Shown piece by piece: positions 1 to 64,000 of a DNA stretch of 64,000 nucleotides. Under the pieces are notes generated by a model. The model did no database searches. It was not told the origin of the DNA and saw only the letters and a list, made by a program, of their open reading frames with translations. The DNA comes from Planotetraspora mira (GTDB lineage Bacteria > Actinomycetota > Actinomycetes > Streptosporangiales > Streptosporangiaceae). Positions within the stretch are counted from its first letter, which is position 1. Each line of letters begins with the position of its first letter. Location: contig NZ_BOOO01000039.1 in NCBI RefSeq assembly GCF_016863275.1, forward strand, positions 1 through 64,000, read 5' to 3'. The position numbers and the translations under genes were made by a program.

Positions 1-207
1 TTTCCAAATCCCAGCAACATCAATGTTGCACAGAATCGCCATATCCGCAGGTAGACTCAATGAAAGTGTTGCAACAGCGCTCGCGGTTAACGCAATGACG
101 ACAACCCGATCATTGCAATGTAATGAAACTGAACGCTATGGTGAAAGCCGTCGGGAACATCGGGCAACGCCCACGGAGCACCCCACCGGGGCACGAAGGA
201 GCTCACC
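1..207 (+). promoter_or_regulatory. Promoter and operator region of the first regulator
   Basis: This stretch before the first gene is AT-richer than its surroundings and holds no convincing gene. A -35 (TTGCAA, 113-118) and a -10 (TATGGT, 137-142) lie 18 nt apart. Three perfect inverted repeats with related GCAA/TTGC half-sites are visible: GCAACAT-CA-ATGTTGC (14-29), TGTTGCAACA (67-76) and CATTGCAATG (111-120). The last overlaps the -35 element. That layout suggests autorepression by the downstream regulator, which is inferred. The ribosome binding site AGGAG sits 6 nt before the ATG at 208. Confidence 0.5.
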
Positions 208-1002
208 ATGCCGGGAGGCAGACTCACCCAGCAGGAACGCCAGCAGATCGCACTGGGACTGGCCGACAGCCTTCCCTACGCCGAGATCGCCCGACGCCTC
301 GACCGCCCCACCTCCACCGTCACGCGTGAAGTGATGCGCAACGGCGGCCCCACCGCCTACCGCGCCGACCTGGCCCACCGCGCCACCGAACGCCGCACCC
401 ACCGGCGCAGGCAGACCACACCTCCGGGACCACAAGCACTCCCGCAACCCCACGGACACGACGCCCAGGCCGTCCGCGACTACCAGGAAACCCTCACCAC
501 CGTCTTCATGACCTCCGGCCTGCCCAAAATGATGGCCCGGGTGCTCGGCTGCCTCTACACCACCGACACCGGCAGCCTCACCGCCTCAGAACTCGCCCAG
601 CGCCTCCACGTCAGCCCCGCCTCCATCTCCAAAGCGATCACCTTCCTCGAAGGCCTGGACCTCGTCCGCCGCGAACCCGACGAACGCCGCCGCGAGCGCT
701 ACGTCGTCGACGACGACCTCTGGTATCAATCGATGATCCGCAGCGCCCGATCCAACGACCAGGTCGTCGAGGCCGCCCGCCAAGGCGTCACCATCCTCGG
801 CCCCGGCACCCCCGCCGCCACCCGCCTGGAAAACGTCGCCCGGTTCCTCGACTTCGTCAGCGAAAGCATCATCCGCGCCGCCGAACAAGGCCGCGAGGTC
901 CTCTTCACCAGAACCGAACCCACCTCGAACGGCACCACCGAACCGAGTCCAGATCACGGACGGGCAGCCGTCCCGACGGCGGCCGAGGACCCGATCAGCT
1001 GA
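208..1002 (+). CDS. Two-domain transcriptional regulator: IS30-type HTH plus MarR/GbsR-like winged helix
   Basis: A 264-residue cytoplasmic DNA-binding protein. Residues about 1-70 look like the helix-turn-helix of IS30 transposases (EIARRLDRPTSTVTREV followed by a YRADLAHRATERR stretch), but no DDE catalytic domain follows. Residues about 95-185 form a MarR/GbsR-type winged helix (ASELAQRLHVSPASISKAI and a basic wing near 145-155). About 70 mostly helical residues follow and probably dimerise. The ATG at 208 has AGGAG 6 nt upstream. The arrangement suggests a one-component repressor acting on itself or on neighbouring genes. The ligand and targets are unknown. The palindromes in its promoter are candidate sites. 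Confidence 0.8.
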   Translation: MPGGRLTQQERQQIALGLADSLPYAEIARRLDRPTSTVTREVMRNGGPTAYRADLAHRATERRTHRRRQTTPPGPQALPQPHGHDAQAVRDYQETLTTVFMTSGLPKMMARVLGCLYTTDTGSLTASELAQRLHVSPASISKAITFLEGLDLVRREPDERRRERYVVDDDLWYQSMIRSARSNDQVVEAARQGVTILGPGTPAATRLENVARFLDFVSESIIRAAEQGREVLFTRTEPTSNGTTEPSPDHGRAAVPTAAEDPIS

Positions 1003-1091
1003 GTGGCGGCCCGACGTCCCTCACGGGCCATTAGGAGAACTTGCCATGTCGCTGCTTGGCGCATGCCGTACGAGACCTCGATATTGAGCGG

Positions 1092-1844
1092 GTGTGGCGT
1101 GGCGTCGGCCTGGTGACCTGCCTGGTGGCCGCGTTTCTCGCAGGTTGCGGGATCGGCGGCGGCCCCCTGGTCATCGGCGTGCGCCAAGGACAGCCAGGGC
1201 TGGTCACCCGCCTCCCCGACGGCAGGTACGCTGGCTTCGACATCGCCGTCGCGACGTACGTCGCCCGCGAACTCGGCTACCGGGACGACCAGATCACCTA
1301 CACGTACGACCCCACCCAGGCGGACATCGTCATCGGCCCGGACGGCCCCGGCCCCGTGGCGGGCCCCTATCTCGTGACGAGCACCGACATCCTCGTCCGT
1401 GCCGGCGACCTGTCGATCAACGGTGTCCGCGACCTCAGCCGCAAGCGCGTATGCGCCACCAAGGCCTCGGCGAAGCCGCTCGTGGCCCGTTTCGGCACGA
1501 AGTGGCGGGACGTCTTCCTCGCGCAGGCCAACGTCCCCGCCGCCTGCGCGCCTCTGCTCGCCGACGGCAGGACCGACGCCATCGTTGCCGACGCCCCCGT
1601 CCTCGCCGGTCTGGAGGCGCAGTACCCGAGTCGCTTCCGGTTCAGCGGAAGGCCGCTGACTCCCCAGACGTACGGCATCGCCACCGGGTCCGTCGCCCTC
1701 AGCGACCAGGTCGACGACGCCTTGCGGCACATGTTCGACGACGGCACCTGGAAACAGGCGGTCATCGACTATCTCGGCGTTCTGGCCACTCGATACACCA
1801 CTCCCCCTGCCCTTGAATCTCCCTCCGCTCCCGAAAAGGGATAA
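1092..1844 (+). CDS. Orphan family-3 solute-binding lipoprotein
   Basis: Predicted extracellular binding protein of the amino-acid (family 3) type, 250 residues from a GTG at 1092. That start gives a short signal peptide ending in a lipobox (LAGC), so the protein should be lipid-anchored outside the membrane. An upstream ATG at 1041 would add 17 residues that spoil the signal peptide. Family features include a GFDIAVATYVARELGY-like segment near residue 50 and a hinge-like DLSRKRVCATKASA segment near 115. No permease or ATPase gene lies nearby, so it either serves a transporter encoded elsewhere or acts as a sensor. The ligand cannot be read from the sequence. Confidence 0.75.
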   Translation: MWRGVGLVTCLVAAFLAGCGIGGGPLVIGVRQGQPGLVTRLPDGRYAGFDIAVATYVARELGYRDDQITYTYDPTQADIVIGPDGPGPVAGPYLVTSTDILVRAGDLSINGVRDLSRKRVCATKASAKPLVARFGTKWRDVFLAQANVPAACAPLLADGRTDAIVADAPVLAGLEAQYPSRFRFSGRPLTPQTYGIATGSVALSDQVDDALRHMFDDGTWKQAVIDYLGVLATRYTTPPALESPSAPEKG

Positions 1845-1883
1845 CCGGCCTCACGTGGAGCCGGTTTCCGGCAGGATGCGGTC

Positions 1884-3806
1884 ATGCCCCCCGAGCCCCA
1901 GGCGCCCTATGCTCCCTGGCCGTCACCGATCTCCACGTCCGACGTCGCCCGCTCCGGCCTGGGTCTCGGTTTCCCCACGGTCCTGGGCGAGGAGGTCTGG
2001 TGGGAGGAGAACAGGCCCGCTGAGGGCGGCAGGCGCACGGTCGTGCACCGAGCCGCCGACGGAACACGCCGCGAGTTGCTCGCGGCGCCGTGGGACGCGC
2101 GCACCCGCGTCCACGAGTACGGCGGGCGGTCATACGCCGTCGTGCCGGGTCGCGGCATCGTCTTCACCCATCACGCGGACCAGCGGCTCTACCTCGCGGA
2201 GGAGGGCGCGGAGCCCCGGCCGTTGACCCCGGAACCCGATCTGCCCACCGGTCTGCGCTACGCCGACCTGCTGGTCCGCGACTTCCCCCACGGGACCGAG
2301 GTGTGGTGCGTTCAGGAGCGTCATCATCCGGACGCCAAGGTCAGCCGCTCGATCGTCTCCATCGCGCTGCCACCGGCCGCGCAGCCGGGCGCGGAGCCGG
2401 ACGGGCGGCTCGCGGAGGTCGTCGAGCGGGCGAGCGGCAGTGACTTCTACGCCTCCCCCACGATCTCCCCCGACGGGGAGCACGTCGCCTACATCTGCTG
2501 GAACCACCCGCGCATGCCGTGGGCCGGCACGGAACTGCGCATCACCAGCGTCGCCGACGGCAGGTCGTGGACCATCAAGGGCGGCGTCACCGAGTCGGTC
2601 CTGGCGCCGCGGTGGCGGGACGACCGCCACCTCTACCTCGTCTCCGACTGGTCCGGCTGGTGGAACCTCTACGAGATCGGCATCTTCGGCACCTCGCCGC
2701 TGGCCCTGTTCCCCGCCGAGGAGGAGTTCGCCGGGCCGTTGTGGCAACTCGGCGGCCTGCCGTACCTCGTGCTGGACGACGGGCGGCTCGCTGTCGTGCA
2801 CGGGCGGGGTGACCTCCGCCTGGGCATCCTCGACCCCGACACCGGTGTCCTCACCGACGTCGACGTGCCGTACCAGGGGTGGATGCCCGCGTTCAGTGCC
2901 GACGGCACGATTCTCGCGGGCATCGCGTACGGCCCGGACACCCCCCGCTCGGTCGTCCGCGTCGACATGGTGACCGGCAGGGTCGAGGGGCTGCGCCGCG
3001 ACATCCCCGAACTGCCCGACGTCGCCTTCCTGCCCAGCCCGCAGGCCATCGAGATCGAGGGCGGCCTCGGTCGTCGCGTCCACGCCTACCTCTATCCGCC
3101 TGCCAACCCGGACCACACCGCCGAGGGGCCCTCGCCGTACGTCGTCTTCGTGCACGGCGGGCCGACCGCGCACGCGACCACCGCGCTGAGCCTGGACAAG
3201 GCGTTCTTCACCAGCCGCGGCATCGGCGTGCTCGACGTCAACTACGGCGGCTCCACCGGGTACGGCAGGGCCTACCGCGAGCGCCTGCGCGGCCAGTGGG
3301 GCATCGCCGACGTCGAGGACACCGTCGCGGCGGCCAAGTGGCTCGCGGCGGAGGGGCTGGCCGATCCCACGCGGATCGCCATCCGCGGAGAGAGCGCCGG
3401 AGGCTGGACGGTCATGGCGGCCTGCTGCGCCTCCGGGGTCTTCGCGGGAGGGGTATCCGTCGCGGGCGTCAGCGCCCTCGGCCCGTTCGTGGCCGCGACG
3501 CACGACTTCGAGTCCCGTTACGTGGAGTGGCTGGTCGGCCCGGAGTCCCTGTACGGCTCCCGCGAGCCGTTGTCCCGCGCCGACGAGGTCACCTGCCCGA
3601 TGCTTCTCATGCAGGGGCTCGCCGACCCGGTCGTGCCGTCGTCCCAGTCGGAGGCGTTCGCCGATCGGCTGACGGCCCGCGACATCCCCTGCACCTATCT
3701 CACCTTCGAAGGCGAGGCCCACGGGTTCCGCCGGCTGGAGACCAGGACCGCCGCCCTGGCCGCCGAACTGTCGTTCTACCTGCAGATCTTCCAGAAGAGC
3801 GGCTGA
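1884..3806 (+). CDS. S9-family prolyl oligopeptidase-like peptidase
   Basis: A 640-residue serine peptidase of the prolyl oligopeptidase/acylaminoacyl-peptidase type. The N-terminal half (to about residue 370) has repeated blade-like segments such as YASPTISPDGEHVAYICW, consistent with a beta-propeller. The C-terminal alpha/beta-hydrolase domain carries the nucleophile in GESAGG (Ser504), an Asp at 581 (GLADPVVP) and His613 (EAHGF). An FVHGGP oxyanion motif is present near 420. There is no signal peptide, so it is probably cytoplasmic. It is expected to trim short peptides. It stands alone, 39 nt after the binding-protein gene, and converges on rny. Confidence 0.88.
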   Translation: MPPEPQAPYAPWPSPISTSDVARSGLGLGFPTVLGEEVWWEENRPAEGGRRTVVHRAADGTRRELLAAPWDARTRVHEYGGRSYAVVPGRGIVFTHHADQRLYLAEEGAEPRPLTPEPDLPTGLRYADLLVRDFPHGTEVWCVQERHHPDAKVSRSIVSIALPPAAQPGAEPDGRLAEVVERASGSDFYASPTISPDGEHVAYICWNHPRMPWAGTELRITSVADGRSWTIKGGVTESVLAPRWRDDRHLYLVSDWSGWWNLYEIGIFGTSPLALFPAEEEFAGPLWQLGGLPYLVLDDGRLAVVHGRGDLRLGILDPDTGVLTDVDVPYQGWMPAFSADGTILAGIAYGPDTPRSVVRVDMVTGRVEGLRRDIPELPDVAFLPSPQAIEIEGGLGRRVHAYLYPPANPDHTAEGPSPYVVFVHGGPTAHATTALSLDKAFFTSRGIGVLDVNYGGSTGYGRAYRERLRGQWGIADVEDTVAAAKWLAAEGLADPTRIAIRGESAGGWTVMAACCASGVFAGGVSVAGVSALGPFVAATHDFESRYVEWLVGPESLYGSREPLSRADEVTCPMLLMQGLADPVVPSSQSEAFADRLTARDIPCTYLTFEGEAHGFRRLETRTAALAAELSFYLQIFQKSG

Positions 3807-3853
3807 CACCCGGCCGAGCGGCGGGCCCCGGCCGGACATTCACGGTTCGGCAC

Positions 3854-3912
3854 GTCAGGGGTTCGGCAGGTCGAGAGTTCACAATGTCAGGGGTCCGGCA
3901 GGTCGGGGGTCC
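3854..3912. repeat. Two-copy 32-nt direct repeat in a convergent intergenic region
   Basis: Between the S9 peptidase and rny, a unit beginning GTCAGGGGTTCGGCAGGTCG (3854) recurs 32 nt later (3886) with a few substitutions. Partial copies seem to flank it. It is non-coding. A CCGGCC/GGCCGG pairing just before it (3812-3835) could contribute to termination. No function can be assigned. Confidence 0.5.
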
Positions 3913-3946
3913 AGAGCCTCAGGGATTCTCAGAGCTTCGGGGAGCT

Positions 3947-5572
3947 TCAGCGGGCGAACTCGGTCGCACGGGACTCGCGGACCACGGTGATCCGGATCTG
4001 ACCGGGGTACGTCAGCTCCTCCTCGACCTGCTTGGCCACGTCCCTGGCGATGACCTGGGCCTGGATGTCGTCCACGGAGTCGGGGCGGACCATCACCCGG
4101 ATCTCCCGCCCGGCCTGCATGGCGAACACCTTGTCCACACCCTCGTAGGACTGGGCGATCTCCTCCAGTCGCTCCAGCCGCTTCACATACGCCTCCAGCG
4201 ACTCCCGCCGGGCGCCGGGACGGCTCCCGCTGATCGCGTCGGCGGCCTGGGTGAGGACCGCCTCGACCGTGCGGACCTCCACCTCGTTGTGATGCGCCTC
4301 GATCGCGTGGACGACGTCCTCGTGCTCGCCGTACCGTCGGGCGATCTCAGCGCCGATCAGCGCGTGGCTGCCCTCGACCTCGTGGGTGAGCGCCTTGCCG
4401 ATGTCGTGGAGCAGCGCGCCCCGCTTCACCAGTTCGCGGTCGAGCCCCAGCTCGGATGCCATGATCCCGGCGAGGTGCGCCGACTCGATCAGATGCTTCA
4501 GCACGTTCTGCCCGTAGGAGGTGCGGTAACGGAGCTGGCCGAGCAGGGTGATCAACTCCGGGTGCATCTCGGTGATGCCGAGCTCGACCAGGGCGTCCTC
4601 GCCGGCCCGGACGCACAGCTCCCGGACCTCCTCGCGGCTGCGCTCGTAAGCCTCCTCGATCCGCTGCGGGTGGATGCGGCCGTCGAGGACGAGCCGCTCC
4701 AGCGTCAGCCGGGCGGTCTCCCGCCGCACCGGGTCGAAGCAGGACAGGAGCACGGCCTCGGGGGTGTCGTCGATGATGAGGTTGACGCCCGTCGTGGACT
4801 CGAAGGCCCGGATGTTGCGGCCTTCCCGCCCGATGATGCGGCCCTTCATCTCGTCACCCGGCAGGTGGAGCACGCTGACCACCGACTCGGCGGTCTGCTC
4901 CGTGGCGACCCGCTGGACCGCCAGGGTCACGATCTTGCAGGCGCGCTTCTCGCCCTCCTTGCGGGCCTCGCCCTCGATCTCCCTGATGATGAGCGCGGCC
5001 TCGCGCTTGGCCTGGTTCTCGATCTCCTTGACCAGCTCTGACTTGGCCTGCTCCGCGGTGAGCCCGGCGACGCGCTCCAGGATCTGACGGCGCTTGTCCG
5101 CGACCCGGTCGAGCTCCTCGCGACGGTCGGCCAGCTCGGTCTCCGTCTCGGCCAGCTTGCGCGCCCGGTCGGCCTGGCGTCGGGCCTCCTCGTCGAGTCG
5201 CTGCTCGCGCTCGCCGAGCCGGTTCTCGCGGCGTTCGAGGTCGGAACGGAGCTCCTTCAGCTCGTCCTTGCGGAGGCGGGTCTCCTCCTCGACCTCCTTG
5301 CGGGTCAGCAAAGCGCCCTCGGCCAGGGACTCCGATCGCTTGAGGCTCTCCCCCGCGTCCTTCTCGGCCTTCGCGCGGATCTCCTCCGCCTCCTGCCGCG
5401 CCCGCTCCAGCTCCTCGTTCACCTCGGCCCTGGCCTCGGCGATCTGCTCGGGAGAGGGGCCTGACAGCTTGACAGAGGCGGCCGTCCGCCGGATGACGAC
5501 GAGGAGCGCGGCTATCGCCACCAGAGCCAGCAGGACCACCGCAACCGCCAGAACGATCACGATCGTGTTCAT
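3947..5572 (-). CDS. rny: Ribonuclease Y
   Basis: A 541-residue membrane-anchored endoribonuclease of mRNA turnover. Domains in order: an N-terminal transmembrane helix (residues 3-25, [23 protein letters not shown]); a long charged coiled coil (about 35-210); a KH RNA-binding domain with [15 protein letters not shown] (about 235-290); and an HD phosphohydrolase domain with [12 protein letters not shown] (about 360-450). The C-terminal tail is typical of the family and the total length is normal. The gene lies downstream of recA-recX on the same strand but with 287 nt between them, so it probably has its own promoter. An inverted repeat sits in that gap. Confidence 0.95.
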
Positions 5573-5661
5573 GCTCGCTCACCCCTCTCGCCTCACGACT
5601 TCCCGGCAAGCGAGGGGTCACACGCGCAGCACAGCACCACCCGGTGGCGTCACCAGGACAA

Positions 5662-5676
5662 ATATCGTCACGATAT
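5662..5676 (-). promoter_or_regulatory. 15-bp inverted repeat upstream of rny
   Basis: ATATCG-TCA-CGATAT is a perfect inverted repeat (5662-5676), 90 nt upstream of the rny start. A further half-site, CGATAT, lies about 23 nt away, near 5699-5704. This is the size and symmetry of a dimeric repressor operator. I do not recognise the regulator and see no clear -35/-10 pair around it. Confidence 0.4.
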
Positions 5677-5859
5677 CCGGGCGGCCGGCAGGCTACCCGA
5701 TATGACCCGAAGGCCCGTCTAACTCTCTTGTCCGTCGTTCACCGTTATGGCAATCCGCGCTGTGCGGAGTAACTCCTCACTGCGGTCGAGATTAAGCGTC
5801 AGAGAGGTAACGAGCAAGCAAAGACGGTCTGTCAAGTCACTTTGGTCCGGCGTTCTTGG

Positions 5860-6735
5860 TCAACCGAATTCCTCGGGAAGGTCGTCCGTCTCCATGCCTT
5901 CCGCCTCCAAAGCCTCCCGGACCACGCGAAACGCCAGGCCCGGGGAGTAGCCCTTGCGGGCGAGCATCCCGGCCAGCCTGCGAGTGCGGGTTTTCGGATC
6001 CGCTCCGCGCGTGGCCGCCAGCTTGCGTGCCACCAGCGCGCGAGCCGTCTCGAGCTCCTGCTCCGGATCGAGTCGATCGACCGCCTCCTTGACGGTCTCC
6101 TCCTCCACGCCCCGGTGGCGCAGCTCCTGGGCGAGCGCCCGGCGGGCCAGCCCTCGCCCGATGTGCCGGGAGCTGACCCACGCCGCGGCGAACGCCTCAT
6201 CGTCGATGAGCCCCACCTCGGAGAACCGCTCGAGCACGGCCTGTGCCGCCGCTTCGGGCACCTCGCGCTTGCGCAGCGCCTCGGCCAGCTGAGCCCTCGT
6301 CTTGGGCGCCATGGTCAGCAGGCGCAGGCAGATCGCCCTGGCCACCGCTTCGGGGTCGGCATCGGGCCCCTGGCTCGCCGGAGAGCCCTCCTGCGGGCCG
6401 TCGGGCGACCATCCCCGCCCCCGCCCGCCCTGCCTCCTGTCACGGCGCTCACGGCGAGAACCGCCGCCACGCCGTCCCGAGCCGCGCGCGAATCCGCCGC
6501 CACCGGTCCCGAAGACGCCGTCGTCATCGTCGCCGGCGTGGCCGGCACCACCGCCGGCGCGATCGGGCCGGGCGGTCTCACCTTGCCGGATCCGCTCGCG
6601 CAGACCGTCGAGTGTCGCAGCGGGCTCACGCGGGCGGTCTTCGCCGGAGGAGCCGTCAGAGCCGTCCCACGGACCGGAGTTCCAGTCCCCCGGCCTGATC
6701 TCGTCGGCCGGACCGGGGGTGTCGTCACGCTTCAT
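5860..6735 (-). CDS. recX: RecX, modulator of RecA, with a long N-terminal extension
   Basis: A 291-residue protein whose last ~165 residues are a normal RecX: three-helix repeats with LCLRLLTM-like, GLIDDEAFAAAWV and RHIGRGLARRALAQELRHRGV segments. RecX binds RecA filaments and limits strand exchange. The gene starts 8 nt after the recA stop, so the two are co-transcribed, as in other actinobacteria. The first ~125 residues are disordered and rich in Gly, Arg and Asp, which is longer than usual (typical RecX is about 150-190 residues). A start inside this region is possible, but no better-placed start with a ribosome binding site stands out. Confidence 0.9.
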   Translation of the reverse strand: MKRDDTPGPADEIRPGDWNSGPWDGSDGSSGEDRPREPAATLDGLRERIRQGETARPDRAGGGAGHAGDDDDGVFGTGGGGFARGSGRRGGGSRRERRDRRQGGRGRGWSPDGPQEGSPASQGPDADPEAVARAICLRLLTMAPKTRAQLAEALRKREVPEAAAQAVLERFSEVGLIDDEAFAAAWVSSRHIGRGLARRALAQELRHRGVEEETVKEAVDRLDPEQELETARALVARKLAATRGADPKTRTRRLAGMLARKGYSPGLAFRVVREALEAEGMETDDLPEEFG

Positions 6736-6743
6736 GGCGAAGC

Positions 6744-7847
6744 TCAGACATCACCAGGCTTGGGCGCGGCGGACTTGGCGCCCCGGCCGGCCGGCGGCGC
6801 GGCGGCGGCGGCGGGGGCCGCGGCGGCCACGGGCTCGCCGGGCGTGTCCAGGCGCGGCCCGATCCCGAGCTTCTCCTTGATCTTCTTCTCGATCTCGTTG
6901 GCGATGTCGGGGTTGTTCTTCAGGAAGTTACGGGCGTTCTCCTTGCCCTGCCCGAGCTGGTCGCCCTCGTAGGTGTACCAGGCGCCCGCCTTGCGCACGA
7001 ACCCGTGCTCGACCCCCATGTCGATGAGGCCGCCCTCGCGCGAGATGCCGAAGCCGTACAGGATGTCGAAGTCGGCCTGGCGGAAGGGCGGGGCCATCTT
7101 GTTCTTGACGACCTTGACCCGGGTCCGGTTGCCGACGGGCTCGGTGCCGTCCTTGAGCGTCTCGATCCGCCGCACGTCCAGCCGGACCGAGGCGTAGAAC
7201 TTCAGCGCCTTGCCACCCGTGGTGGTCTCGGGCGACCCGAACATGACGCCGATCTTCTCGCGCAGCTGGTTGATGAAGATGGCGGTCGTCCGGGTCTGGT
7301 TGAGGGCGCCCGCGATCTTCCGGAGGGCCTGCGACATCAGGCGGGCCTGAAGGCCGACGTGGCTGTCGCCCATCTCGCCCTCGATCTCGGCCTTGGGCAC
7401 CAGCGCCGCCACCGAGTCGATCACGATGATGTCGACCGCGCCCGACCGGATCAGCATGTCGGCGATCTCGAGCGCCTGCTCACCGGTGTCGGGCTGCGAG
7501 ACGAGCAGCGCGTCGACGTCGACGCCGAGCTTCTTGGCGTACTCCGGGTCGAGGGCGTGCTCCGCGTCGATGAACGCGGCGATGCCGCCGCCCTTCTGGG
7601 CGTTCGCCACGGCGTGCAGCGAGACCGTGGTCTTACCGCTGCTCTCCGGGCCGTACACCTCCACGATGCGGCCGCGGGGGTAGCCGCCGATGCCGAGGGC
7701 GACGTCGAGGGCGATCGCCCCGGTCGGGATCACCTCGACTGGGGCGCGCGCGTCGTCGCCGAGGCGCATGACGGAGCCCTTGCCGAACTGCCGCTCGATT
7801 TGCGCGAGGGCGGTCTCAAGGGCCTTCTCGCGGTCGTTGATTGCCAT
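6744..7847 (-). CDS. recA: RecA recombinase
   Basis: A 367-residue DNA-dependent ATPase that forms filaments on single-stranded DNA, catalyses strand exchange and triggers LexA self-cleavage. The Walker A motif GPESSGKT is at residues 66-73, the L1/L2 loop regions are intact ([19 protein letters not shown]), and the acidic/alanine-rich tail is normal. The ATG at 7847 is chosen over an in-frame start 159 nt upstream because AGGGGG lies just before it and RecA families begin here ([11 protein letters not shown]). recX follows in the same transcript. A LexA box in the promoter shows SOS control. Confidence 0.98.
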
Positions 7848-7979
7848 TGGGTGCCCCCTGGAAGGGTCGTCGTCTTGCTCGGTCACCGGAAAGCTACGGG
7901 GTGCCGCCGACATTTTCCCGGGCTTTCGCGTCACGCTTCGGGAAGAGGTCTCGGGCCGGCGCACCCCGGCGGCGACTTC

Positions 7980-8008
7980 AATATAGCCGAACGACTGTTC
8001 GATCACAC
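7980..8008 (-). promoter_or_regulatory. SOS promoter of recA with LexA box
   Basis: CCGAAC-GACT-GTTCGA (7987-8002) matches the actinobacterial/Gram-positive LexA box (TCGAAC-N4-GTTCGA) at all but one position. On the minus strand it fills the spacer ahead of a -10 TATATT (7980-7985). The -35 would be the weak GTGTGA at 8003-8008, 17 nt away. LexA bound here would directly block RNA polymerase. The predicted 5' leader to the recA ATG is about 125 nt. Confidence 0.85.
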
Positions 8009-8036
8009 CCGGAACGCGCCGTCCTCCACCGTGGTC

Positions 8037-9119
8037 TCACCGCAGGACCTCCGCCAGCTTGACCCGCGCCCCGGTGCGGACGACGGCCCTGTTGTAGACA
8101 CGGGCACCCGCCAGCAGCACCGCGACCGTCGCGACCACCATGAGCGCGGCCGACAACACGATCTCCGCGATCGGCACGTCGGCGGCCGCCGTGCGGACCG
8201 GCATCACCATCGAGGAGAACGGCGGAACCAGCGACAGAACCCGGGCGAGCGTCCCCTCAGGCTCGACGGCCGCGAAGTAGGCCACCAGGTAGGTGATCGT
8301 CATCGTCATCGTCATCGGCGTCAGCACGCTGTTGACCTCCTCCTGGCGGGACACCAGCGATCCGAAGGCCGCGGCGAGCACCGAGAAGAACGCGTAGCCG
8401 AGCACGAACCACACCACCGTGCTGATCACGATGCCGGCCATGCCAGGGGGGAAGTCGCCGGCGAGCCCCGTCGCGGTGGCGGCGATCAGGCCGCCTCCGA
8501 TGACGACCGCCAGGTTGACCAGCCCCAGCAGCCCGAGACCGACGATCTTCCCGCCGAGCAACTGCCAGGGCCGTACGGCGGCCAGCAGGATCTCCACGAT
8601 CCGGCTGCCCTTCTCCTCGACGACTCCCATCGCGACGTACATGGCCGAGTAGATGAGCAGGAAGAACAGCACCATCACCAGGAGCGTCGCGATGCCGGTG
8701 CGCACGCTCTGGTACTGCGCCGTCGCCCCGGTCTCCACGCTCAGCGGAGTGATCACCAGGCCGGAGGCCTTGATCTTCCCCTCGCGGTGCGCGCTCTCGA
8801 GGAGCAGCCCGAGGCGCTGGTCGAGCTCGCCCTTGCTGACGACCCTTTGGTCGTCGATGAGGGCCGCGTCCACGTCTCCGTCGGTGACGGCCTTGCGCGC
8901 CCCCGCCTCGTCGGCGTACTTCGTGTACGTGACGTCCGCGGCGGCCACGGGGACGGCGCCGACGACCGCGACCTCGTAGGCGTCCTGACCGGACAGGAGC
9001 TTCGGCACGAAGGCCAGGGCGACCACGAGCAGCCCGCTGAGCGCGAGGCTGATGAGGAAACCCTTCGTTCTGATGCGCGTGCGGATCTCGCGACCCGCGA
9101 CCAGCCACAATCCGTTCAT
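8037..9119 (-). CDS. ABC-2 type exporter permease (NatB-like)
   Basis: A 360-residue membrane protein starting MNGLWLVAGREIRTRIRTKGF. One transmembrane helix near residues 20-40 is followed by a ~130-residue extracytoplasmic domain and then about six helices (about 175-340). This is the NatB/CcmB-like plan of ABC-2 permeases that export ions or small toxic compounds. The start at 9119 overlaps the stop of the ATPase gene by ATGA, so the two are translationally coupled. It is the last gene of a four-gene operon. The substrate is unknown. Confidence 0.88.
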   Translation of the reverse strand: MNGLWLVAGREIRTRIRTKGFLISLALSGLLVVALAFVPKLLSGQDAYEVAVVGAVPVAAADVTYTKYADEAGARKAVTDGDVDAALIDDQRVVSKGELDQRLGLLLESAHREGKIKASGLVITPLSVETGATAQYQSVRTGIATLLVMVLFFLLIYSAMYVAMGVVEEKGSRIVEILLAAVRPWQLLGGKIVGLGLLGLVNLAVVIGGGLIAATATGLAGDFPPGMAGIVISTVVWFVLGYAFFSVLAAAFGSLVSRQEEVNSVLTPMTMTMTITYLVAYFAAVEPEGTLARVLSLVPPFSSMVMPVRTAAADVPIAEIVLSAALMVVATVAVLLAGARVYNRAVVRTGARVKLAEVLR

Positions 9120-9994
9120 GCGACGGCCTCCCTGAAGATCTCGGCGAGTGTGGGCCGCTGCCGGCCGAAGTGTTCGACCTCTCCCGCGTTCACGGCCGAG
9201 CGGAGGATTTCCTGATCGTCGCCGCTCTCGATGAGCAGCACCTGCCGGTCGCCGTCGGTCGTGACCTCGCCGGTGAGGCCGTCGGCCCATCCCGGGGACG
9301 CGCCGCGGACGACGACCTTGAGAAGGGTGCGCCCCTCGGTGTCCCGCAACTCGTCGACGGGGCCCGATGCGACCATGCGGCCACCCGAGATGATGCCGAC
9401 GGAGTCGCAGAGCTGTTCGACGAGCTCGAGCTGGTGACTGGAGAAGACCACCGGCACTCCCGAGGAGCACCGGTCCTTGAGCACGTCGGCCAGCGCGTCG
9501 ACCGCGATCGGGTCGAGGCCGGAGAACGGCTCGTCGAGCACCAGGACCGAGGGGCTGTGGACCAGCGCCACCGCGAGCTGCACCCGCTGCTGGTTGCCCA
9601 GCGACAGCGTCTCCACCGCGTCGTCGCGCCGCCCGCTGATGCCGAGCCGTTCGATCAGCTCGCCCGCGGCGTCGCGGGCCGCGGCCCGGCCCAGCCCGTG
9701 GAGCCTGCCGAAGTACTCGACCTGTTCGGCGACCTTCATCTTCTGGTACAGCCCGCGCTCTTCCGGCATGTAGCCGAACCGGCGGCGGGAGTCGTACGTC
9801 AGGGGCTTCCCATCCAGGCGCACCTCGCCGGAGTCCGCGTCGAGCACGCCCATGACGATCCGCATCGTGGTCGTCTTCCCGGCGCCGTTGGCCCCGACGA
9901 AGCCGAACATCTCGCCCGGCCGTACGGCGAAGCCGACGCCGTCGAGAGCGACCTTGTCGCCGAAGCGTTTACGCAGATCCTGAACCTCAAGCAT
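9116..9994 (-). CDS. ABC transporter ATP-binding protein (NatA-like)
   Basis: A 292-residue ATPase partner of the downstream permease. It has Walker A GANGAGKTT near residue 38, a signature-like LSLGNQQR near 135, and Walker B VLVLDEPFSGLD near 155. A C-terminal ~80-residue domain is typical of the NatA/DrrA type. The start at 9994 (MLEVQDLRKRFGDKVAL) is preferred to an in-frame upstream start, because it overlaps the regulator gene's stop by 8 nt and begins at the family N-terminus. It probably powers export of an unknown substrate. Confidence 0.92.
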   Translation of the reverse strand: MLEVQDLRKRFGDKVALDGVGFAVRPGEMFGFVGANGAGKTTTMRIVMGVLDADSGEVRLDGKPLTYDSRRRFGYMPEERGLYQKMKVAEQVEYFGRLHGLGRAAARDAAGELIERLGISGRRDDAVETLSLGNQQRVQLAVALVHSPSVLVLDEPFSGLDPIAVDALADVLKDRCSSGVPVVFSSHQLELVEQLCDSVGIISGGRMVASGPVDELRDTEGRTLLKVVVRGASPGWADGLTGEVTTDGDRQVLLIESGDDQEILRSAVNAGEVEHFGRQRPTLAEIFREAVA

Positions 9995-10295
9995 GGGGGA
10001 TTCCTTCGGTGATCCGTCGGAGCACATCGGTGTAGGCGTTGAACGCCGCGCGCCCGCGCTCGGTCAGCGACAGCCACGTGCGGCCCCGCTTCCCGACGAA
10101 GGTCTTCTCGACGCGGACGTATCCGGCCTCTTCCAAAGTGAGGATGTGTTTGGACAGCAGGGAGTCGCTGACTTCGATCGTGTCGCGCAGGAACCGGAAG
10201 TCGGCCTTCTCGGACACCGCCAGCGCCGCCATGATCGACAGCCTTACCGGCGCATGGATGATCTCGTCCAGTTCGTGGCGAGGGTGTGCGGTCAT
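9987..10295 (-). CDS. Winged-helix transcriptional regulator of the exporter operon
   Basis: A 102-residue single-domain winged-helix protein (HELDEIIHAPVRLSIMAALAVSE, recognition helix SDSLLSKHILTLEEAGYV, wing VEKTFVGKRGRTWLSLTERG). It resembles the DUF/ArsR-PadR-like regulators that accompany NatAB-type exporters. It overlaps the upstream membrane-protein gene by ATGA and the ATPase gene by 8 nt, so the four genes form one operon. Autoregulation at the promoter near 10755-10783 is likely but inferred. Confidence 0.88.
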   Translation of the reverse strand: MTAHPRHELDEIIHAPVRLSIMAALAVSEKADFRFLRDTIEVSDSLLSKHILTLEEAGYVRVEKTFVGKRGRTWLSLTERGRAAFNAYTDVLRRITEGIPHA

Positions 10296-10726
10296 CGCTT
10301 TTCGCTGATCCGCCAGGCGGCGTACACCAGGGGGGACCCGGCGAAGACGGAGACCGCGACGAGCGCGGCGATCCAGCCGGGACCGCGGTCGTCGGGGAGG
10401 ATGACCTCGACGAAGACGAACACCAGGAGGGTGGTCAGGACGTATGCCACGGTCACCCGCCCGTTGATCCACATCACATAGCGGTCGCGGACGCGCATCC
10501 GCGACCAATAGACGCAGGACGCGATCGTCAGCACGATCCACCCCGCACCCGCCAGACCCGCGACCACACCGCGGCCGAGGGAAACGGCGGGCCAGTAGAC
10601 CATGGTGCACAGGCCCATGATCAGGAACAGCCGACCGGCCCCCTGGGCGGATCTCCGCACGTGCCGATCCACCCGGTCGATCTCCCGGAGCGCCTGGACG
10701 GGTGAGAGCCGTTCCTCCGCGTTCAT
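10292..10726 (-). CDS. Small integral membrane protein, first gene of the exporter operon
   Basis: A 144-residue protein with a soluble N-terminus of ~30 residues and about four transmembrane helices (roughly residues 32-50, 54-75, 88-107 and 113-132). I recognise no named family. It is transcribed first in the operon with the HTH regulator and ABC exporter. It may be a sensor or accessory subunit. GGGGAGG lies 7-8 nt before the ATG, an unusually strong ribosome binding site. Confidence 0.75.
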   Translation of the reverse strand: MNAEERLSPVQALREIDRVDRHVRRSAQGAGRLFLIMGLCTMVYWPAVSLGRGVVAGLAGAGWIVLTIASCVYWSRMRVRDRYVMWINGRVTVAYVLTTLLVFVFVEVILPDDRGPGWIAALVAVSVFAGSPLVYAAWRISEKR

Positions 10727-10754
10727 GAGCTGCCTCCCCGCTCAACCTGTCAAC

Positions 10755-10783
10755 AAGGTAACAAGTGCTCAACCGCCATTCAA
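10755..10783 (-). promoter_or_regulatory. Promoter of the HTH-ABC exporter operon
   Basis: On the minus strand, TTGAAT (10778-10783) and TACCTT (10755-10760) are separated by exactly 17 nt. Transcription would start near 10748, about 22 nt before the first ATG. CTTGTT/TTGTTG repeats at the -10 region are possible contact points for the operon's own regulator. Confidence 0.6.
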
Positions 10784-10826
10784 GTGGTGGAGCATGCGGA
10801 AAGCGCGGTTTCCCGAAGGGATTCGG

Positions 10827-11021
10827 TCAGCGGAGCCTGGGGTCGACGTCCACGACCTGGCAGACGGCCAGCCATACCTGCTTGGCGGCCACGCCGTCGG
10901 CGAGTGCCTGCTCGACGGTCCGCCCGCCCAGGCCGGAGATGACGTAGTCCTTCGCCCACGACTGCGCGTACACCTCGCCGAAGTGGCGGTGCATGCGGTT
11001 CCAGAACTCCGTGAGGCGCAT
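10827..11021 (-). CDS. DUF3046 family protein
   Basis: A 64-residue protein (MRLTEFWNRMHRHFG ... VWLAVCQVVDVDPRLR) of the DUF3046 family, found only in actinobacteria and usually encoded next to recA. Its function is unknown. Here the exporter operon separates it from recA. The start at 11021 fits the family N-terminus. Longer in-frame starts would add unrelated sequence. Confidence 0.9.
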   Translation of the reverse strand: MRLTEFWNRMHRHFGEVYAQSWAKDYVISGLGGRTVEQALADGVAAKQVWLAVCQVVDVDPRLR

Positions 11022-11089
11022 GGGTCCCAGTATGGCCCCGCCCCGGAGGCGCCCCGGCCCAGAGCCGGTGGCCCCCCGGACGGACGAGG

Positions 11090-11578
11090 TCACATCACGC
11101 GGGAGCCGTACATCTCTCCGAGCGGGTCGGCGAGCAACTCCAGCCGCGCGCCGTCGGGGTCGCGGAAGTAGACCGACGCGTCGCTCTCCACCTGGTACGG
11201 CACACCGGCCGCGTCGAGCTTGCCGCGCAGCCGCTCCCACGTGGGCCGCTCCACCGAGATGGCGATGTGGTGGAGCCCGCCGAGGACCTCCTGGTACGGC
11301 CCCAGGTCGAGCCCGGGCAGATCGAAGAACGCCAGGAGGTTGCCGTTGCCGATGTCGAAGAAGAAGTGGTTGGAGCCCTTGTAGTCACGGTTCTCGAAGA
11401 TCTCCGTGAGGGGGAACTCCAGCAGCTCGTGGTAGAAGCGGATCGTGCGCTCGACGTCGGATGAGATCAGCGCGAAGTGGTGCAGGCCCCTCGCGCTGCT
11501 GGCGGGACGGTTCTCGCTGATGTAGCGCTCACGGATGCTCACGCGCTCCGCTTCGATCGCCGCGTAGTCGATTTCCAT
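11090..11578 (-). CDS. VOC-family protein (glyoxalase/bleomycin-resistance fold)
   Basis: A 162-residue VOC-fold protein with two beta-alpha-beta-beta-beta modules: GLHHFALISSDVERTIRFYHELLEF near residue 30 and GLHHIAISVERPTWERLRGKL near 95. The final strand is VYFRDPDGARLELLA. Candidate metal ligands are His in each GLHH segment and Glu in LELLA. The family includes lyases, dioxygenases and drug-binding proteins, and the substrate cannot be told here. The ATG at 11578 is used; a TTG 18 nt upstream is also open, and neither has a strong ribosome binding site. lhr is divergent. Confidence 0.8.
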   Translation of the reverse strand: MEIDYAAIEAERVSIRERYISENRPASSARGLHHFALISSDVERTIRFYHELLEFPLTEIFENRDYKGSNHFFFDIGNGNLLAFFDLPGLDLGPYQEVLGGLHHIAISVERPTWERLRGKLDAAGVPYQVESDASVYFRDPDGARLELLADPLGEMYGSRVM

Positions 11579-11710
11579 AGATAGATGATGATTCAACCAA
11601 GCACAGGTATACAGACGCGGGGGGTAGTAAATTGCGGTGAACCTGCCGGTAGATCACCCCGCTGACCGGCGAGGGAGGAATCCGGCACGGCGCGTTCTGT
11701 CGGAGGCCGG

Positions 11711-14700
11711 ATGCATGATGGGCGGGTGAGCGCGCTCGACGACTTCAGCCCGGTGACCCGACAGTGGTTCGCCGGAGCGTTCGCGGCGCCGACGCCCGCG
11801 CAGGAGGACGCCTGGGCGTCCATCGCGCGCGGCGACAACACGCTGGTGGTCGCGCCGACCGGGTCAGGCAAGACGCTTGCTGCGTTCCTGTGGGCGATCG
11901 ACCGGCTCGCGGTCGAGCACGCGGCGGCTCCGAAGACGGCCGGGGAACCGCCGCGGAAGGGCCGCGGGAAGGCCGCGGAGCCTCCACGCTCGTGCCGGGT
12001 CCTGTACGTGTCGCCGCTCAAGGCGCTCGCCGTCGACGTGGAGCGGAACCTCCGGGCCCCGCTGGCCGGCATCAAGCAGACCGCCCGGCTCATGGAGCTG
12101 CCCGCGCCGGAGATCTCCGTGGCCATCAGGTCGGGCGACACCACGGCCGACGACCGGCGGCGGTTCGCCGCGAGGCCGTCCGACATCCTGATCACCACGC
12201 CGGAGTCGTTGTTCCTGATCCTGACCTCGCAGGCCCGGGAGGCGCTGCGCGGCGTCGAGACGGTGATCATCGACGAGGTGCACGCGGTCGCCGCCACGAA
12301 GCGCGGCGCCCACCTGGCGTTGAGCCTGGAGCGGCTCGACGCCCTGCTGCCACAGCCCGCCCAGCGGATCGGCCTGTCCGCCACCGTCCGTCCGGTCGGC
12401 GAGGTGGCGGCGTTCCTCGGCGGGGCCCGCCCCGCCACGGTGGTGCAGCCGCCCTCGGAGAAGGTCATCGAGGTCGAGGTCGTGGTCCCGGTGGAGGACA
12501 TGACCGAGCTCGCGCCCACGGCCCCGGGTGCGGAGGGGGAGCCCTCGGAGCACAGGCGCAGCATCTGGCCGCATGTGGAGCAGCACCTGCTCGACCTCAT
12601 CGAGGCGCACGACTCGACCATCATCTTCGCCAACTCCCGCAGGCTCTCCGAGCGCCTGTGCACGCGGCTCAACGAGCTCGCGTGGGAGCGCAGGTCGGCT
12701 CCCGTGGCCCTCGACGGAGCCGAGCCGGCGCCCGCCCGCGGGTCTGGAGCGACACCGGCCGAGGTGATGGCGCAGGCAGGAGCCTCGGCGGGGGTGATCC
12801 CGGAGATCGTGCGCGCCCACCACGGATCGGTCTCCAAGGAGGAGCGGTCGCAGATCGAGGAGGCGCTCAAGTCCGGGCGCCTGCCCGCCGTCGTGGCCAC
12901 GTCCAGTCTGGAGCTGGGCATCGACATGGGCGCGGTCGACCTGGTCGCCTGCGTCGAGGCCCCGCCGAGCGTGGCGAGCGGGCTCCAGCGGATCGGCCGG
13001 GCCGGGCACCAGGTCGGCGCGGTGTCCCGTGGCGTGATCTTCCCCAAGTATCGCGGCGACCTCGTCCAGACGGCCGTCGTCGCCGAGCGGATGAAGAGCG
13101 GGCAGATCGAGGAGCTTCGTTATCCGCGCAACCCCCTCGACGTGCTCGCCCAGCAGATCGTGGCCATGACGGCGCTCGATGAGTGGACGGTCGACTCGCT
13201 GGAGACCGTCGTCAGGAAGGCCGCGCCGTACGCGACGCTGCCGCGCACCGCCCTGGAGGCGACGCTGGACATGCTCGCCGGGCGCTATCCGAGCGAGGAG
13301 TTCGCCGAGCTGCGGCCGCGCATCGTCTGGGACCGGGTGACCGGGACGCTGCAGGGCCGCCCCGGCGCGCAACGGCTGGCGGTGACCAACGGCGGCACGA
13401 TCCCCGACCGCGGCCTGTTCGGCGTCTTCCTCGTCGGCGACAAGGCGTCACGGGTGGGCGAGCTCGACGAGGAGATGGTCTACGAGTCACGCGTGGGCGA
13501 CGTGTTCGTTCTCGGAGCCACCTCCTGGCGGATCGAGGACATCACCGCCGACCGGGTGCTGGTCTCCCCCGCTCCCGGGCAGCCGGGCAAGCTGCCGTTC
13601 TGGCACGGCGACTCCGCCGGCCGGCCGGCCGAGCTGGGCCGCGCCATCGGGGCCTTCCTGCGTGAACTGTCCGGCGCCGGGGCCGACGGAGCCGGCGGCC
13701 GGGTGCGTGCGGCCGGGCTCGACGAGTTCGCCGGCGGCAACCTGCTGTCCTACCTCGCGGAGCAGCGGGAGGCGACCGGCTACGTGCCCGACGACCGCAC
13801 CCTCCTGGTGGAGCGGTTCCACGACGAGCTCGGCGACTGGCGGGTGGTGATCCACTCGCCGTACGGCGCGCGCGTGCACGCCCCGTGGGCCCTGGCCGTC
13901 GGGCGGCGGCTGCGCGAGCGGTACGGCGTGGACGTGCAGGCCGTCCACTCCGATGACGGCATCGTCCTGCGCATCCCCGACACCCTCGACGAGGCGCCGT
14001 CCGACCTGGCCGCCTTCGATCCGGAGGAGATCGAGCAGATCGTGACCGAGGAGCTGGGCGGATCGGCGCTGTTCGCCGCCCGGTTCCGCGAGTGCGCCGG
14101 GCGGTCCCTGTTGCTCCCGCGCCGCAGCCCCGGCAGGCGTACCCCGCTGTGGCAGCAACGCCAGCGCGCGGCGCACCTGCTGGGTGTGGCCAGCCAGTAC
14201 GCCACGTTCCCCGTCGTCCTCGAGACGATGCGCGAGTGCCTCCAGGACGTCTTCGACGTGCCGGGGCTCGTCCAGCTGATGCGGGACGTCTCCGCCCGCC
14301 GCGTCAGGATCGTCGAGGTGGAGACCTCCCAGGCCTCCCCGTTCGCGGCGTCGCTGCTGTTCAACTACATCGGCGCCTTCATGTACGAGGGCGACGCCCC
14401 GCTGGCCGAGCGGCGGGCGCAGGCGCTCGCTCTCGACACGGCGCTGCTGGCCGAGCTGCTCGGCCAGGCCGACCTGCGCGAGTTGCTCGACGCGGACGTG
14501 ATCGCCGAGGCCGAGCGCGAGCTGGCCCGGCTGGACAGGCCGCTCCGCGACGCCGAGGATCTGGCCGACCTGCTGCGCTCGCACGGCCCGCTGCTGGCCG
14601 AGGACGTGGCGATCCGCGAGGGCGATCCGGCCTGGCTGGCAGGCCTCGAGAAGGCGCGCAGGGCGATCCGCGTCCGGGTCGCGGGTCACGAGCAGTGGGC

Positions 14701-16600
14701 GGCCGTGGAGGACGCGTGGCGACTCCGCGACGCCCTGGGCGTGCCGCTCCCGGTCGGCGTGCCCCACGAGTTCCTGGAGGCTCCCGCCACGGCAGGGCAG
14801 GGAAGGTCCGGCCCCGCGCCCGATCCGCTGGGCGACCTCGTCTCCCGCCACGCGCGCACGCGCGGCCCGTTCGCGTCCGGTACGGCCGCCGCGCGCTTCG
14901 GCGTGGGCGTCGCCGTCGTCGACGACACGCTTCGCCGGCTGGCCGCGGCGGGGCGGGTGGTCTCCGGCGAGTTCCAGCCCGGCGGGCGCGGCGAGGAGTG
15001 GTGCGACGCCGGCGTGCTGCGGTTGCTCCGCCGCAGATCGCTCGCGCGGCTTCGCAAGGAGGTCGAGCCCGTCCCGCCCGAGGCCCTGGCCGCGTTCCTG
15101 CCCGCCTGGCATGGCATCGCCCCGGCCCGAGCGTCGACCGCAGACCTCCCCCAGGGCCGGGGATGGAGTGAGACCACGGACAGAGCCCCTTCCCGACCGG
15201 GTCCGGGCCGCTCGATGGACGCGCTGGTCAGCGCCATCGAACGGCTCCAGGGTGCGGCGGTCCCCGCCTCGGCGCTCGAGACGCTGATCCTGCCGGGCCG
15301 GGTGCCCGGCTATTCCCCCGCGCTTCTCGACGAGCTGACGGCCTCCGGCGAGGTCGTCTGGGCCGGGCAGGGATCCCTGCCCGGCGGGGACGGCTGGGTG
15401 GCGCTCTACTTCGCCGACACCGCTCCCCTGTTGATCCCGGCGCCCGGCGAGATCACCATGACGCCCCTGCACGAGCAGGTGCTGGAGATCCTCAGCGGTG
15501 GCGGTGCGCTGTTCTTCCGCGAACTGTCCAACCGGGTGGCCTCGGCGGGGATCGTCTCAGCGCGCGACACGCGCCCAGGTGACAGGCCAGGTGACGAACG
15601 AGGCGACGGACCGGGGATCGTCTCGGCGCGCGACACGCGCCAAGGTGACGGCCCTGGTGACGGGCCGGGGATCGGCGCGAGCCCGGACAGGTCCGGGACG
15701 CGTGGCGGGCCGGTCATGGGAGCCGTGCCGGACGACACGGTGCTGGCCGCCGCCTTGTGGGATCTCGTCTGGTCGGGCCGGGTCACGGGAGACACCCTCG
15801 CCCCGCTGCGGTCCACTCTCGGCACCGGGCGGCCCGCGCACCGGCCGGCGACGAGCCGACGGCGCAGGGCCGTGCTGCCCACCAGGAGCGGACCACCGAC
15901 GGTGAGCGGCCGGTGGTGGTTGCTGCCGTCCGCCGTGGAGAACGGCACCCAGCGCGCGCAGGCCCAGGCGGAGGTGCTGCTCGAACGGCACGGCGTGATC
16001 ACGAGGGGCGGGGTCGCCGCCGAACGGCTTACCGGTGGTTTCTCCTCGGTCTACCAGGTGTTGCGGGCTTACGAGGAGAGTGGCCGCTGCCGCCGCGGCT
16101 ACTTCGTGGAGGGCCTGGGAGGGGCCCAGTTCGCCCTGCCCGGTGCGGTCGACCGGATGCGAGCCATGTCGTCGAGGAGAGGCGCCCCCTCCGCCGAGGA
16201 TGACCTGTGGGCGGCCCCGGCGCCTCAGGCACCGCCCCGCACGGTCGTGCTCGCCGCCGCCGACCCGGCCAACCCCTACGGCGCGGCCCTGCCGTGGCCG
16301 GCCCGGCCCGGCGAGGTGACCCACAAGCCGGGTCGCAAGGCCGGAGCGCTCGTGGCGCTGGTGGAGGGCCGGCTCGCGCTCTACGTCGAGCGAGGCGGCA
16401 AGACCTTGCTCTCCTTCGGGGCCGAGGACGACCTGCAACCGGCGGTGGACGCGCTGGCTCTGGCCGTACGGGAGGGCGCTTTGGGCAAGCTCACCGTCGA
16501 GCGGGCCGACGGCGCCGCCATCATCGAATCGCCGCTGGCCGCGGCGCTGGAGACGGCCGGATTCCATCCGACGCCGCGCGGGCTCCGCATCCGGGGCTAG
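11711..16600 (+). CDS. lhr: Lhr-type ATP-dependent DNA helicase with a repeat insertion
   Basis: A 1629-residue superfamily 2 helicase. Walker A is APTGSGKT (48-55) and motif II is DEVH (188-191). Later motifs include SATVRP (about 223), TSSLELGIDMG (about 400) and QRIGRAGHQ (about 425). The Lhr winged-helix and beta-barrel core follow, then a long C-terminal domain ending near residue 1629. Lhr is a 3'-5' helicase linked to mutagenesis and crosslink repair in mycobacteria. The start is ATG 11711 or GTG 11726. Residues about 1280-1325 are a low-complexity insertion not expected in the family. In other actinomycetes a Nei-type glycosylase is usually the neighbour, but here that gene lies 23 kb away. 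Confidence 0.93.
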   Translation: MHDGRVSALDDFSPVTRQWFAGAFAAPTPAQEDAWASIARGDNTLVVAPTGSGKTLAAFLWAIDRLAVEHAAAPKTAGEPPRKGRGKAAEPPRSCRVLYVSPLKALAVDVERNLRAPLAGIKQTARLMELPAPEISVAIRSGDTTADDRRRFAARPSDILITTPESLFLILTSQAREALRGVETVIIDEVHAVAATKRGAHLALSLERLDALLPQPAQRIGLSATVRPVGEVAAFLGGARPATVVQPPSEKVIEVEVVVPVEDMTELAPTAPGAEGEPSEHRRSIWPHVEQHLLDLIEAHDSTIIFANSRRLSERLCTRLNELAWERRSAPVALDGAEPAPARGSGATPAEVMAQAGASAGVIPEIVRAHHGSVSKEERSQIEEALKSGRLPAVVATSSLELGIDMGAVDLVACVEAPPSVASGLQRIGRAGHQVGAVSRGVIFPKYRGDLVQTAVVAERMKSGQIEELRYPRNPLDVLAQQIVAMTALDEWTVDSLETVVRKAAPYATLPRTALEATLDMLAGRYPSEEFAELRPRIVWDRVTGTLQGRPGAQRLAVTNGGTIPDRGLFGVFLVGDKASRVGELDEEMVYESRVGDVFVLGATSWRIEDITADRVLVSPAPGQPGKLPFWHGDSAGRPAELGRAIGAFLRELSGAGADGAGGRVRAAGLDEFAGGNLLSYLAEQREATGYVPDDRTLLVERFHDELGDWRVVIHSPYGARVHAPWALAVGRRLRERYGVDVQAVHSDDGIVLRIPDTLDEAPSDLAAFDPEEIEQIVTEELGGSALFAARFRECAGRSLLLPRRSPGRRTPLWQQRQRAAHLLGVASQYATFPVVLETMRECLQDVFDVPGLVQLMRDVSARRVRIVEVETSQASPFAASLLFNYIGAFMYEGDAPLAERRAQALALDTALLAELLGQADLRELLDADVIAEAERELARLDRPLRDAEDLADLLRSHGPLLAEDVAIREGDPAWLAGLEKARRAIRVRVAGHEQWAAVEDAWRLRDALGVPLPVGVPHEFLEAPATAGQGRSGPAPDPLGDLVSRHARTRGPFASGTAAARFGVGVAVVDDTLRRLAAAGRVVSGEFQPGGRGEEWCDAGVLRLLRRRSLARLRKEVEPVPPEALAAFLPAWHGIAPARASTADLPQGRGWSETTDRAPSRPGPGRSMDALVSAIERLQGAAVPASALETLILPGRVPGYSPALLDELTASGEVVWAGQGSLPGGDGWVALYFADTAPLLIPAPGEITMTPLHEQVLEILSGGGALFFRELSNRVASAGIVSARDTRPGDRPGDERGDGPGIVSARDTRQGDGPGDGPGIGASPDRSGTRGGPVMGAVPDDTVLAAALWDLVWSGRVTGDTLAPLRSTLGTGRPAHRPATSRRRRAVLPTRSGPPTVSGRWWLLPSAVENGTQRAQAQAEVLLERHGVITRGGVAAERLTGGFSSVYQVLRAYEESGRCRRGYFVEGLGGAQFALPGAVDRMRAMSSRRGAPSAEDDLWAAPAPQAPPRTVVLAAADPANPYGAALPWPARPGEVTHKPGRKAGALVALVEGRLALYVERGGKTLLSFGAEDDLQPAVDALALAVREGALGKLTVERADGAAIIESPLAAALETAGFHPTPRGLRIRG
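15548..15679 (+). repeat. In-frame 66-nt tandem repeat inside lhr
   Basis: Two head-to-tail units begin at 15548 and 15614. Each starts GIVSARDTR and continues with Gly-Asp-Pro-rich residues. The codons are nearly identical between the copies, so the duplication is recent or maintained. It adds a flexible Gly/Asp/Pro linker to the helicase C-terminal region. Confidence 0.85.
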
Positions 16601-16715
16601 ACCCGTCCTTCAGCCGTCGTCCATCCCGCTGTTCCGCGTCCAACGGGGTGGGCGCGAGCCGCGAGTCTCACACCCACCCCGGGGACCGGCGCGAGTGGCC
16701 GATGACTCCGGCGTG

Positions 16716-16737
16716 GCGGCGGTCAGGGAGCCGCCGC
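16716..16737. terminator. Hairpin between lhr and the E2 gene
   Basis: GCGGCGG (16716-16722) pairs with CCGCCGC (16731-16737) across an 8-nt loop, in the gap where lhr and the minus-strand biosynthetic operon converge. It could terminate either transcript. There is no U-tract. Confidence 0.4.
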
Positions 16738-16762
16738 GACCAGCGCGCGATGGTGCCCCGGC

Positions 16763-18007
16763 TCACCCGAAGCTCTCCTCTGGAGACTCCAGCCGAGCCT
16801 TGAGCGCCCGCAGGAACAGCGCGGCGTCGCGGCCGTTGATCAGCCGGTGGTCGTAGGCCATGCCGATGTTGACGACGGTCCGGGCGACGACCTCGCCCCC
16901 GTCGAGGCGGAGCTCGGCCTGGGGGGACGTCACCGCGAGCGCGCACGCGTGGCCAGGGAAGATCAGCGGGATGGCCAGCGTCACGTCGCCGTCGTGATGC
17001 AGGGTGACCGCGATGTTGGCCCCGGTCAGGTCGTCCTCGCGGAAGTCCCCCGTCAGGGCGGCCAGCCGATACTCCATCAGACGGGTCGCGATCTGCTTCA
17101 CCGAGCGGCGGGCGGCGTCGTGGATGACGGGCACATACAGGCCCTCGCCCGCGTCGATCGTCACGCCGACGTGAGGGGCGTCCGGGAGCAGGGCCGACGC
17201 GTCGTCCACGAGGGTGGCGAAGCACAGCGGGAAGTCGGCGTGCAGCCGGGCCACGGCGGACGTCACCAGTTCGGGGAGCCCCACGGGCCGCCTGACCTCA
17301 CGGGTCAGACGCGCCGCGAGCTCCAGCAGGGGGCCCACGTCGGCCTTCACCACCGTGTACGCGGCCGGGATGGTCGCGTGCGAGACGCGCACGACCTTCG
17401 CCACGGCCCGCTGCACCCTCGTGAGCCCGTACGGCAGGCCCGCCACGCCCTGTCTCGGCCCTCCGGGCTCGTCGACGTCCTCCACGGACGCCGACGCGGA
17501 ACGGGCCGCGAGCCGTTCGACGTCGGCACGCCGGACCACGGCCACTCCGAGGGTGCGCACCACCGCCGGATCGAGGCCGAGCTCGTCGATCAGCGCCTGC
17601 GCGGGAGCGGTGATCAGCGGCGCGGCGCCGCCTGATGACGCTTCGACCGCGGGGCCGCCCGAAGACGCGCCGCCCGTGGCCGCACCGGCTGAGGAGGCAC
17701 TGGCCGTGACGGGGACGTCCGAGGAGGGAGACGGCCCCGGGTGCGGCGGCATGGACAATGGCGTGGGCCGGACCTCACCGGCGGTGAGGTGGGCGAGCAC
17801 ATCCCCGGGAGCGCAGTCGGCGTTCGGCGCGACGACGCGCCAGACGAAGCCGTCCTGCTCGCTCTCCAGTTCCTCGGTCGCCTTCGAGGTCTCCAGGACC
17901 ACGATCGGGTCTCCGGCCTTGACCTGCTGCCCGTCGTCGACCAGCCATTCGACCAGGACGTACGTGGAGTCGTTGTTGTTGAGCTTGGGCACGCGGATGT
18001 CAGTCAC
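16763..18007 (-). CDS. Divergent 2-oxoacid dehydrogenase E2 (lipoyl acyltransferase)
   Basis: A 414-residue E2-like protein. Domains: lipoyl domain with the modifiable lysine in ETSKATEE (Lys42); Ala/Ser/Gly-rich linker (about 80-130); E3/E1-binding domain (about 132-170); and acyltransferase domain (about 190-410). The active-site His387 is present, but the catalytic Asp of the HxxxDG motif is Asn391 (HRLING). The usual serine-containing FTISNLG motif is replaced by NIAVTLHHDGD. It starts with GTG and overlaps the E1-beta gene by 8 nt. No E3 gene is nearby, so a housekeeping E3 would reoxidise it. It may transfer an acyl group to a carrier protein; this is inferred. Confidence 0.88.
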   Translation of the reverse strand: MTDIRVPKLNNNDSTYVLVEWLVDDGQQVKAGDPIVVLETSKATEELESEQDGFVWRVVAPNADCAPGDVLAHLTAGEVRPTPLSMPPHPGPSPSSDVPVTASASSAGAATGGASSGGPAVEASSGGAAPLITAPAQALIDELGLDPAVVRTLGVAVVRRADVERLAARSASASVEDVDEPGGPRQGVAGLPYGLTRVQRAVAKVVRVSHATIPAAYTVVKADVGPLLELAARLTREVRRPVGLPELVTSAVARLHADFPLCFATLVDDASALLPDAPHVGVTIDAGEGLYVPVIHDAARRSVKQIATRLMEYRLAALTGDFREDDLTGANIAVTLHHDGDVTLAIPLIFPGHACALAVTSPQAELRLDGGEVVARTVVNIGMAYDHRLINGRDAALFLRALKARLESPEESFG

Positions 18008-19004
18008 GCAGGGCCTCCAGCACCGCGTCGTGGATCGTGGAGTCCTGCACGAGGACGGCGCGCTCGAGATGCGCGGCCGTGGGGATCACGCTGTCGGCCG
18101 AGCTGACCAGCGCCACCGGCCGCCGCAGGTCCTTCCACATCAGCCGGTGGATCTGGTGGGCCACCTCGCTTCCCCAGGTGCCGCCCGCGGTGCCCTCCTC
18201 TGCCACCAGTACGGCTCTCGCCCCGCGGAGCGCGGGCAGCAGAGGCTCGGCGTCGAACGGGTACAGCCGCGAGGGGACGAGCAGGCAGCAGGTGACCTCC
18301 TGCTCCAGCAGGAGGTCACGCATGGCACGGACCGCACGGTCGACCATCCCTCCGGGAGCGATGATGACGCAGTCGGCCGCCTCGGGGTCGTCCAGGAACA
18401 CGCGGGCCACGTCGGCGCCCCCGCCGCCTCCCGGGACGACGTCGTGCCGGAACAGGTCGCCGACGTCGTTCACGCGCCGCGTGTAGAGGATCTTGTCCTC
18501 GAAGAACACGCACGGCCCGCCGGACGCCAGCATGGCGTCGAGCACCGCGCGGTTGTCGTGCAGGGGGGACATCTCGTAGACCGACAGGCCGGGCACGCCC
18601 ACGAAGTGTTTCTGCAGGCTCTGGCTGTGGGTGGGACCGTACCCCCGCCCGCCGCCCGTCGGGCACCTGACGACCATCCGGATCGGCACGCGGGAGCCGT
18701 ACATCGTGACGGACTTGGCCGCGAAGTTGACGATCTGGTCGAACGCGAGCGCCACGAAGTCGCCGAACATGATCTCGACGACGGCCGCGTCACCGCACAA
18801 CGCGAGCCCCGCGGCCAGGCCGGTGATGCCGGACTCGCTGATCGGGGTCCCGAGCACACGGTCGGGGAACCGGCTGGACAGCCCCTTTGTGATCTTGAAA
18901 GCGCCGCCGTACGGGTCGAGGATGTCCTCGCCGATCACGTAGGCCGACGGGTCCGACTCCAGCAGCCCGTGAAGGGCGGCGTTGAGGTTCTCCCCCACTC
19001 TCAT
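18000..19004 (-). CDS. 2-oxoacid dehydrogenase E1 beta subunit
   Basis: A 334-residue transketolase-like pyrimidine-binding and C-terminal domain protein. It shows the E1-beta hallmarks IGEDILDPYGGAFKITKGL, TPISESGITGLAAGLAL and RCPTGGGRGYGPTHSQS (the active-site His region). With E1-alpha it decarboxylates a 2-oxoacid on thiamine diphosphate and loads the acyl group on E2 lipoate. The ATG at 19004 overlaps the E1-alpha stop (ATGA). The substrate acid is unknown; pyruvate, branched-chain acids and less common acids all remain possible. Confidence 0.92.
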   Translation of the reverse strand: MRVGENLNAALHGLLESDPSAYVIGEDILDPYGGAFKITKGLSSRFPDRVLGTPISESGITGLAAGLALCGDAAVVEIMFGDFVALAFDQIVNFAAKSVTMYGSRVPIRMVVRCPTGGGRGYGPTHSQSLQKHFVGVPGLSVYEMSPLHDNRAVLDAMLASGGPCVFFEDKILYTRRVNDVGDLFRHDVVPGGGGGADVARVFLDDPEAADCVIIAPGGMVDRAVRAMRDLLLEQEVTCCLLVPSRLYPFDAEPLLPALRGARAVLVAEEGTAGGTWGSEVAHQIHRLMWKDLRRPVALVSSADSVIPTAAHLERAVLVQDSTIHDAVLEALRD

Positions 19005-19921
19005 GGGTCCCACCTCGACGGCGGGCGGGCGGAGACCTCGCGCACGATCGCCTCCACGCGGGCGCGCTGGGCCTCGTCGGCGCGGGCGAACCGCTCGGGG
19101 TCCGCCTCGCCGTACAGGCGGTACCAGTCCTCGGCCTGCGCGTGCCGTACGGCCTCGGGATCACGGGTGTCGTCGCCCTTGCTGTGCGGGCCGAGGCGGT
19201 GCGTGGCGAACTCCGCGACCAGGGGCCTGCCCTCGATCCGCACCTCGGAGACGAGCGGCGCGAGTTCGTCCCTGATCGTGCTCAGATCGGACGACTCGAT
19301 GCCGTGGTGGCGCACCCCGAACGCCTCGGCGCGGGCGCGGACGGTCCCGGCCATCTGACGGGTGGTGGGAGTCGACTGGGCGATGCCGTTGTTCTCCACG
19401 ATCACGAGCAGTGGGAGGCGCCAGAGCGAGGCCAGGTTGAGCGCCTCGTAGACCGCGCCCTCGCCCCACGTGCCGTCGCCGATGAAGACGCAGGCCAGCG
19501 TGCCCGGCTCGGTGCGCTTGAGATGCAGTGCGACGCCCGCGGCCACCGGGAGGCTCTCCCCCTGGACGCCCGTGGAGACGTAGCGGTCGCGCAGGATGTG
19601 CTGGCTGCCGCCTACGCCCGCGCAGACCGCGCCCTCCCGGCCCATGATCTCGGCCAGCAGTCCCGCCGGATCGTCGAACCTCGCCAGATAGTGGCCGTGC
19701 CCGCGGTGGTTGCCGAAGACGAAGTCGGCCTCCGTGAGCAGCCGCCGCAACGCGACGGGGACGTACTCCTGCCCCAGGCAGGTGTGCGTGGTGCCGTTGA
19801 GCTCACCACGCCCGAACAGGTCGAGCAGCGCCAGTTCGAAGTGCCGGATCAGGAGAAGGCGGGCGAGGTCGTCGTCATCGGCCCGCGGAGCGTGGAGGAG
19901 AGTCGCACCCGTCTCCGTCAC
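19001..19921 (-). CDS. 2-oxoacid dehydrogenase E1 alpha subunit
   Basis: A 306-residue thiamine-diphosphate-binding subunit. The cofactor motif runs from GDGTWGEGAVYEALNLASLW to VENN (about residues 140-175). NHRGHGHYLA and GVGGSQHI around residues 70-105 are also family features. It starts with GTG at 19921 and overlaps the upstream condensation-carrier gene by four bases (GTGA). Its place inside a carrier-protein operon, not a pdh or bkd operon, suggests a role in supplying a biosynthetic acyl unit. Confidence 0.92.
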   Translation of the reverse strand: MTETGATLLHAPRADDDDLARLLLIRHFELALLDLFGRGELNGTTHTCLGQEYVPVALRRLLTEADFVFGNHRGHGHYLARFDDPAGLLAEIMGREGAVCAGVGGSQHILRDRYVSTGVQGESLPVAAGVALHLKRTEPGTLACVFIGDGTWGEGAVYEALNLASLWRLPLLVIVENNGIAQSTPTTRQMAGTVRARAEAFGVRHHGIESSDLSTIRDELAPLVSEVRIEGRPLVAEFATHRLGPHSKGDDTRDPEAVRHAQAEDWYRLYGEADPERFARADEAQRARVEAIVREVSARPPSRWDP

Positions 19922-21501
19922 CGGCGGCTGCCCGACGCGTCAGGCAGGCCGGGCTCACGCCCGGCGGCGATGGACTCCAGGACGCCGGCGATCGTCGGGG
20001 TGTCGAAGAAGACGTCGAGCGGGACCTCGACGTCCAGGCGCTTGCGCATCCGCGCGATGATCTGGGTGATGGTCAGCGAATGGCCTCCCAGGTCGAAGAG
20101 GTCCTCCTCGTCGCCGATCTCGTCGATGCCGAGCACCTCCTGCCAGATGGCCCTGATCTCCTCGGCGAGGCCTTCCTGTTCGGTACGGCCCGCCGCGATG
20201 TCCTCAATGACGGTGTCCGGATTTTTCATAATTGAAGAGAGGTCCTTCGCTATGTGAGTGACATCCGGAAGCGTGCGCGAGCTGTACTGCATGATCACGT
20301 CGAGGCCGTCGGGCCCGTCGACGGCCTGGAGGTGCAGGGTGCTGCGGACGGCGTGGTTGAAGACGGCCCAGTCCACGGACGTGTCCAGCTCGGCGAACTC
20401 GGGCTCCTCCCGGCGCCGGCGGTAGCTGACCGACACGGGCGCCAGTGCCGTACGCGGTCGCAGGCCCCGGACGGCACGGGCCAGCGGCACCTGACGGAAC
20501 CGGTAGAGGAGCCGCAGGTCGTCATGGAGCCGGCCGGCGAGCCCGGCGACCGTCATGCCGGGCGCGGGCGCCGACCACACGGGAAGCTCGTTGACGAACA
20601 GGCCGATGTGGTCGCGCACCTCCGGCGTCCGCGTGGACATGTCGACGGCGCACACCGGTTCGGCGTTGCCGTACGCGAACAGGAGGGCGTGCACGGAGGC
20701 GAGGAAGACCTCGAACCGGGAGACGCCCGGCACGTCACGCAACGCGGCCCGGAAGGTGTGGACGCCGCCTTCCGTGGCCTCACGCGATCGCACCGCTCCA
20801 GCGGGCCCGCTCGACGAGCCGCGCCTGCCGGACACACCGGACCCTCCGGGCAAGCCGGGCATGTCGGACGTGTCGGACGTGTCGGGCTCGCCGGACGCAC
20901 TGGACGCGCCGGGCAGCACGGGCAGCACGATCTCGGCCGGCTCCCGCCACCGGCCCCGCCAGTACTCCCCCGCCTCGCCGAGCACGGCGTGGACCCGCTC
21001 CCGCTCGGCCGCCGCGTGGTCCGCGTACGACATCGTGAGGCGGGCGAGCGGGCGCCCGTTGTAGAAGGCGGCCAGATCGCGGACCAGCACGTCCTTGGAC
21101 TCGCCGTCGAAGACCAGATGGTGCGCCACGACCAGCAGCACGTGCCGGGAGGACGACACGCGGGCGAGCGTGAACCGGACGAGCGGCCCCTTCCCGACGT
21201 CGAAGGGCCGCAGGGTCTCCGCACGCACCAGCGGGCCGATGTCCTCCGTGGCCGTGACGGTGACCTGGGGACGTTCCGCCGGGACCTCGACCGGGATGCC
21301 GTCCTGCTCCTCGATGGCGGTCGCCAGGATGGGATGCCGTCTGACCAGCGTCTCGCACGCCTGGATCAGCGCGCAGGCGTCCAGCGGCCCGTCGAAGGTG
21401 ATCAGCAACGGCATGTGATAGGCGGAGCCCGCCCGCCCCATCCGCTCGGTGAGCCACATTCCCACCTGGGCGAACGACGCCTGCCTCGGGTCGGCGCTCA
21501 T
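19918..21501 (-). CDS. Two-domain NRPS protein: condensation domain plus carrier domain
   Basis: A 527-residue C-PCP didomain. The condensation domain (about 1-440) has an intact HHLVFDG motif (127-133). The carrier domain (about 450-515) has DLFDLGGHSL with the phosphopantetheine serine at 475. Residues about 205-240 are a low-complexity stretch of Ser/Asp/Pro/Gly repeats. It joins a donor acyl group to an acceptor on a carrier protein. The acceptor selection must come from the free AMP-ligase upstream, since it has no adenylation domain of its own. It overlaps both neighbours by four bases. Confidence 0.92.
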   Translation of the reverse strand: MSADPRQASFAQVGMWLTERMGRAGSAYHMPLLITFDGPLDACALIQACETLVRRHPILATAIEEQDGIPVEVPAERPQVTVTATEDIGPLVRAETLRPFDVGKGPLVRFTLARVSSSRHVLLVVAHHLVFDGESKDVLVRDLAAFYNGRPLARLTMSYADHAAAERERVHAVLGEAGEYWRGRWREPAEIVLPVLPGASSASGEPDTSDTSDMPGLPGGSGVSGRRGSSSGPAGAVRSREATEGGVHTFRAALRDVPGVSRFEVFLASVHALLFAYGNAEPVCAVDMSTRTPEVRDHIGLFVNELPVWSAPAPGMTVAGLAGRLHDDLRLLYRFRQVPLARAVRGLRPRTALAPVSVSYRRRREEPEFAELDTSVDWAVFNHAVRSTLHLQAVDGPDGLDVIMQYSSRTLPDVTHIAKDLSSIMKNPDTVIEDIAAGRTEQEGLAEEIRAIWQEVLGIDEIGDEEDLFDLGGHSLTITQIIARMRKRLDVEVPLDVFFDTPTIAGVLESIAAGREPGLPDASGSRR

Positions 21502-22919
21502 GCCCGTGCCCGCAGTGCGCGCTTGTCGACCTTGCCGCCGCGGTTGCGCGGCAGGGAGTCCATCGTGACGATCTCGGAGGGGATCTCGTGCTGCGCCAGC
21601 CGGTCGCGGAGGAAGCCCCGGATGTCGGCGTTGGACACCTCGTCCCGCAGGACGACGGCCGCGGCGACGGCCGTGCCGAGGACGGGGTGGGGAAGCCCGT
21701 AGGCCGCGGCCTCGACCACCGCGGGATGCTCGTAGAGCGCGTTCTCGACCTTCAGCGTCGAGACCTTGAAAGCGCCGGATTTGACGACGTCGCCGTCCCT
21801 GTCGACCAGGTAGAGGTAGCCGTCCTCGTCGAGATAGCCGAGGTCGCCCATGCGGATCCAGCCGCCCCGGAAGACGTCGGTGCTGGCCGCGGGGTCGTTG
21901 TAGTACGACCGGGGTGCCGCGGGTGAGCGCATCCACACCTCACCGGTCTCGCCGGGCGGCAGGTCCTCGCCCTCGGGCGAGGCGATGCGGACGTCGCCGC
22001 CCGCCGCCGACCTGCCGACGGAACCCGGCCGGTCAGGGTCGAAGAGCATGATCGTTTGTGCGGGCGCCGCCTCGGTCGAGGTGTAGTAGTTGGTGATCGT
22101 CGCCTTCGGGAACATCCGGGTCAGCCCGGCCGCGACCGCCGGCGGCAACGGCGCGGCCGCCGAGCCGAGCAGCAGGACACTCGACAGGTCGGGGCCTTCC
22201 TGGAGGTTGAGCAACTCCACGGCCATCGCCGGCACGAGGAAGACCGTTCCAGCCCGATGTCTCTCGATGAGCGCGGCGAACCGTCCGGGTGTGAAGCGGG
22301 GCAGGGTGACCACGGCGGGGTGCACGGTCAGGGCGTTGACGAGCATCATCTGGCCGGCGTTGGTGCCGATCGGGAACGCGTGGACCAGGTGCCGGGAATG
22401 GGCGAACGCCCTGCGTCTCGGCTGGGCACGCGCTCCGAAGGCCAGGTTGGCGTGGGTGGCGGCGACGCCCTTCGCCCTGCCCGTCGTGCCGGACGTGTAG
22501 AGGATCTGCGCCATCCCGGCGGGCCTGAGCGGCACATCCGGCGGCGATGCGGAGCCTTCCGGCAGCCCCTCCAGGTCCGTGAGGATCAGGGACGTGGAGC
22601 AGTGCGAGGCGATCTGCTCGATCTCCGCGGCGGGCATGCGGTCCGACAGCGGGACCGCCACCGCCCCCGCCTTCAGCACCCCGATGAACGCCACCGCGTA
22701 GTCGATCCAGCCGGAACCGGGGAAGAGCAGCCCGACCCGGTCGCCGCCGCGTACGCCGCGCTCCAGCAGGCCGTTGGCGACCGCGTTCGACCGCGCCTGC
22801 CATTCTCCGAAGGTCAGCTCTCCGGATCCATGCACGATCATCGCGAGGGTTTCCGGCTCAGAGGCCGCCCGCGCGGTCAGAATGTCGGGAAGGGTCGGCG
22901 TTTCGAGCACGCTTCTCAA
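21498..22919 (-). CDS. AMP-dependent acyl/aminoacyl ligase (stand-alone adenylation enzyme)
   Basis: A 473-residue ANL-superfamily enzyme that activates a carboxylic acid as acyl-AMP. Motifs: ILYTSGTTGRAKGV (P-loop, about 138-151), NYYTSTEAAP (A5, about 265), WIRMGDLGYLDEDGYLYLVDRDGDVVKSG (about 360-390) and the C-terminal lysine in NRGGKVDKR (about 463-471). It looks closer to acyl-CoA/acyl-ACP ligases than to NRPS A domains with a clear amino-acid code, so the substrate is open. The start is a TTG with GGGGG 7 nt upstream; a GTG 9 nt later is an alternative. It is the first gene of the five-gene minus-strand operon. Confidence 0.88.
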   Translation of the reverse strand: MRSVLETPTLPDILTARAASEPETLAMIVHGSGELTFGEWQARSNAVANGLLERGVRGGDRVGLLFPGSGWIDYAVAFIGVLKAGAVAVPLSDRMPAAEIEQIASHCSTSLILTDLEGLPEGSASPPDVPLRPAGMAQILYTSGTTGRAKGVAATHANLAFGARAQPRRRAFAHSRHLVHAFPIGTNAGQMMLVNALTVHPAVVTLPRFTPGRFAALIERHRAGTVFLVPAMAVELLNLQEGPDLSSVLLLGSAAAPLPPAVAAGLTRMFPKATITNYYTSTEAAPAQTIMLFDPDRPGSVGRSAAGGDVRIASPEGEDLPPGETGEVWMRSPAAPRSYYNDPAASTDVFRGGWIRMGDLGYLDEDGYLYLVDRDGDVVKSGAFKVSTLKVENALYEHPAVVEAAAYGLPHPVLGTAVAAAVVLRDEVSNADIRGFLRDRLAQHEIPSEIVTMDSLPRNRGGKVDKRALRARA

Positions 22920-23454
22920 TTGGCTGCCCCCGAATGGTTCGGATGATTACCGGACGACCGACGCGCTTGACCATGCCTTATTGAAAAGGTTGTTTCCAGT
23001 TTCCCCAGAGGGCCAGTCTCGCATGGAGCACCAACCCGAGACAAGGGATTCCGCACTCTGCGACGACGCCGCGGCGAGACGTCCGCATTTGACCGGCGGG
23101 TCTTGAGACTGCGACGGAGCCGTGCAAGACTTACGGCCATCCACTAATTGCAAACCTTCTTTTCAGTTAGTCGTCGACAGGGTCTTTGGCCTGGCCATTT
23201 GGTCTGCATTCATCCGACCACATGGGGGATCATGCCGGAAATGCGTGCCATCTCGGAGATTCCGCTTCCTTATACACAGGAACGGTCCGCTTACCGCACG
23301 AACTCATCCCAGGTGACCCCACCCCCACGATCTGTCCGGAATCGAAAAGCGGCCCGGCGATCGCACGGACCCCTGGGATCGGCACCGTGAGACCGGCCCT
23401 GACAACTGGCCCTGACGGCCGCCTGGAGAACGGACCCCTGAGAGCGGAGGCGGA
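22920..23454. promoter_or_regulatory. Divergent promoter region of the biosynthetic cluster
   Basis: This 535-bp gap is the longest without a gene and is noticeably less GC-rich than the flanking genes. It must hold the promoters of both biosynthetic operons, but I could not pick convincing -35/-10 pairs. TATACA at 23271-23276 and the palindrome TGGCC-T-GGCCA near 23190-23200 are the best signals. An open frame at 23232-23390 (52 codons, GGGGG before its ATG) has weak third-position GC and is probably not a gene. GGAGG precedes the carrier-protein ATG at 23455. Confidence 0.5.
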
Positions 23455-23691
23455 ATGCTCAAGGAACGACTGGCGCAACTGGTGTCGGAGGCCTGCGACG
23501 GGGAGGTCACGGCGGCCGAGGCCCTGGGTGCCACCGTCCCCCTGTCCTACCTCGGTGTCACCTCGCTTGCCCAGATGCGCCTGATCGACGCGCTCGAGCG
23601 CGAGTACGACGTAGAGATCGACCTGGCCGAGGACGTCTCGTTCCTCGACAGCGTCGACGGCCTCGCCGCGTGGGTGTCGGCAGCCCGATGA
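23455..23691 (+). CDS. Free-standing acyl/peptidyl carrier protein
   Basis: A 78-residue carrier protein of four-helix type. The phosphopantetheine attachment site is YLGVTSL with Ser37. It would hold an acyl or aminoacyl group as a thioester for the condensation enzymes. The ATG has GGAGG 5 nt upstream, and its stop overlaps the next start as ATGA. Possible loading routes are the divergent AMP-ligase or the E1/E2 complex. Confidence 0.92.
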   Translation: MLKERLAQLVSEACDGEVTAAEALGATVPLSYLGVTSLAQMRLIDALEREYDVEIDLAEDVSFLDSVDGLAAWVSAAR

Positions 23692-24962
23692 TCACTTTCA
23701 CGGGGGCACGCAGGGGTACGGCACCTCTGACCTGGGGCCAGCGGGCCATCTGGGACACCATCCAGCGGACCGCGCCCGACGACCACTACTTCAACTTCGG
23801 GCGGATCCTCGAGGTGCCGCGGGGGGCGCGGCCCGCCTCGATCGCCCATGTGGCACGGAGCGTCGGGCTGCTCGTCGAGCGGCACGAGGCGCTGCGCACG
23901 CTGATCGGGCCGGGCCCGGTCCAGGACCTGCGTGACCGCGGCGAACTGCCCCTCCGGATCGCGGCGGACGCGGAACCCGCCGCCGTTCTCGCCGAGTTGT
24001 CCGCGACGGCCTTCGACTACGCGGGCGAATGGCCGGTGCGGGTCGCGTTCGTGACCCGCGGCGACGAGGTCACGCATGTGGTGCTCGCGTTCTGCCACCT
24101 GGCCTCCGACGGGCTCGGCGCGGAGGAGGTCGTCCGCGATCTGCGGCTTCTCCTCCTGCGCGGAGGCCTGAGCGGCGGCCCTCCCCCGCAGCCGTTCGAC
24201 CTCGCCGGGTGGCAGGCGTCGCCCGCGGGCCGGCGGCAGGCGGCGAGCGCCGCGGCGTTCTGGGAGCGCGAGCATCTCAGGATGCCGCCCACGATGTTCC
24301 ACGTCCCCTCGGGGGCGGCGGAGCGACCGCCCGTCTGGCGGGCCACGCTCAGCTCTCCGGCGGCCGACCTGTCCGCCCAGCGCCTGGCCGTACGGCACGG
24401 CACGAGCACCTCGACGGTTCTGCTCACGGCCGTCGGCGCGCTGGTCGCGGAGGTCACGGGCCACGAGACCGTCACCGTGCTGCCCATCGTCAGCAACCGA
24501 TTCCGTGCCTCGACGCGCACCTCGGTGACCACGCTGTCGCAGGAGGGCCTGTTCGTCCTCGAAGCGGGCAAGGCGCGGTTCACCGACCTGCTGGCCGAGT
24601 CGGGCCCCGCGGTGTTGCGCGCCTACCGCAGCGCCTACCATGACCCGGCCGACCGTGAGCGAGTCGTCGCGGAGGCGTCCCGCGAGCGCGGCACCCCGAT
24701 CCACCCGTACTGCTGCTTCAACGACATGCGCTTCGTCGAGCAGGCGGTCTACCGCGACGAGGAGCTGATCCGCCGGGCACTGCCCGAGACCTCCGTGTCC
24801 TGGCCGCTCAGCCAGGACAAGCTGAACTGCCGGTTCTGCGTGCATCTCGGGGGCGCCGCACAGGTCTCGCTCACCGCCGACACCCGCTGGCTGTCCCGGG
24901 CGGACATCGAGAGGTTCCTGCTCGGCCTGGAGAGGATGCTCGTCGAGGCGGCCCTCCGATGA
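23688..24962 (+). CDS. Free-standing condensation-domain protein
   Basis: A 424-residue chloramphenicol-acetyltransferase-fold protein of the NRPS condensation family. The active-site motif reads CHLASDG (136-142): the second, catalytic histidine and the structural Asp are kept, and the first His is Cys. N-terminal LTWGQRAIWDTIQR and a C-terminal LPIVSNRFR...TTLSQEGLFVLE region match the family. It acts on the preceding carrier protein by inference. Both ends overlap their neighbours as ATGA, so the three genes are translated together. Confidence 0.88.
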   Translation: MITFTGARRGTAPLTWGQRAIWDTIQRTAPDDHYFNFGRILEVPRGARPASIAHVARSVGLLVERHEALRTLIGPGPVQDLRDRGELPLRIAADAEPAAVLAELSATAFDYAGEWPVRVAFVTRGDEVTHVVLAFCHLASDGLGAEEVVRDLRLLLLRGGLSGGPPPQPFDLAGWQASPAGRRQAASAAAFWEREHLRMPPTMFHVPSGAAERPPVWRATLSSPAADLSAQRLAVRHGTSTSTVLLTAVGALVAEVTGHETVTVLPIVSNRFRASTRTSVTTLSQEGLFVLEAGKARFTDLLAESGPAVLRAYRSAYHDPADRERVVAEASRERGTPIHPYCCFNDMRFVEQAVYRDEELIRRALPETSVSWPLSQDKLNCRFCVHLGGAAQVSLTADTRWLSRADIERFLLGLERMLVEAALR

Positions 24963-26953
24963 CGGTCCGCGCCCATGCCACCGCCACCTCCTGCGCGCAG
25001 GGCGAGGAGTTGGGCTTCCGTCTGGACGCCACCGGCCCGGTGGGCGTGACCGTCCACGACGCGACCAGCGACCGGCTCGTGCTGGCGGCCACGGTCCACG
25101 GCCCGTCCTGGACGTTGCGCGTGCCCGGGGACTGGCCGAGTTCGCTCTACCGGGCGCGGTTCGTCTCCGGCCCGCCAGAGCCCGACGTGCTCGTCCCCAG
25201 GCCCTCGGGCGACCTCCCCGGCATCGGCACGTCACCCGACGACGAGGTCTACTTCGTCGTACGGCAGGCCACCCCGGGCGCCACCTCGCCCATCCTGGTG
25301 TCCGTCCCGTTCACCACCTGGCAGGCGTACAACCGGGCAGGAGTCCCCGGTGAGAGCGTCTACTGGACCGAGCAGCCCGACCGTGCCTCCCGCGTGACGT
25401 TCGACCGGCCGGGCGGCGGCCCGCCTCCCGAGCGGTGGGAGGACGGCCTGCTGCGCTGGCTCTCCCCGGCCGGATACACCGTCGAGTACTGCTCCGGTCT
25501 CGATCTCGACCCCGGTCTGCTCTCCGCGTACCGCCTGCTGGTCGTCAACGGGCACGACGAGTACTGGTCGGCCGGCATGCGGGACGCGTGCGAGGGGTTC
25601 GCCAGGCGCGGGGGGAACATCGCCTTCTTCTCCGGCAACACCTGCTGGTGGCAGATCCGCGTGGAGGGACGCACCATGGTGTGCCACCGCGATCCGCTGA
25701 CCGACCCGGTGGACGACCCCGCGCTGACGACGGTCGAGTGGTCGAGCGCACCCGTCTCCCGCCCGGAGAACTCGCTGACCGGGGTCAGCTTCCGCAACGG
25801 CGCGGGAACCTGGGGACCGTCCATGCCGCTGATGCGGGAGGAGTCGTACACCGCGCGGTTCGCCGGGCACTGGGCGTTCGAGGGGACGGGACTGACCGAC
25901 GGCGACAAGTTCGGGCAGGGCTCGCTCGGATACGAGACCGACGCCGCCGAGTTCACCGAGGTGATGGGCGTCCCCCGGGTCACCTGCAGGGACGGCACCC
26001 CCACGACGTTCGTCGTGCTGGCGACGGCCGACCTGCGGCACTGGAGCTCCGGCGGACAGGGCGGCTGGGCCACGATGGGCGTCTTCTCCCTCGGACGCGG
26101 CACGGTCTTCAACGCGGCCACCGTCAACTGGGGCAACACCATCCACGACCCGATCGTGGAGCGGATCACGAGGAACGTCATCGACCGGCTCTCGCGACCG
26201 GCCGTGCCCGCCTGGGAAATGATCGGCCCGGTCGCCGACGTCCGCGCACTGGCCGCGTCCGGCTCGGCGCTGTACGCCGTGAGCGCCGACGACGCGCTGC
26301 TCACCCGCGAGCTGTGCGGCCAGAACATGCAGTGGATGCCGATCGGCCGCGCGGGGGGCGTTGTGTGTCTCGACGCCCCGCGCGAGGCCGGCGCCGGCCT
26401 CGGCACCGGTCTGTACGGTGTGACCGCCGAGGGGATGCTCCGCTACCGCGAGGCGGCCCCGGGCCCGGCGGAGAGCGCTGCGGGGGGCGCGGCCGGACCC
26501 ATGGGATGGGCCGGGGGTCCCGGCGAGTGGATCGATTTGGGTGGAGCGCCGGCCGGCACGATCGCCCTCGCGGTGCAGGACGGGACCTTCTTCGCGGCCA
26601 CCTCCGCGGGCCGCCTGTGGGCGGTGACCTTCGCCGAACTCGCCGCGTCCCCGCACGCTCGCTGGCACGATGCCGGGGACTCGGCCGGGGCCGTCTGCCT
26701 GAGCGGGAGCAACGGCCGGGTCTACGCGCTGGGAGCCGACCACCGGTTGCGCACGCGCCTGCCCGTCCCCGCCCCCTCCGCGTGGTCGCTCCTCGGCGAA
26801 GCCCCGGGCGCGGCGGTCCTGACCGTCCACGCGGGACTGCTCGTCACCGCCGCGAGCGGCCAGCCGTTGCGGTGGCGGGCCGCCACGACCTTCACCGCTC
26901 GCCGGGCCGCTTCCTCTGAATCACCGGGCGGAATCCCGGGAGCCGGCTCCTGA
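24959..26953 (+). CDS. N,N-dimethylformamidase-like protein with a propeller-like C-terminal region
   Basis: A 664-residue protein. Residues 1-90 form a small beta-domain. Residues about 95-420 resemble the N,N-dimethylformamidase large-subunit family (SVPFTTWQAYN; VNGHDEYWS with Tyr202; GGNIAFFSGNTCWW; GWATMGVFSLGRGTVFNAATVNW). The characterised enzyme is an iron-dependent amidohydrolase with Tyr/Tyr/Glu ligands. Residues about 425-650 contain at least four repeats with a W-x-x-(I/L)-G-(R/E/G)-A core, as in tectonin-type propellers. There is no signal peptide. In this operon it may cleave or form an amide of the product, or bind it; this is inferred. Confidence 0.8.
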   Translation: MTVRAHATATSCAQGEELGFRLDATGPVGVTVHDATSDRLVLAATVHGPSWTLRVPGDWPSSLYRARFVSGPPEPDVLVPRPSGDLPGIGTSPDDEVYFVVRQATPGATSPILVSVPFTTWQAYNRAGVPGESVYWTEQPDRASRVTFDRPGGGPPPERWEDGLLRWLSPAGYTVEYCSGLDLDPGLLSAYRLLVVNGHDEYWSAGMRDACEGFARRGGNIAFFSGNTCWWQIRVEGRTMVCHRDPLTDPVDDPALTTVEWSSAPVSRPENSLTGVSFRNGAGTWGPSMPLMREESYTARFAGHWAFEGTGLTDGDKFGQGSLGYETDAAEFTEVMGVPRVTCRDGTPTTFVVLATADLRHWSSGGQGGWATMGVFSLGRGTVFNAATVNWGNTIHDPIVERITRNVIDRLSRPAVPAWEMIGPVADVRALAASGSALYAVSADDALLTRELCGQNMQWMPIGRAGGVVCLDAPREAGAGLGTGLYGVTAEGMLRYREAAPGPAESAAGGAAGPMGWAGGPGEWIDLGGAPAGTIALAVQDGTFFAATSAGRLWAVTFAELAASPHARWHDAGDSAGAVCLSGSNGRVYALGADHRLRTRLPVPAPSAWSLLGEAPGAAVLTVHAGLLVTAASGQPLRWRAATTFTARRAASSESPGGIPGAGS

Positions 26954-26980
26954 TCGAAGCCGCCGGCGACCACCGGGCCT

Positions 26981-27664
26981 TCAGGTCACGTCCGGCGCCG
27001 GATCGCCCGGCTGGACGAAGCCCGACTCGTAGCCGAGGATCACCGCCTGTACGCGATCGCGGAGATTCAGCTTGCGCAAGCCGGACGCGACATGCGTCTT
27101 GACGGTCGTCTCCGCGAGGAAGAGGTCGGCCGCGATCTCGGCGTTGGACCGTCCCCGGACGAGACCGCGGAAGACGTCGAGCTCACGGGTGGTGAGGGCG
27201 GCCAGCGGCGCAGGGACCCCGCCGGAGACGTCCACCGGCGGGCGGCGGACGTACCGCTCCACCAGCCGCCTGGTCAGTGACGGGTCCAGCAGGGCTTCGC
27301 CTGCCGCGGCCGTGCGGACCGTGTGCAGGAGATGCGCACGAGGAGACGACTTCAGCAGGAATCCGCTCGCACCGGCGCTGAGCGCCGCATACAGGTATTC
27401 ATCGAGGTCGAAGGTGGTCAGCATGACGACCCGGGCTTCCAGGCGCGGATTGGCGAGTATCCGCCGTGCCGCCTCCAGACCCCCGGCTCCGGGCATCTGC
27501 ACGTCCAGGAGCACGACGTCCGGCCGGTGGTGCAGCGTCTCCCGGACGGCCGACTCTCCGTCCACCGTGTCGGCGGCGACCTCGATGTCCGGCTGCGCCT
27601 CGAGGATCATCCGGAGCCCGGCCCGGACGAGTTCCTGGTCGTCGGCGAGGATCACCCTGATCAT
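26981..27664 (-). CDS. NarL/LuxR-type response regulator
   Basis: A 227-residue two-component response regulator. The receiver domain (1-120) has the phosphoacceptor Asp54 in VLLDVQMP, with acidic ADD at 8-9 and Lys near 104. The LuxR-type HTH (about 155-215) reads LTTRELDVFRGLVRGRSNAEIAADLFLAETTVKTHVASGLRKL. It overlaps the kinase stop as ATGA and converges on the biosynthetic operon. Likely targets include the membrane-protein gene at 28986 and perhaps the biosynthetic cluster. Confidence 0.93.
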   Translation of the reverse strand: MIRVILADDQELVRAGLRMILEAQPDIEVAADTVDGESAVRETLHHRPDVVLLDVQMPGAGGLEAARRILANPRLEARVVMLTTFDLDEYLYAALSAGASGFLLKSSPRAHLLHTVRTAAAGEALLDPSLTRRLVERYVRRPPVDVSGGVPAPLAALTTRELDVFRGLVRGRSNAEIAADLFLAETTVKTHVASGLRKLNLRDRVQAVILGYESGFVQPGDPAPDVT

Positions 27665-28809
27665 GTCGCCACCGCGCCCGCCGCCTGTACGGGCAGGCGG
27701 GCGCAGACCCGGAAACCGGGTCCGTCGGTACGGCGGCCCGCCTCGACGTCGCCGCCGAGGGCCTGCGCGCGCTCTTGCATTCCGACCAGCCCCATCCCGT
27801 TTCCGGTGGACGTCACACCGGCCACCCCGTCGTCGAGAACCTCGACCCGGACGATCCGATCCCCGTACTCGACCCGCACGGAGGCATGGGTCGCGCGCGC
27901 GTGTTTCATCGTGTTGGTCAACGCCTCCTGGACGATCCGGTACACGACTGTCCGCATGGCCTCGTCATCCGGAGGGGCCCCGGTCTGATCGAGATCCACC
28001 GTGACGCCGGCCGCGCGCACCGGCGCCAGCAGCGTCGCGATGTCCGCGCCGTCACCGGTCTGCCGCAGGACGCCGAGCATCCGGCCCAGATCGCCGATCG
28101 CCGCGCGACCTGTCGCCGCGATCGCGTCCAGGGCCGGCCCCACGTGCTGCGGACGGGTGGCCAGGACCTCGCCTGCCGCCTCGGCCTGCACCACCATGAG
28201 GCTCACGCCATGAGAGATGACGTCGTGCAGATCACGTGCGATCCGGGTGCGCTCCTGTGCCGCGGCGATCTCCCGGAGATGGACCCGCTCGCGTTCGAGC
28301 GTCGCCGCGTGCTCGACCGCCGCGCGCGCCTGGGCCGCCCGCTGCCGCGCCAGCCATCCCAGTAGCCCGGCACCGCCGAAGTACGCGACGGGATAGACGA
28401 CGTTGAACAGGCTGTCCGTCCCCGCGGAGACCTCGCGCATGGCAACCACAGAGGTCGCGGCGATGAGCATGGGGAAGCCGGCCAGGGCCGTCCGGGCACT
28501 GCCGTACCTGGCCAGGGTGAGTGCGGCGAGGATGGCGCCGACGAACGTCGCGAAGACCGGTACGCCGAGCGTCACGGCCATGACGGAGATGGCGCCGCTC
28601 ACGCCGAGCGTGCCGGTCAACGGCCGGCGCCGCAGGAGCGCGACCGAGCACCCGTTCACCAACGCGGCGACCAGAGCCAGACCCAGCCATCGGTGGCTCG
28701 CCGACTCGGCCATCAACTGCACCACGCCGATCCCGCCCGCCCCGCACCCGGCGAGTGTGTAGGCATGCCGCGTCCATCGGCGGGAGCGATCGAACGCCTC
28801 GTGAATCAT
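27661..28809 (-). CDS. Sensor histidine kinase (HisKA_3 type)
   Basis: A 382-residue membrane kinase. Five to six transmembrane helices fill residues about 15-155. The dimerisation/phosphoacceptor domain has RTRIARDLHDVISHG with His195. The HATPase domain has VQEALTNTMKHA, DDGVAG and GMGLVGMQERA (about 285-360). The ATG at 28809 is taken as the start; no strong ribosome binding site is visible, and a TTG 9 nt upstream is possible. The lack of a large external domain suggests it senses a membrane-borne signal. Confidence 0.9.
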   Translation of the reverse strand: MIHEAFDRSRRWTRHAYTLAGCGAGGIGVVQLMAESASHRWLGLALVAALVNGCSVALLRRRPLTGTLGVSGAISVMAVTLGVPVFATFVGAILAALTLARYGSARTALAGFPMLIAATSVVAMREVSAGTDSLFNVVYPVAYFGGAGLLGWLARQRAAQARAAVEHAATLERERVHLREIAAAQERTRIARDLHDVISHGVSLMVVQAEAAGEVLATRPQHVGPALDAIAATGRAAIGDLGRMLGVLRQTGDGADIATLLAPVRAAGVTVDLDQTGAPPDDEAMRTVVYRIVQEALTNTMKHARATHASVRVEYGDRIVRVEVLDDGVAGVTSTGNGMGLVGMQERAQALGGDVEAGRRTDGPGFRVCARLPVQAAGAVAT

Positions 28810-28860
28810 GATTGCCAAGGCTAACCACGCGCGTTCGCGGCCACCGCCTCCGTACGGCCG

Positions 28861-28890
28861 AACCGCCTCCTCCGCCCGGAGGAGGCGGTT
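28861..28890. promoter_or_regulatory. Perfect 13-bp inverted repeat between the kinase and a divergent membrane-protein gene
   Basis: AACCGCCTCCTCC pairs exactly with GGAGGAGGCGGTT across GCCC. A second inverted repeat, GCCGTG-CGG-CACGGC, lies at 28911-28925. Both sit between divergent starts (28809 minus, 28986 plus), where terminators are not expected and no U-run follows. An operator for the response regulator, or a leader hairpin of the kinase transcript, is more likely. Confidence 0.5.
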
Positions 28891-28985
28891 GCTTCCGCCG
28901 CAGGACGCCTGCCGTGCGGCACGGCTCCTACCGTTCCGACCCACGACCGCGGCACAGGGCAGCGGGTACGGGAAGGAGAGACACG

Positions 28986-29576
28986 ATGACTGAGGCACCG
29001 GCAGTGGCGCAGCAGGTCGTTTCCGTGGAGGATCGCTGGCGCGTGGCGTCGCTCTGGGCCGGTCCGGCGGCCGCCGTGGGCGTCGTCCTGATGGCCGTCG
29101 CGATCGCCATGACCGGCGGCGACGAGCTCGCGATGGCGACCGCGCCGGCCGCGCTGGGTTCGACCCTGGCGGGACTGGTGGCGCTCGTCCTCATGGGGTT
29201 CGGGCTGGTGAGCCTGGCCGTCCGCCACCCCGGACTGAGGCGTGGCTTCGGTCTGCTGGCGTGGTTCGTGGCGGCGACCGGCACGGTCCTGAACGCCGGT
29301 GGCCAGTGGACGCAGCTGTTCGCCCTCCCCGGCCTGGCTCGTTCGGCGCCTGAACTCGCCACCAACGGCATCGACACCGTCCAGGCCGGCTACATCGCGT
29401 CGTTCCTGGTGCTGGCCCTCGGCGGCGTCCTGCTCGGCATCGCCCTGAACCGGGCCGGCGCGGGCAGGCTCGGCTCGATCCTGACGATCATCGGCGGGGT
29501 CATGATGGTGGCTCCGCTGCCGGCCAGGTGGGTGGTGCTGGCGATCGGCGTCTCCGTGCTCGCCCGCCGGCGCTGA
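28986..29576 (+). CDS. Multi-pass membrane protein next to the two-component system
   Basis: A 196-residue protein with about five transmembrane helices (roughly 27-44, 58-78, 87-105, 132-151 and 160-185). I do not recognise the family. GGAAGGAGAG lies 5-6 nt before the ATG at 28986. It is divergent from the histidine kinase across a short gap with two palindromes, so it is a good candidate for the system's target or signal partner. Longer upstream starts on this frame lack support. Confidence 0.75.
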   Translation: MTEAPAVAQQVVSVEDRWRVASLWAGPAAAVGVVLMAVAIAMTGGDELAMATAPAALGSTLAGLVALVLMGFGLVSLAVRHPGLRRGFGLLAWFVAATGTVLNAGGQWTQLFALPGLARSAPELATNGIDTVQAGYIASFLVLALGGVLLGIALNRAGAGRLGSILTIIGGVMMVAPLPARWVVLAIGVSVLARRR

Positions 29577-29593
29577 CCTGCTTCGGCCTTCAC

Positions 29594-29621
29594 GACGGCG
29601 TGACCGTACGGTCACGCCGTC
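29594..29621. terminator. Bidirectional terminator hairpin
   Basis: A perfect 28-nt palindrome, GACGGCGTGACCG-TA-CGGTCACGCCGTC, lies between two converging genes, 18 nt after the membrane-protein stop. It can terminate both transcripts. Confidence 0.75.
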
Positions 29622-29686
29622 AGCGATCTTCGCCGGCCGGGCTGAGGCGGACCGGCCCTCAGAGAATCACGGGGCCATGGAGGCTC

Positions 29687-30370
29687 TCAGAGGATCACGG
29701 GGCCGTAGATGGCGGCGCCCGCCCGCCGGGTCATGGCCCAGTAGCGGTCGCCGTACGACCAGTGCCACCACTCCGTGGGGTAGTTCACGAGGCCGGCCGC
29801 CTCCAGCGCCACGCCGAGGACCTTGCGGTTCTGGCGGGCGTCCGGGTTGATCCCGGTCGCGGCGGTGTAACAGGCGCCGTCGCTCTGCTCCGGGTTGGCG
29901 TTCACCGCCGTCCCCATGTCGAACTCGACTCCGTCGTCGTCGCACATGGTGAGGTCCACGGCCGCACCCGCCGTGTGGGGGGCCACCTCGATCGGGGAGA
30001 CGTAACGGCTCGCGGCGACGTGCAACTCTTCTTCCGACATTTCAGGAAACGTCACGCGCAGCTCGGCCTTGTAGTCCTCGAAATACCGCCTCTGCAGGGT
30101 GACCGGCCGATACCCCTCCACCACCACGATGTGGCATCCGCCGGGAAGCCGGCTCTGCGCGTCCTCGAGCCTGGCCAGCACGCCCTTCCTCAGATGGGCG
30201 TAGGCCCCCTCGGGGTCGGCCAGACGTGCGTCGACTCGGAGCCGTCCGCGGACGTCGGCCAGCGGCTCCCCGCTTTCGCGGACCGGTATCGACGTCACGC
30301 GAGCATCTGAGATCAGGACGATTCCAGCGGCTTGCGTGGCCCGCGCGGGACCGTGAGATGAGTCAGACAT
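29687..30370 (-). CDS. VanX-type D-Ala-D-Ala dipeptidase (M15 metallopeptidase)
   Basis: A 227-residue zinc dipeptidase. The zinc and catalytic motifs are PHTAGAAVDL (His132, Asp139) and EWWHW (Glu200, His203), with the conserved Arg in GYRP (88). There is no signal peptide, so it is cytoplasmic. VanX enzymes hydrolyse D-Ala-D-Ala. No vanH, vanA or OmpR-type VanRS genes are nearby, so a role in peptidoglycan turnover is more likely than glycopeptide resistance. A ROK regulator gene lies just upstream with 16 nt between them, so the two are probably co-transcribed. Confidence 0.88.
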   Translation of the reverse strand: MSDSSHGPARATQAAGIVLISDARVTSIPVRESGEPLADVRGRLRVDARLADPEGAYAHLRKGVLARLEDAQSRLPGGCHIVVVEGYRPVTLQRRYFEDYKAELRVTFPEMSEEELHVAASRYVSPIEVAPHTAGAAVDLTMCDDDGVEFDMGTAVNANPEQSDGACYTAATGINPDARQNRKVLGVALEAAGLVNYPTEWWHWSYGDRYWAMTRRAGAAIYGPVIL

Positions 30371-30386
30371 GAGGAGAAACCTACCG

Positions 30387-31571
30387 TCAGACGGTGTCGG
30401 AGAAGACCTCCTCCCTGGCCCGCGCCAGCGCCGCGACGATCGCGCCGCGGAGCACGGGATTGCCCTTGACCTGCGTCACCGCGACCGTCGGCCGGCTGGG
30501 GCACACCCGGGCGACCGCCTCCTCGACCCGGGCCGCGAGCCGCTGTCCCCCGGCCCGGCCGACGTCGCCGCTCAGCACGACGAGACCGGGGTCGAGCACG
30601 ACGGACACGGCGGCGACCCCCACGGCCAGCCGGTCGGCCAGGTCGTCGACGAAGGCGTCGTTGCCGGTCGCGAGAGCCGTACGGACGAGGTCCGCGACGT
30701 CGGCTCCGGGCGACAGGCCGTAGGTCTCCGCGAGGCCGGTCAGCGCCTCGCCGCCGACCAGGCGCTGGAACGAGCCCGACTGCGGCGCGGTGACGTCGGT
30801 GGGAAGCGGCTCCCCGGGAACGGGCAGCCAGCCGATCTCGCCGGCTCCTCCGGTGATGCCCCGGTGCAGCCGCCCTCCGAGCATGACGCCGAGCCCCTGG
30901 CCGATCCCGGCCCACAGGATGGCGAAGTCGTCCACACCCCTCGCGGCGCCGTGCTCCTGCTCGGCCAGGGCCGCCAGGTTGACGTCGTTCTCGATGATCA
31001 CGTACTCGCCCAGCAGGGTGCGCAACCCGGCGAGGACGCCGACGTGCCACGCGGGCAGGTCGAAGGAGTAGCGGATGTCGCCGCTCACCGGGTCGACCAC
31101 GCCGCGCGTCCCGATGACGAAGCAGCGCAGGCGGGACAACTCGACATCGGCCGTCTCGCAGGCCCGCAGGACCGCGCCGTACACCATCCGGACCGGGTCC
31201 CCCGCGTCGGTCGGATCGACGGTTATCTCGGCGACGACCTTCCCGGTGATGTCGGCCACGGCCGCGGTGACGCTGTCCGGCAGCACCTCGAGACCCGCCA
31301 CGTAGGCGCTCGCCGGGTTCACGCCGTACAGGGCCGCGTTGGGACCGCGCCCTCCCGGCCGTTCTCCCGCCGTGGTCACCAGGCCGCGCGTCTCCAGGCG
31401 GGACAGCAGCTGACCGGAGGTCACCTTCGACAGACCGGTGAGCTCTCCCAACTCGGCCCGGGTCAGCGGGCCCTGGGAGAGCAGCAGTTCCAGGGCCGCC
31501 CGGTCGTTGATCTGGCGGAGCAGCCGAGGTGTTCCCGGTCGTAGAGGCACTGGCTGGCTCCCTCTCGTCAC
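30387..31571 (-). CDS. ROK-family transcriptional repressor (first paralog)
   Basis: A 394-residue regulator with an N-terminal winged helix (TRAELGELTGLSKVTSGQLLSRLETRGLV) and a sugar-kinase-like ROK domain (IENDVNLAALAEQEHG; GRLHRGITGGAGEIGWLPV). The CxCGxxGC zinc motif of ROK sugar kinases is missing, as in many repressors. The GTG at 31571 is one start; a GTG at 31550 has a better AGAGGGAG site. It is divergent from the sugar ABC importer and very like the second ROK gene at 36614. It probably responds to an imported amino sugar. Confidence 0.92.
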   Translation of the reverse strand: MTRGSQPVPLRPGTPRLLRQINDRAALELLLSQGPLTRAELGELTGLSKVTSGQLLSRLETRGLVTTAGERPGGRGPNAALYGVNPASAYVAGLEVLPDSVTAAVADITGKVVAEITVDPTDAGDPVRMVYGAVLRACETADVELSRLRCFVIGTRGVVDPVSGDIRYSFDLPAWHVGVLAGLRTLLGEYVIIENDVNLAALAEQEHGAARGVDDFAILWAGIGQGLGVMLGGRLHRGITGGAGEIGWLPVPGEPLPTDVTAPQSGSFQRLVGGEALTGLAETYGLSPGADVADLVRTALATGNDAFVDDLADRLAVGVAAVSVVLDPGLVVLSGDVGRAGGQRLAARVEEAVARVCPSRPTVAVTQVKGNPVLRGAIVAALARAREEVFSDTV

Positions 31572-31595
31572 GATCCGCTAACACGGGTTTTTTTT

Positions 31596-31620
31596 AAGAA
31601 ACTTTCTTGTTAGTTTAGCG
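31596..31620 (-). promoter_or_regulatory. ROK operator upstream of the first ROK gene and the ABC importer
   Basis: AAGAAA-C-TTTCTT (31596-31608) is a perfect inverted repeat of the kind bound by actinobacterial ROK repressors, followed by GTTAGTTTAGCG. The same 25-nt block with about three quarters identity occurs in the same orientation at 37852-37876, upstream of the second ROK gene. It lies between the divergent ROK and importer genes and can control both. Confidence 0.75.
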
Positions 31621-31763
31621 GCAGCCACCCCGGAGGCAAGCGATCAAGTCTCGGGATGCCACGAGCGCCGACCGGACGGAGAGCGTCATCCAGCAGGTGA
31701 AGGCCCGCCGACACCCCGCATGAGCGCACCCCCGACGTGAAGCCGGGAAGGGAGAAACCCATC

Positions 31764-33092
31764 GTGAAGATCGTGAAGATCGCGGTCGCGACAAGCGTCA
31801 CCGCAGCACTGGCCCTGGGTCTCGCCGCATGCGGCGGCGACTCCGGAACGACTGAGCCGACCGCCGGCGCGCCGGCGGCCTCAGGTCCCAAGTTCGCCGG
31901 CCAGACTCTTAACGTGTGGCGACTCGGTGCCCCCACCGACGTCTTCACCAAGTACATGGACGACCTGAACGCCAAGTTCAAGGAGACGACGGGCGCAGAG
32001 GCGAAGGTCCAGTGGATCCCCTGGCCTGACGCGCAGAAGAAGTGGACCGCGGCCCTCGCGGGCGGCGAGGGCCCGGACGTCACCGAGTTCGGCAACGACC
32101 AGGTCGCCGCCTGGGTCGCGCAGGAAGCGCTGGCCGACATCTCCGACATCGTCAAGGGCGACAGCGAGCTCCAGCAGATCCCGCAGAACCTGTGGAGCTA
32201 CGAGACGATCGACGGCAAGGTCTACGCGGCTCCGTGGGGCGGCGGCACCCGCGCCGTCCTCTACCGCAAGGACTGGTTCGACAAGCTCGGCATCCAGCCG
32301 CCCAAGACCTGGGACGAGCTGGTCACCGCGGCCAAGACCATCGTCGACAAGGAAGGCAAGGACGTCGACGGGTTCGCCTTCAACGGCGGCTCCGACGCGA
32401 ACATGTCCCTGTCCCCCTTCGTCTGGTCGGCCGGGGGCGACTTCGCCTCCTTCGAGGGCGGCAAGTGGGTGGGCAAGCTCACCGAGCCGGGCTTCAAGGA
32501 GGGCTTCCAGTTCTACACGGACCTGGTCGCCAAGGACGGCGTCTCCGGTAAGGGCCGCCTGACGCAGAACTCCGTCGACATCGCCCAGCGCTTCGCCGCC
32601 GGGAAGGTCGGCATGTACGTCACCGGTGGCTGGGACATCGCGGCCATCAAGGAGCAGAGCAAGGGCAAGGTCGACGAGTCGAAGATGGGCTTCTTCTCGC
32701 TCCCGGCCAAGGACGGCAGCGGCCCGGCCCCGGCCTTCCAGGGCGGCAACGACATCGCCATCTGGAAGGACAGCAAGAACGTCGAGCTCGCGGCCGAGTA
32801 CCTCAAGCTCGCCTCGGGCAAGGAGTTCGGCGTCCGCTACGCCAAGGAGGGCGGCCTGCTCCCGCTCTACCCGGACGCGCTCGCGGAGCTGGGCAGCGAC
32901 CCGGCGCAGAAGCCCTTCACCGACACCTTCAAGGTGGCCAAGGGCTTCCCGGCCAGCCCCAACTGGGCCGAGGCCAACGACACCAAGGCGGTGCTGCAGA
33001 ACGCGGCCCGCGCGGTGATCGACGGCAAGAAGACGGTGGACCAGGCTCTGACGGACGCAAACTCCGAGCTTGAAACGATCCTGAACCAGTAG
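31764..33092 (+). CDS. Sugar ABC transporter solute-binding lipoprotein
   Basis: A 442-residue family-1 binding protein. The GTG at 31764 follows GGGAAGGGAG and gives a signal peptide with lipobox LAAC; an ATG 27 nt upstream adds residues before the basic stretch. Typical features are LNVWRLGAPTDVFTKYMDDLNAKF near 50, PWPDAQKKWTAALAGGEGPDVTEFG near 95, and AFQGGNDIAIWKDSKN near 335. It delivers a carbohydrate to the two permeases that follow. No ATPase gene is present, so a shared MsiK-type ATPase is likely. Confidence 0.92.
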   Translation: MKIVKIAVATSVTAALALGLAACGGDSGTTEPTAGAPAASGPKFAGQTLNVWRLGAPTDVFTKYMDDLNAKFKETTGAEAKVQWIPWPDAQKKWTAALAGGEGPDVTEFGNDQVAAWVAQEALADISDIVKGDSELQQIPQNLWSYETIDGKVYAAPWGGGTRAVLYRKDWFDKLGIQPPKTWDELVTAAKTIVDKEGKDVDGFAFNGGSDANMSLSPFVWSAGGDFASFEGGKWVGKLTEPGFKEGFQFYTDLVAKDGVSGKGRLTQNSVDIAQRFAAGKVGMYVTGGWDIAAIKEQSKGKVDESKMGFFSLPAKDGSGPAPAFQGGNDIAIWKDSKNVELAAEYLKLASGKEFGVRYAKEGGLLPLYPDALAELGSDPAQKPFTDTFKVAKGFPASPNWAEANDTKAVLQNAARAVIDGKKTVDQALTDANSELETILNQ

Positions 33093-33098
33093 GCATCG

Positions 33099-34112
33099 AT
33101 GGCTCAGACGTCAACCGTCGCCCGGGGCGGAGGAGAACCCTCCGCCCCGGTGCGCCGGCACAAGACCCAGGCACGCAGAACCGGCCTCCCCGACTGGCTG
33201 GTCCCCTACGCCCTCCTCCTGCCCGGCCTTCTGGTCATCGCGGCGCTGCTTCTCTATCCGCTGTACCAGATGGTCGACATGTCCTTCCATCAGGTCGGAC
33301 TCCGGCAGATCAGGGCCATCAACCCCAGCCCGGCCGAGTTCGTCGGGCTCGACAACTACTCGAGCATCCTCGATTCCGACCTCTTCTGGACCTCGCTGCG
33401 CAACACCGTGATCTTCGCGGTCGTCACCGTGGCGCTGACGCTGATCCTCGGGACCCTCGTCGGCCTCCTGCTCAACAAGCTCGGCCCGAAGATGTCGACG
33501 TTCGTCGTCGTCGGCATCATGGCCGCGTGGGCCACCCCGCCCACGGCACAGGCCGTCGTCTGGAAATGGTTGTTCGACTCCGACGCCGGCGTGGTCAACT
33601 GGGCGCTGAACCTGCTGCCCGACTGGCTGTCGAGCCTGGTGTTCGGGCGGTCGGACTGGAGCGGGCAACCCTGGTTCAACGACACGATCACGCTCTATCT
33701 CGTGCTCATCATCGCCGTCGTGTGGGCGTCGTTCCCGTTCATCGCGGTGTCGGTGCTCGCGGGTCTCAAGAGCATCCCCTCGGAACTGTACGAGGCGGCG
33801 CGGATGGACGGCGCCACCGGCGTCGGCACGTTCCGGAAGATCACCTTCCCGCTGCTCAAGCCGGTCTTCTCGGTGCTGGTGGTCCTGTCGACCATCTGGG
33901 ACTTCAAGGTCTTCACCCAGCTCTACCTGCTGGCGGGCGGCACGGTGAACCGCGACGCGTTCAACCTCTCGTTGTGGAGCTACGCCGAGGCCTTCAGCAG
34001 CCCGCCGAAGATGGGGCTCGGCGCGGCGATCGCCGTCGTGCTCACGGCCATCCTGCTGGTGATCACCTTCGTTTACGTACGGAACATCGTGAAGACGGAG
34101 GACGTGCGATGA
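33099..34112 (+). CDS. Sugar ABC transporter permease (MalF-like)
   Basis: A 337-residue permease with six predicted helices. The N-terminus is cytoplasmic, the first helix is near residues 32-55 (LVPYALLLPGLLVIAALLLYPLY), and the EAA loop is YEAARMDGATGVGTFRKITFPLL near 232. It starts 6 nt after the binding-protein stop and overlaps the next permease as ATGA. It forms a heterodimer with that protein for import. Confidence 0.93.
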   Translation: MAQTSTVARGGGEPSAPVRRHKTQARRTGLPDWLVPYALLLPGLLVIAALLLYPLYQMVDMSFHQVGLRQIRAINPSPAEFVGLDNYSSILDSDLFWTSLRNTVIFAVVTVALTLILGTLVGLLLNKLGPKMSTFVVVGIMAAWATPPTAQAVVWKWLFDSDAGVVNWALNLLPDWLSSLVFGRSDWSGQPWFNDTITLYLVLIIAVVWASFPFIAVSVLAGLKSIPSELYEAARMDGATGVGTFRKITFPLLKPVFSVLVVLSTIWDFKVFTQLYLLAGGTVNRDAFNLSLWSYAEAFSSPPKMGLGAAIAVVLTAILLVITFVYVRNIVKTEDVR

Positions 34113-34960
34113 ACCCGGTCACCAGGAAGAGGCTCGGGCGCTTCGCGCTCAACGCGGCCGGGATAGCGGTGTTCCTGTTCGCCGTCTTCCCCGTCTACTG
34201 GATGGTCACGACCGCGTTCAAGCCGAACGACCAGATCTTCACCACCAGCTTCATCCCGTTCCCCAACCCACCGTCGATGGACCACGTGTCCCGGGTCTTC
34301 ACCGAGGGTGTGGCCGGGCACTCCGTCTGGCGTTATCTGCTCAACAGCACGATCGTGGCCCTCAGCGCGGTCGTCCTGGGAGCCGTCTTCGCTCTGCTCG
34401 CCGCGACCGCGGTGGCGCGGTTCAAGTTCCGGTTCCGCACCTCGTTCCTCATCCTGCTGCTGATCGTGCAGATGGTGCCCGCCGAGGCGCTGCTGATCCC
34501 GCTGTTCACCATGGTCAAGCGGCTCGGCCTGTACGACCAGTTGCTCGGGCTGATCCTCATCAACGTCGGCCTGACGCTGCCGTTCTCCGTGTGGATGTTG
34601 CGCACGTTCGTCGCCGCGGTCCCGAAGGAGCTGGAGGAGGCGTCCTGGATCGACGGCGCCGGGCGGTTCACCACCTTCTGGCGGGTCCTGTTCCCGCTGG
34701 TCGCCCCCGGTCTGGTCGCCACCAGCATCTTCGCGTTCATCACGACGTGGAACGAGTTCGTCTTCGCCCTCACCCTCATCGGCGACCAGGCCAAGTACAC
34801 GATGCCGGTCGCCCTGCAGTTCTTCGTCGGCCAGCGGTCGACGGACTGGGGCGGCATCATGGCCGCCTCGACCCTGATGACCATTCCGGTGCTCATCTTC
34901 TTCCTGCTCGTCCAGCGGCGCATGGTCTCCGGACTCGTCGCGGGCGCAGTCAAGGGATAA
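34109..34960 (+). CDS. Sugar ABC transporter permease (MalG-like)
   Basis: A 283-residue second permease of the importer, with six helices and the EAA motif EEASWIDGAGRFTTFWRVLFPLV near residue 175. It ends in the LVAGAVKG tail typical of the family. The ATG at 34109 overlaps the preceding stop. A much longer frame upstream is only a shadow of the first permease. Confidence 0.93.
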   Translation: MNPVTRKRLGRFALNAAGIAVFLFAVFPVYWMVTTAFKPNDQIFTTSFIPFPNPPSMDHVSRVFTEGVAGHSVWRYLLNSTIVALSAVVLGAVFALLAATAVARFKFRFRTSFLILLLIVQMVPAEALLIPLFTMVKRLGLYDQLLGLILINVGLTLPFSVWMLRTFVAAVPKELEEASWIDGAGRFTTFWRVLFPLVAPGLVATSIFAFITTWNEFVFALTLIGDQAKYTMPVALQFFVGQRSTDWGGIMAASTLMTIPVLIFFLLVQRRMVSGLVAGAVKG

Positions 34961-34973
34961 CCCGCTTCGGGCC

Positions 34974-35014
34974 CCCGTACGGCCACCGCCCCACGAAGGC
35001 GTGGGCCGTACGGG
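34974..35014 (+). terminator. Intercistronic hairpin between importer and GH3 gene
   Basis: CCCGTACGG (34974-34982) pairs with CCGTACGGG (35006-35014). Inside it, CCCACG-AAGG-CGTGGG forms a second stem. There is no U-run. It sits between genes of the same direction, so partial termination or transcript stabilisation that favours the importer over the enzyme is likely. Confidence 0.55.
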
Positions 35015-35060
35015 CATGCCCACGAATCCGCACCTCCTACAGGTAAGGAGCCGAGACAGC

Positions 35061-36554
35061 ATGTCTGCCTCATCCCGCGATCTCCCCTCATCGGATGGGA
35101 TCGCCGGCTTCTCCGCGAACATCAGCGATCGGGGGCTGCATCGTCTCGCGGCCGGCACGCTGCTCGTCGCCTTCCACGGCACCACCGCCCCCGACTGGGT
35201 CCTCCAGGCACTGGAGAACGGGCTCGGAGGCGTCACCCTCTTCGGCTTCAACGTCGCGGACTCCGCACAGCTCGCCGCCCTGACGGGGCAGCTCACAGGC
35301 GCGGGACGCCCGGTCATCTCCCTCGACGAGGAGGGCGGCGACGTCACGCGGCTGGCCTACCACACCGGGAGCCCCTATCCGGGCAACGCGGCTCTCGGCG
35401 CCGTCGACGACGTCGAGCTGACCGAGCGGGTCTACCACTCCATCGCGTCCGAACTGGTCCGCTGCGGGGTGAACCTGGACATGGGACCGGTCGCCGACGT
35501 CAACACCGCCGACGACAACCCGGTGATCGGGACCCGGTCGTTCGGCGCGTCACCCGGCCTCGTGGCGCGGCACACCGTGGCCGCGGTCCGCGGACTCCAG
35601 TCACTCGGGGTGGCCGCCTGCGTCAAGCACTTCCCCGGCCACGGAGCGACCCGGCAGGACTCCCACCTGGAGATCCCGGTCGTCGACGCGTCCCCCGAAC
35701 TGCTGTGGGAGCGCGAGCTCGTGCCGTTCCGCGCGGCGATCGAGGCCGGCACCAAGTCGATCATGACGGCGCACGTCTCGGTCCCCGGCCTCACCGGCGC
35801 CACCCCCGCCACGCTGAGCACGGCGGCGCTGACCGGCCTGCTCCGGCAGGAGATGGCGTACGACGGCGTGGTGATCACCGACGCGCTCGACATGCACGCG
35901 ATCACCAAGAGCGTGGGGCTCGGCGGCGGCGCGGTCCTGTCCCTGCGGGCGGGCTCGGACCTGCTCTGCCTGGGGCCGTTGCCGACGCCCGAGCAGATCC
36001 AGGCGATGCTCGCCGAGATCGTGTCCGCCGTGTCCGAAGGCCGCCTGACCGCCGCCCGGCTGGAAGAGGCCAACGAGCGGGTCGAACGGCTGCGGCACTG
36101 GTTCGCCGCGCCGCGACAGAACACGGGCGAGGGCAACGTCATCGGCCTGGACGCCGCGCGCCGCGCGGTCTCGCTGACCGGGTCGGCGGCGCCCCTGGTC
36201 GACCCGTTCGTGATCGAGGTGGACACCCCGCCGACCATCGCGGTCGGCGACGTGCCGTGGGGGTTCGCCCCCTGGCTGCCGGAGGCGGAGGTCGTCCGGG
36301 TGAAGCCCGAGGAGGCCGACGGCGGAGCACTGCTCGGCCGGGCGGGCGGCCGGTCGCTGGTCATCGTGGTCAAGGACGCCCACCGCCACCCGCGTACCCG
36401 GTCGTTCGTCTCCGACCTGGTCTCCGCGCGCCCCGACGCGATCGTCGTCGAGATGGGCCTGCCGATCTGGCGCCCCGAGGCCTCCGCCTACATCGCGACG
36501 TACGGCGCCGCCCGCCCCAACGCTCAGGCGGCCGCCGAGTTGCTGACCGCCTGA
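35061..36554 (+). CDS. GH3 beta-N-acetylglucosaminidase, NagZ-like
   Basis: A 497-residue cytoplasmic glycosidase (no signal peptide). The NagZ signature KHFPGHGATRQDSH near residue 195 holds the Asp-His acid/base dyad, and the nucleophile region is VITDALDM near residue 278. A C-terminal ~130-residue alpha/beta domain follows. NagZ-type enzymes remove GlcNAc from muropeptides or amino-sugar disaccharides. Its place behind an importer and between two ROK genes supports hydrolysis of the imported sugar. The ATG at 35061 follows AAGGAG; a longer frame upstream is unsupported. Confidence 0.9.
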   Translation: MSASSRDLPSSDGIAGFSANISDRGLHRLAAGTLLVAFHGTTAPDWVLQALENGLGGVTLFGFNVADSAQLAALTGQLTGAGRPVISLDEEGGDVTRLAYHTGSPYPGNAALGAVDDVELTERVYHSIASELVRCGVNLDMGPVADVNTADDNPVIGTRSFGASPGLVARHTVAAVRGLQSLGVAACVKHFPGHGATRQDSHLEIPVVDASPELLWERELVPFRAAIEAGTKSIMTAHVSVPGLTGATPATLSTAALTGLLRQEMAYDGVVITDALDMHAITKSVGLGGGAVLSLRAGSDLLCLGPLPTPEQIQAMLAEIVSAVSEGRLTAARLEEANERVERLRHWFAAPRQNTGEGNVIGLDAARRAVSLTGSAAPLVDPFVIEVDTPPTIAVGDVPWGFAPWLPEAEVVRVKPEEADGGALLGRAGGRSLVIVVKDAHRHPRTRSFVSDLVSARPDAIVVEMGLPIWRPEASAYIATYGAARPNAQAAAELLTA

Positions 36555-36557
36555 ACC

Positions 36558-36599
36558 ACCACTCGCGGCCGCCAGCGGGGGCGGCGCCGCGAGTGGTGC
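36558..36599. terminator. Bidirectional terminator between GH3 and second ROK gene
   Basis: CACCACTCGCGGC (36558-36570) pairs perfectly with GCCGCGAGTGGTG (36587-36599), and the pairing extends inward by CGCC/GGCG. It begins 3 nt after the GH3 stop and serves both converging genes. Confidence 0.8.
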
Positions 36600-36613
36600 A
36601 CCTCTCCGTGGGG

Positions 36614-37792
36614 TCAGGAGGCGAAGATGCCCTCGCGCGCCTGGTCGAGGGCGGCGAGGACGGCGCCGCGCAGAACCGGCTTGCCGCCGACCTCGCTGGT
36701 GACGACCTCGGGGCGGATCGGGCAGATCCGGGCGACGGCCTCCTCCACCCGGGAGGTCAGGCCGGCTCCCCCCGCCTGCCCCACTTCCCCGGCGAGCACC
36801 ACGAGGCCGGGGTCGAGCACCACGCACACCGACGCGACGCCGAGCGCGAGCCGGGAGGCGATCTCGTCGAGCAGCCGGTCGCCCCGGTCGCCCGCCGCCA
36901 CGGCCTGGGTCACGCAGTCGGCGGCGCTCGTCCCCGAGAAGCCGAACTCCCTGGCGAGTTCGGTCACCGCTTCCGCGCTCACCAGCGACTGGAGGCCTCC
37001 CGCGAGGGACGGCAATCGGCCGGGTGTGGCCTTGACGTCCTCGGCCAGCGGCACGCCGGGCACGGGGAGGTATCCGATCTCACCGGCGCTCCCGGAACGG
37101 CCGCGGTGCAGCCGTCCGCCGAGCACCACCGCGAGACCGATGCCCCGGCCCACCCACACGAGCACGAAGTCGTCGACCTCCTGAGCGGCCCCCCTGGCCC
37201 GCTCGGCGATCGCGGCGAGGTTCACGTCGTTCTCGATCGTGAGCTCCCGGCGCAGGTCCCTGGCCAGCGCCTCGTGGATTCCCTCGTGCCAGTGCGGCAG
37301 GTCGAAGGAGAAGCGCACGTCACCGGTGCGCGGGTCCACGACCCCCGGGGCGCCGATCACGACGCCGCGCAGGCGCGACAGCGCCACCTTGGCCGAACGG
37401 CACGCCTTGACCACCGCGTTGTGCACGACCGACACGGGATCGTCCTGCCCGCTCGGCGACGCGGTGACCTCGGCGACGATGTCGCCGTTGATGTCCGCGA
37501 TCGCGGCGGTGACCGAGTCGGGGCCGACCTCGAGACCCGCGACGTAGGCACATGACGGGATGACGCCGTAGAGCGCCGCGTTCGGCCCGCGGTTGCCCGC
37601 CTGCTCCCCGACGACCTCCACCAGACCGCGCTCCTCGAGACGGGCCAGCGTCTGGGAGGCGGTGACCTTCGAGAGCCCGGTCAGCTCGCCGATCTGGCCG
37701 CGCGTCAGCGGCCCCGAGGCGAGCAACAACTCCAGTGCGGCCCGGTCGTTTATCTCCCGGAGCAGCCTGGGCACGCCAGGACGTCGCTCCAT
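36614..37792 (-). CDS. ROK-family transcriptional repressor (second paralog)
   Basis: A 392-residue regulator that aligns with the 30387 gene along its whole length: HTH TRGQIGELTGLSKVTASQTLARLEERGLV, then IENDVNLAAIAERARG and GRLHRGRSGSAGEIGYLPV. It also lacks the ROK zinc-cysteine motif. The two genes bracket the importer and GH3 genes, which suggests duplication and divergence of effector specificity. Its promoter carries the shared operator. Confidence 0.92.
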   Translation of the reverse strand: MERRPGVPRLLREINDRAALELLLASGPLTRGQIGELTGLSKVTASQTLARLEERGLVEVVGEQAGNRGPNAALYGVIPSCAYVAGLEVGPDSVTAAIADINGDIVAEVTASPSGQDDPVSVVHNAVVKACRSAKVALSRLRGVVIGAPGVVDPRTGDVRFSFDLPHWHEGIHEALARDLRRELTIENDVNLAAIAERARGAAQEVDDFVLVWVGRGIGLAVVLGGRLHRGRSGSAGEIGYLPVPGVPLAEDVKATPGRLPSLAGGLQSLVSAEAVTELAREFGFSGTSAADCVTQAVAAGDRGDRLLDEIASRLALGVASVCVVLDPGLVVLAGEVGQAGGAGLTSRVEEAVARICPIRPEVVTSEVGGKPVLRGAVLAALDQAREGIFAS

Positions 37793-37851
37793 GCTCCTGC
37801 TTTCTATCGTCGCCCCCGTGGAACCGGCGCCGTCCGCGCCCGCAAATCGTC

Positions 37852-37876
37852 AACAAAGTTTCCTGCAAGCTTAGCG
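37852..37876 (-). promoter_or_regulatory. ROK operator upstream of the second ROK gene
   Basis: The block begins AACAAAGTTTCCT (on the other strand AGGAAACTTTGTT) and ends CTTAGCG. It matches the 31596-31620 operator at about 19 of 25 positions in the same orientation to its ROK gene. It lies 60-84 nt upstream of the ATG at 37792. Cross-regulation between the two paralogs is probable. Confidence 0.7.
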
Positions 37877-37971
37877 AGCCGACAAGGCCGTGCACCGCTC
37901 CAGGGACGCCGTTCCCGTCGCGCCCCGCCCGTACGGCACCCGCCCGCGGGCGTGCCACCCCGGAGGCGGGC

Positions 37972-39453
37972 TCACGGGGGCGCGTTCCCGCGATCGGCCT
38001 CGATCGCGCGGACCTCGTCGATGTCGTCCAGCCGTCGCATCCCCTGCACGCTGCGCGCCATGCGCGGGTTGGCGGCCAGGCGTTCCTCGTTGCGCGCGAT
38101 GAACGACCAGTAACCGGTGGTGAAGGGACACGCGTCGGCCCCTGTCCGCCGATCGGGCCGGTACCGGCAGCCGTGGCAGAAGTCGCTCATCCGGTTGATG
38201 TACGCCCCTCCGGAGGCGTAGGGCTTGGTCGCGAGCACGCCGCCGTCGGCGTGCTGGGACATGCCGACGACGTTGGGCGTCATCACCCAGTCGTAGCCGT
38301 CGACGAAACACCGGTGGAACCAGTCCGTGAGCCGCCCCGGCTCGAACGCGCGCTGAAGGGCGTAGTTGCCGAGCACCATCAGCCGGACGATGTGGTGGGC
38401 GAATCCGTGGTCGCGGACCTGGCCGAGCGCCCACGACAGGCAGCGCGCCTCCACCGCGTCCGCATCGAGTTCGGCGAACCACTCGGGCAGCGGAGTGCGG
38501 GCGGACAGACGATTCTCCTGCCGGTAGCCGGGCCCGAGATGCCAGTAGAGGTGCCAGACATAGTCCCGCCACCCGATGACCTGCCGGATGTAGCCCTCCG
38601 CGCTCCGCAGCGGCACCCGGCCCTCTCTGTAGGCCGCCTCGGCCTCCCGCACGCAGTCCAGGGGATCGAGCAGGCCCAGGTTGAGCGCGGGCGACAGCAG
38701 GCTGTGGGCCATCACCGGATCGGCCGACGACATGGCGTCCTGGTAGGGGCCGAAGCACGGCAGACGGCGGGCGACGAAGCAGGCCAGCGCGTCGGCGGCC
38801 TCGGCCCGGGTCGCGGGGAAGGCGCGCGGGCCGTCCCTGCCGACGAAGGCGACCACGCCGTCGCGTTCCCAGCGGTCGAGATCCCGCCGCACCTGCTCGT
38901 CGATCTCGTCCTCCACAGGGCGCCACGGCCCCGGCACGCCGAGGCCGCCACGCGGCGGCGGTTCCCGGTTGTCCGCGTCGAAGTTCCATCGGCCGCCGGC
39001 GGGCTCATCACCGTCCATGAGCACCCCCAGACGGCGCCGGGCGTCGCGGTAGAAGTCCTCCATGAGCATCCTGCGGTCACCGCGTCCTTCGGCCCAGGCC
39101 GCGAATTCCTCCCGCGTCGTGGTGAAGCCGCGGGCCGGCAACACGGTCACCTTCGCCCGTCCGGAGACGAAGGCCGCCGCCGCGTGGCTGGTCGGATGGC
39201 ACACGGTGAGCGGCTCCGCGACCGCGTCGAGGGCCTCGCCGTACGTGCCGGTCCTGATGAAGATCACCTGGTCTCCGAGCTCCGCCGCCCGGTGGCGCAG
39301 GGCCGACAGGACCAGGTGGGCCTTCTGCCGGTGGAAGCGCCTTCTCTCCAGCACCGAACGGGCCTCCACCAGCAGCACCGGCTGGTCGCCCTCGTCCAGG
39401 AAGTGGTCCCCGAGCTGGTCGGCGAACAACCACCGCCTGTGTTCGTTCCCCAT
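37972..39453 (-). CDS. Fe-S bacterial cryptochrome/photolyase (PhrB-like)
   Basis: A 493-residue protein of the photolyase-related family that contains a [4Fe-4S] cluster. The N-terminal Rossmann domain begins RWLFADQLGDHF. The FAD-binding helical domain includes GYIRQVIGWRDYVWHLYW (about 290), YDWVMTPNVVGMSQHADGG (about 405) and AYINRMSDFCHGC (about 435). Cysteines in FCHGC and DACPF plus one upstream fit the cluster ligands known for PhrB. It should repair (6-4) photoproducts in light. It is a single gene, upstream of the second ROK gene on the same strand. Confidence 0.92.
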   Translation of the reverse strand: MGNEHRRWLFADQLGDHFLDEGDQPVLLVEARSVLERRRFHRQKAHLVLSALRHRAAELGDQVIFIRTGTYGEALDAVAEPLTVCHPTSHAAAAFVSGRAKVTVLPARGFTTTREEFAAWAEGRGDRRMLMEDFYRDARRRLGVLMDGDEPAGGRWNFDADNREPPPRGGLGVPGPWRPVEDEIDEQVRRDLDRWERDGVVAFVGRDGPRAFPATRAEAADALACFVARRLPCFGPYQDAMSSADPVMAHSLLSPALNLGLLDPLDCVREAEAAYREGRVPLRSAEGYIRQVIGWRDYVWHLYWHLGPGYRQENRLSARTPLPEWFAELDADAVEARCLSWALGQVRDHGFAHHIVRLMVLGNYALQRAFEPGRLTDWFHRCFVDGYDWVMTPNVVGMSQHADGGVLATKPYASGGAYINRMSDFCHGCRYRPDRRTGADACPFTTGYWSFIARNEERLAANPRMARSVQGMRRLDDIDEVRAIEADRGNAPP

Positions 39454-39534
39454 ACTTCATGCTAGGCGGGCCCGATGACGATCTCCGGGGCCGCCAGTTG
39501 CGAGGTTGCCGTCTAACCAATGCCAACCAGGCGG

Positions 39535-39540
39535 GATAAT
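39535..39540 (+). promoter_or_regulatory. -10 element suggesting a leaderless Rrf2 transcript
   Basis: GATAAT at 39535-39540 is a near-consensus -10. Transcription would start about 7 nt later, at the ATG itself (39548). No ribosome binding site precedes the ATG. A matching -35 is not obvious, so activation or a weak promoter is possible. Confidence 0.5.
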
Positions 39541-39547
39541 CGACTAC

Positions 39548-40012
39548 ATGCGACTTTCTGCCCGTGTCGACTACGCCCTCCGTGCCGCCGCCGAGCTCGC
39601 CGCCGCGGGCGAGGGCCCCACAACGGTGGGCGAGCTGGCCAAGGGGCAGGAAATGCCCCCCAAATACTTGGAGAACATCCTCCTCCAGATGCGCCGTGCC
39701 GGGCTGGTCCGCGGCCAGCGCGGCCCCGAGGGCGGTTACGTGCTGGCCCGGCCGGCCAGCCAGATCTCGCTCGCGGACGTGATCCGCGCCGTTGACGGTC
39801 CGCTTGCCAACGTCAGGGGTGAGCGGCCCGAGCACGTGGGCTACCTGGGCGCGGCCCAGGCGCTGCAGCAGGTGTGGATCGCGTTGCGGGCCAGCGAGCG
39901 GGCCATCCTGGAGGAGGTCACACTCGAGCAGATCGCCAAGGGTGAGCTGCCCGCGCGCGTGACCGAGCTCTCCTCCGACCCGTCGGCGTGGAACTCGCAC
40001 ACTCCGGTCTGA
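39548..40012 (+). CDS. Rrf2-family transcriptional regulator without cysteines
   Basis: A 154-residue Rrf2 winged-helix regulator (MRLSARVDYALRAAAELA; VGELAKGQEMPPKYLENILLQMRRAGLVRGQRGPEGGYVLARP; SLADVIRAVDGPL). Family members such as IscR, NsrR and RsrR use cysteines to hold an Fe-S cluster, but this protein has no cysteine at all. It must therefore respond to something else, as CymR does. The start at 39548 fits the family N-terminus. The gene is divergent from the photolyase. Confidence 0.92.
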   Translation: MRLSARVDYALRAAAELAAAGEGPTTVGELAKGQEMPPKYLENILLQMRRAGLVRGQRGPEGGYVLARPASQISLADVIRAVDGPLANVRGERPEHVGYLGAAQALQQVWIALRASERAILEEVTLEQIAKGELPARVTELSSDPSAWNSHTPV

Positions 40013-40079
40013 GCGCCGGCTTGGACGCCGGGATCTTTCCGAGTACGTGGCGCGGCGACGCGCCGGAGAGACGATCCGC

Positions 40080-40865
40080 ATGCCCGAAGGTGACGCCGTC
40101 CACCGGACCGCGAAGCGGCTCAGGGAGGCCCTCGACGGCCGGGTGCTGACCCGGTCGGACTTCAGGGTCCCCCGTCACGCCACCGCCGACCTGCGGGGCC
40201 GCGCCGTCGTCACGACCATCTCGTACGGCAAGCACCTGCTCACGCGGGTCCAGGGCGGCGTCACCGTCCACACCCATCTGCGGATGGACGGCAGTTGGCG
40301 GGTGGTCGCGACGGGGCGTCCCGCGCCGCGAGGCGACGTCGTCCGGCTCATCCTGGCCAACGCGGAATGGACGGCCCTGGGCGTCAGGCTGGGAATGGTC
40401 GACCTGGTTCCCACGGATCGGGAGGATCGTGTCATCGGCCATCTGGGGCCGGATCTGCTCGGCCCGGGCTGGGACGCGGCAGTGGCGGCGTCGAACCTGC
40501 TCGGGGACCCGCGGCGCACGATCGGGGAGGCACTCCTGGATCAACGCCACCTGGCGGGGATCGGCACGATCTGGCGGGCCGAGACGCTCTTCGCCGCGCG
40601 TCTGTCGCCGTGGCGGACGGTGGAGTCGATTCCACCCGATGAACTGCACTCGCTGGTGACGCTCGCGCACCGGCTCATGGACGCGAGCAAGGACGCGCCG
40701 CTACCGGTCACGACGGGCGATCTCCGGCCCGGGCGCTCACTCTTCGTGTACGGCAGGGCCCGCCGCCCCTGCCGTCTCTGCGGGAACCCGGTCAGCAGCG
40801 GACAGATGGGGGAACAGCCATACGAACGGTTGATCTTCTGGTGCCACGTGTGCCAGCCCGGCTAG
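40080..40865 (+). CDS. Fpg/Nei-family DNA glycosylase (endonuclease VIII type)
   Basis: A 261-residue base-excision repair enzyme. After Met removal the N-terminus is Pro-Glu ([14 protein letters not shown]), which supplies the Schiff-base proline and catalytic Glu. The H2TH helix region includes [15 protein letters not shown] (about 155-170). The C-terminal zinc finger has CRLCGNPV and CHVCQ. It removes oxidised pyrimidines. Its stop shares the four bases CTAG with the stop of the convergent clgR-type gene. Confidence 0.93.
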
Positions 40866-41227
40866 GCGGCGACCATGTCCTTCACTTCCGGGAAACCGTC
40901 GAAACCCGAGTCCGAGATGGCACCCGGCACGGTCTCCGCAACGGGAAGCCGCTCGTGCTCCGGCACATCGGCCATCACCGGGGCGGCCTGCAGTTCGGCG
41001 AGCGCGAACTGGTCGGACACCTCACGCAACACCTGAGAAAGCGGCACACCGAGGGCGCCGCAGATCGAGGCGAGCAGCTCCGACGAGGCTTCCTTCTGGC
41101 CGCGCTCGACCTCGGACAGGTAGCCGAGCGAGACGCGCGCGAGAGTGGAGACCTCGCGAAGGGTGCGATTCTGCCGCACCCTCAGCCGCCGCAGCACGTC
41201 ACCGAGCAGCTGACGCAGCAGGACCAT
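40862..41227 (-). CDS. clgR: ClgR-type HTH transcriptional regulator
   Basis: A 121-residue single-HTH regulator: [67 protein letters not shown]. This matches ClgR, which activates clp protease and other genes in actinobacteria. Streptomyces ClgR is degraded via a C-terminal Ala-Ala, and this protein also ends MVAA. AGGGAG precedes the ATG at 41227. A longer frame upstream is not supported. It follows cinA, as usual, after a 253-nt gap that should hold its own promoter. Confidence 0.92.
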
Positions 41228-41480
41228 CTGTCGCTCCCTCCCCAGCGGGGGCGCCTTGACGACGCCTCGCGCGGTGGGCTCATGTCGCCCGTTCTTCGAA
41301 CGCCCTTCGTACATGCTCCTCGCCGTCATCATCGATTCGCTCGGCCCCTTCGCCGGACGCGTGCCTGACTTGCTCCTCGCCGATGGCTCACGGACCTCAC
41401 TCACACATCCACCGTACCTGTAGAGGGCAACACCGCGGCAGACCGTGGTGAGCATGTTCGCTGGTGACGTAACGCGGTAA

Positions 41481-41975
41481 TCACCCAGAATGTTCCCCCT
41501 TATTTGCCTCCAGCACACCTGCGAGCAGGCCCAAAGCCTCCCGACATGTCCCAGTTCGTATCGCCTCGCGGTCCCCGTCAAGGAGCAGATCCCGGTGCCA
41601 GACGCGGTCCCCGGGACCCCGCAGAGCGATGTGGACCGTGCCCACCGGCCGGCCGTCCTGAGGGTCGGGTCCCGCCACTCCGGTCACCGCGAGCCCGTAG
41701 TCGGATCTTGTGAGGTTGCGCACTCCGGCCGCCATCGCCGCGGCGACGTCCGGGTGGACCGCGCCTTCTCGTTCGAGCAGATCCGAGGGCACACCGAGTA
41801 ACTCGGCCTTGAGTTCGGTCGCGTAGGCGATCACGCCCCCGCGGAACGCGGCCGACGCCCCCGCCGTGCCGGTCAGGGTCGCGCCGATGAGCCCGCCCGT
41901 CAGGGACTCGGCCACGGAGATCGTGGCGTTGCGCCGGACCAGCGACGCGAGGATCCGCGCGGCGTCGGCCGTCAT
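41481..41975 (-). CDS. cinA: CinA C-terminal domain protein (nicotinamide-nucleotide amidase type)
   Basis: A 164-residue stand-alone CinA C-terminal domain ([67 protein letters not shown]). The PncC-type enzyme deamidates NMN to NaMN in pyridine-nucleotide recycling. The N-terminal COG1058 domain of full-length CinA is absent, as in other actinobacteria. It overlaps pgsA by ATGA. Confidence 0.93.
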
Positions 41976-42631
41976 TCGGACCGCGCCGCCTTGGCCACCC
42001 GCCTGAGCCGGACCGCACGGAACACGTAGTCGGCGCCGGTCCCGATGGTCACGACCAGGGCCAGCCCGAGGACGGCCCACCGGAGCAGGTCCGGGACGCC
42101 GGGGAGGATGTACAGGCCGATGGCGACGATCTGCAGGACGGTCTTGACCTTGCCGCCGTAGCTCGCCGGGATGACGCCGTGCCGGATCACCAGGAAGCGC
42201 AGGAGGGTGACGCCGGCCTCTCTGGCGATGACGACGATGGTCACCCACCAGGGGATCTCACCGAGGATCGACAGGCTGACGAGCGCAGAGCCGATCAGCG
42301 CCTTGTCCGCGATCGGGTCGGCGATCTTGCCGAAGTCGGTGATCAGGGCGTACTTCCTGGCGAGCCAGCCGTCGAGCTGATCGGTGACGGAGGCGACGAT
42401 GAAGACGGCCAGGGCGGCGATCCGCCACCCGGACCCCTCGAAGAACAGGAAGACCGTGAAGACGGGGACGATCGCCAGCCGGGCGATGGTCAGCACGTTG
42501 GCGATGTTCCACGTGCTGACGCGCCGGATCAGCGGCTCGGCGGAGGCTTCCGCCACGGAGGGGGGCTGAGCCGCCGGCGCGGCTTCCGGCGGGCTCGGAA
42601 CGCCGGAGGGGGGCTCTATTCGCTCCGTCAT
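41972..42631 (-). CDS. pgsA: CDP-diacylglycerol-glycerol-3-phosphate 3-phosphatidyltransferase
   Basis: A 219-residue membrane enzyme of phosphatidylglycerol synthesis. The CDP-alcohol phosphotransferase signature is [27 protein letters not shown], split here as DxxDGxxAR then GxxxDxxxD, near residue 85. About 35 N-terminal residues rich in Pro/Ala precede the first helix. It overlaps rimO and cinA as ATGA on either side. Confidence 0.95.
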
Positions 42632-44043
42632 GCGCCTGCCTTGATGCGGGCGATCAGGTCAACCCCCTCCGAATCGACGACGACCGCCTGGACGATCTGA
42701 CCGGGGACAAGGCCGATGCCCTGAACGGTGACCGATCCATCCACCTCGGGCCCCTGGTGGGCCGCACGGCCCTCGTAGCCGCCGTCTCCCAGGTCCTCCT
42801 CTATGAGGACCTCAAGCTCGGTTCCGATGCGCTCCTCGGCCCGCTGAGCGGTCAGCTCCTCGGCGAGCTCGCTCAGCGCGGCGACCCGCTCGTCGACCAC
42901 GTCCTGGTCGAGCTTGTCGTCGAAGGAGAACGCCTCGGTGCCCTCCTCGTCGGAGTAGCCGAAGACGCCGATCACGTCGAGCCGCGCCTCTTCGAGGAAC
43001 GCGGTCAGCTCGTCGAACTGCTCCTGGGTCTCCCCGGGGAAGCCGACGATGAAGTTGGACCGCACACCCGCCTCCGGCGCCAGTTCGCGGACGCGCTCCA
43101 GCAGGTCGAGGAAGCGCCGCGGGTCGCCGAACCGCCGCATGCGCCGCAACACCGGCCCGCTCGCGTGCTGGAAGGACAGGTCGAAGTACGGCGCGACGCC
43201 CTCGGTCGAGGCGATGATCTCCAGGAGGCCGGGGCGCAGCTCGGCGGGCTGCAGGTAGCTGACCCTGACGCGCTCGATCCCCTTGGTCCCGGCGAGCTGG
43301 GGCAGCAGCTTCTCCAGCGCCCGCAGGTCGCCCAGATCCTTGCCGTAGGACGTCGAGTTCTCGCTGACGAGCACGAGCTCCCGCACTCCCTCGCCTGCCA
43401 GCCACTCGGCCTCGGCCAGCAGGTCCTCAGGCCTGCGGGACACGTAGGAGCCGCGGAACGCCGGGATCGCGCAGAACGTGCACCGGCGGTCGCACCCCGA
43501 CGCGAGCTTCAGCGCGGCGACCGGTCCCCCGGTCAGCCGCTTCCTGAGCATCCTCGGCCCGCTCGCGGGCGCCAGACCCTCAGGAAGGGCGTCCGGGATC
43601 GCGCCGTGCCCGGGGATGTGCGCGTGCGCGGCGGAGCGGTCCACGGGACTGATCGGCAGCAACGTCCGCCGGTCGCGCGGCGAGTGCGGCGTCAGCGCCC
43701 TGCCCTCGAGGACGTCGTCGAGACGCGCCCCGATGTCGGCGTAGTCGTCGAAGGAGATCACGGCGGCCTCTGGCAGAGCGCCGGCGAGTTGCTCGCCGTA
43801 CCGCTCGGCCATGCAGCCCGCCGCCACCACCTTCGCGCCCGAGTCGGACGCGGCGAGCAGGGTGTCGATGGAGTCCTTCTTCGCCGAGTCGATGAAGCCG
43901 CACGTGTTGACGACGATGACGTCCGGATCGTCGTCGTGCATCTGCCAGCCGGCAGCCTCAAGCCGGGCCGCGAGCTCCTCAGAGTCGACCTCGTTGCGTG
44001 CGCAACCCAATGTGACCAGCGATACGGTTCGGCGAGAAGACAT
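42628..44043 (-). CDS. rimO: Ribosomal protein S12 methylthiotransferase RimO
   Basis: A 471-residue radical-SAM enzyme that methylthiolates an Asp of ribosomal protein S12. The N-terminal MTTase domain ([28 protein letters not shown]) is followed by the radical-SAM cluster motif CDRRCTFC near residue 185 and a C-terminal TRAM domain (about 400-470). It heads a tightly coupled rimO-pgsA-cinA operon. Confidence 0.96.
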
Positions 44044-44072
44044 GATGAACCTACGGTATCGGGAGTAGGCCC

Positions 44073-44804
44073 CTAACGGGCACCCGGGATGCCGAGCCCG
44101 AATGACCGGCGCACGGTCTGCCCGTCCTTGCCGATGGCTCCGATGTCCTTGCCGTTGACTTCGAACCGGACCGCACCCGCGTCACCGATGACGACCTTCA
44201 CCTTGTCCTTGGCCGTCCACGTGACCGTCTTGCCCTGCTCCAGGGTGCCCTGGAAGAGCCGGTGGTTCTTGGCGTCCCTGACGTTGATCCAGGCCGGCTT
44301 CACGGCGGACACCTTGACGACGACGACGTCGCGGGCGACGTGCGGCGCCTTCGCGTGCTGCACCTTGGCATCCGACGAGCCCACGGGCGCCTCCGCCGCC
44401 GTCTGCCCCGTCTTCGCGTCCGACCCCCCGAGGAGTCGCACGATCGCGAAGATGACGACGATCGCCAGGGCGACCGCCGCGGCCATCGTCCAGTTCGGCA
44501 ACCGGCGCCCGTGTTTGCCCGGGAACAGGTTGTTGACGTTGAACACGGTCGCCGCGCGGACGGGAGGCCGCGTGTCCGCGTGCACGTCGTCGTACTCCCG
44601 GATGATCGACTCCGGTTCCACTCCCAGATAACCGGCTATCGCCCTGATGTGACCGCGTGCGTAGAAGTCGCCGCCGCACGCGGAGAAGTCGTCCCGTTCG
44701 ATGCCTTGAATGATCGTTTCTCGGATATTCGTGCGATCGCTGAGCTGGCTAACGGTCAGTTCGGCGTTCTGTCTCGCCTCCGACAGAGCAGCGCCAACGC
44801 TCAT
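44073..44804 (-). CDS. RodZ-like membrane-anchored HTH protein (DUF4115)
   Basis: A 243-residue protein. An Xre-type HTH occupies residues 1-75 ([36 protein letters not shown], start MSVGA at 44804 with GGGGCG upstream). One transmembrane helix lies near 105-126. A DUF4115-type beta-domain is at about 150-240 ([29 protein letters not shown]). This RodZ-like plan in actinobacteria, next to ftsK, suggests a role in cell shape or envelope organisation. It starts 133 nt after ftsK and ends 29 nt before rimO. Confidence 0.9.
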
Positions 44805-44937
44805 TTGGTCACGCCCCCTCGCCCGAGCTTCCACCTCGTCCTACATTGCGTAGTTAATCACATTCAGCCAGTAATCGCTACGCAGCGTACAGGCGAGTCC
44901 ACTCAGCGCATTCACCGGCCCCCTTCGGCCGGCCCTC

Positions 44938-47451
44938 TCACTGGCCGCGGAGGTCGGCCAGCAGGCCGGGCAGGTCGTCGGGTTTGACCATGACCTCGCG
45001 CGCCTTGGAACCCTCGCTGGGCCCCACGACGTTGCGGCTTTCCAGCAGGTCCATCAGGCGGCCCGCCTTGGCGAACCCGACCCGCAGCTTGCGCTGGAGC
45101 ATCGAGGTCGAGCCGAACTGGGTGGAGACGATCAGCTCGGCGGCCTGCACCAGCAGCTCGAGATCGTCGCCGATCTCCTCGTCGACCTCACGCTTCGCCG
45201 CGGCCGGCGCGGCCACGTCGTCGCGGTACTCGACCTGCATCTGGGCCTTGCAGTGCGCGACGACCTCCGCGATCTCCTTCTCGGAGACGAAGGCGTTCTG
45301 CAGCCGGATCGGCTTGCTCGCACCCATCGGCAGGAAGAGCGCGTCGCCCTGCCCGACCAGCTTCTCGGCGCCGGGCTGGTCGAGGATGACCCGCGAGTCG
45401 GCGAGGGAGGAGGTGGCGAACGCGAGACGCGACGGCACGTTGGCCTTGATCAGGCCGGTCACCACGTCGACCGAGGGGCGCTGGGTCGCGATGACCAGGT
45501 GGATCCCCGCGGCGCGGGCGAGCTGGGTGATGCGGACGATCGAGTCCTCGACGTCACGCGGAGCGACCATCATCAGGTCGGCGAGCTCGTCGACGATCAC
45601 GAGGAGGTAGGGGTAGGGCTGATAGACCCGCTCGCTGCCGGGCGGCGGCACCAACTTGCCCGCACGGACGGCCTTGTTGAAGTCGTCGACGTGCCGGAAG
45701 CCGCTGGCCGCGAGGTCGTCGTACCTGCGGTCCATCTCCCCCACGACCCACTCGAGGGCCTCCGCGGCCTTCTTGGGGTTGGTGATGATCGGCGTGATGA
45801 GGTGGGGGATGCCCTCGTAGGTGTTGAGCTCGACCCGCTTGGGGTCCACCAGTACCATGCGCACCTCATCGGGCGTGGACCGCATGAGGATCGAGGAGAT
45901 CAGGCCGTTGATGCAGGTCGACTTGCCCGCGCCGGTGGCGCCCGCGATGAGGATGTGCGGCATCTTCGCCAGGTTGGCGACGATCGTGCGGCCTTCGACG
46001 TCCTTGCCCAGACCGACGATCATGGGATGGTGGTCGGCCTGCGCCACCTGGGAACGCAGCACGTCGCCCAGCGAGACGAGGTCCTTGTCCGTGTTCGGGA
46101 TCTCCACCCCGATCGCCGACTTGCCGGGGATCGGGGACAGGATCCGGACGTCGGCCGACTTGACGGCGTAGGCGATGTTCTTGGTGAGGGCGGTGACCTT
46201 CTCCACCTTGACCGCCGGGCCGAGCTCGATCTCGTAGCGGGTGACCGTCGGCCCGCGGGTGAACCCGATCACCTGGGCGTCGATGCCGAACTGCTCCAGC
46301 ACGCTCGTCAGCGCGTTGACCACGATCGTGTTGGCCTTGGTCTGCGGCTTGGGCGCGCTCCCCGGGCGCAGGACCTTCGGGTCGGGCAGCGTGTACGGCC
46401 CGGCCTGCGGAGAGAGCACGAGTTGCTCGACCTTGCGCGGGGCGGGTGTGGGGAGGGGCGGCTGCGAGGGCGACTTCGCCGGCTCGGCCTCGACTCCCTC
46501 CAGCGCCTCCGCGTCGTCGGCCAGGCCGGGCACGATCTCCGGAGAGTGGTCCTTCTCCGACAGGACCGGGGTGTCGTACGGCTTGACGTTGTCGCCGACC
46601 TCACGCTTGCCCTCGGCCGGCTTCTTGGTCCGCTTCCTCGGCGACGTCGCGGGCTTCGGCTCGCCGTCCTCGTCCGGCCGCTGGAAGAGCAGGTGCCTGA
46701 TCTCGGCGAAGCGTTCCGGGATCCGGTGAATCGGAGTGGCCGTGATCACCAGCACGCCGAACCCGGACAACATGAGCAGAAGCGGGATCGTGATGAACGA
46801 GGGCAGGATGCTCGACGGCGGAGCCGACACGATGAACCCGAGCATGCCGCCCGCCGCGGACACCTTGTCCATGCCGTCGGTGGCGCCGCCAGAGGGATAC
46901 GGCGTGCCGTGCGCGACGTGCACGACGCCGAGAACGCCGACGAGCAGCGCCGTCCAGCCGATCCCCATCCGGCCGGTCTCCGCGTTCTGGTCCGGGTGGC
47001 GCAGGAGCCGCCACGCGAGCAGCGCGAGCAGGACCGGCACGCACCAGGCGAACGACCCCACGACACCGCGCAGCGCCACGTCGACGACCAGGGCGATCCC
47101 GGTCTTGGTGTCGCGCCAGATCATCGTCGCCAGCACGATCGCGCCCGCGAGCACCGACAGGCCGACGCCGTCGCGGCGATGCGCCGGGTCGAGGTCGCGC
47201 GCGCCCTGCCCGAGCGCCCTCGCCGCCGCGCCCATGCCGTGGGCGAGCAGCAGCCACAGGCCGATGACCAGCTTGCCGATCATCAGGAAGACCCAGCTGA
47301 CGGGATCCTGGCCTGTCGCCACCGGGCGCTTCTGCGCGGGCCGGGAGGACGTCCTGCCCCGGGCCGGTGAACGCTTCGCGGAAGTCGTGCGAGACCCGGA
47401 GCGCGCTGCCGGGCGCTTCCCGGAACCCTTTCCGGACGTACGGGTGGCCAT
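44938..47451 (-). CDS. ftsK: FtsK/SpoIIIE DNA translocase
   Basis: An 837-residue septal DNA pump for chromosome segregation. A basic N-terminus (about 1-45) is followed by four transmembrane helices (about 60-240), a Pro/Glu-rich linker, and the motor. The motor has Walker A AGATGAGKST near residue 520 and Walker B LLVIVDELADLM near 635. The C-terminal gamma winged helix (STSMLQRKLRVGFAKAGRLMDLLESR, about 785-815) recognises KOPS-type sequences. ATG at 47451. Confidence 0.96.
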   Translation of the reverse strand: MATRTSGKGSGKRPAARSGSRTTSAKRSPARGRTSSRPAQKRPVATGQDPVSWVFLMIGKLVIGLWLLLAHGMGAAARALGQGARDLDPAHRRDGVGLSVLAGAIVLATMIWRDTKTGIALVVDVALRGVVGSFAWCVPVLLALLAWRLLRHPDQNAETGRMGIGWTALLVGVLGVVHVAHGTPYPSGGATDGMDKVSAAGGMLGFIVSAPPSSILPSFITIPLLLMLSGFGVLVITATPIHRIPERFAEIRHLLFQRPDEDGEPKPATSPRKRTKKPAEGKREVGDNVKPYDTPVLSEKDHSPEIVPGLADDAEALEGVEAEPAKSPSQPPLPTPAPRKVEQLVLSPQAGPYTLPDPKVLRPGSAPKPQTKANTIVVNALTSVLEQFGIDAQVIGFTRGPTVTRYEIELGPAVKVEKVTALTKNIAYAVKSADVRILSPIPGKSAIGVEIPNTDKDLVSLGDVLRSQVAQADHHPMIVGLGKDVEGRTIVANLAKMPHILIAGATGAGKSTCINGLISSILMRSTPDEVRMVLVDPKRVELNTYEGIPHLITPIITNPKKAAEALEWVVGEMDRRYDDLAASGFRHVDDFNKAVRAGKLVPPPGSERVYQPYPYLLVIVDELADLMMVAPRDVEDSIVRITQLARAAGIHLVIATQRPSVDVVTGLIKANVPSRLAFATSSLADSRVILDQPGAEKLVGQGDALFLPMGASKPIRLQNAFVSEKEIAEVVAHCKAQMQVEYRDDVAAPAAAKREVDEEIGDDLELLVQAAELIVSTQFGSTSMLQRKLRVGFAKAGRLMDLLESRNVVGPSEGSKAREVMVKPDDLPGLLADLRGQ

Positions 47452-47513
47452 GATGCCGAAGGTACCGGGGTGGCCAGGAGATTTCGGGAAGACTCGCCGA
47501 AGGCGGAAAGCTC

Positions 47514-47562
47514 TACACTGGCTGTTGCATAGGGGCCTAACAGTGTTTCACTACATGGAACA
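47514..47562 (+). promoter_or_regulatory. Promoter and operator of the sugar-kinase gene
   Basis: A -10 TACACT (47514-47519) lies 17-18 nt after only a weak -35. The imperfect inverted repeat TGTTTCA-CTACA-TGGAACA (47544-47562, six of seven arm positions) follows about 18 nt after the expected start site and just before the ribosome binding site GGGAG. The arms resemble KdgR-type (IclR family) boxes. Repression by blocking early transcription is inferred. Confidence 0.5.
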
Positions 47563-47573
47563 TGGGAGCACTC

Positions 47574-48497
47574 ATGGATGTCGTGGTGCTGGGCGAGCCC
47601 CTGGTGGAGTTCTCGACGGCGGCCTCCCTCGACCGGGCCGACCTGTTCTACCTCTCCTTCTCCGGTGACGCGCTGAACGCGTCCGTCGCGGCCGCCGCCA
47701 CGGGGGCGAGCGCCGCACTCGTGACCCGCGTGGGCGCCGACGCGTTCGGGGAGCGCCTGGTCCGGTTCGCCGCGGGGCACGGCGTGGACACCCGGTGGAT
47801 GGTCACGGGTGAGGGCTCCACCGGCGCGTACGCCCTGGGCGCGGACCCGACCGGCAGCCGGGCGTTCGCCTACATGCGCGCGGGCAGCGCGGCCTCCCGC
47901 ATGGCTCCCGGCGACGTCGACCGCTCCCCCGTCTCCGCCGCAGGCGTCGTACTGCTCTCCGGCGTCACCGCGGCTCTGTCGCCATCGTGCGACCAGGCCG
48001 TACGGCATGCGGCGGCGACCGCCCGCGGCAAGGTCGTCTACGACCCCAACTTCAGGTCGAGGCTCACCGGCCCCGAGGCCGCGCGGGTCGTCCTGGAGGC
48101 GGTGGCGCCGCACGCGGCCCTGATGGTGCCCTCGTGCCCAGGCGACAGCGGTCCGCTCTTCGGCACCGACGATCCGTACGAGGTGCTGCGCGCCTGCCTC
48201 GGCCTCGGCGCGCGGGCGGCCGCGGTGACGATGGGGGCCGAGGGGGTGCTCCTCGGGACGGAGGACGGCTCGGTCCTGCACGTCCCCGCCATCCCCGCCG
48301 AGTCCGTCGTCGACCAGACGGGCGCGGGCGACGCGTTCGCGGGCACCCTGGCCGGCTGGCTGGCCAGGGGCGCCGACCTCGTGCAGGCGGTCCGGGCGGG
48401 CACGGCCGCCGCGGCGATCTCCCTGCACGGCCGGGGCGGCACCGGCCGGGTCGCAACGACGGAGGAGATCCACGCCCTCATCGGCGAAGCGGCCTGA
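47574..48497 (+). CDS. PfkB-family carbohydrate kinase, probably 2-keto-3-deoxygluconate kinase
   Basis: A 307-residue ribokinase-fold kinase. It begins MDVVVLGEPLVEFS and has the substrate-side FSGDALNASVAAAATG (about 30-45) and the catalytic DQTGAGDAFAGTLAGWL near 245. It resembles KDG kinases, which phosphorylate 2-keto-3-deoxygluconate. The pectin/uronate genes downstream make that substrate plausible, but other sugars cannot be excluded. The ATG at 47574 follows GGGAG; an ATG 12 nt earlier overlaps the operator. The last 20 bases overlap the end of the convergent permease gene. Confidence 0.85.
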   Translation: MDVVVLGEPLVEFSTAASLDRADLFYLSFSGDALNASVAAAATGASAALVTRVGADAFGERLVRFAAGHGVDTRWMVTGEGSTGAYALGADPTGSRAFAYMRAGSAASRMAPGDVDRSPVSAAGVVLLSGVTAALSPSCDQAVRHAAATARGKVVYDPNFRSRLTGPEAARVVLEAVAPHAALMVPSCPGDSGPLFGTDDPYEVLRACLGLGARAAAVTMGAEGVLLGTEDGSVLHVPAIPAESVVDQTGAGDAFAGTLAGWLARGADLVQAVRAGTAAAAISLHGRGGTGRVATTEEIHALIGEAA

Positions 48498-49845
48498 GCG
48501 CCGCGTAGACCACGGCGGAGATGACGAACCCCACCTCGAACGCGATGTCGCCCACCTCGGGAACCCGCGCGGGCACCAGGCCGACATACCGCTCCTGGTT
48601 GGAGAACAGCCAGACCGACAACACGACGCCCGCCACCATCGCGATCGGCCCCGCCCAGTTGACGTGCCGGCTGTCGAACAACAGGCGTTCGATGTCACGG
48701 TCGCGGCGCAGGTATCGATCGGCGAGCACGACGCCGAGCCACGGGCCGATCCAGTAGGCGATGATCAGCAAGAACGCCTCGTATTTGTGCCCGGCGTCCT
48801 CCAGGCCCGACAACGCCACGAGGAAGCCCGCCACGCCGCAGGCCAGCGCGACGATCGCGCGCCGCAGCGTGAGCGGGAGCCGTACGCCGAGGGCGAGCAG
48901 GGACATCGCGCCCGAGTAGACGTTGAGCGCGTTGGCCGAGATCGCGCCCAGGGCGATCGCGAGCAGGGTCAGGTTCGCCACCAGGCCGGGCAGGTGACCG
49001 GTGAACGCCGTCGTCGGCTGTCCGAGGGCGTCGCCGCCGATGGTCGCCGACGCCGCTCCCACGACCTCGAGGACCACGCACGAGACGAACACGCCCAGCC
49101 CGGCCGACAGTCCGACCGCCCGCCTGCTGGAGCCGGGGGGAAGGTAGCGGGTGTAGTCGGCGGCGTAGGGGTTCCAGCCGGCCGCGTACCCGAACGTGGC
49201 GCCGACGGCCAGCAGGAAGCCGCCCGTCCCTCCCCCTGTGCCCGCGTAGCCGAGATCGGCCTTGCCGAGGATGACGGCCGCGGCGATGAGGAAGATCAGG
49301 GCGAGCACGGGGAAGGCGTACCGTTCGAAGGCCTGCACGAGGTTGTGGCCGAAGAACCCGAGCGCCACCATCACCGCGACCACGATGACGAGGCACGCCC
49401 AGCCCGGCAGCCCGGTCAGCGTGTTGAGGGCCAGCGCCCCGCTCACGCTGTTGACGGCGAACCAGCCGATGCCCGCCGCCACCGTGTTGAACGCCGACGG
49501 CAGCAGGTTCCCCCAGAAGCCGAACGGCACCCGGCCGAGCACCATCTGCGGCACTCCGGCCGACGGGCCGCGGGCCGAGAGCACGCCGTGGGCGAGGGCG
49601 CCCAGGCCGGTGCCGACCACGGCGGCCAGCGCGGCCTGCCAGAAGCTCAGCCCGAAGGCCGCGACCGCCAGCACACCGAGGAAGACGGTCGCGAACTCGA
49701 GGTTGGGCGACATCCATGTCCACAGCAGATCGAGGGGCCTGCCGTGGCGCTCCTTCAGGGGGATGAACTCCAGGCCGCCGGGCTCGACGGCCGCGACCCT
49801 GTCGCCGTACTCGCCTTCCCGTACGGCAGGCCCTGTGGTGCTCAT
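48478..49845 (-). CDS. NCS1-family permease (cytosine/purine type)
   Basis: A 455-residue transporter with about twelve helices. Family features include WTWMSPNLEFATVFLGVLAV near residue 45, GVPQMVLGRVPFGFWGNLLPS near 98, and GYAAGWNPYAADYTRYLP near 215. NCS1 proteins import cytosine, purines, allantoin or hydantoins. Coupling (ATGA at 49842-49845) to the oxygenase gene and the upstream cytosine deaminase points to cytosine or a methylated cytosine. The longer frame upstream is unsupported. Confidence 0.9.
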   Translation of the reverse strand: MSTTGPAVREGEYGDRVAAVEPGGLEFIPLKERHGRPLDLLWTWMSPNLEFATVFLGVLAVAAFGLSFWQAALAAVVGTGLGALAHGVLSARGPSAGVPQMVLGRVPFGFWGNLLPSAFNTVAAGIGWFAVNSVSGALALNTLTGLPGWACLVIVVAVMVALGFFGHNLVQAFERYAFPVLALIFLIAAAVILGKADLGYAGTGGGTGGFLLAVGATFGYAAGWNPYAADYTRYLPPGSSRRAVGLSAGLGVFVSCVVLEVVGAASATIGGDALGQPTTAFTGHLPGLVANLTLLAIALGAISANALNVYSGAMSLLALGVRLPLTLRRAIVALACGVAGFLVALSGLEDAGHKYEAFLLIIAYWIGPWLGVVLADRYLRRDRDIERLLFDSRHVNWAGPIAMVAGVVLSVWLFSNQERYVGLVPARVPEVGDIAFEVGFVISAVVYAALRPLRR

Positions 49846-50789
49846 AAGCTGATCGCCCTCAGTTTCTCCAGCAGGTAGTCGGACGCCCGCACCGGCGGGT
49901 AGGTGGCCGTGCCGACGGGCAGCGACTCGACGAGGGCTCCGGGGTCGCACTCGTAGAAGTAGATGAGCGAGACGAGTTCCTCGTCGGGGGCGCTCGGGTC
50001 CGGCGGCAGGACGCGGTGCCGGTTGGAGCACCATCGATCCCCCGTCCACCGGGCCAGGAGATCACCGATGTTGATCGTGAACGAGTCCTCGGCGTAGGGG
50101 GCGTTCACCCATTCGCCGTCGGCCCAGACCTGCAGCCCGCCGACGCCCTGCTGGCGGTCGAGGACGGTGACCGTGCCGAAGTCGGTGTGCGGCCCGATCC
50201 GGAACTGGCCCGGCTCCGGCTCTCCCACCTGCGACAGCGGCGGATACCTGTTGATGTTCATGGTGTAGGACGGGTGGCCGGCGCGTGAGGTGAAGAACTC
50301 CCCGTCGAGATCGAGCGCCTTCGCGCAGATGACCAGCAGTTCGTCCGCCAGGGCGCGCATCCGGGCCAGATATTCGACGATCAGCGGTTCGAGGTCGGGC
50401 ACCTCGGCCGGATAGACGTTGGCCAGGAACCAGACGTCGTCCACGGACGGGTCGCCGAGCGGCCGGTCGGCCCCTACGGCGAACGTCTCCTTCAGGTCGG
50501 GCGGGGTGGGCGTGCCCTCGGCGTATCCGTTGGCCTCCACCCCCGGCGGCAGCCATCCGCGCTCGCCGACCTTGGCCGCGTAGCGCATCTTGGTCTCCTG
50601 CGGCAGCCCGAAGAACCGCTTGGCCGCCGCCCGAACGTCGGCCCGCAGGCCGGGCGGCACGCCATGGCCGGTGACGAGCAGGAAGCCCACCTCGCGGAGG
50701 GCGGCGTCGACCCGTTCCGCGACGTCCTGCCGGTCCGCTGGGCCGCCCTCGAACCAGGGCGTCAGGTCGATCGTCGGGACGGTCCGCAT
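49842..50789 (-). CDS. 2-oxoglutarate/Fe(II)-dependent oxygenase of the isopenicillin N synthase family
   Basis: A 315-residue non-haem iron oxygenase. The N-terminal DIOX domain has VGFLLVTGHGVP near 38. The iron triad is His and Asp in GPHTDFGTVTVLD (about 199-201) and His in SNRHRVLPP (about 257), with the 2-oxoglutarate-binding Arg two residues on (HRV). It lies between a cytosine deaminase and an NCS1 permease. A thymine 7-hydroxylase-like role on a pyrimidine base is an attractive inference, but the family is broad. TAGGAGG lies 6 nt before the ATG. Confidence 0.88.
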   Translation of the reverse strand: MRTVPTIDLTPWFEGGPADRQDVAERVDAALREVGFLLVTGHGVPPGLRADVRAAAKRFFGLPQETKMRYAAKVGERGWLPPGVEANGYAEGTPTPPDLKETFAVGADRPLGDPSVDDVWFLANVYPAEVPDLEPLIVEYLARMRALADELLVICAKALDLDGEFFTSRAGHPSYTMNINRYPPLSQVGEPEPGQFRIGPHTDFGTVTVLDRQQGVGGLQVWADGEWVNAPYAEDSFTINIGDLLARWTGDRWCSNRHRVLPPDPSAPDEELVSLIYFYECDPGALVESLPVGTATYPPVRASDYLLEKLRAISL

Positions 50790-50819
50790 GGGCCCTCCTA
50801 AGGCGGCGGATCAGGGGCT

Positions 50820-51278
50820 TCAGCGACCGATGTCCTCGTTCCAGAGCTCGGGACGGGCCGCGATGAACTCGGTCATCAGATCGACGCACTCCCGGGAGTC
50901 GAGGACGTGGACCTCGACACCCGCCTCGGCCAGCCATTCGTGGCGGCCCATGAACGTCCGGCACTCGCCGACCACCAGGCGGGAGATGCCGAACTGCCGG
51001 ATCAGGCCGCTGCAGTACCAGCAGGGCGACAACGTGGTCACCATGGTCGTGCCGTGATAGCCGCGCTGGCGGCCCGCGTTCCTGAAGGCCGCCGTCTCGC
51101 CGTGGACCGAGGGGTCGTCGTCCTGGACCCTGCGGTTGTGGCCCCTGCCCAGCAACCGGCCGTCGGCGGCGAACAGGGCCGCCCCGATCGGGATGCCGCC
51201 TTCGGCGTATCCCTTCCTCGCCTCTTCGACGGCGACCGCCAGCATGGCGAGGTCCGCGTCGTCACGTCCGTCTGTCAT
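50820..51278 (-). CDS. Yeast-type cytosine deaminase
   Basis: A 152-residue zinc deaminase of the CDA superfamily. The motifs HGETAAF (zinc His, catalytic Glu) and TLSPCWYCSG (two Cys ligands) are present. Alignment from memory to yeast Fcy1 is striking, including GYAEGGIPIGAALF, GRGHNRRVQ, TTLSPC, VVGE and the C-terminal RPELWNEDIG. It should convert cytosine to uracil and 5-methylcytosine to thymine. The start at 51278 is preferred to an upstream ATG that adds a basic tail. It is first in an operon with the oxygenase (30-nt gap) and permease. Confidence 0.9.
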   Translation of the reverse strand: MTDGRDDADLAMLAVAVEEARKGYAEGGIPIGAALFAADGRLLGRGHNRRVQDDDPSVHGETAAFRNAGRQRGYHGTTMVTTLSPCWYCSGLIRQFGISRLVVGECRTFMGRHEWLAEAGVEVHVLDSRECVDLMTEFIAARPELWNEDIGR

Positions 51279-51371
51279 CGGGCCGCCTCTCGCTCCGCGA
51301 AGGGACCTGCGACGGAGGATCACACGGCCGGGGCCGCGGTGTCCGCCGCCTCCACTATCCGCCTTCGGGGC

Positions 51372-51395
51372 GTCCGGGAGAAGATCTCCGGACGT
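51372..51395. terminator. Hairpin between IclR gene and the cytosine operon
   Basis: CGTCCGG(G)AGA pairs with TCTCCGGACG across a 3-nt loop, with one bulged G. It lies 116 nt past the IclR stop and upstream of the deaminase start. It separates the sugar operon from the cytosine operon. GGATAGT at 51354-51360 (minus strand) could be the -10 of the latter. Confidence 0.5.
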
Positions 51396-51510
51396 CCCAA
51401 AAGGGCCCGATGGCCGGCCGTGCGATCAGCGCAACATCCGTGACACGAATCCGCGGGCGCACGAGCGGCGCGAGCGCCGGGGGTGCGGACGCCGGCCGCG
51501 GAGCGTGGGT

Positions 51511-52284
51511 TCAGTAGGCCCGGCGTTGCCGCAGCGCCGACCGTTCGATGCGCTCGCGCGCCTCCAGGAGGCAGGCGACGATGTCCTTCTCCCTCTCGGC
51601 GGTCAGCCGCGGCACGGGCACCGAGCAGCTGATGGCGTCGCGGGGCGGGTCGGTGATGTGCAGGGCGACGCCGAAGCAGCGCAGCCCCTCGGTGTTCTCC
51701 TCGCGGTCGACGGCGTAGCCGCGCTTGCGGACCCTGTGCAGGTCGGTGATGAGCCGGTCGTGGTCCACGATCGTGTGACGGGTCAGCGCGGGGAGCTCGG
51801 CCGGCAGCAGGGTGCGGACCTCCGCGTCGTCCCTGGTCGCCAGGATCGCCTTGCCCAGAGAGGTGGTGCTGGCGGGCAGCCGCCTGCCGACCCGGGAGAA
51901 CGGCCGCAGATAGTGACGGGATGCCCGGGTGGCGAGGTAGACCATGTCGAAGTGGTCCAGCCTGGCCAGGTGGACGGTCTCCCCCGTGGTCTCGGCGAGC
52001 CAGTCGAGCGCGTCATGGGCGATCTGCACCAGCGGGTCCCCGTCGATGTAGGTCGCGCCGACGAGCAGGGCCCGCATGCCGATCCGGTAGAGCGTGCCGG
52101 TGACGTCGGTCTCGATCCAGCCGAGGTCCACGAGCGTCCTCAGCAGGGCGTGCAGGCTGCTCTTGGGGTAGCCGAGCTTCCCCTGGAGATCGGTGAGGCT
52201 GTGCTGCCCGGGATACTGCGCGAAGAAGTCGAGCAGTTCGACCGTTCGCAGCGCCGACTTCACGTGTGGCACCGGTTCCGCCAT
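51511..52284 (-). CDS. IclR-family transcriptional regulator
   Basis: A 257-residue regulator with an N-terminal winged helix (ALRTVELLDFFAQYPGQHSLTDLQGKLGYPKSSLHALLRTLVDLGWIE) and a C-terminal effector domain (TSLGKAILATRDDAEV; VDREENTEGLRCFGVAL). IclR proteins include KdgR, which controls pectin and uronate genes. It is the last gene of the importer-dehydratase operon and the only local regulator of the uronate locus, so it is the best candidate for binding the TTCAYGTATATGAA palindromes. GGGAGGT precedes the ATG. Confidence 0.92.
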   Translation of the reverse strand: MAEPVPHVKSALRTVELLDFFAQYPGQHSLTDLQGKLGYPKSSLHALLRTLVDLGWIETDVTGTLYRIGMRALLVGATYIDGDPLVQIAHDALDWLAETTGETVHLARLDHFDMVYLATRASRHYLRPFSRVGRRLPASTTSLGKAILATRDDAEVRTLLPAELPALTRHTIVDHDRLITDLHRVRKRGYAVDREENTEGLRCFGVALHITDPPRDAISCSVPVPRLTAEREKDIVACLLEARERIERSALRQRRAY

Positions 52285-52314
52285 GTGTACCTCCCTGACC
52301 CGCCTGTCCGCCTC

Positions 52315-53478
52315 CTATTGTGAGCGGGTTCCCCAGGACGCGACCGCGTGGGCGGCGATGTAATCGTGGTCCAGATCGTCGCCCAGCCCCGGAGCGGTGG
52401 GCATCCGGACGTTTCCGCCGGTCAGAGGGTCGACGATCGACCGCAGATGCGGCGGCGCGGTGTCGTAGTCCGAATGGGGATGCAGCAGCCCCCGCTCGTA
52501 CCACTGCCCGCACGTGGTGGCGCCGATCACCGCGAGCGCCCCCGAGCCGTTGCCGTGGATCTCGCACTCCATCCCGAACGACTCCGCGAGATGAACGGCC
52601 TTGAGCGCCGGGATGACTCCGCCGGATCCCACCACGCCCACTCTGAGGATGTCGCACGCCCCGGCGGCGACCCACTCGGCGCGTGCCATGTGCTTGCCCC
52701 ACGAGGTCTCCGGCCCGAGGATCGGCGTGCTCAGCTGATCGGCCAGCCAGCGGTAGGACTGGACCGACGCCTCCTCCATCGGCTCCTCGTACCAGGCGAA
52801 GCCGAGGTCGTCGAGCGCCCGCCCGAGCGTCAGCGCCTCCGACCGGGAGTACCAGTGATTGCTGTCGAGCATGAGCGCGACGTCCGGCCCGACCGCCTCG
52901 CGGACCGCGGTGCACGCCGCGATGTCGCGGGCCACGCCGTACGGCATGGGCGGCATCCAGGTGTGCAGTTTGATGGCGCGGTAGCCGCGGGACACCAGGT
53001 CCTTGGCGAAGGCGGCGTAGTCCTCCGGCGTCGCCAGCCCGCCGGGGATGTCGTCGCCGCACATCGTGCTCGCGTAGGCGGGGACCTCGGACCGGGCGCC
53101 GCCGAGGAGCTTCCACACGGGAAGCCCGACCGTTCGGCCGGCCAGATCCCACAACGCCTGGTCGGCGGTGCTGAGCGCGCGGTCGGAGAGGTTGCCCTGG
53201 GCGCCGCGCTGGCGGTGGGCGATCCGATGCCACAACCGCTCGCGTTCGAGGCTGTCCTGGCCGAGGAGCGCGGGCCCGATGTGGTTCCTGATCACGGTCT
53301 CCCTGACCGTGTCCGGCTGGGTCAGGCAGTGGCCGGTGACGCCGTCGCCGTCGGTGACGGTGAACAGCGCCTCCTGGATCTCGCGCGGCGGCCCCGGATG
53401 CCGGTGACCGTGCCCGTCGACCACGGATCCGGTCACCGTCGTGAACACGGTGACCTTGACGCTTTCGACGACCGCCAT
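52315..53478 (-). CDS. Enolase-superfamily acid-sugar dehydratase (mandelate racemase subgroup)
   Basis: A 387-residue enzyme. The N-terminal capping domain is followed by a barrel with Lys170-Leu-His172 on the second strand. Metal ligands are Asp205 (MLDSNHW), Glu231/232 (WYEEP) and Glu257 (GPETSWG), and His308 is in EIHGNGSG. This fits dehydration of an aldonate or aldarate; the exact sugar is not clear. It differs strongly from the glucarate dehydratase at 62931, so the two may handle epimeric acids. The ATG at 53478 is preferred to one 36 nt upstream. It is co-directional with the importer genes. Confidence 0.88.
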   Translation of the reverse strand: MAVVESVKVTVFTTVTGSVVDGHGHRHPGPPREIQEALFTVTDGDGVTGHCLTQPDTVRETVIRNHIGPALLGQDSLERERLWHRIAHRQRGAQGNLSDRALSTADQALWDLAGRTVGLPVWKLLGGARSEVPAYASTMCGDDIPGGLATPEDYAAFAKDLVSRGYRAIKLHTWMPPMPYGVARDIAACTAVREAVGPDVALMLDSNHWYSRSEALTLGRALDDLGFAWYEEPMEEASVQSYRWLADQLSTPILGPETSWGKHMARAEWVAAGACDILRVGVVGSGGVIPALKAVHLAESFGMECEIHGNGSGALAVIGATTCGQWYERGLLHPHSDYDTAPPHLRSIVDPLTGGNVRMPTAPGLGDDLDHDYIAAHAVASWGTRSQ

Positions 53479-53562
53479 GTGCCTGCTTCCCTTCTCGATG
53501 CCTGCTCTGGTCACTCCTGAGGGCCGGTGCGAGGTCAGGGTCGCACCGGCCCCGTCCAGGGG

Positions 53563-54855
53563 TCAGCCGCCGGTCGCCTTCTTCCATTCGGCCTGGGCGT
53601 CGGTGAGCTTCTGCGCCATGGTGTCGAGGAACTCCTGGGGCTTCATCTGCCCGAGCAGCACCTTCTGGAAGAGCGGTTCGGTGTCGGCCTTCGTGATCGA
53701 GGAGAACTGCGGCAGGTAGTAGGGCGGCGACACGACCGCGGTGTTCGGGTCGTTGAGCGCGTCCACCGCCGTCTTGAGGTGCGGCAGGGCCGTCACCCAG
53801 GAGTCGCCCTGCGCCTCGGTGTTGGCCGGGATCTGACCCGTCTGCTGGTTCCAGTAGCTGTTGCTCTCCTTGGAGACCAGGAACTCGACGAACTTCCAGG
53901 CGGCGTCCTTGTGCTCACTGCCCTTGAAGACCGCGAAGCCGTCGACGGGGTTGGCGACGATCGTGCGCTTGCCGGACAGGCCGGTCGGCAACGCGAACGC
54001 GCCGATCTTGTCGGCCCCGTGCGCCTTCACCTGGTCGTTGTACGAGCCGAGGTTGTGGTGCATCATCGCGATCTTCCCGGTGCCGAACGCGGCCACCATC
54101 TTCGGGAAGTCGTTGGTGACGTCGGCTTCCGGCGTGTCCTTCTTGTACAGGCCGGCCAGCTTGGTCAGGTACTCAACGTTCTTCGGGTCGTTGACCGTGC
54201 TCTTGCCCGAGGCGTCGAAGAACTCGGTGACGCCCGAGTAGGCGTACATCTCGGCGAGCACCTGGAAGATCGAGCCCGCGCCGCCGCGGATCGTGTAGCC
54301 GTACTGGTCGGGGGCCTTGGTGAGCTCGTGCGCGTCGGTGAAGAACTCGTCCCACGTCTTCGGCGCCTCGGGGAGCTTGTCCTTGAGGTACCAGACGACG
54401 TCCAGGTTGGAGGTGCCGGGAACGAGGTACAGCTTGCCGTCCGGCACGGTGTCGCGGACCGAGTCGAGCATGGGCGCGGCCAGCTTGCCGTTCACCGCGC
54501 TCTTGCCGAGCCAGTCGTCGGCGGGCTCGAGGGCCTGCTGGCCGACCAGGTTCGCCAGGTAGGAGGTGGTCACGCCGCCGACGTCCGGGGTGTCGCCGCC
54601 CGCGATGGCGGTGTCGTACTTCTGCTGGACCGAGGCGATCGGGATGCCGACGTACTCGACGTGGATCGTCGGGTTGGCGGTCTCGAACCGCTTGATCAGC
54701 TCCTGGTAGATCGGGGTGCGCGTGCCCCCGTTGTTGTCCCAGAAGGTGATTGTCGTCTTGCCGGACTCCTCCGAGCCCGGATCGGATCCCGAGCCGCAGC
54801 CCGCGACCGCGACCGTGAGGACGGCTATCGCCGCCCAGGCCGTTGTTCTCTTCAT
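53563..54855 (-). CDS. Sugar ABC transporter solute-binding lipoprotein (uronate locus)
   Basis: A 430-residue family-1 binding protein. The signal peptide MKRTTAWAAIAVLTVAVAGC has a VAGC lipobox. Features include TITFWDNNGGTRTPIYQELIKRFE near 35 and NPVDGFAVFKGSEHKDAAWKFVEFLVSKE near 310. It captures a pectin- or uronate-derived sugar for the two permeases upstream in the same operon. The 27-nt spacing to the MalG-like gene supports co-transcription. No ATPase gene is present. Confidence 0.92.
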   Translation of the reverse strand: MKRTTAWAAIAVLTVAVAGCGSGSDPGSEESGKTTITFWDNNGGTRTPIYQELIKRFETANPTIHVEYVGIPIASVQQKYDTAIAGGDTPDVGGVTTSYLANLVGQQALEPADDWLGKSAVNGKLAAPMLDSVRDTVPDGKLYLVPGTSNLDVVWYLKDKLPEAPKTWDEFFTDAHELTKAPDQYGYTIRGGAGSIFQVLAEMYAYSGVTEFFDASGKSTVNDPKNVEYLTKLAGLYKKDTPEADVTNDFPKMVAAFGTGKIAMMHHNLGSYNDQVKAHGADKIGAFALPTGLSGKRTIVANPVDGFAVFKGSEHKDAAWKFVEFLVSKESNSYWNQQTGQIPANTEAQGDSWVTALPHLKTAVDALNDPNTAVVSPPYYLPQFSSITKADTEPLFQKVLLGQMKPQEFLDTMAQKLTDAQAEWKKATGG

Positions 54856-54882
54856 GGTTCCTCCTGATGGTGGCGGGGGGAG

Positions 54883-55770
54883 CTATCCCTTCACCGCCCC
54901 GGCGCTGATGCCGGTCACGAGATAGCGCTGGACCACTGCGAACACGCAGACCACGGGAACGGCGGCGACGACGCCCCCGGCCGCGAGGGCCCCGAAGTCG
55001 GCGCTGTACTCCCCGATCGTGTAGCTGAGCCCGACGGGGATCGTGAAGCTGTCCTGCCGGCTGACGAACATCAGCGCGAACAGGAAGTTGTTCCACGTGT
55101 GGATGAACGCGAACGACCCGACGGCGATCAGTCCCGGCCGCAACTGGGGCAGGACGACGGCGAGGAAGGCCCGCAGTCGCGTGCAGCCGTCGACCATGGC
55201 CGCCTCCTCGACCGTGAAGGGGACGGCCGAGATGAACCCGCTCATGAGGATGACCGAGAGCGGCAGGTTGAACACCGTGTCCGCGACGATGAGGCTGCCG
55301 AGATTGTTGATCAGCCCGAGCGTCTTGAAGATCGTGAACAGCGGGATGAGCAACATCGCCCCAGGGATGAACTGGGTGCACAACAGCACGACCATGAACA
55401 GGCTCCGGCCCCTGAACCGGAACCTGGACAGGGCGTACCCGCCCATCACGGCGAGGACGGTGGTGGCCAGCAGCGACCAGACCCCCACGATCACGCTGTT
55501 GCGGAAGAACACCGCGTAGCCGATGTCGTTCCACACCGTCTCGAAGTGCTCGAAGGTGATCGGCCAGGGCACGGGCGTGGTCGAGCCCGAGGGCCGCACC
55601 GCGAAGACGACCATCCAGTAGAAGGGGATGAGGGTGAAGACCAGGTACAGCCCGAGCGGCACGTAGAGCCGCAGGACGCGGCCGCGGTCCCGCTTCGGCC
55701 GGGGCCGCCTGCGGGACCGGTTCTGCGGCGCGTGCGCCCGCCCCGGCCGGATCGCGACGTCAGTGCTCAT
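54883..55770 (-). CDS. Sugar ABC transporter permease (MalG-like, uronate locus)
   Basis: A 295-residue permease with a basic N-terminus (about 1-30), six helices and the EAA motif VEEAAMVDGCTRLRAFLAVVLPQL near residue 192. It ends SAGAVKG. It starts 30 nt after the MalF-like stop. It pairs with that protein for import of oligogalacturonide- or uronate-type substrates, which is inferred from the neighbours. Confidence 0.93.
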   Translation of the reverse strand: MSTDVAIRPGRAHAPQNRSRRRPRPKRDRGRVLRLYVPLGLYLVFTLIPFYWMVVFAVRPSGSTTPVPWPITFEHFETVWNDIGYAVFFRNSVIVGVWSLLATTVLAVMGGYALSRFRFRGRSLFMVVLLCTQFIPGAMLLIPLFTIFKTLGLINNLGSLIVADTVFNLPLSVILMSGFISAVPFTVEEAAMVDGCTRLRAFLAVVLPQLRPGLIAVGSFAFIHTWNNFLFALMFVSRQDSFTIPVGLSYTIGEYSADFGALAAGGVVAAVPVVCVFAVVQRYLVTGISAGAVKG

Positions 55771-55800
55771 GCCGGCCGCCCGTCTTCTTGGCTTCGCCCG

Positions 55801-56667
55801 TCATCGTTCCTCCCCGAACCGGCTGAGCCGGAGGTAGAGGAGGGAGAAGAACAGCAGGATCACGAACCCGGCCATCGTCAGCGCCGAGCCGTAGCCGAAG
55901 TCCTTCGAGTCGATGGCGCGCTGCGCCACGTAGAGCGGCAGCGTGGTCGTGACCTGCGCCGGGCCGCCGCCGGTGAGCGTGTAGAGCAGGTCGACGTTGT
56001 TGAACTCCCACACGGAGCGGAGCAACGTGGCCAGCACGATCGCGTCACGCAGATGGGGCAGGGTCACGTGACGGAACCGCCGGACGCGGCCGGCGCCGTC
56101 GACGGCCGCCGCCTCGTACAGCTCTCCGGGGATGCCCTGCAGTCCGGCGAGCAGGAGGATCGCGAAGAACGGCACCCCGCGCCACAACTCCGTCACGACG
56201 ACGGCGGGGAACACCGTGTCGAGGTTCCCGAGGACGGCCGTCTCCGGCTGGCCCAGGAACCTCAGCACGCCGGTCTGCGGTGTGTAGAGGAGGATCCAGA
56301 TGCCCGTCGTGAGCACGCCGGAGACCGCCCACGGGGAGAAGACCAGCGACCGGGCGAGCCCCCTGCCGATGAAACTTTCATTCACGATGAGCGCCAGCGC
56401 GAGACCCAGCAGAAGTTGCAGGCCGATTTCCGCGACCACCCATTTCGCGGTGAAGCCCAGGCTCTGCCAGAAGAGTTCGTCCTCGAAGAGCATGCGGCGG
56501 AAGTTCTCCAGCCCGGCGAACCCGTCGGCCCACGGCCGGGTCAGGTTGCGATTTTGCAGGCTGTAGTACGCGACGCTGCCGATCGGATAGACGAGGAACG
56601 CGGCGATGAGCGCCACCGTCGGAGATATCAGCAGGTACGGCACCGCTCTGCGGCGCAGGGACGCCAT
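55801..56667 (-). CDS. Sugar ABC transporter permease (MalF-like, uronate locus)
   Basis: A 288-residue permease with six helices and the EAA motif LYEAAAVDGAGRVRRFRHVTLPHL near residue 185. The ATG at 56667 (MASLRRRAVPYLLISP) follows AGGTGG at a good distance; longer in-frame starts run into the control region. It is the first gene of the minus-strand operon that continues to the IclR gene. Confidence 0.93.
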   Translation of the reverse strand: MASLRRRAVPYLLISPTVALIAAFLVYPIGSVAYYSLQNRNLTRPWADGFAGLENFRRMLFEDELFWQSLGFTAKWVVAEIGLQLLLGLALALIVNESFIGRGLARSLVFSPWAVSGVLTTGIWILLYTPQTGVLRFLGQPETAVLGNLDTVFPAVVVTELWRGVPFFAILLLAGLQGIPGELYEAAAVDGAGRVRRFRHVTLPHLRDAIVLATLLRSVWEFNNVDLLYTLTGGGPAQVTTTLPLYVAQRAIDSKDFGYGSALTMAGFVILLFFSLLYLRLSRFGEER

Positions 56668-56817
56668 CGGCACCCACCTCTCAAGATGACACATTTCTGA
56701 ACCAAGTTCACAAACGTGGACGGCCTCCACGGTGATGTTCGGTCAGGAGGTTGTCAAGGAGTCGTGTCCTATTCGAAATGTTTCCGGTCATCGCACTCCT
56801 GATTTCGGCTTGATGTC

Positions 56818-56867
56818 TTGACCGCGGGGCCTGCCGGGCTTACCGTCCGGGTGTTCATGTATATGAA
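56818..56867 (+). promoter_or_regulatory. Promoter and palindromic operator of the first keto-deoxyglucarate dehydratase gene
   Basis: TTGACC (56818-56823) and TACCGT (56841-56846) are 17 nt apart. TTCATGTATATGAA (56854-56867), with perfect TTCAT/ATGAA arms, sits at the expected transcription start. The same element with one change lies at 61935-61948. A repressor here would block the pectate-lyase operon. The divergent importer operon starts 187 nt away and could share the site. Confidence 0.75.
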
Positions 56868-56897
56868 TTCCGTCCAGAAACATGTCAGGGGGGTCAG

Positions 56898-57815
56898 TTG
56901 TCCTTCGACGGCCTGCTGTTCTTCCCGGTCACGCCGTGCGACGAGGAGGAGCGGCTCGATCTCGGAGCCTTCCGGCGGCATGTCCGCCAGGGCGTCGAGG
57001 CGGGCTGCGGAGCCGTGTTCGCCTGCTGCGGGACCGGCGAGTTCGCCGCGCTGAGCCTGCGCGACTACGCGGCCTGTGTGGCGGCCGCCGTCGAGGAGGC
57101 CGGCGGGCGGGTGCCCGTCGTCGCCGGCACCGGATACGGCACCGCGATGGCCCTGGAGTTCGCCGCGGCCGCGGCGGACGCGGGGGCCCAGGGCCTGCTG
57201 GCGCTCCCGCCGTACCTCGTCCACGCCGGCCAGGACGGCCTGCGCCGCCACTACGAGGCGCTCGCCGACGGCAGCAGGCTGCCGATCATCCTCTACCAGC
57301 GGGACAACGCCGTCTTCGAGCCGGAGACCGTGGCGGAGCTCGCAAGGCACCCCGGGATCATCGGCCTGAAAGACGGCCACGGCGACCTGGATCTGATGCG
57401 GCGGATCATCGCCGCCGCGCCCTCCGGGCTGCTCTACTTCAACGGCCTGCCGACCGCCGAGACGTCCCAGCGGGCCTACCGCGACCTCGGGGTGGTCCGG
57501 TACTCCTCCGCGGTGTTCTGCTTCCTGCCGCACCTGGCGCTGGCCTGTCACGACGCGTTCCGCGACGGGCGGGACGACGTGGCGGACCGTCTGATGAAGG
57601 AGTTCTATCTGCCGCTCGTCGAGTTGCGGGGCCTGGGCCCCGGATATGCCGTCTCCCTGGTGAAAGCGGGGGTGCGCCTGCGTGGTCAGGACGTGGGACC
57701 CGTCCGCCGGCCGCTGGTCGATCCGAGCCCCGAGCACGTGAGCAGGCTCGCGGAGCTGATCGAGCGTGGCCTCGCCCTGATGGAGGACCTGGAGCGATCC
57801 CCGGACCCGCCATGA
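56898..57815 (+). CDS. 5-dehydro-4-deoxyglucarate dehydratase (first paralog)
   Basis: A 305-residue DHDPS/NAL-superfamily barrel enzyme. It dehydrates and decarboxylates 5-keto-4-deoxyglucarate to 2-oxoglutarate semialdehyde. Schiff-base Lys158 (GLKDGHGD), Tyr133 (YQRDNAVF) and ACCGTGEFAALS near 45 are the family marks. It starts with TTG at 56898, with AGGGGGG just upstream. It is followed by pectate lyase after 61 nt. It is very like the 62020 gene, with the same active-site numbering. Confidence 0.88.
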   Translation: MSFDGLLFFPVTPCDEEERLDLGAFRRHVRQGVEAGCGAVFACCGTGEFAALSLRDYAACVAAAVEEAGGRVPVVAGTGYGTAMALEFAAAAADAGAQGLLALPPYLVHAGQDGLRRHYEALADGSRLPIILYQRDNAVFEPETVAELARHPGIIGLKDGHGDLDLMRRIIAAAPSGLLYFNGLPTAETSQRAYRDLGVVRYSSAVFCFLPHLALACHDAFRDGRDDVADRLMKEFYLPLVELRGLGPGYAVSLVKAGVRLRGQDVGPVRRPLVDPSPEHVSRLAELIERGLALMEDLERSPDPP

Positions 57816-57876
57816 GATCGCGGCTCGGCAGCGATCGCGGGAGCCGGCCCCGGGCCACCGGAAACGGAGTCAGCTC

Positions 57877-59250
57877 ATGCGCAACAAGACCCTCCTCCTG
57901 TCGGCCGTTCTGGCGCTCGCGACAGCCGCGCCCGCCGGGGCGGCCACCGCGAGCGAGGCGGCCACCACCGGGACGGGTGCCGGCGCCATCAGCACCGCCG
58001 GCACGACTACCGGCACGGTTGAAGGCGCCGTCAGCACCTCCGGCGCCGGGCTCGGCGCCGGGCTCGGCCGTCGGATCCTGCCCGCGAACGACGGCTGGGC
58101 GTCCGCGGGGACGGGGACGACCGGTGGAGCCGCGGCCCCACCGGCGAACGTCCACACCGTCACCAGCCGGTCGCAGCTCGCGGCGGCGCTCGCCGCGCCC
58201 GGCCCCCGGATCATCTACGTCAAGGGCCGCCTCGACAGCGGCAGGACCTGCGCCGACTACGCCACGGGCGGATACACGCTCGCGGGCTACCTCGCCGCCT
58301 ACGATCCGGCCGTCTGGGGCAGGGACGCCGAGCCGTCCGGCCCTCTCGAAGACGCCAGGGCCGCCTCGGCGGCGAACCAGACCGCCCACATCAAGCTGAA
58401 GGTGCCGTCGGACACCACGATCGTCGGCCTGCCCGGCGCGACGATCCGGCATCTCAACCTGCACGTCGACAAGGCCGACAACGTCATCATCCGCAACATC
58501 CGGTTCGAGGACGCGGCCGACTGCTTCCCCCAGTGGGACCCCACGGACGGTGAGACGGGCAACTGGAACTCGCTCTACGACAACATCTCGGTGACCGGCT
58601 CGACACACGTCTGGGTGGACCACAACACCTTCACCGACGGCACCAACCCCGACTCCGCCCAGCCGCTGTACTTCGGCCGGCCGTACCAGGTGCACGACGG
58701 GCAGACGGACATCACCAACGGGTCCGACTTCGTGACCGTGTCATGGAACGAGTTCTCCGGCCACGACAAGACCATGCTGATCGGCTCGACCAACAACCCG
58801 GCGGCCGACTCCGGCAAGCTCAGCGTGACCGTGCACCACAACCATTTCTCCGACACGCTCCAGCGACTGCCCCGCGTGCGATTCGGCAAGGTCCACGTCT
58901 ACGACAACTACTACGAGGTGCCCGACGCCGCCACGTTCGTCTACGCGATCGGCGTCGGCGTTCAGTCCCAGATCGTCGCGGAGAACAACTACTTCCGGCT
59001 GAGTCGCGCCGTCGACCCGGCGGCGCTGCTCTACGACTGGGGCGGCACCACGCTGACCGCGCGGGGCAATCTGCTGCGCGTCGGCGGGAAAGAGCGGCCG
59101 ATCGACCTGGTCGGCGTCTACAACGCGGCCCACGATCCCGACCTGGGCACCGACGCGGGATGGACCCCGACTTTGCACACACGGATCGACCCCGCGAGCA
59201 CGGTCAGGCGTGAGGTGTCCCGCCACGCGGGTGCGGGTCACCTGTCCTGA
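57877..59250 (+). CDS. Secreted pectate lyase, polysaccharide lyase family 1
   Basis: A 457-residue secreted enzyme. The signal peptide (about 1-23, ending APAGA) is followed by a low-complexity Gly/Thr/Ser/Ala segment (about 24-70) and a right-handed beta-helix domain. PL1 motifs are HVWVDHNTF near 245 and LQRLPRVRFGKVHVYDNYY near 330 (the RxPxxR catalytic Arg). It cleaves polygalacturonate by beta-elimination outside the cell, feeding the import and uronate genes around it. GGAG precedes the ATG at 57877. Confidence 0.93.
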   Translation: MRNKTLLLSAVLALATAAPAGAATASEAATTGTGAGAISTAGTTTGTVEGAVSTSGAGLGAGLGRRILPANDGWASAGTGTTGGAAAPPANVHTVTSRSQLAAALAAPGPRIIYVKGRLDSGRTCADYATGGYTLAGYLAAYDPAVWGRDAEPSGPLEDARAASAANQTAHIKLKVPSDTTIVGLPGATIRHLNLHVDKADNVIIRNIRFEDAADCFPQWDPTDGETGNWNSLYDNISVTGSTHVWVDHNTFTDGTNPDSAQPLYFGRPYQVHDGQTDITNGSDFVTVSWNEFSGHDKTMLIGSTNNPAADSGKLSVTVHHNHFSDTLQRLPRVRFGKVHVYDNYYEVPDAATFVYAIGVGVQSQIVAENNYFRLSRAVDPAALLYDWGGTTLTARGNLLRVGGKERPIDLVGVYNAAHDPDLGTDAGWTPTLHTRIDPASTVRREVSRHAGAGHLS

Positions 59251-59328
59251 CGGAAGGCCCGCCTGGCGGAGGGCCCACCGGACGAAGGGCCCACCGGCCG
59301 GAGCGGAGGAGCCCGCCTGGCGGAGGCC

Positions 59329-59372
59329 CGCCGGTTCTCACCCGGCCTGGCGAGATCGGGTGAGAACCGGCG
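59329..59372. terminator. Strong bidirectional terminator
   Basis: CGCCGGTTCTCACCCG (59329-59344) pairs perfectly with CGGGTGAGAACCGGCG (59357-59372). The 16-bp stem with 12-nt loop stands between the converging pectate-lyase and aldehyde-dehydrogenase genes. The 59251-59438 gap also holds short GGCGGAGGC-like repeats. Confidence 0.85.
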
Positions 59373-59438
59373 AGCGGGCCTTCCGCTCGGCGAAAGACCG
59401 GGTGCCGAGGACCGGGGGCCCGCCAGGCCGAGGGTCCG

Positions 59439-60953
59439 TCAGGTGCGCAGGTGGCCGTCCACGCGCTGCGGCACGCCGAGCGGGTTGTCGTCGCGCAACT
59501 CGGGCGGCAGGAAGGCCTCGGGCCAGTCCTGGTACGCCACGGGGGTCAGCCACCGCCTGATCGCGGCCGCTCCGACCGAGGTGTGGGCGGGGGCGGTGGA
59601 GGCGGGCCACGGGCCGCCGTGGTGCATGGCCCACGTGACGGCGACGCCGGTTGGCCAGCCGTTCCAGATGAGGCGGCCGGCGAGCCGTTCGAGGACCGGC
59701 ACGATGTCAGCGGCCTCCTCGGGCCCGGCCCCCTGACCGCCGACCTGATCGGCTCCCTGGACGCCGACCTGACCAGCTCCTTGACCGCCCACCTGCGCGG
59801 CCGCGTGCACGGTCGCCGTCAGCGAGCCCGGCAGCCGCCGCAGTACGGCAGGCAGGTCGGACAGATTGCGATATTTCACGACTATCGCTGTGGGGCCGAA
59901 GCACTCCTCCCCCAGCTCGGGAAGCCCGTCGGCGAAGGCCTCCAGCGAAACGGAGAACACCTGGGGAGTCACCGCGTCCGCGGCCGTCCCGGCGGCGCCG
60001 GTCGCCAGCCGGGCCACGCCGGCCCGCCCGGACAGCCGGTCGACCGCGCGGAGATACCCGTCGTGGATTTTGGCGGTGAGCATCCGGCCGCCGGTGGTCG
60101 CGGCGACCGCGTCCCCGATCGCCCCCTCGAACCCACTCCTGTCACCGTCGGGGCCCTCCGGCACGAAGATCAGGCCGGGGTTGGTGCAGAACTGCCCGAC
60201 GCCCAGCGTCAGCGAGGCGGCGAACCCCGCCGCCACGGCCGCCGCGTCCGCCGAGGGCAGCACGATCACCGGGTTGACGCTGCCGAGCTCGCCGTAGAAG
60301 GGGATCGGGTCCGGCCGCTGGTCGATCAGCCCCTTGATGGCCGTGCCGCCCGCGAGCGAGCCGGTGAAGCCGACCGCCGACACCAGCGGATGCCGCACCA
60401 GCGGTCCGCCCGCGTCGAAGCCGTGCACGAGTCCGAGGAGGTCGGGGTCGGGCAGGGCCTGCCGTACGACGGAGGCGGTCAGGTCGGAGGTCTCCGGGTG
60501 GCCCTCGTGCGCCTTGACCACGACGGCGCAGCCGGCCGCGAGCGCCGAGACCGTGTCGCCGCCCGCCACCGAGAACGCGAACGGGAAGTTGCTCGCCGCG
60601 AAGACCGCCACGACCCCGACGGGGTGGTTCATCCGCCGCACGTCGGGGCGGGGAGGCGTCGCCCCGGGATCCGCGTGGTCGATGACGGCCTCGGCCGAAC
60701 CGCCGTCTCTCAGCACCTCGGCGAACAGCCGGAACTGCGAGGCGGTCCGCCCGACCTCACCGCGCAGCCGCACCTCGCCGAGGTGGGTCTCGGCGTCGGC
60801 GACCGGCCACAGTTCGTCGAGATGCTTCAGCAGCGCGTCGGCGACGCCCTCCAGGATCGTCGCGCGCTCCGCGGCCGGAGTGGCCCGCCACTTCGTCCCC
60901 GCCGCGGCCGCGCGTTCCACCACCGTGTCGATCACCGTGTCGATGCCGGTCAT
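59439..60953 (-). CDS. 2-oxoglutarate semialdehyde dehydrogenase (ALDH family)
   Basis: A 504-residue NAD(P)-dependent aldehyde dehydrogenase of the 2,5-dioxovalerate type. It has AASNFPFAFSVAGGDTVSALAAGCAVVVKAHEGHP near 120-155, the catalytic Glu in YGELGSVNP (about 230) and the nucleophilic Cys in GQFCTNPG (about 270). It oxidises the product of the keto-deoxyglucarate dehydratases to 2-oxoglutarate. It starts 1 nt after the uronate-dehydrogenase stop. A repeated Gln-Val-Gly-x-Gln-Gly-Ala insertion near residues 386-409 is unusual. Confidence 0.92.
   Translation of the reverse strand: MTGIDTVIDTVVERAAAAGTKWRATPAAERATILEGVADALLKHLDELWPVADAETHLGEVRLRGEVGRTASQFRLFAEVLRDGGSAEAVIDHADPGATPPRPDVRRMNHPVGVVAVFAASNFPFAFSVAGGDTVSALAAGCAVVVKAHEGHPETSDLTASVVRQALPDPDLLGLVHGFDAGGPLVRHPLVSAVGFTGSLAGGTAIKGLIDQRPDPIPFYGELGSVNPVIVLPSADAAAVAAGFAASLTLGVGQFCTNPGLIFVPEGPDGDRSGFEGAIGDAVAATTGGRMLTAKIHDGYLRAVDRLSGRAGVARLATGAAGTAADAVTPQVFSVSLEAFADGLPELGEECFGPTAIVVKYRNLSDLPAVLRRLPGSLTATVHAAAQVGGQGAGQVGVQGADQVGGQGAGPEEAADIVPVLERLAGRLIWNGWPTGVAVTWAMHHGGPWPASTAPAHTSVGAAAIRRWLTPVAYQDWPEAFLPPELRDDNPLGVPQRVDGHLRT
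59727..59798 (-). repeat. Three 24-nt tandem repeats inside the aldehyde dehydrogenase gene
   Basis: Three adjoining 24-nt units encode QVGGQGAG, QVGVQGAD and QVGGQGAG. They are in frame and extend a surface loop between the catalytic and C-terminal parts. Copy number is likely to vary among strains. Confidence 0.85.
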
Positions 60954-60954
60954 G

Positions 60955-61755
60955 TCAGCGCTCCCGGGTGAGGTTGTCGACGTCGAGCGCGGGTCCGCAG
61001 AACCGCCCGCCCAGCAGCGCGTGCTCCATGCTCTCCGGATCGGGCTCACCCAACTCGGCGATGAGCCCCGGCGCGTAGACCTCGGCGTCGTCCTTGGGCT
61101 CGTAGCCGATGGCCCGGCCCTCCTCCGGCGACCACCAGCCACGGGTGTTGGCGGAGACCCCCCAGACCACGTGATATCCGTCCGCGGCCAGCCCGGCCTC
61201 GGTGAGCCGGGCGCAGTCGTCGGGCGACAACCAGGTCGAGAGCATGCGCAGGTCCCTCGGCCGTTCGAAGCACGACCCGATGCGCAGGCAGGTCACCGCC
61301 ATGCCGTACCTGTCGTGGTAGAGGGAGCCGAGGGCCTCCTTGGTCACCTTGCTGACGCCGTAGAAGGTGTCCGGACGGGGGAACAGGTAGTCGGGGGCCT
61401 CCGCCTCCCGGGGGTGGAAGCCGACGGCGTGGTTGCTGCTCGCGAGCACGACGTGCCGGACGCCGGCCTTCCTGGCGGCCTCCAGCACCACGTACGTGCC
61501 GTTGATGTTGACGTCCAGGATGTCCTGCCAGGGGTGCTCCACGCTGTACCCGCCGAGGTGCAGGACGGCGTCGACGCCGTCCATGGCCCCGGCCATGGCC
61601 TCGGGATCGGTCACGTCGGCCGTGATCGCCTCCTCCCCGTCGCCCGGCTCGACCGCGGCGAGGTCGAGCAGGCGAAGGACCCGCCCCTCGCGGGCCAATC
61701 TGGGACGCAGCAGGGTGCCGACGCCGCCCGCGGCCCCCGTCATGAGAATTCGCAT
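60955..61755 (-). CDS. udh: Uronate dehydrogenase (NAD-dependent SDR)
   Basis: A 266-residue short-chain dehydrogenase/epimerase-fold enzyme matching uronate dehydrogenases in length and sequence style. NAD motif TGAAGGVG (6-13); HLGGYSVE near 67; ASSNHAVGF (105-113); Tyr132-x3-Lys136 (YGVSK). It oxidises galacturonate or glucuronate to the aldarolactone, the first step of the oxidative route. GGAGA lies just before the ATG at 61755. It leads a two-gene operon with the aldehyde dehydrogenase. Confidence 0.9.
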   Translation of the reverse strand: MRILMTGAAGGVGTLLRPRLAREGRVLRLLDLAAVEPGDGEEAITADVTDPEAMAGAMDGVDAVLHLGGYSVEHPWQDILDVNINGTYVVLEAARKAGVRHVVLASSNHAVGFHPREAEAPDYLFPRPDTFYGVSKVTKEALGSLYHDRYGMAVTCLRIGSCFERPRDLRMLSTWLSPDDCARLTEAGLAADGYHVVWGVSANTRGWWSPEEGRAIGYEPKDDAEVYAPGLIAELGEPDPESMEHALLGGRFCGPALDVDNLTRER

Positions 61756-61874
61756 GGTTCTCCTGTCCGACGTCGAACCCGCCGCACCTTGGCCTTGCCG
61801 GCCCGTCGTGGCGGCCTCTCCCGTAATCTCCACCTGTCAGATATCAGCATCTATGTCCGCTTATTTGGGGAACC

Positions 61875-61948
61875 TTGACACCGTTAGTACCGATTCTTAC
61901 AGTTGCCGAGGACAGTTCACAATCCTGACTCTGATTCACGTATATGAA
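61875..61948 (+). promoter_or_regulatory. Promoter and palindromic operator of the second dehydratase operon
   Basis: TTGACA (61875-61880) and TACAGT (61898-61903) are 17 nt apart. TTCACGTATATGAA (61935-61948) follows about 25 nt after the expected start. It matches the 56854 palindrome at 13 of 14 positions. The divergent udh operon starts at 61755 and its promoter lies in the same gap, so one site may control both directions. Confidence 0.78.
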
Positions 61949-62019
61949 CAGAGATGGGTGCCCCCTCTGCTCCGGCCTGGCCGCGCCGACGGTGACGGCT
62001 ACGAAGATTGCGTGGATCG

Positions 62020-62937
62020 ATGCGTCTCGATGGTGTCTTGTTCTTCCCGGTCACTCCTTTCACCGCCGACGGCACGCTCGACGAGGAGGCGCTGCGCCGG
62101 CACGTGGAGGACGGCGTGCGCGCGGGCGCCGGAGGGGTCTTCGCCGCCTGCGGCACCGGCGAGTTCCATGCCCTGAGCCTGGAGGAGTACGCACGCGTGG
62201 TGCGGATCGCCGTCGAGGCGACGGCGGGGCGCGTCCCCGTGTTCTCAGGTGCCGGAGGACCGTTGCCGTTCGCGCGGGCGTGCGCAGAAACCGCCGCCCT
62301 GGCCGGAGCGGACGGCCTGCTGGTGTTCCCGCCCTACCTGGTGACCGCTCCCCCCGCGGGCCTGGTGGGCTACGTCCGCCACGTGTGCGCGGCGACGGAC
62401 CTTCCCGCGATCGTCTACCAGCGCGGGAACGCGGTGTTCACCCCCGGCGCCGCGGCCGAGCTCGCTCTGGAGCCGAACATCGTGGGGTTCAAGGACGGCC
62501 TCGGCGATCTCGACCGGCTGCAGCGGATCATCCTGGCCGTACGGCAGGCCACCGACCGCGACTTCGCCTTCTTCAACGGGATGCCCACGGCGGAGATGAC
62601 GGTCCTCGCCTACCGGGGGCTCGGCGTGAACCTCTATTCCTCGGCCGCCTTCTGCTTCGTGCCCGAGGTCGCGCTCGCCTTCCACCGGGCGGTCACAGAA
62701 GGAGACGACGTCCTGACGCGACGGCTGCTGTCCGAGTTCTACCGCCCGCTCGTCGAGCTCCGCGATCTCGTGCCGGGTTACGCCGTCGCCCTGGTCAAGG
62801 CGGGCGTCACGCTGCGCGGGCTCGACGTGGGCCTCGACGTGGGCGGGGTGCGCCCGCCCCTGGTCGACGCCGCGCCCGAGCACGTCGCCCTGCTCGAACG
62901 CCTCATCACGAGGGGAATGGAGATCGCCGCATGCTGA
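62020..62937 (+). CDS. 5-dehydro-4-deoxyglucarate dehydratase (second paralog)
   Basis: A 305-residue DHDPS-superfamily enzyme with Schiff-base Lys158 (GFKDGLGD), Tyr133 (YQRGNAVF) and AACGTGEFHALS. It is the same length and has the same active-site numbering as the 56898 protein. It is coupled to the glucarate dehydratase gene, whose ATG lies inside its last codons (7-nt overlap), so it should act directly on that enzyme's product. The ATG at 62020 is used; a TTG 12 nt upstream is possible. Confidence 0.92.
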   Translation: MRLDGVLFFPVTPFTADGTLDEEALRRHVEDGVRAGAGGVFAACGTGEFHALSLEEYARVVRIAVEATAGRVPVFSGAGGPLPFARACAETAALAGADGLLVFPPYLVTAPPAGLVGYVRHVCAATDLPAIVYQRGNAVFTPGAAAELALEPNIVGFKDGLGDLDRLQRIILAVRQATDRDFAFFNGMPTAEMTVLAYRGLGVNLYSSAAFCFVPEVALAFHRAVTEGDDVLTRRLLSEFYRPLVELRDLVPGYAVALVKAGVTLRGLDVGLDVGGVRPPLVDAAPEHVALLERLITRGMEIAAC

Positions 62938-64000
62938 TCCGCGAGGTCACGGTCACACCCGTCGCCTTCAGGGACCCCCCGCTCCTCAACGCGGCGGGCG
63001 TGCACGAGCCGTGGGCGCTGCGCACGATCGTCGAAGTGGTGACCGACGAGGGCCTCACCGGCCTGGGCGAGACCTACGGCGACCTCGACCACCTCGGAAA
63101 GGTGCGGACGGCCGCGCGGTCGCTGATCGGGCTCGACGCCTACCACCGCAACGCCGTGTACTCGGCCGTGGCCGCCTCCGTCGGCGCCGAGGTCGTCACC
63201 GACAAGCACGGGCTGACGGGGGCCTCCACGCGCGAGAAGACCGTCGACCGGGTGTTCTCCCCGTTCGAGGTGGCGTGCCTCGACATCCAGGGCAAGGCCG
63301 CGGGACGGCCCGTCGCCGACCTGCTGGGCGGCAAGGTCAGGGACGCCGTGCCGTACAGCGCCTATCTCTTCTACAAGTGGGCCGGGCATCCGGACGGGCC
63401 CGACGACGTGTTCGGGGCGGCGCTCGACTCCGCCGGCCTCGTCGAGCAGGCCCGCCTGCTGGTCGACCGGTACGGCTTCCGCTCGATCAAGGTGAAGGGC
63501 GGGGTTCTCCCTCCCGCTGAGGAGATCGAGGCCGTCCTGGCCCTGCGGGAGGCCTTCCCCGGTCACCCGCTGCGTCTCGATCCCAACGCGGCCTGGAGCG
63601 TGGACACCTCGATCGAGGTGGGCCGCGCGCTCGACGGCGTCCTGGAATACCTGGAGGACCCCGCCGACGGCATCGCGGCGATGGCGGCCGTCGCGCCGCA
63701 CGTCCCCATGCGCCTGGCGACGAACATGTGCGTGGTCACACCGGACCACCTCCCCCCGGCGATCCGGCAGGGGGCGATCGGCGTGCTGCTCATCGACCAC
63801 CACTACTGGGGCGGGCTCGTGAAGTCCTCCCACATCGCGACGTTGTGCGCGACCTTCGGCATCGAGCTGTCGATGCACTCCAACTCGCACCTGGGCGTCA
63901 GCCTGGCCGCGATGACCCACCTGGCGGCGGCCACGCCCGCCGTCACCCACGCCTGCGACACCCACACGCCGTGGCAGGACGGTCAGGACGTGGTCGCGCC
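62931..64000 (+). CDS. Glucarate dehydratase (partial, cut by the window end)
   Basis: The first 356 residues of an enolase-superfamily dehydratase that converts D-glucarate to 5-keto-4-deoxyglucarate. Catalytic and metal residues: Lys187-x-Lys189 (KVKGG), Asp217 (LDPNAAW), Glu242 (LEDP), Asn265 (ATNM) and His316 (SMHSNSHLG). IDHHYWGG and DTHTPWQDG also match GlucD. The frame is open to the last base. Translation is coupled to the preceding dehydratase gene. Galactarate or idarate may also be substrates. Confidence 0.92.
   Translation, partial: MLIREVTVTPVAFRDPPLLNAAGVHEPWALRTIVEVVTDEGLTGLGETYGDLDHLGKVRTAARSLIGLDAYHRNAVYSAVAASVGAEVVTDKHGLTGASTREKTVDRVFSPFEVACLDIQGKAAGRPVADLLGGKVRDAVPYSAYLFYKWAGHPDGPDDVFGAALDSAGLVEQARLLVDRYGFRSIKVKGGVLPPAEEIEAVLALREAFPGHPLRLDPNAAWSVDTSIEVGRALDGVLEYLEDPADGIAAMAAVAPHVPMRLATNMCVVTPDHLPPAIRQGAIGVLLIDHHYWGGLVKSSHIATLCATFGIELSMHSNSHLGVSLAAMTHLAAATPAVTHACDTHTPWQDGQDVVA

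Follow-up and report, generated by a model that had tools for sequence, protein, structure and literature searches.

A conserved eight-gene thiotemplate locus of Planotetraspora mira with a probable glycolyl-delivering E1/E2 cassette

We describe in Planotetraspora mira a cluster of eight genes that probably encodes the core of a glycolyl-using thiotemplate pathway, in which an E1/E2 enzyme would deliver a glycolyl unit to the carrier domain of a condensation-carrier didomain protein (C-CP). The steps beyond this loading core are less certain. The cluster lies in the window, a stretch of 64,000 nucleotides, and its assignment is drawn from sequence comparison.

The eight genes are arranged in two divergent operons, in which all junctions overlap by 4–8 nt. 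The minus-strand operon starts with LIG (21498..22919), an AMP-forming, FadD-like acyl ligase (Pfam AMP-binding; best PDB relative FadD5) proposed to load the free acyl carrier protein. It is followed by C-CP (19918..21501), composed of a condensation domain (HHLVFDG) and a carrier domain (GGHSL; Pfam Condensation and PP-binding) without an A domain, the proposed glycolyl acceptor. Next come the ThDP-binding E1-alpha (E1a, 19001..19921; Pfam E1_dh) and E1-beta (E1b, 18000..19004; Pfam Transket_pyr and Transketolase_C). The last gene encodes E2 (16763..18007), which joins a lipoyl domain (ETSKA) to an acyltransferase domain (Pfam Biotin_lipoyl and 2-oxoacid_dh). Overlaps are 4 nt at LIG/C-CP, C-CP/E1a and E1a/E1b, and 8 nt at E1b/E2. 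The plus-strand operon encodes a free acyl carrier protein (ACP, 23455..23691; GVTSL, Pfam PP-binding), a free condensation protein (free C, 23688..24962; Pfam Condensation) and DMF (24959..26953; Pfam DMFA2_C, PF20254), an N,N-dimethylformamidase (DMFase)-like predicted iron amidohydrolase with a C-terminal beta-propeller; both junctions, ACP/free C and free C/DMF, overlap by 4 nt. Operon arrangement, gene order and overlaps are thus as an earlier note on this DNA had read them, and so is the domain content, since each Pfam domain of all eight proteins scores above its cut-off. A two-component system (LuxR-type regulator and kinase, 26981–28998) adjoins DMF; the same is seen in L007, not in L006 or L008.

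The host genome (9.0 Mb) groups with Planotetraspora, and its free C protein shares 97% identity with the P. silvatica counterpart. Core genes flank the cluster: on one side the gene for an Lhr helicase, with recA further out, and on the other a sugar ABC transporter, a ROK regulator and a GH3 enzyme. Used as the query of a genome scan, the free C protein gave 77 loci. By tblastn and gene calling, LIG, C-CP, E1a, E1b, E2, ACP, C and DMF co-occur in most Streptosporangiaceae loci, usually at the same chromosomal site, and a small number of loci from Streptacidiphilus and Streptomyces also have the full set. Co-occurrence of the eight families, a check that the earlier note had proposed, thus extends to about 55 genomes, and the set is conserved as a unit. 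All eight genes evolve under purifying selection between congeners (dN/dS 0.04–0.39 against L006 and 0.11–0.32 against L008). Recurrence in about 55 genomes together with this selection places the gene set beyond chance. One locus, L079, carries free C and DMF as a pair without the other six genes.

The enzyme set had been labelled a 2-oxoacid dehydrogenase, and its top Pfam and NCBIfam matches are indeed PDH-like. The corresponding reading, in which E1/E2 would decarboxylate a 2-oxo acid and load acetyl or a branched-chain acyl group onto the carrier, is made plausible by the loading proposed for pepteridine, where an E1 works with an E2-T-C fusion (PMC5384830). The scores, however, fall far under every PDH, BCKDH and acetoin equivalog cut-off of NCBIfam (E1a 176 of 394 bits, E1b 168 of 321, E2 102 of 450–722). 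In the tree, E1a falls in a 55-row clade (support 100/100) with three NapB-type rows, and the PDH, acetoin and own-genome E1s lie outside it. RenH (renieramycin), on which nothing relevant was found in the literature searched, is placed just outside this clade and is 39–43% identical to E1a. The E2 active site also departs from the PDH type: DHRLING replaces DHRxxDG, and this D-to-N change, DHR(L/V)(I/V)NG, is found in 11/11 orthologues and in NapD-like E2s, whereas two housekeeping E2s of the same genome, L001 and L002, carry DHRLxDG. PDH-type identity was rejected on the tree and the E2 signature, and we consider loading from a 2-oxo acid improbable.

The E1/E2 set is best placed in the NapB/NapD family, whose glycolyl comes from ketose phosphate, as argued by the tree, the E2 signature and gene architecture; the label 2-oxoacid dehydrogenase is not the best description and should give way to this placement. 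E1a is 60–73% identical to its relatives in other thiotemplate clusters and 60–69% identical to NapB-type proteins, these references being recognised by their locus architecture (NapB-C-D-E), not by accession. E1a resembles NapB and SclQ2, E1b the N-terminal half of NapD and SclQ3, and E2 the C-terminal half of NapD and SclQ4. The active-site HSQ of E1b is present in 28/28 orthologues and the ThDP motif of E1a in 40/40. In L184, L190 and L191, E1a is accompanied by a carrier of 76 aa, an E1b-lipoyl-E2 fusion and a KAS III-sized protein (Pfam-confirmed in L184 and L191). This arrangement matches the NapB-C-D-E-type layout described for dnacin and naphthyridinomycin, in which the NapB/C/D homologues DinU, DinT and DinS measure 306, 76 and 754 aa (PMC7570522). 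These three clusters of tetrahydroisoquinoline-type layout come from two Streptosporangiaceae and one other actinomycete, and in L184 a UvrA-like gene adjoins the set. The comparison with naphthyridinomycin and quinocarcin made in the earlier note was the correct lead. A more distant E1a (48%) is carried by a Paenibacillus polymyxa plasmid (L177), together with two ACPs, E2, PKS genes and a same-type DHRVVNG motif. No E3 gene was found among the eight genes or in the scanned flanks; E3 is not strictly required of a 2-oxoacid dehydrogenase operon.

The position of the carrier points to the acceptor. Among main-family loci in which the gene directly upstream of E1a could be read, all 43 have a C-CP didomain or a lone A-less carrier in this position; the carrier is free (about 76–80 aa) in several and fused to C in the rest. 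Similar E1/E2 sets supply CoA in other clusters, and on that general ground one could suppose that E1/E2 feed acyl-CoA to primary metabolism or to a starter pool, the thiotemplate genes being mere neighbours. We judge this very unlikely. Almost every main-family locus shows translational coupling of E1/E2 with the carrier, four other E2 genes of the genome serve central metabolism, and E1/E2 are missing from the loci of relatives whose C-CP carries an A domain. A primary-metabolism role was rejected on the four E2 genes and the operon coupling. That E1/E2 would transfer an acyl group to a carrier protein, as the earlier note held, is also our reading.

Presence of the A domain and of E1/E2 appear mutually exclusive. 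All 58 C-CP orthologues without an A domain, seven of them seen in one search only, have E1a adjacent. C-CP orthologues with an A domain never have a local E1a (0/16): 12/16 of their genomes are without any family member, and in 4/16 the member lies in another cluster. The code of the A-bearing form, DI(V/L)QATVIW as read by eye, is near glycine codes. The pattern fits glycolyl replacing glycyl and is suggestive only; it counts as one event and not as replicates, because the tree needs only one change. In L138, L139 and L143–L146, the E1/E2 cassette is accompanied by glycosyltransferases (GT4, EryCIII/GT28-like) as well as a free carrier, with a GH1 glycosidase in addition in L138, which suggests that carrier-bound glycolyl is glycosylated in these clusters.

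One of the closest known systems is that of scleric acid in Streptomyces sclerotialus (SclQ1 ACP 76, SclQ2 305, SclQ3 338, SclQ4 386 aa). Deletion of sclQ1-Q4 abolishes the glycolate-containing product, and the cassette has been assigned to formation of the glycolic acid unit from ketose phosphate (PMC6335953), an assignment repeated in PMC13307308. The published scl gene table contains no E3 gene (PMC6335953). Order (CP-E1a-E1b-E2) and similar sizes are common to scl and P. mira. The scl product is an acyloxyacetyl amide built from carrier-bound glycolic acid, and scl has an MFS exporter. Differences are that the scl CP is free whereas that of P. mira is fused to C; that an ATP-grasp enzyme makes the benzoate ester in scl, where P. 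mira has LIG, ACP and C; and that scl uses a proline NRPS and a separate TE, and has neither free C nor a DMFase-like protein. The benzoate genes sclADI, the ATP-grasp SclG and the proline NRPS SclN have no counterpart among the eight genes.

The naphthyridinomycin (Nap) and quinocarcin (QncN/QncM/QncL) systems likewise have an E1a orthologue, a dedicated ACP, lipoyl E1b-E2 and a ketose-phosphate two-carbon unit entering an NRPS line, and in systems of this type an acyl ligase with a PCP begins the chain (DinN, PMC7570522). They differ in the E1b-E2 fusion, the KAS III partner, the tetrahydroisoquinoline product and the lack of a DMFase-like protein. The pepteridine locus (plu2792-2799) shares an E1, an E2 fused to T and C, and use of a carrier-held acyl by a C domain, and differs in an acyl proposed to come from a 2-oxo acid, a pterin acceptor and another gene set (PMC5384830). 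The earlier note knew of no described pathway with this set. This holds for the full eight genes, for which no described pathway was found in the literature searched (MIBiG lying outside its scope), and fails for the core CP-E1a-E1b-E2, which corresponds to sclQ1-Q4 and is documented by knock-outs (PMC6335953). The glycolyl cassette is thus already known; the literature searched contains no description of the C-CP fusion, of the pair formed by free C and the iron amidohydrolase, or of conservation across the family, and no paper on glycolate NRPS pathways in Streptosporangiaceae was found in it.

Comparison with relatives shows that the cluster is not self-contained. Between LIG and ACP, most of them have a C-A-T-TE protein with a fused MFS transporter, or else C-A-T or C-A-T-C-A-T, often with MbtH. 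The C-A-T-TE protein with an MFS transporter joined to its C-terminus (L009:4685-9811 and relatives) is common in the family. This insert is absent from the P. mira locus, three congeners and ten other loci. The P. mira gap retains, on the plus strand at 23238..23375, a frame-broken trace of the N-terminus of the relatives' NRPS (EMRAISEIPLPYTQER...; HELIPGDPTPTIC). The fossil was obtained by tblastn with the relatives' C-A-T-TE-MFS NRPS (E 0.001, two frames), and the reversed-sequence control of this search was empty. The small size of the P. mira cluster thus reflects deletion of a module of about 5 kb, and the eight genes were rejected as the full ancestral cluster.

Neither Pfam nor a gene scan of the locus found an NRPS, TE or exporter left in it. 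These absences and the fossil would suit a locus in decay, whose pathway, having lost its NRPS module, makes nothing now. All eight reading frames are nevertheless open, dN/dS stays at 0.04–0.39 against congeners with the same reduced locus, and the reduced eight-gene form recurs across several genera in 13 further genomes, and 12 of these possess another C-A-T-TE-MFS gene. A decaying remnant thus seems to us an unlikely reading. The 12/13 count lends weak support to a partner acting in trans, as C-A-T-TE-MFS genes are common in the family.

A candidate for such a partner lies elsewhere in the genome, on contig C22 (L212/L213, about 225250–237760). This locus encodes a lone carrier that shares 74% identity with that of C-CP, NRPS modules with glycine-like (DILQAVVIW) and basic-like (DTEDVLTII) codes, as read by eye, a C-A-T-TE-MFS protein with a serine-like code (DVWHVCLVD), an MbtH-ACP fusion and a free C protein; no E1/E2 was found in it. 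The C22 TE-MFS gene has relatives at 94–98% in three congeners that possess the eight genes, and a fourth congener has neither. For L247 and L253 (Nonomuraea, reduced locus), an orthologue of an Asp-type C-A-T-TE-MFS stands alone elsewhere in the genome. In P. mira, the C22 NRPS probably finishes the chain in trans.

DMF is probably a working amidohydrolase. It scores 232.6 bits against PF20254 (cut-off 27). A profile of 15 DMF orthologues matches the DMFase large subunit (6LVB; E 3.8e-10), a member of the same Pfam family, and N-acetyl-(R)-beta-phenylalanine acylase (8HUY); a PDB search with the single sequence gave no match. A fold match agrees with the profile at about 17% identity (DMF model pLDDT 73). 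H199, E201, N227 and E326 of DMF align with H519, E521, N547 and E657 of DMFase, change of any one of which abolishes activity (PMC7686228), and they are invariant in the 15 orthologues. The Fe ligands Y399 and Y440 of DMFase fall beyond the aligned stretch; Y124 and Y135 of DMF, in a low-confidence loop, are invariant candidates. DMF differs from both structures in its C-terminal beta-propeller, and no gene for the DMFase small subunit was found beside it. No paper in the literature searched combines a DMFase with an NRPS. The free C protein reads CHLASDG, the first His being replaced by Cys with the second His and the Asp retained, and nearly all of 75 relatives likewise have CHxxxDG instead of HHxxxDG.

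Taken together, a pathway can be proposed. E1a and E1b, with ThDP, would cleave a two-carbon unit off a ketose phosphate and pass it oxidatively to the lipoyl-E2 as glycolyl, the lipoate being re-oxidised by a host E3. By analogy with NapB/NapD, QncN/QncL and SclQ2-4, E2 would then move glycolyl onto the carrier domain of C-CP. The free ACP may receive a second acyl group from LIG, and with this group the condensation domain of C-CP may esterify the glycolyl hydroxyl. In the relatives, the in-locus C-A-T-TE-MFS would add an amino acid, release the product and export it; in P. mira this completion would probably fall to the C22 NRPS. The free C protein (acyl transfer) and DMF (amide cleavage) might act late.

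A broader scenario, which we offer tentatively and would not bet on, is that in one orthologous assembly line a lipoyl glycolyl cassette took the place of an A domain activating glycine, or vice versa. The products of sister clusters would then be isosteres of a single acyl-C2-peptide, amides in one case and esters in the other, and the reduced genomes would run a bipartite line with a distant NRPS, finished by the free C protein together with an iron amidohydrolase in a new role. If the glycine/glycolate exchange is true, it would represent a natural amide-to-ester change achieved through exchange of the loading enzyme with the C and carrier domains retained, and would be directly useful to biosynthetic engineering. 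The glycolyl cassette itself moves among at least three kinds of cluster. For the Streptosporangiaceae, a cluster held at one site across the family would be linked to glycolyl, which gives an isotope-labelling handle for finding its product.
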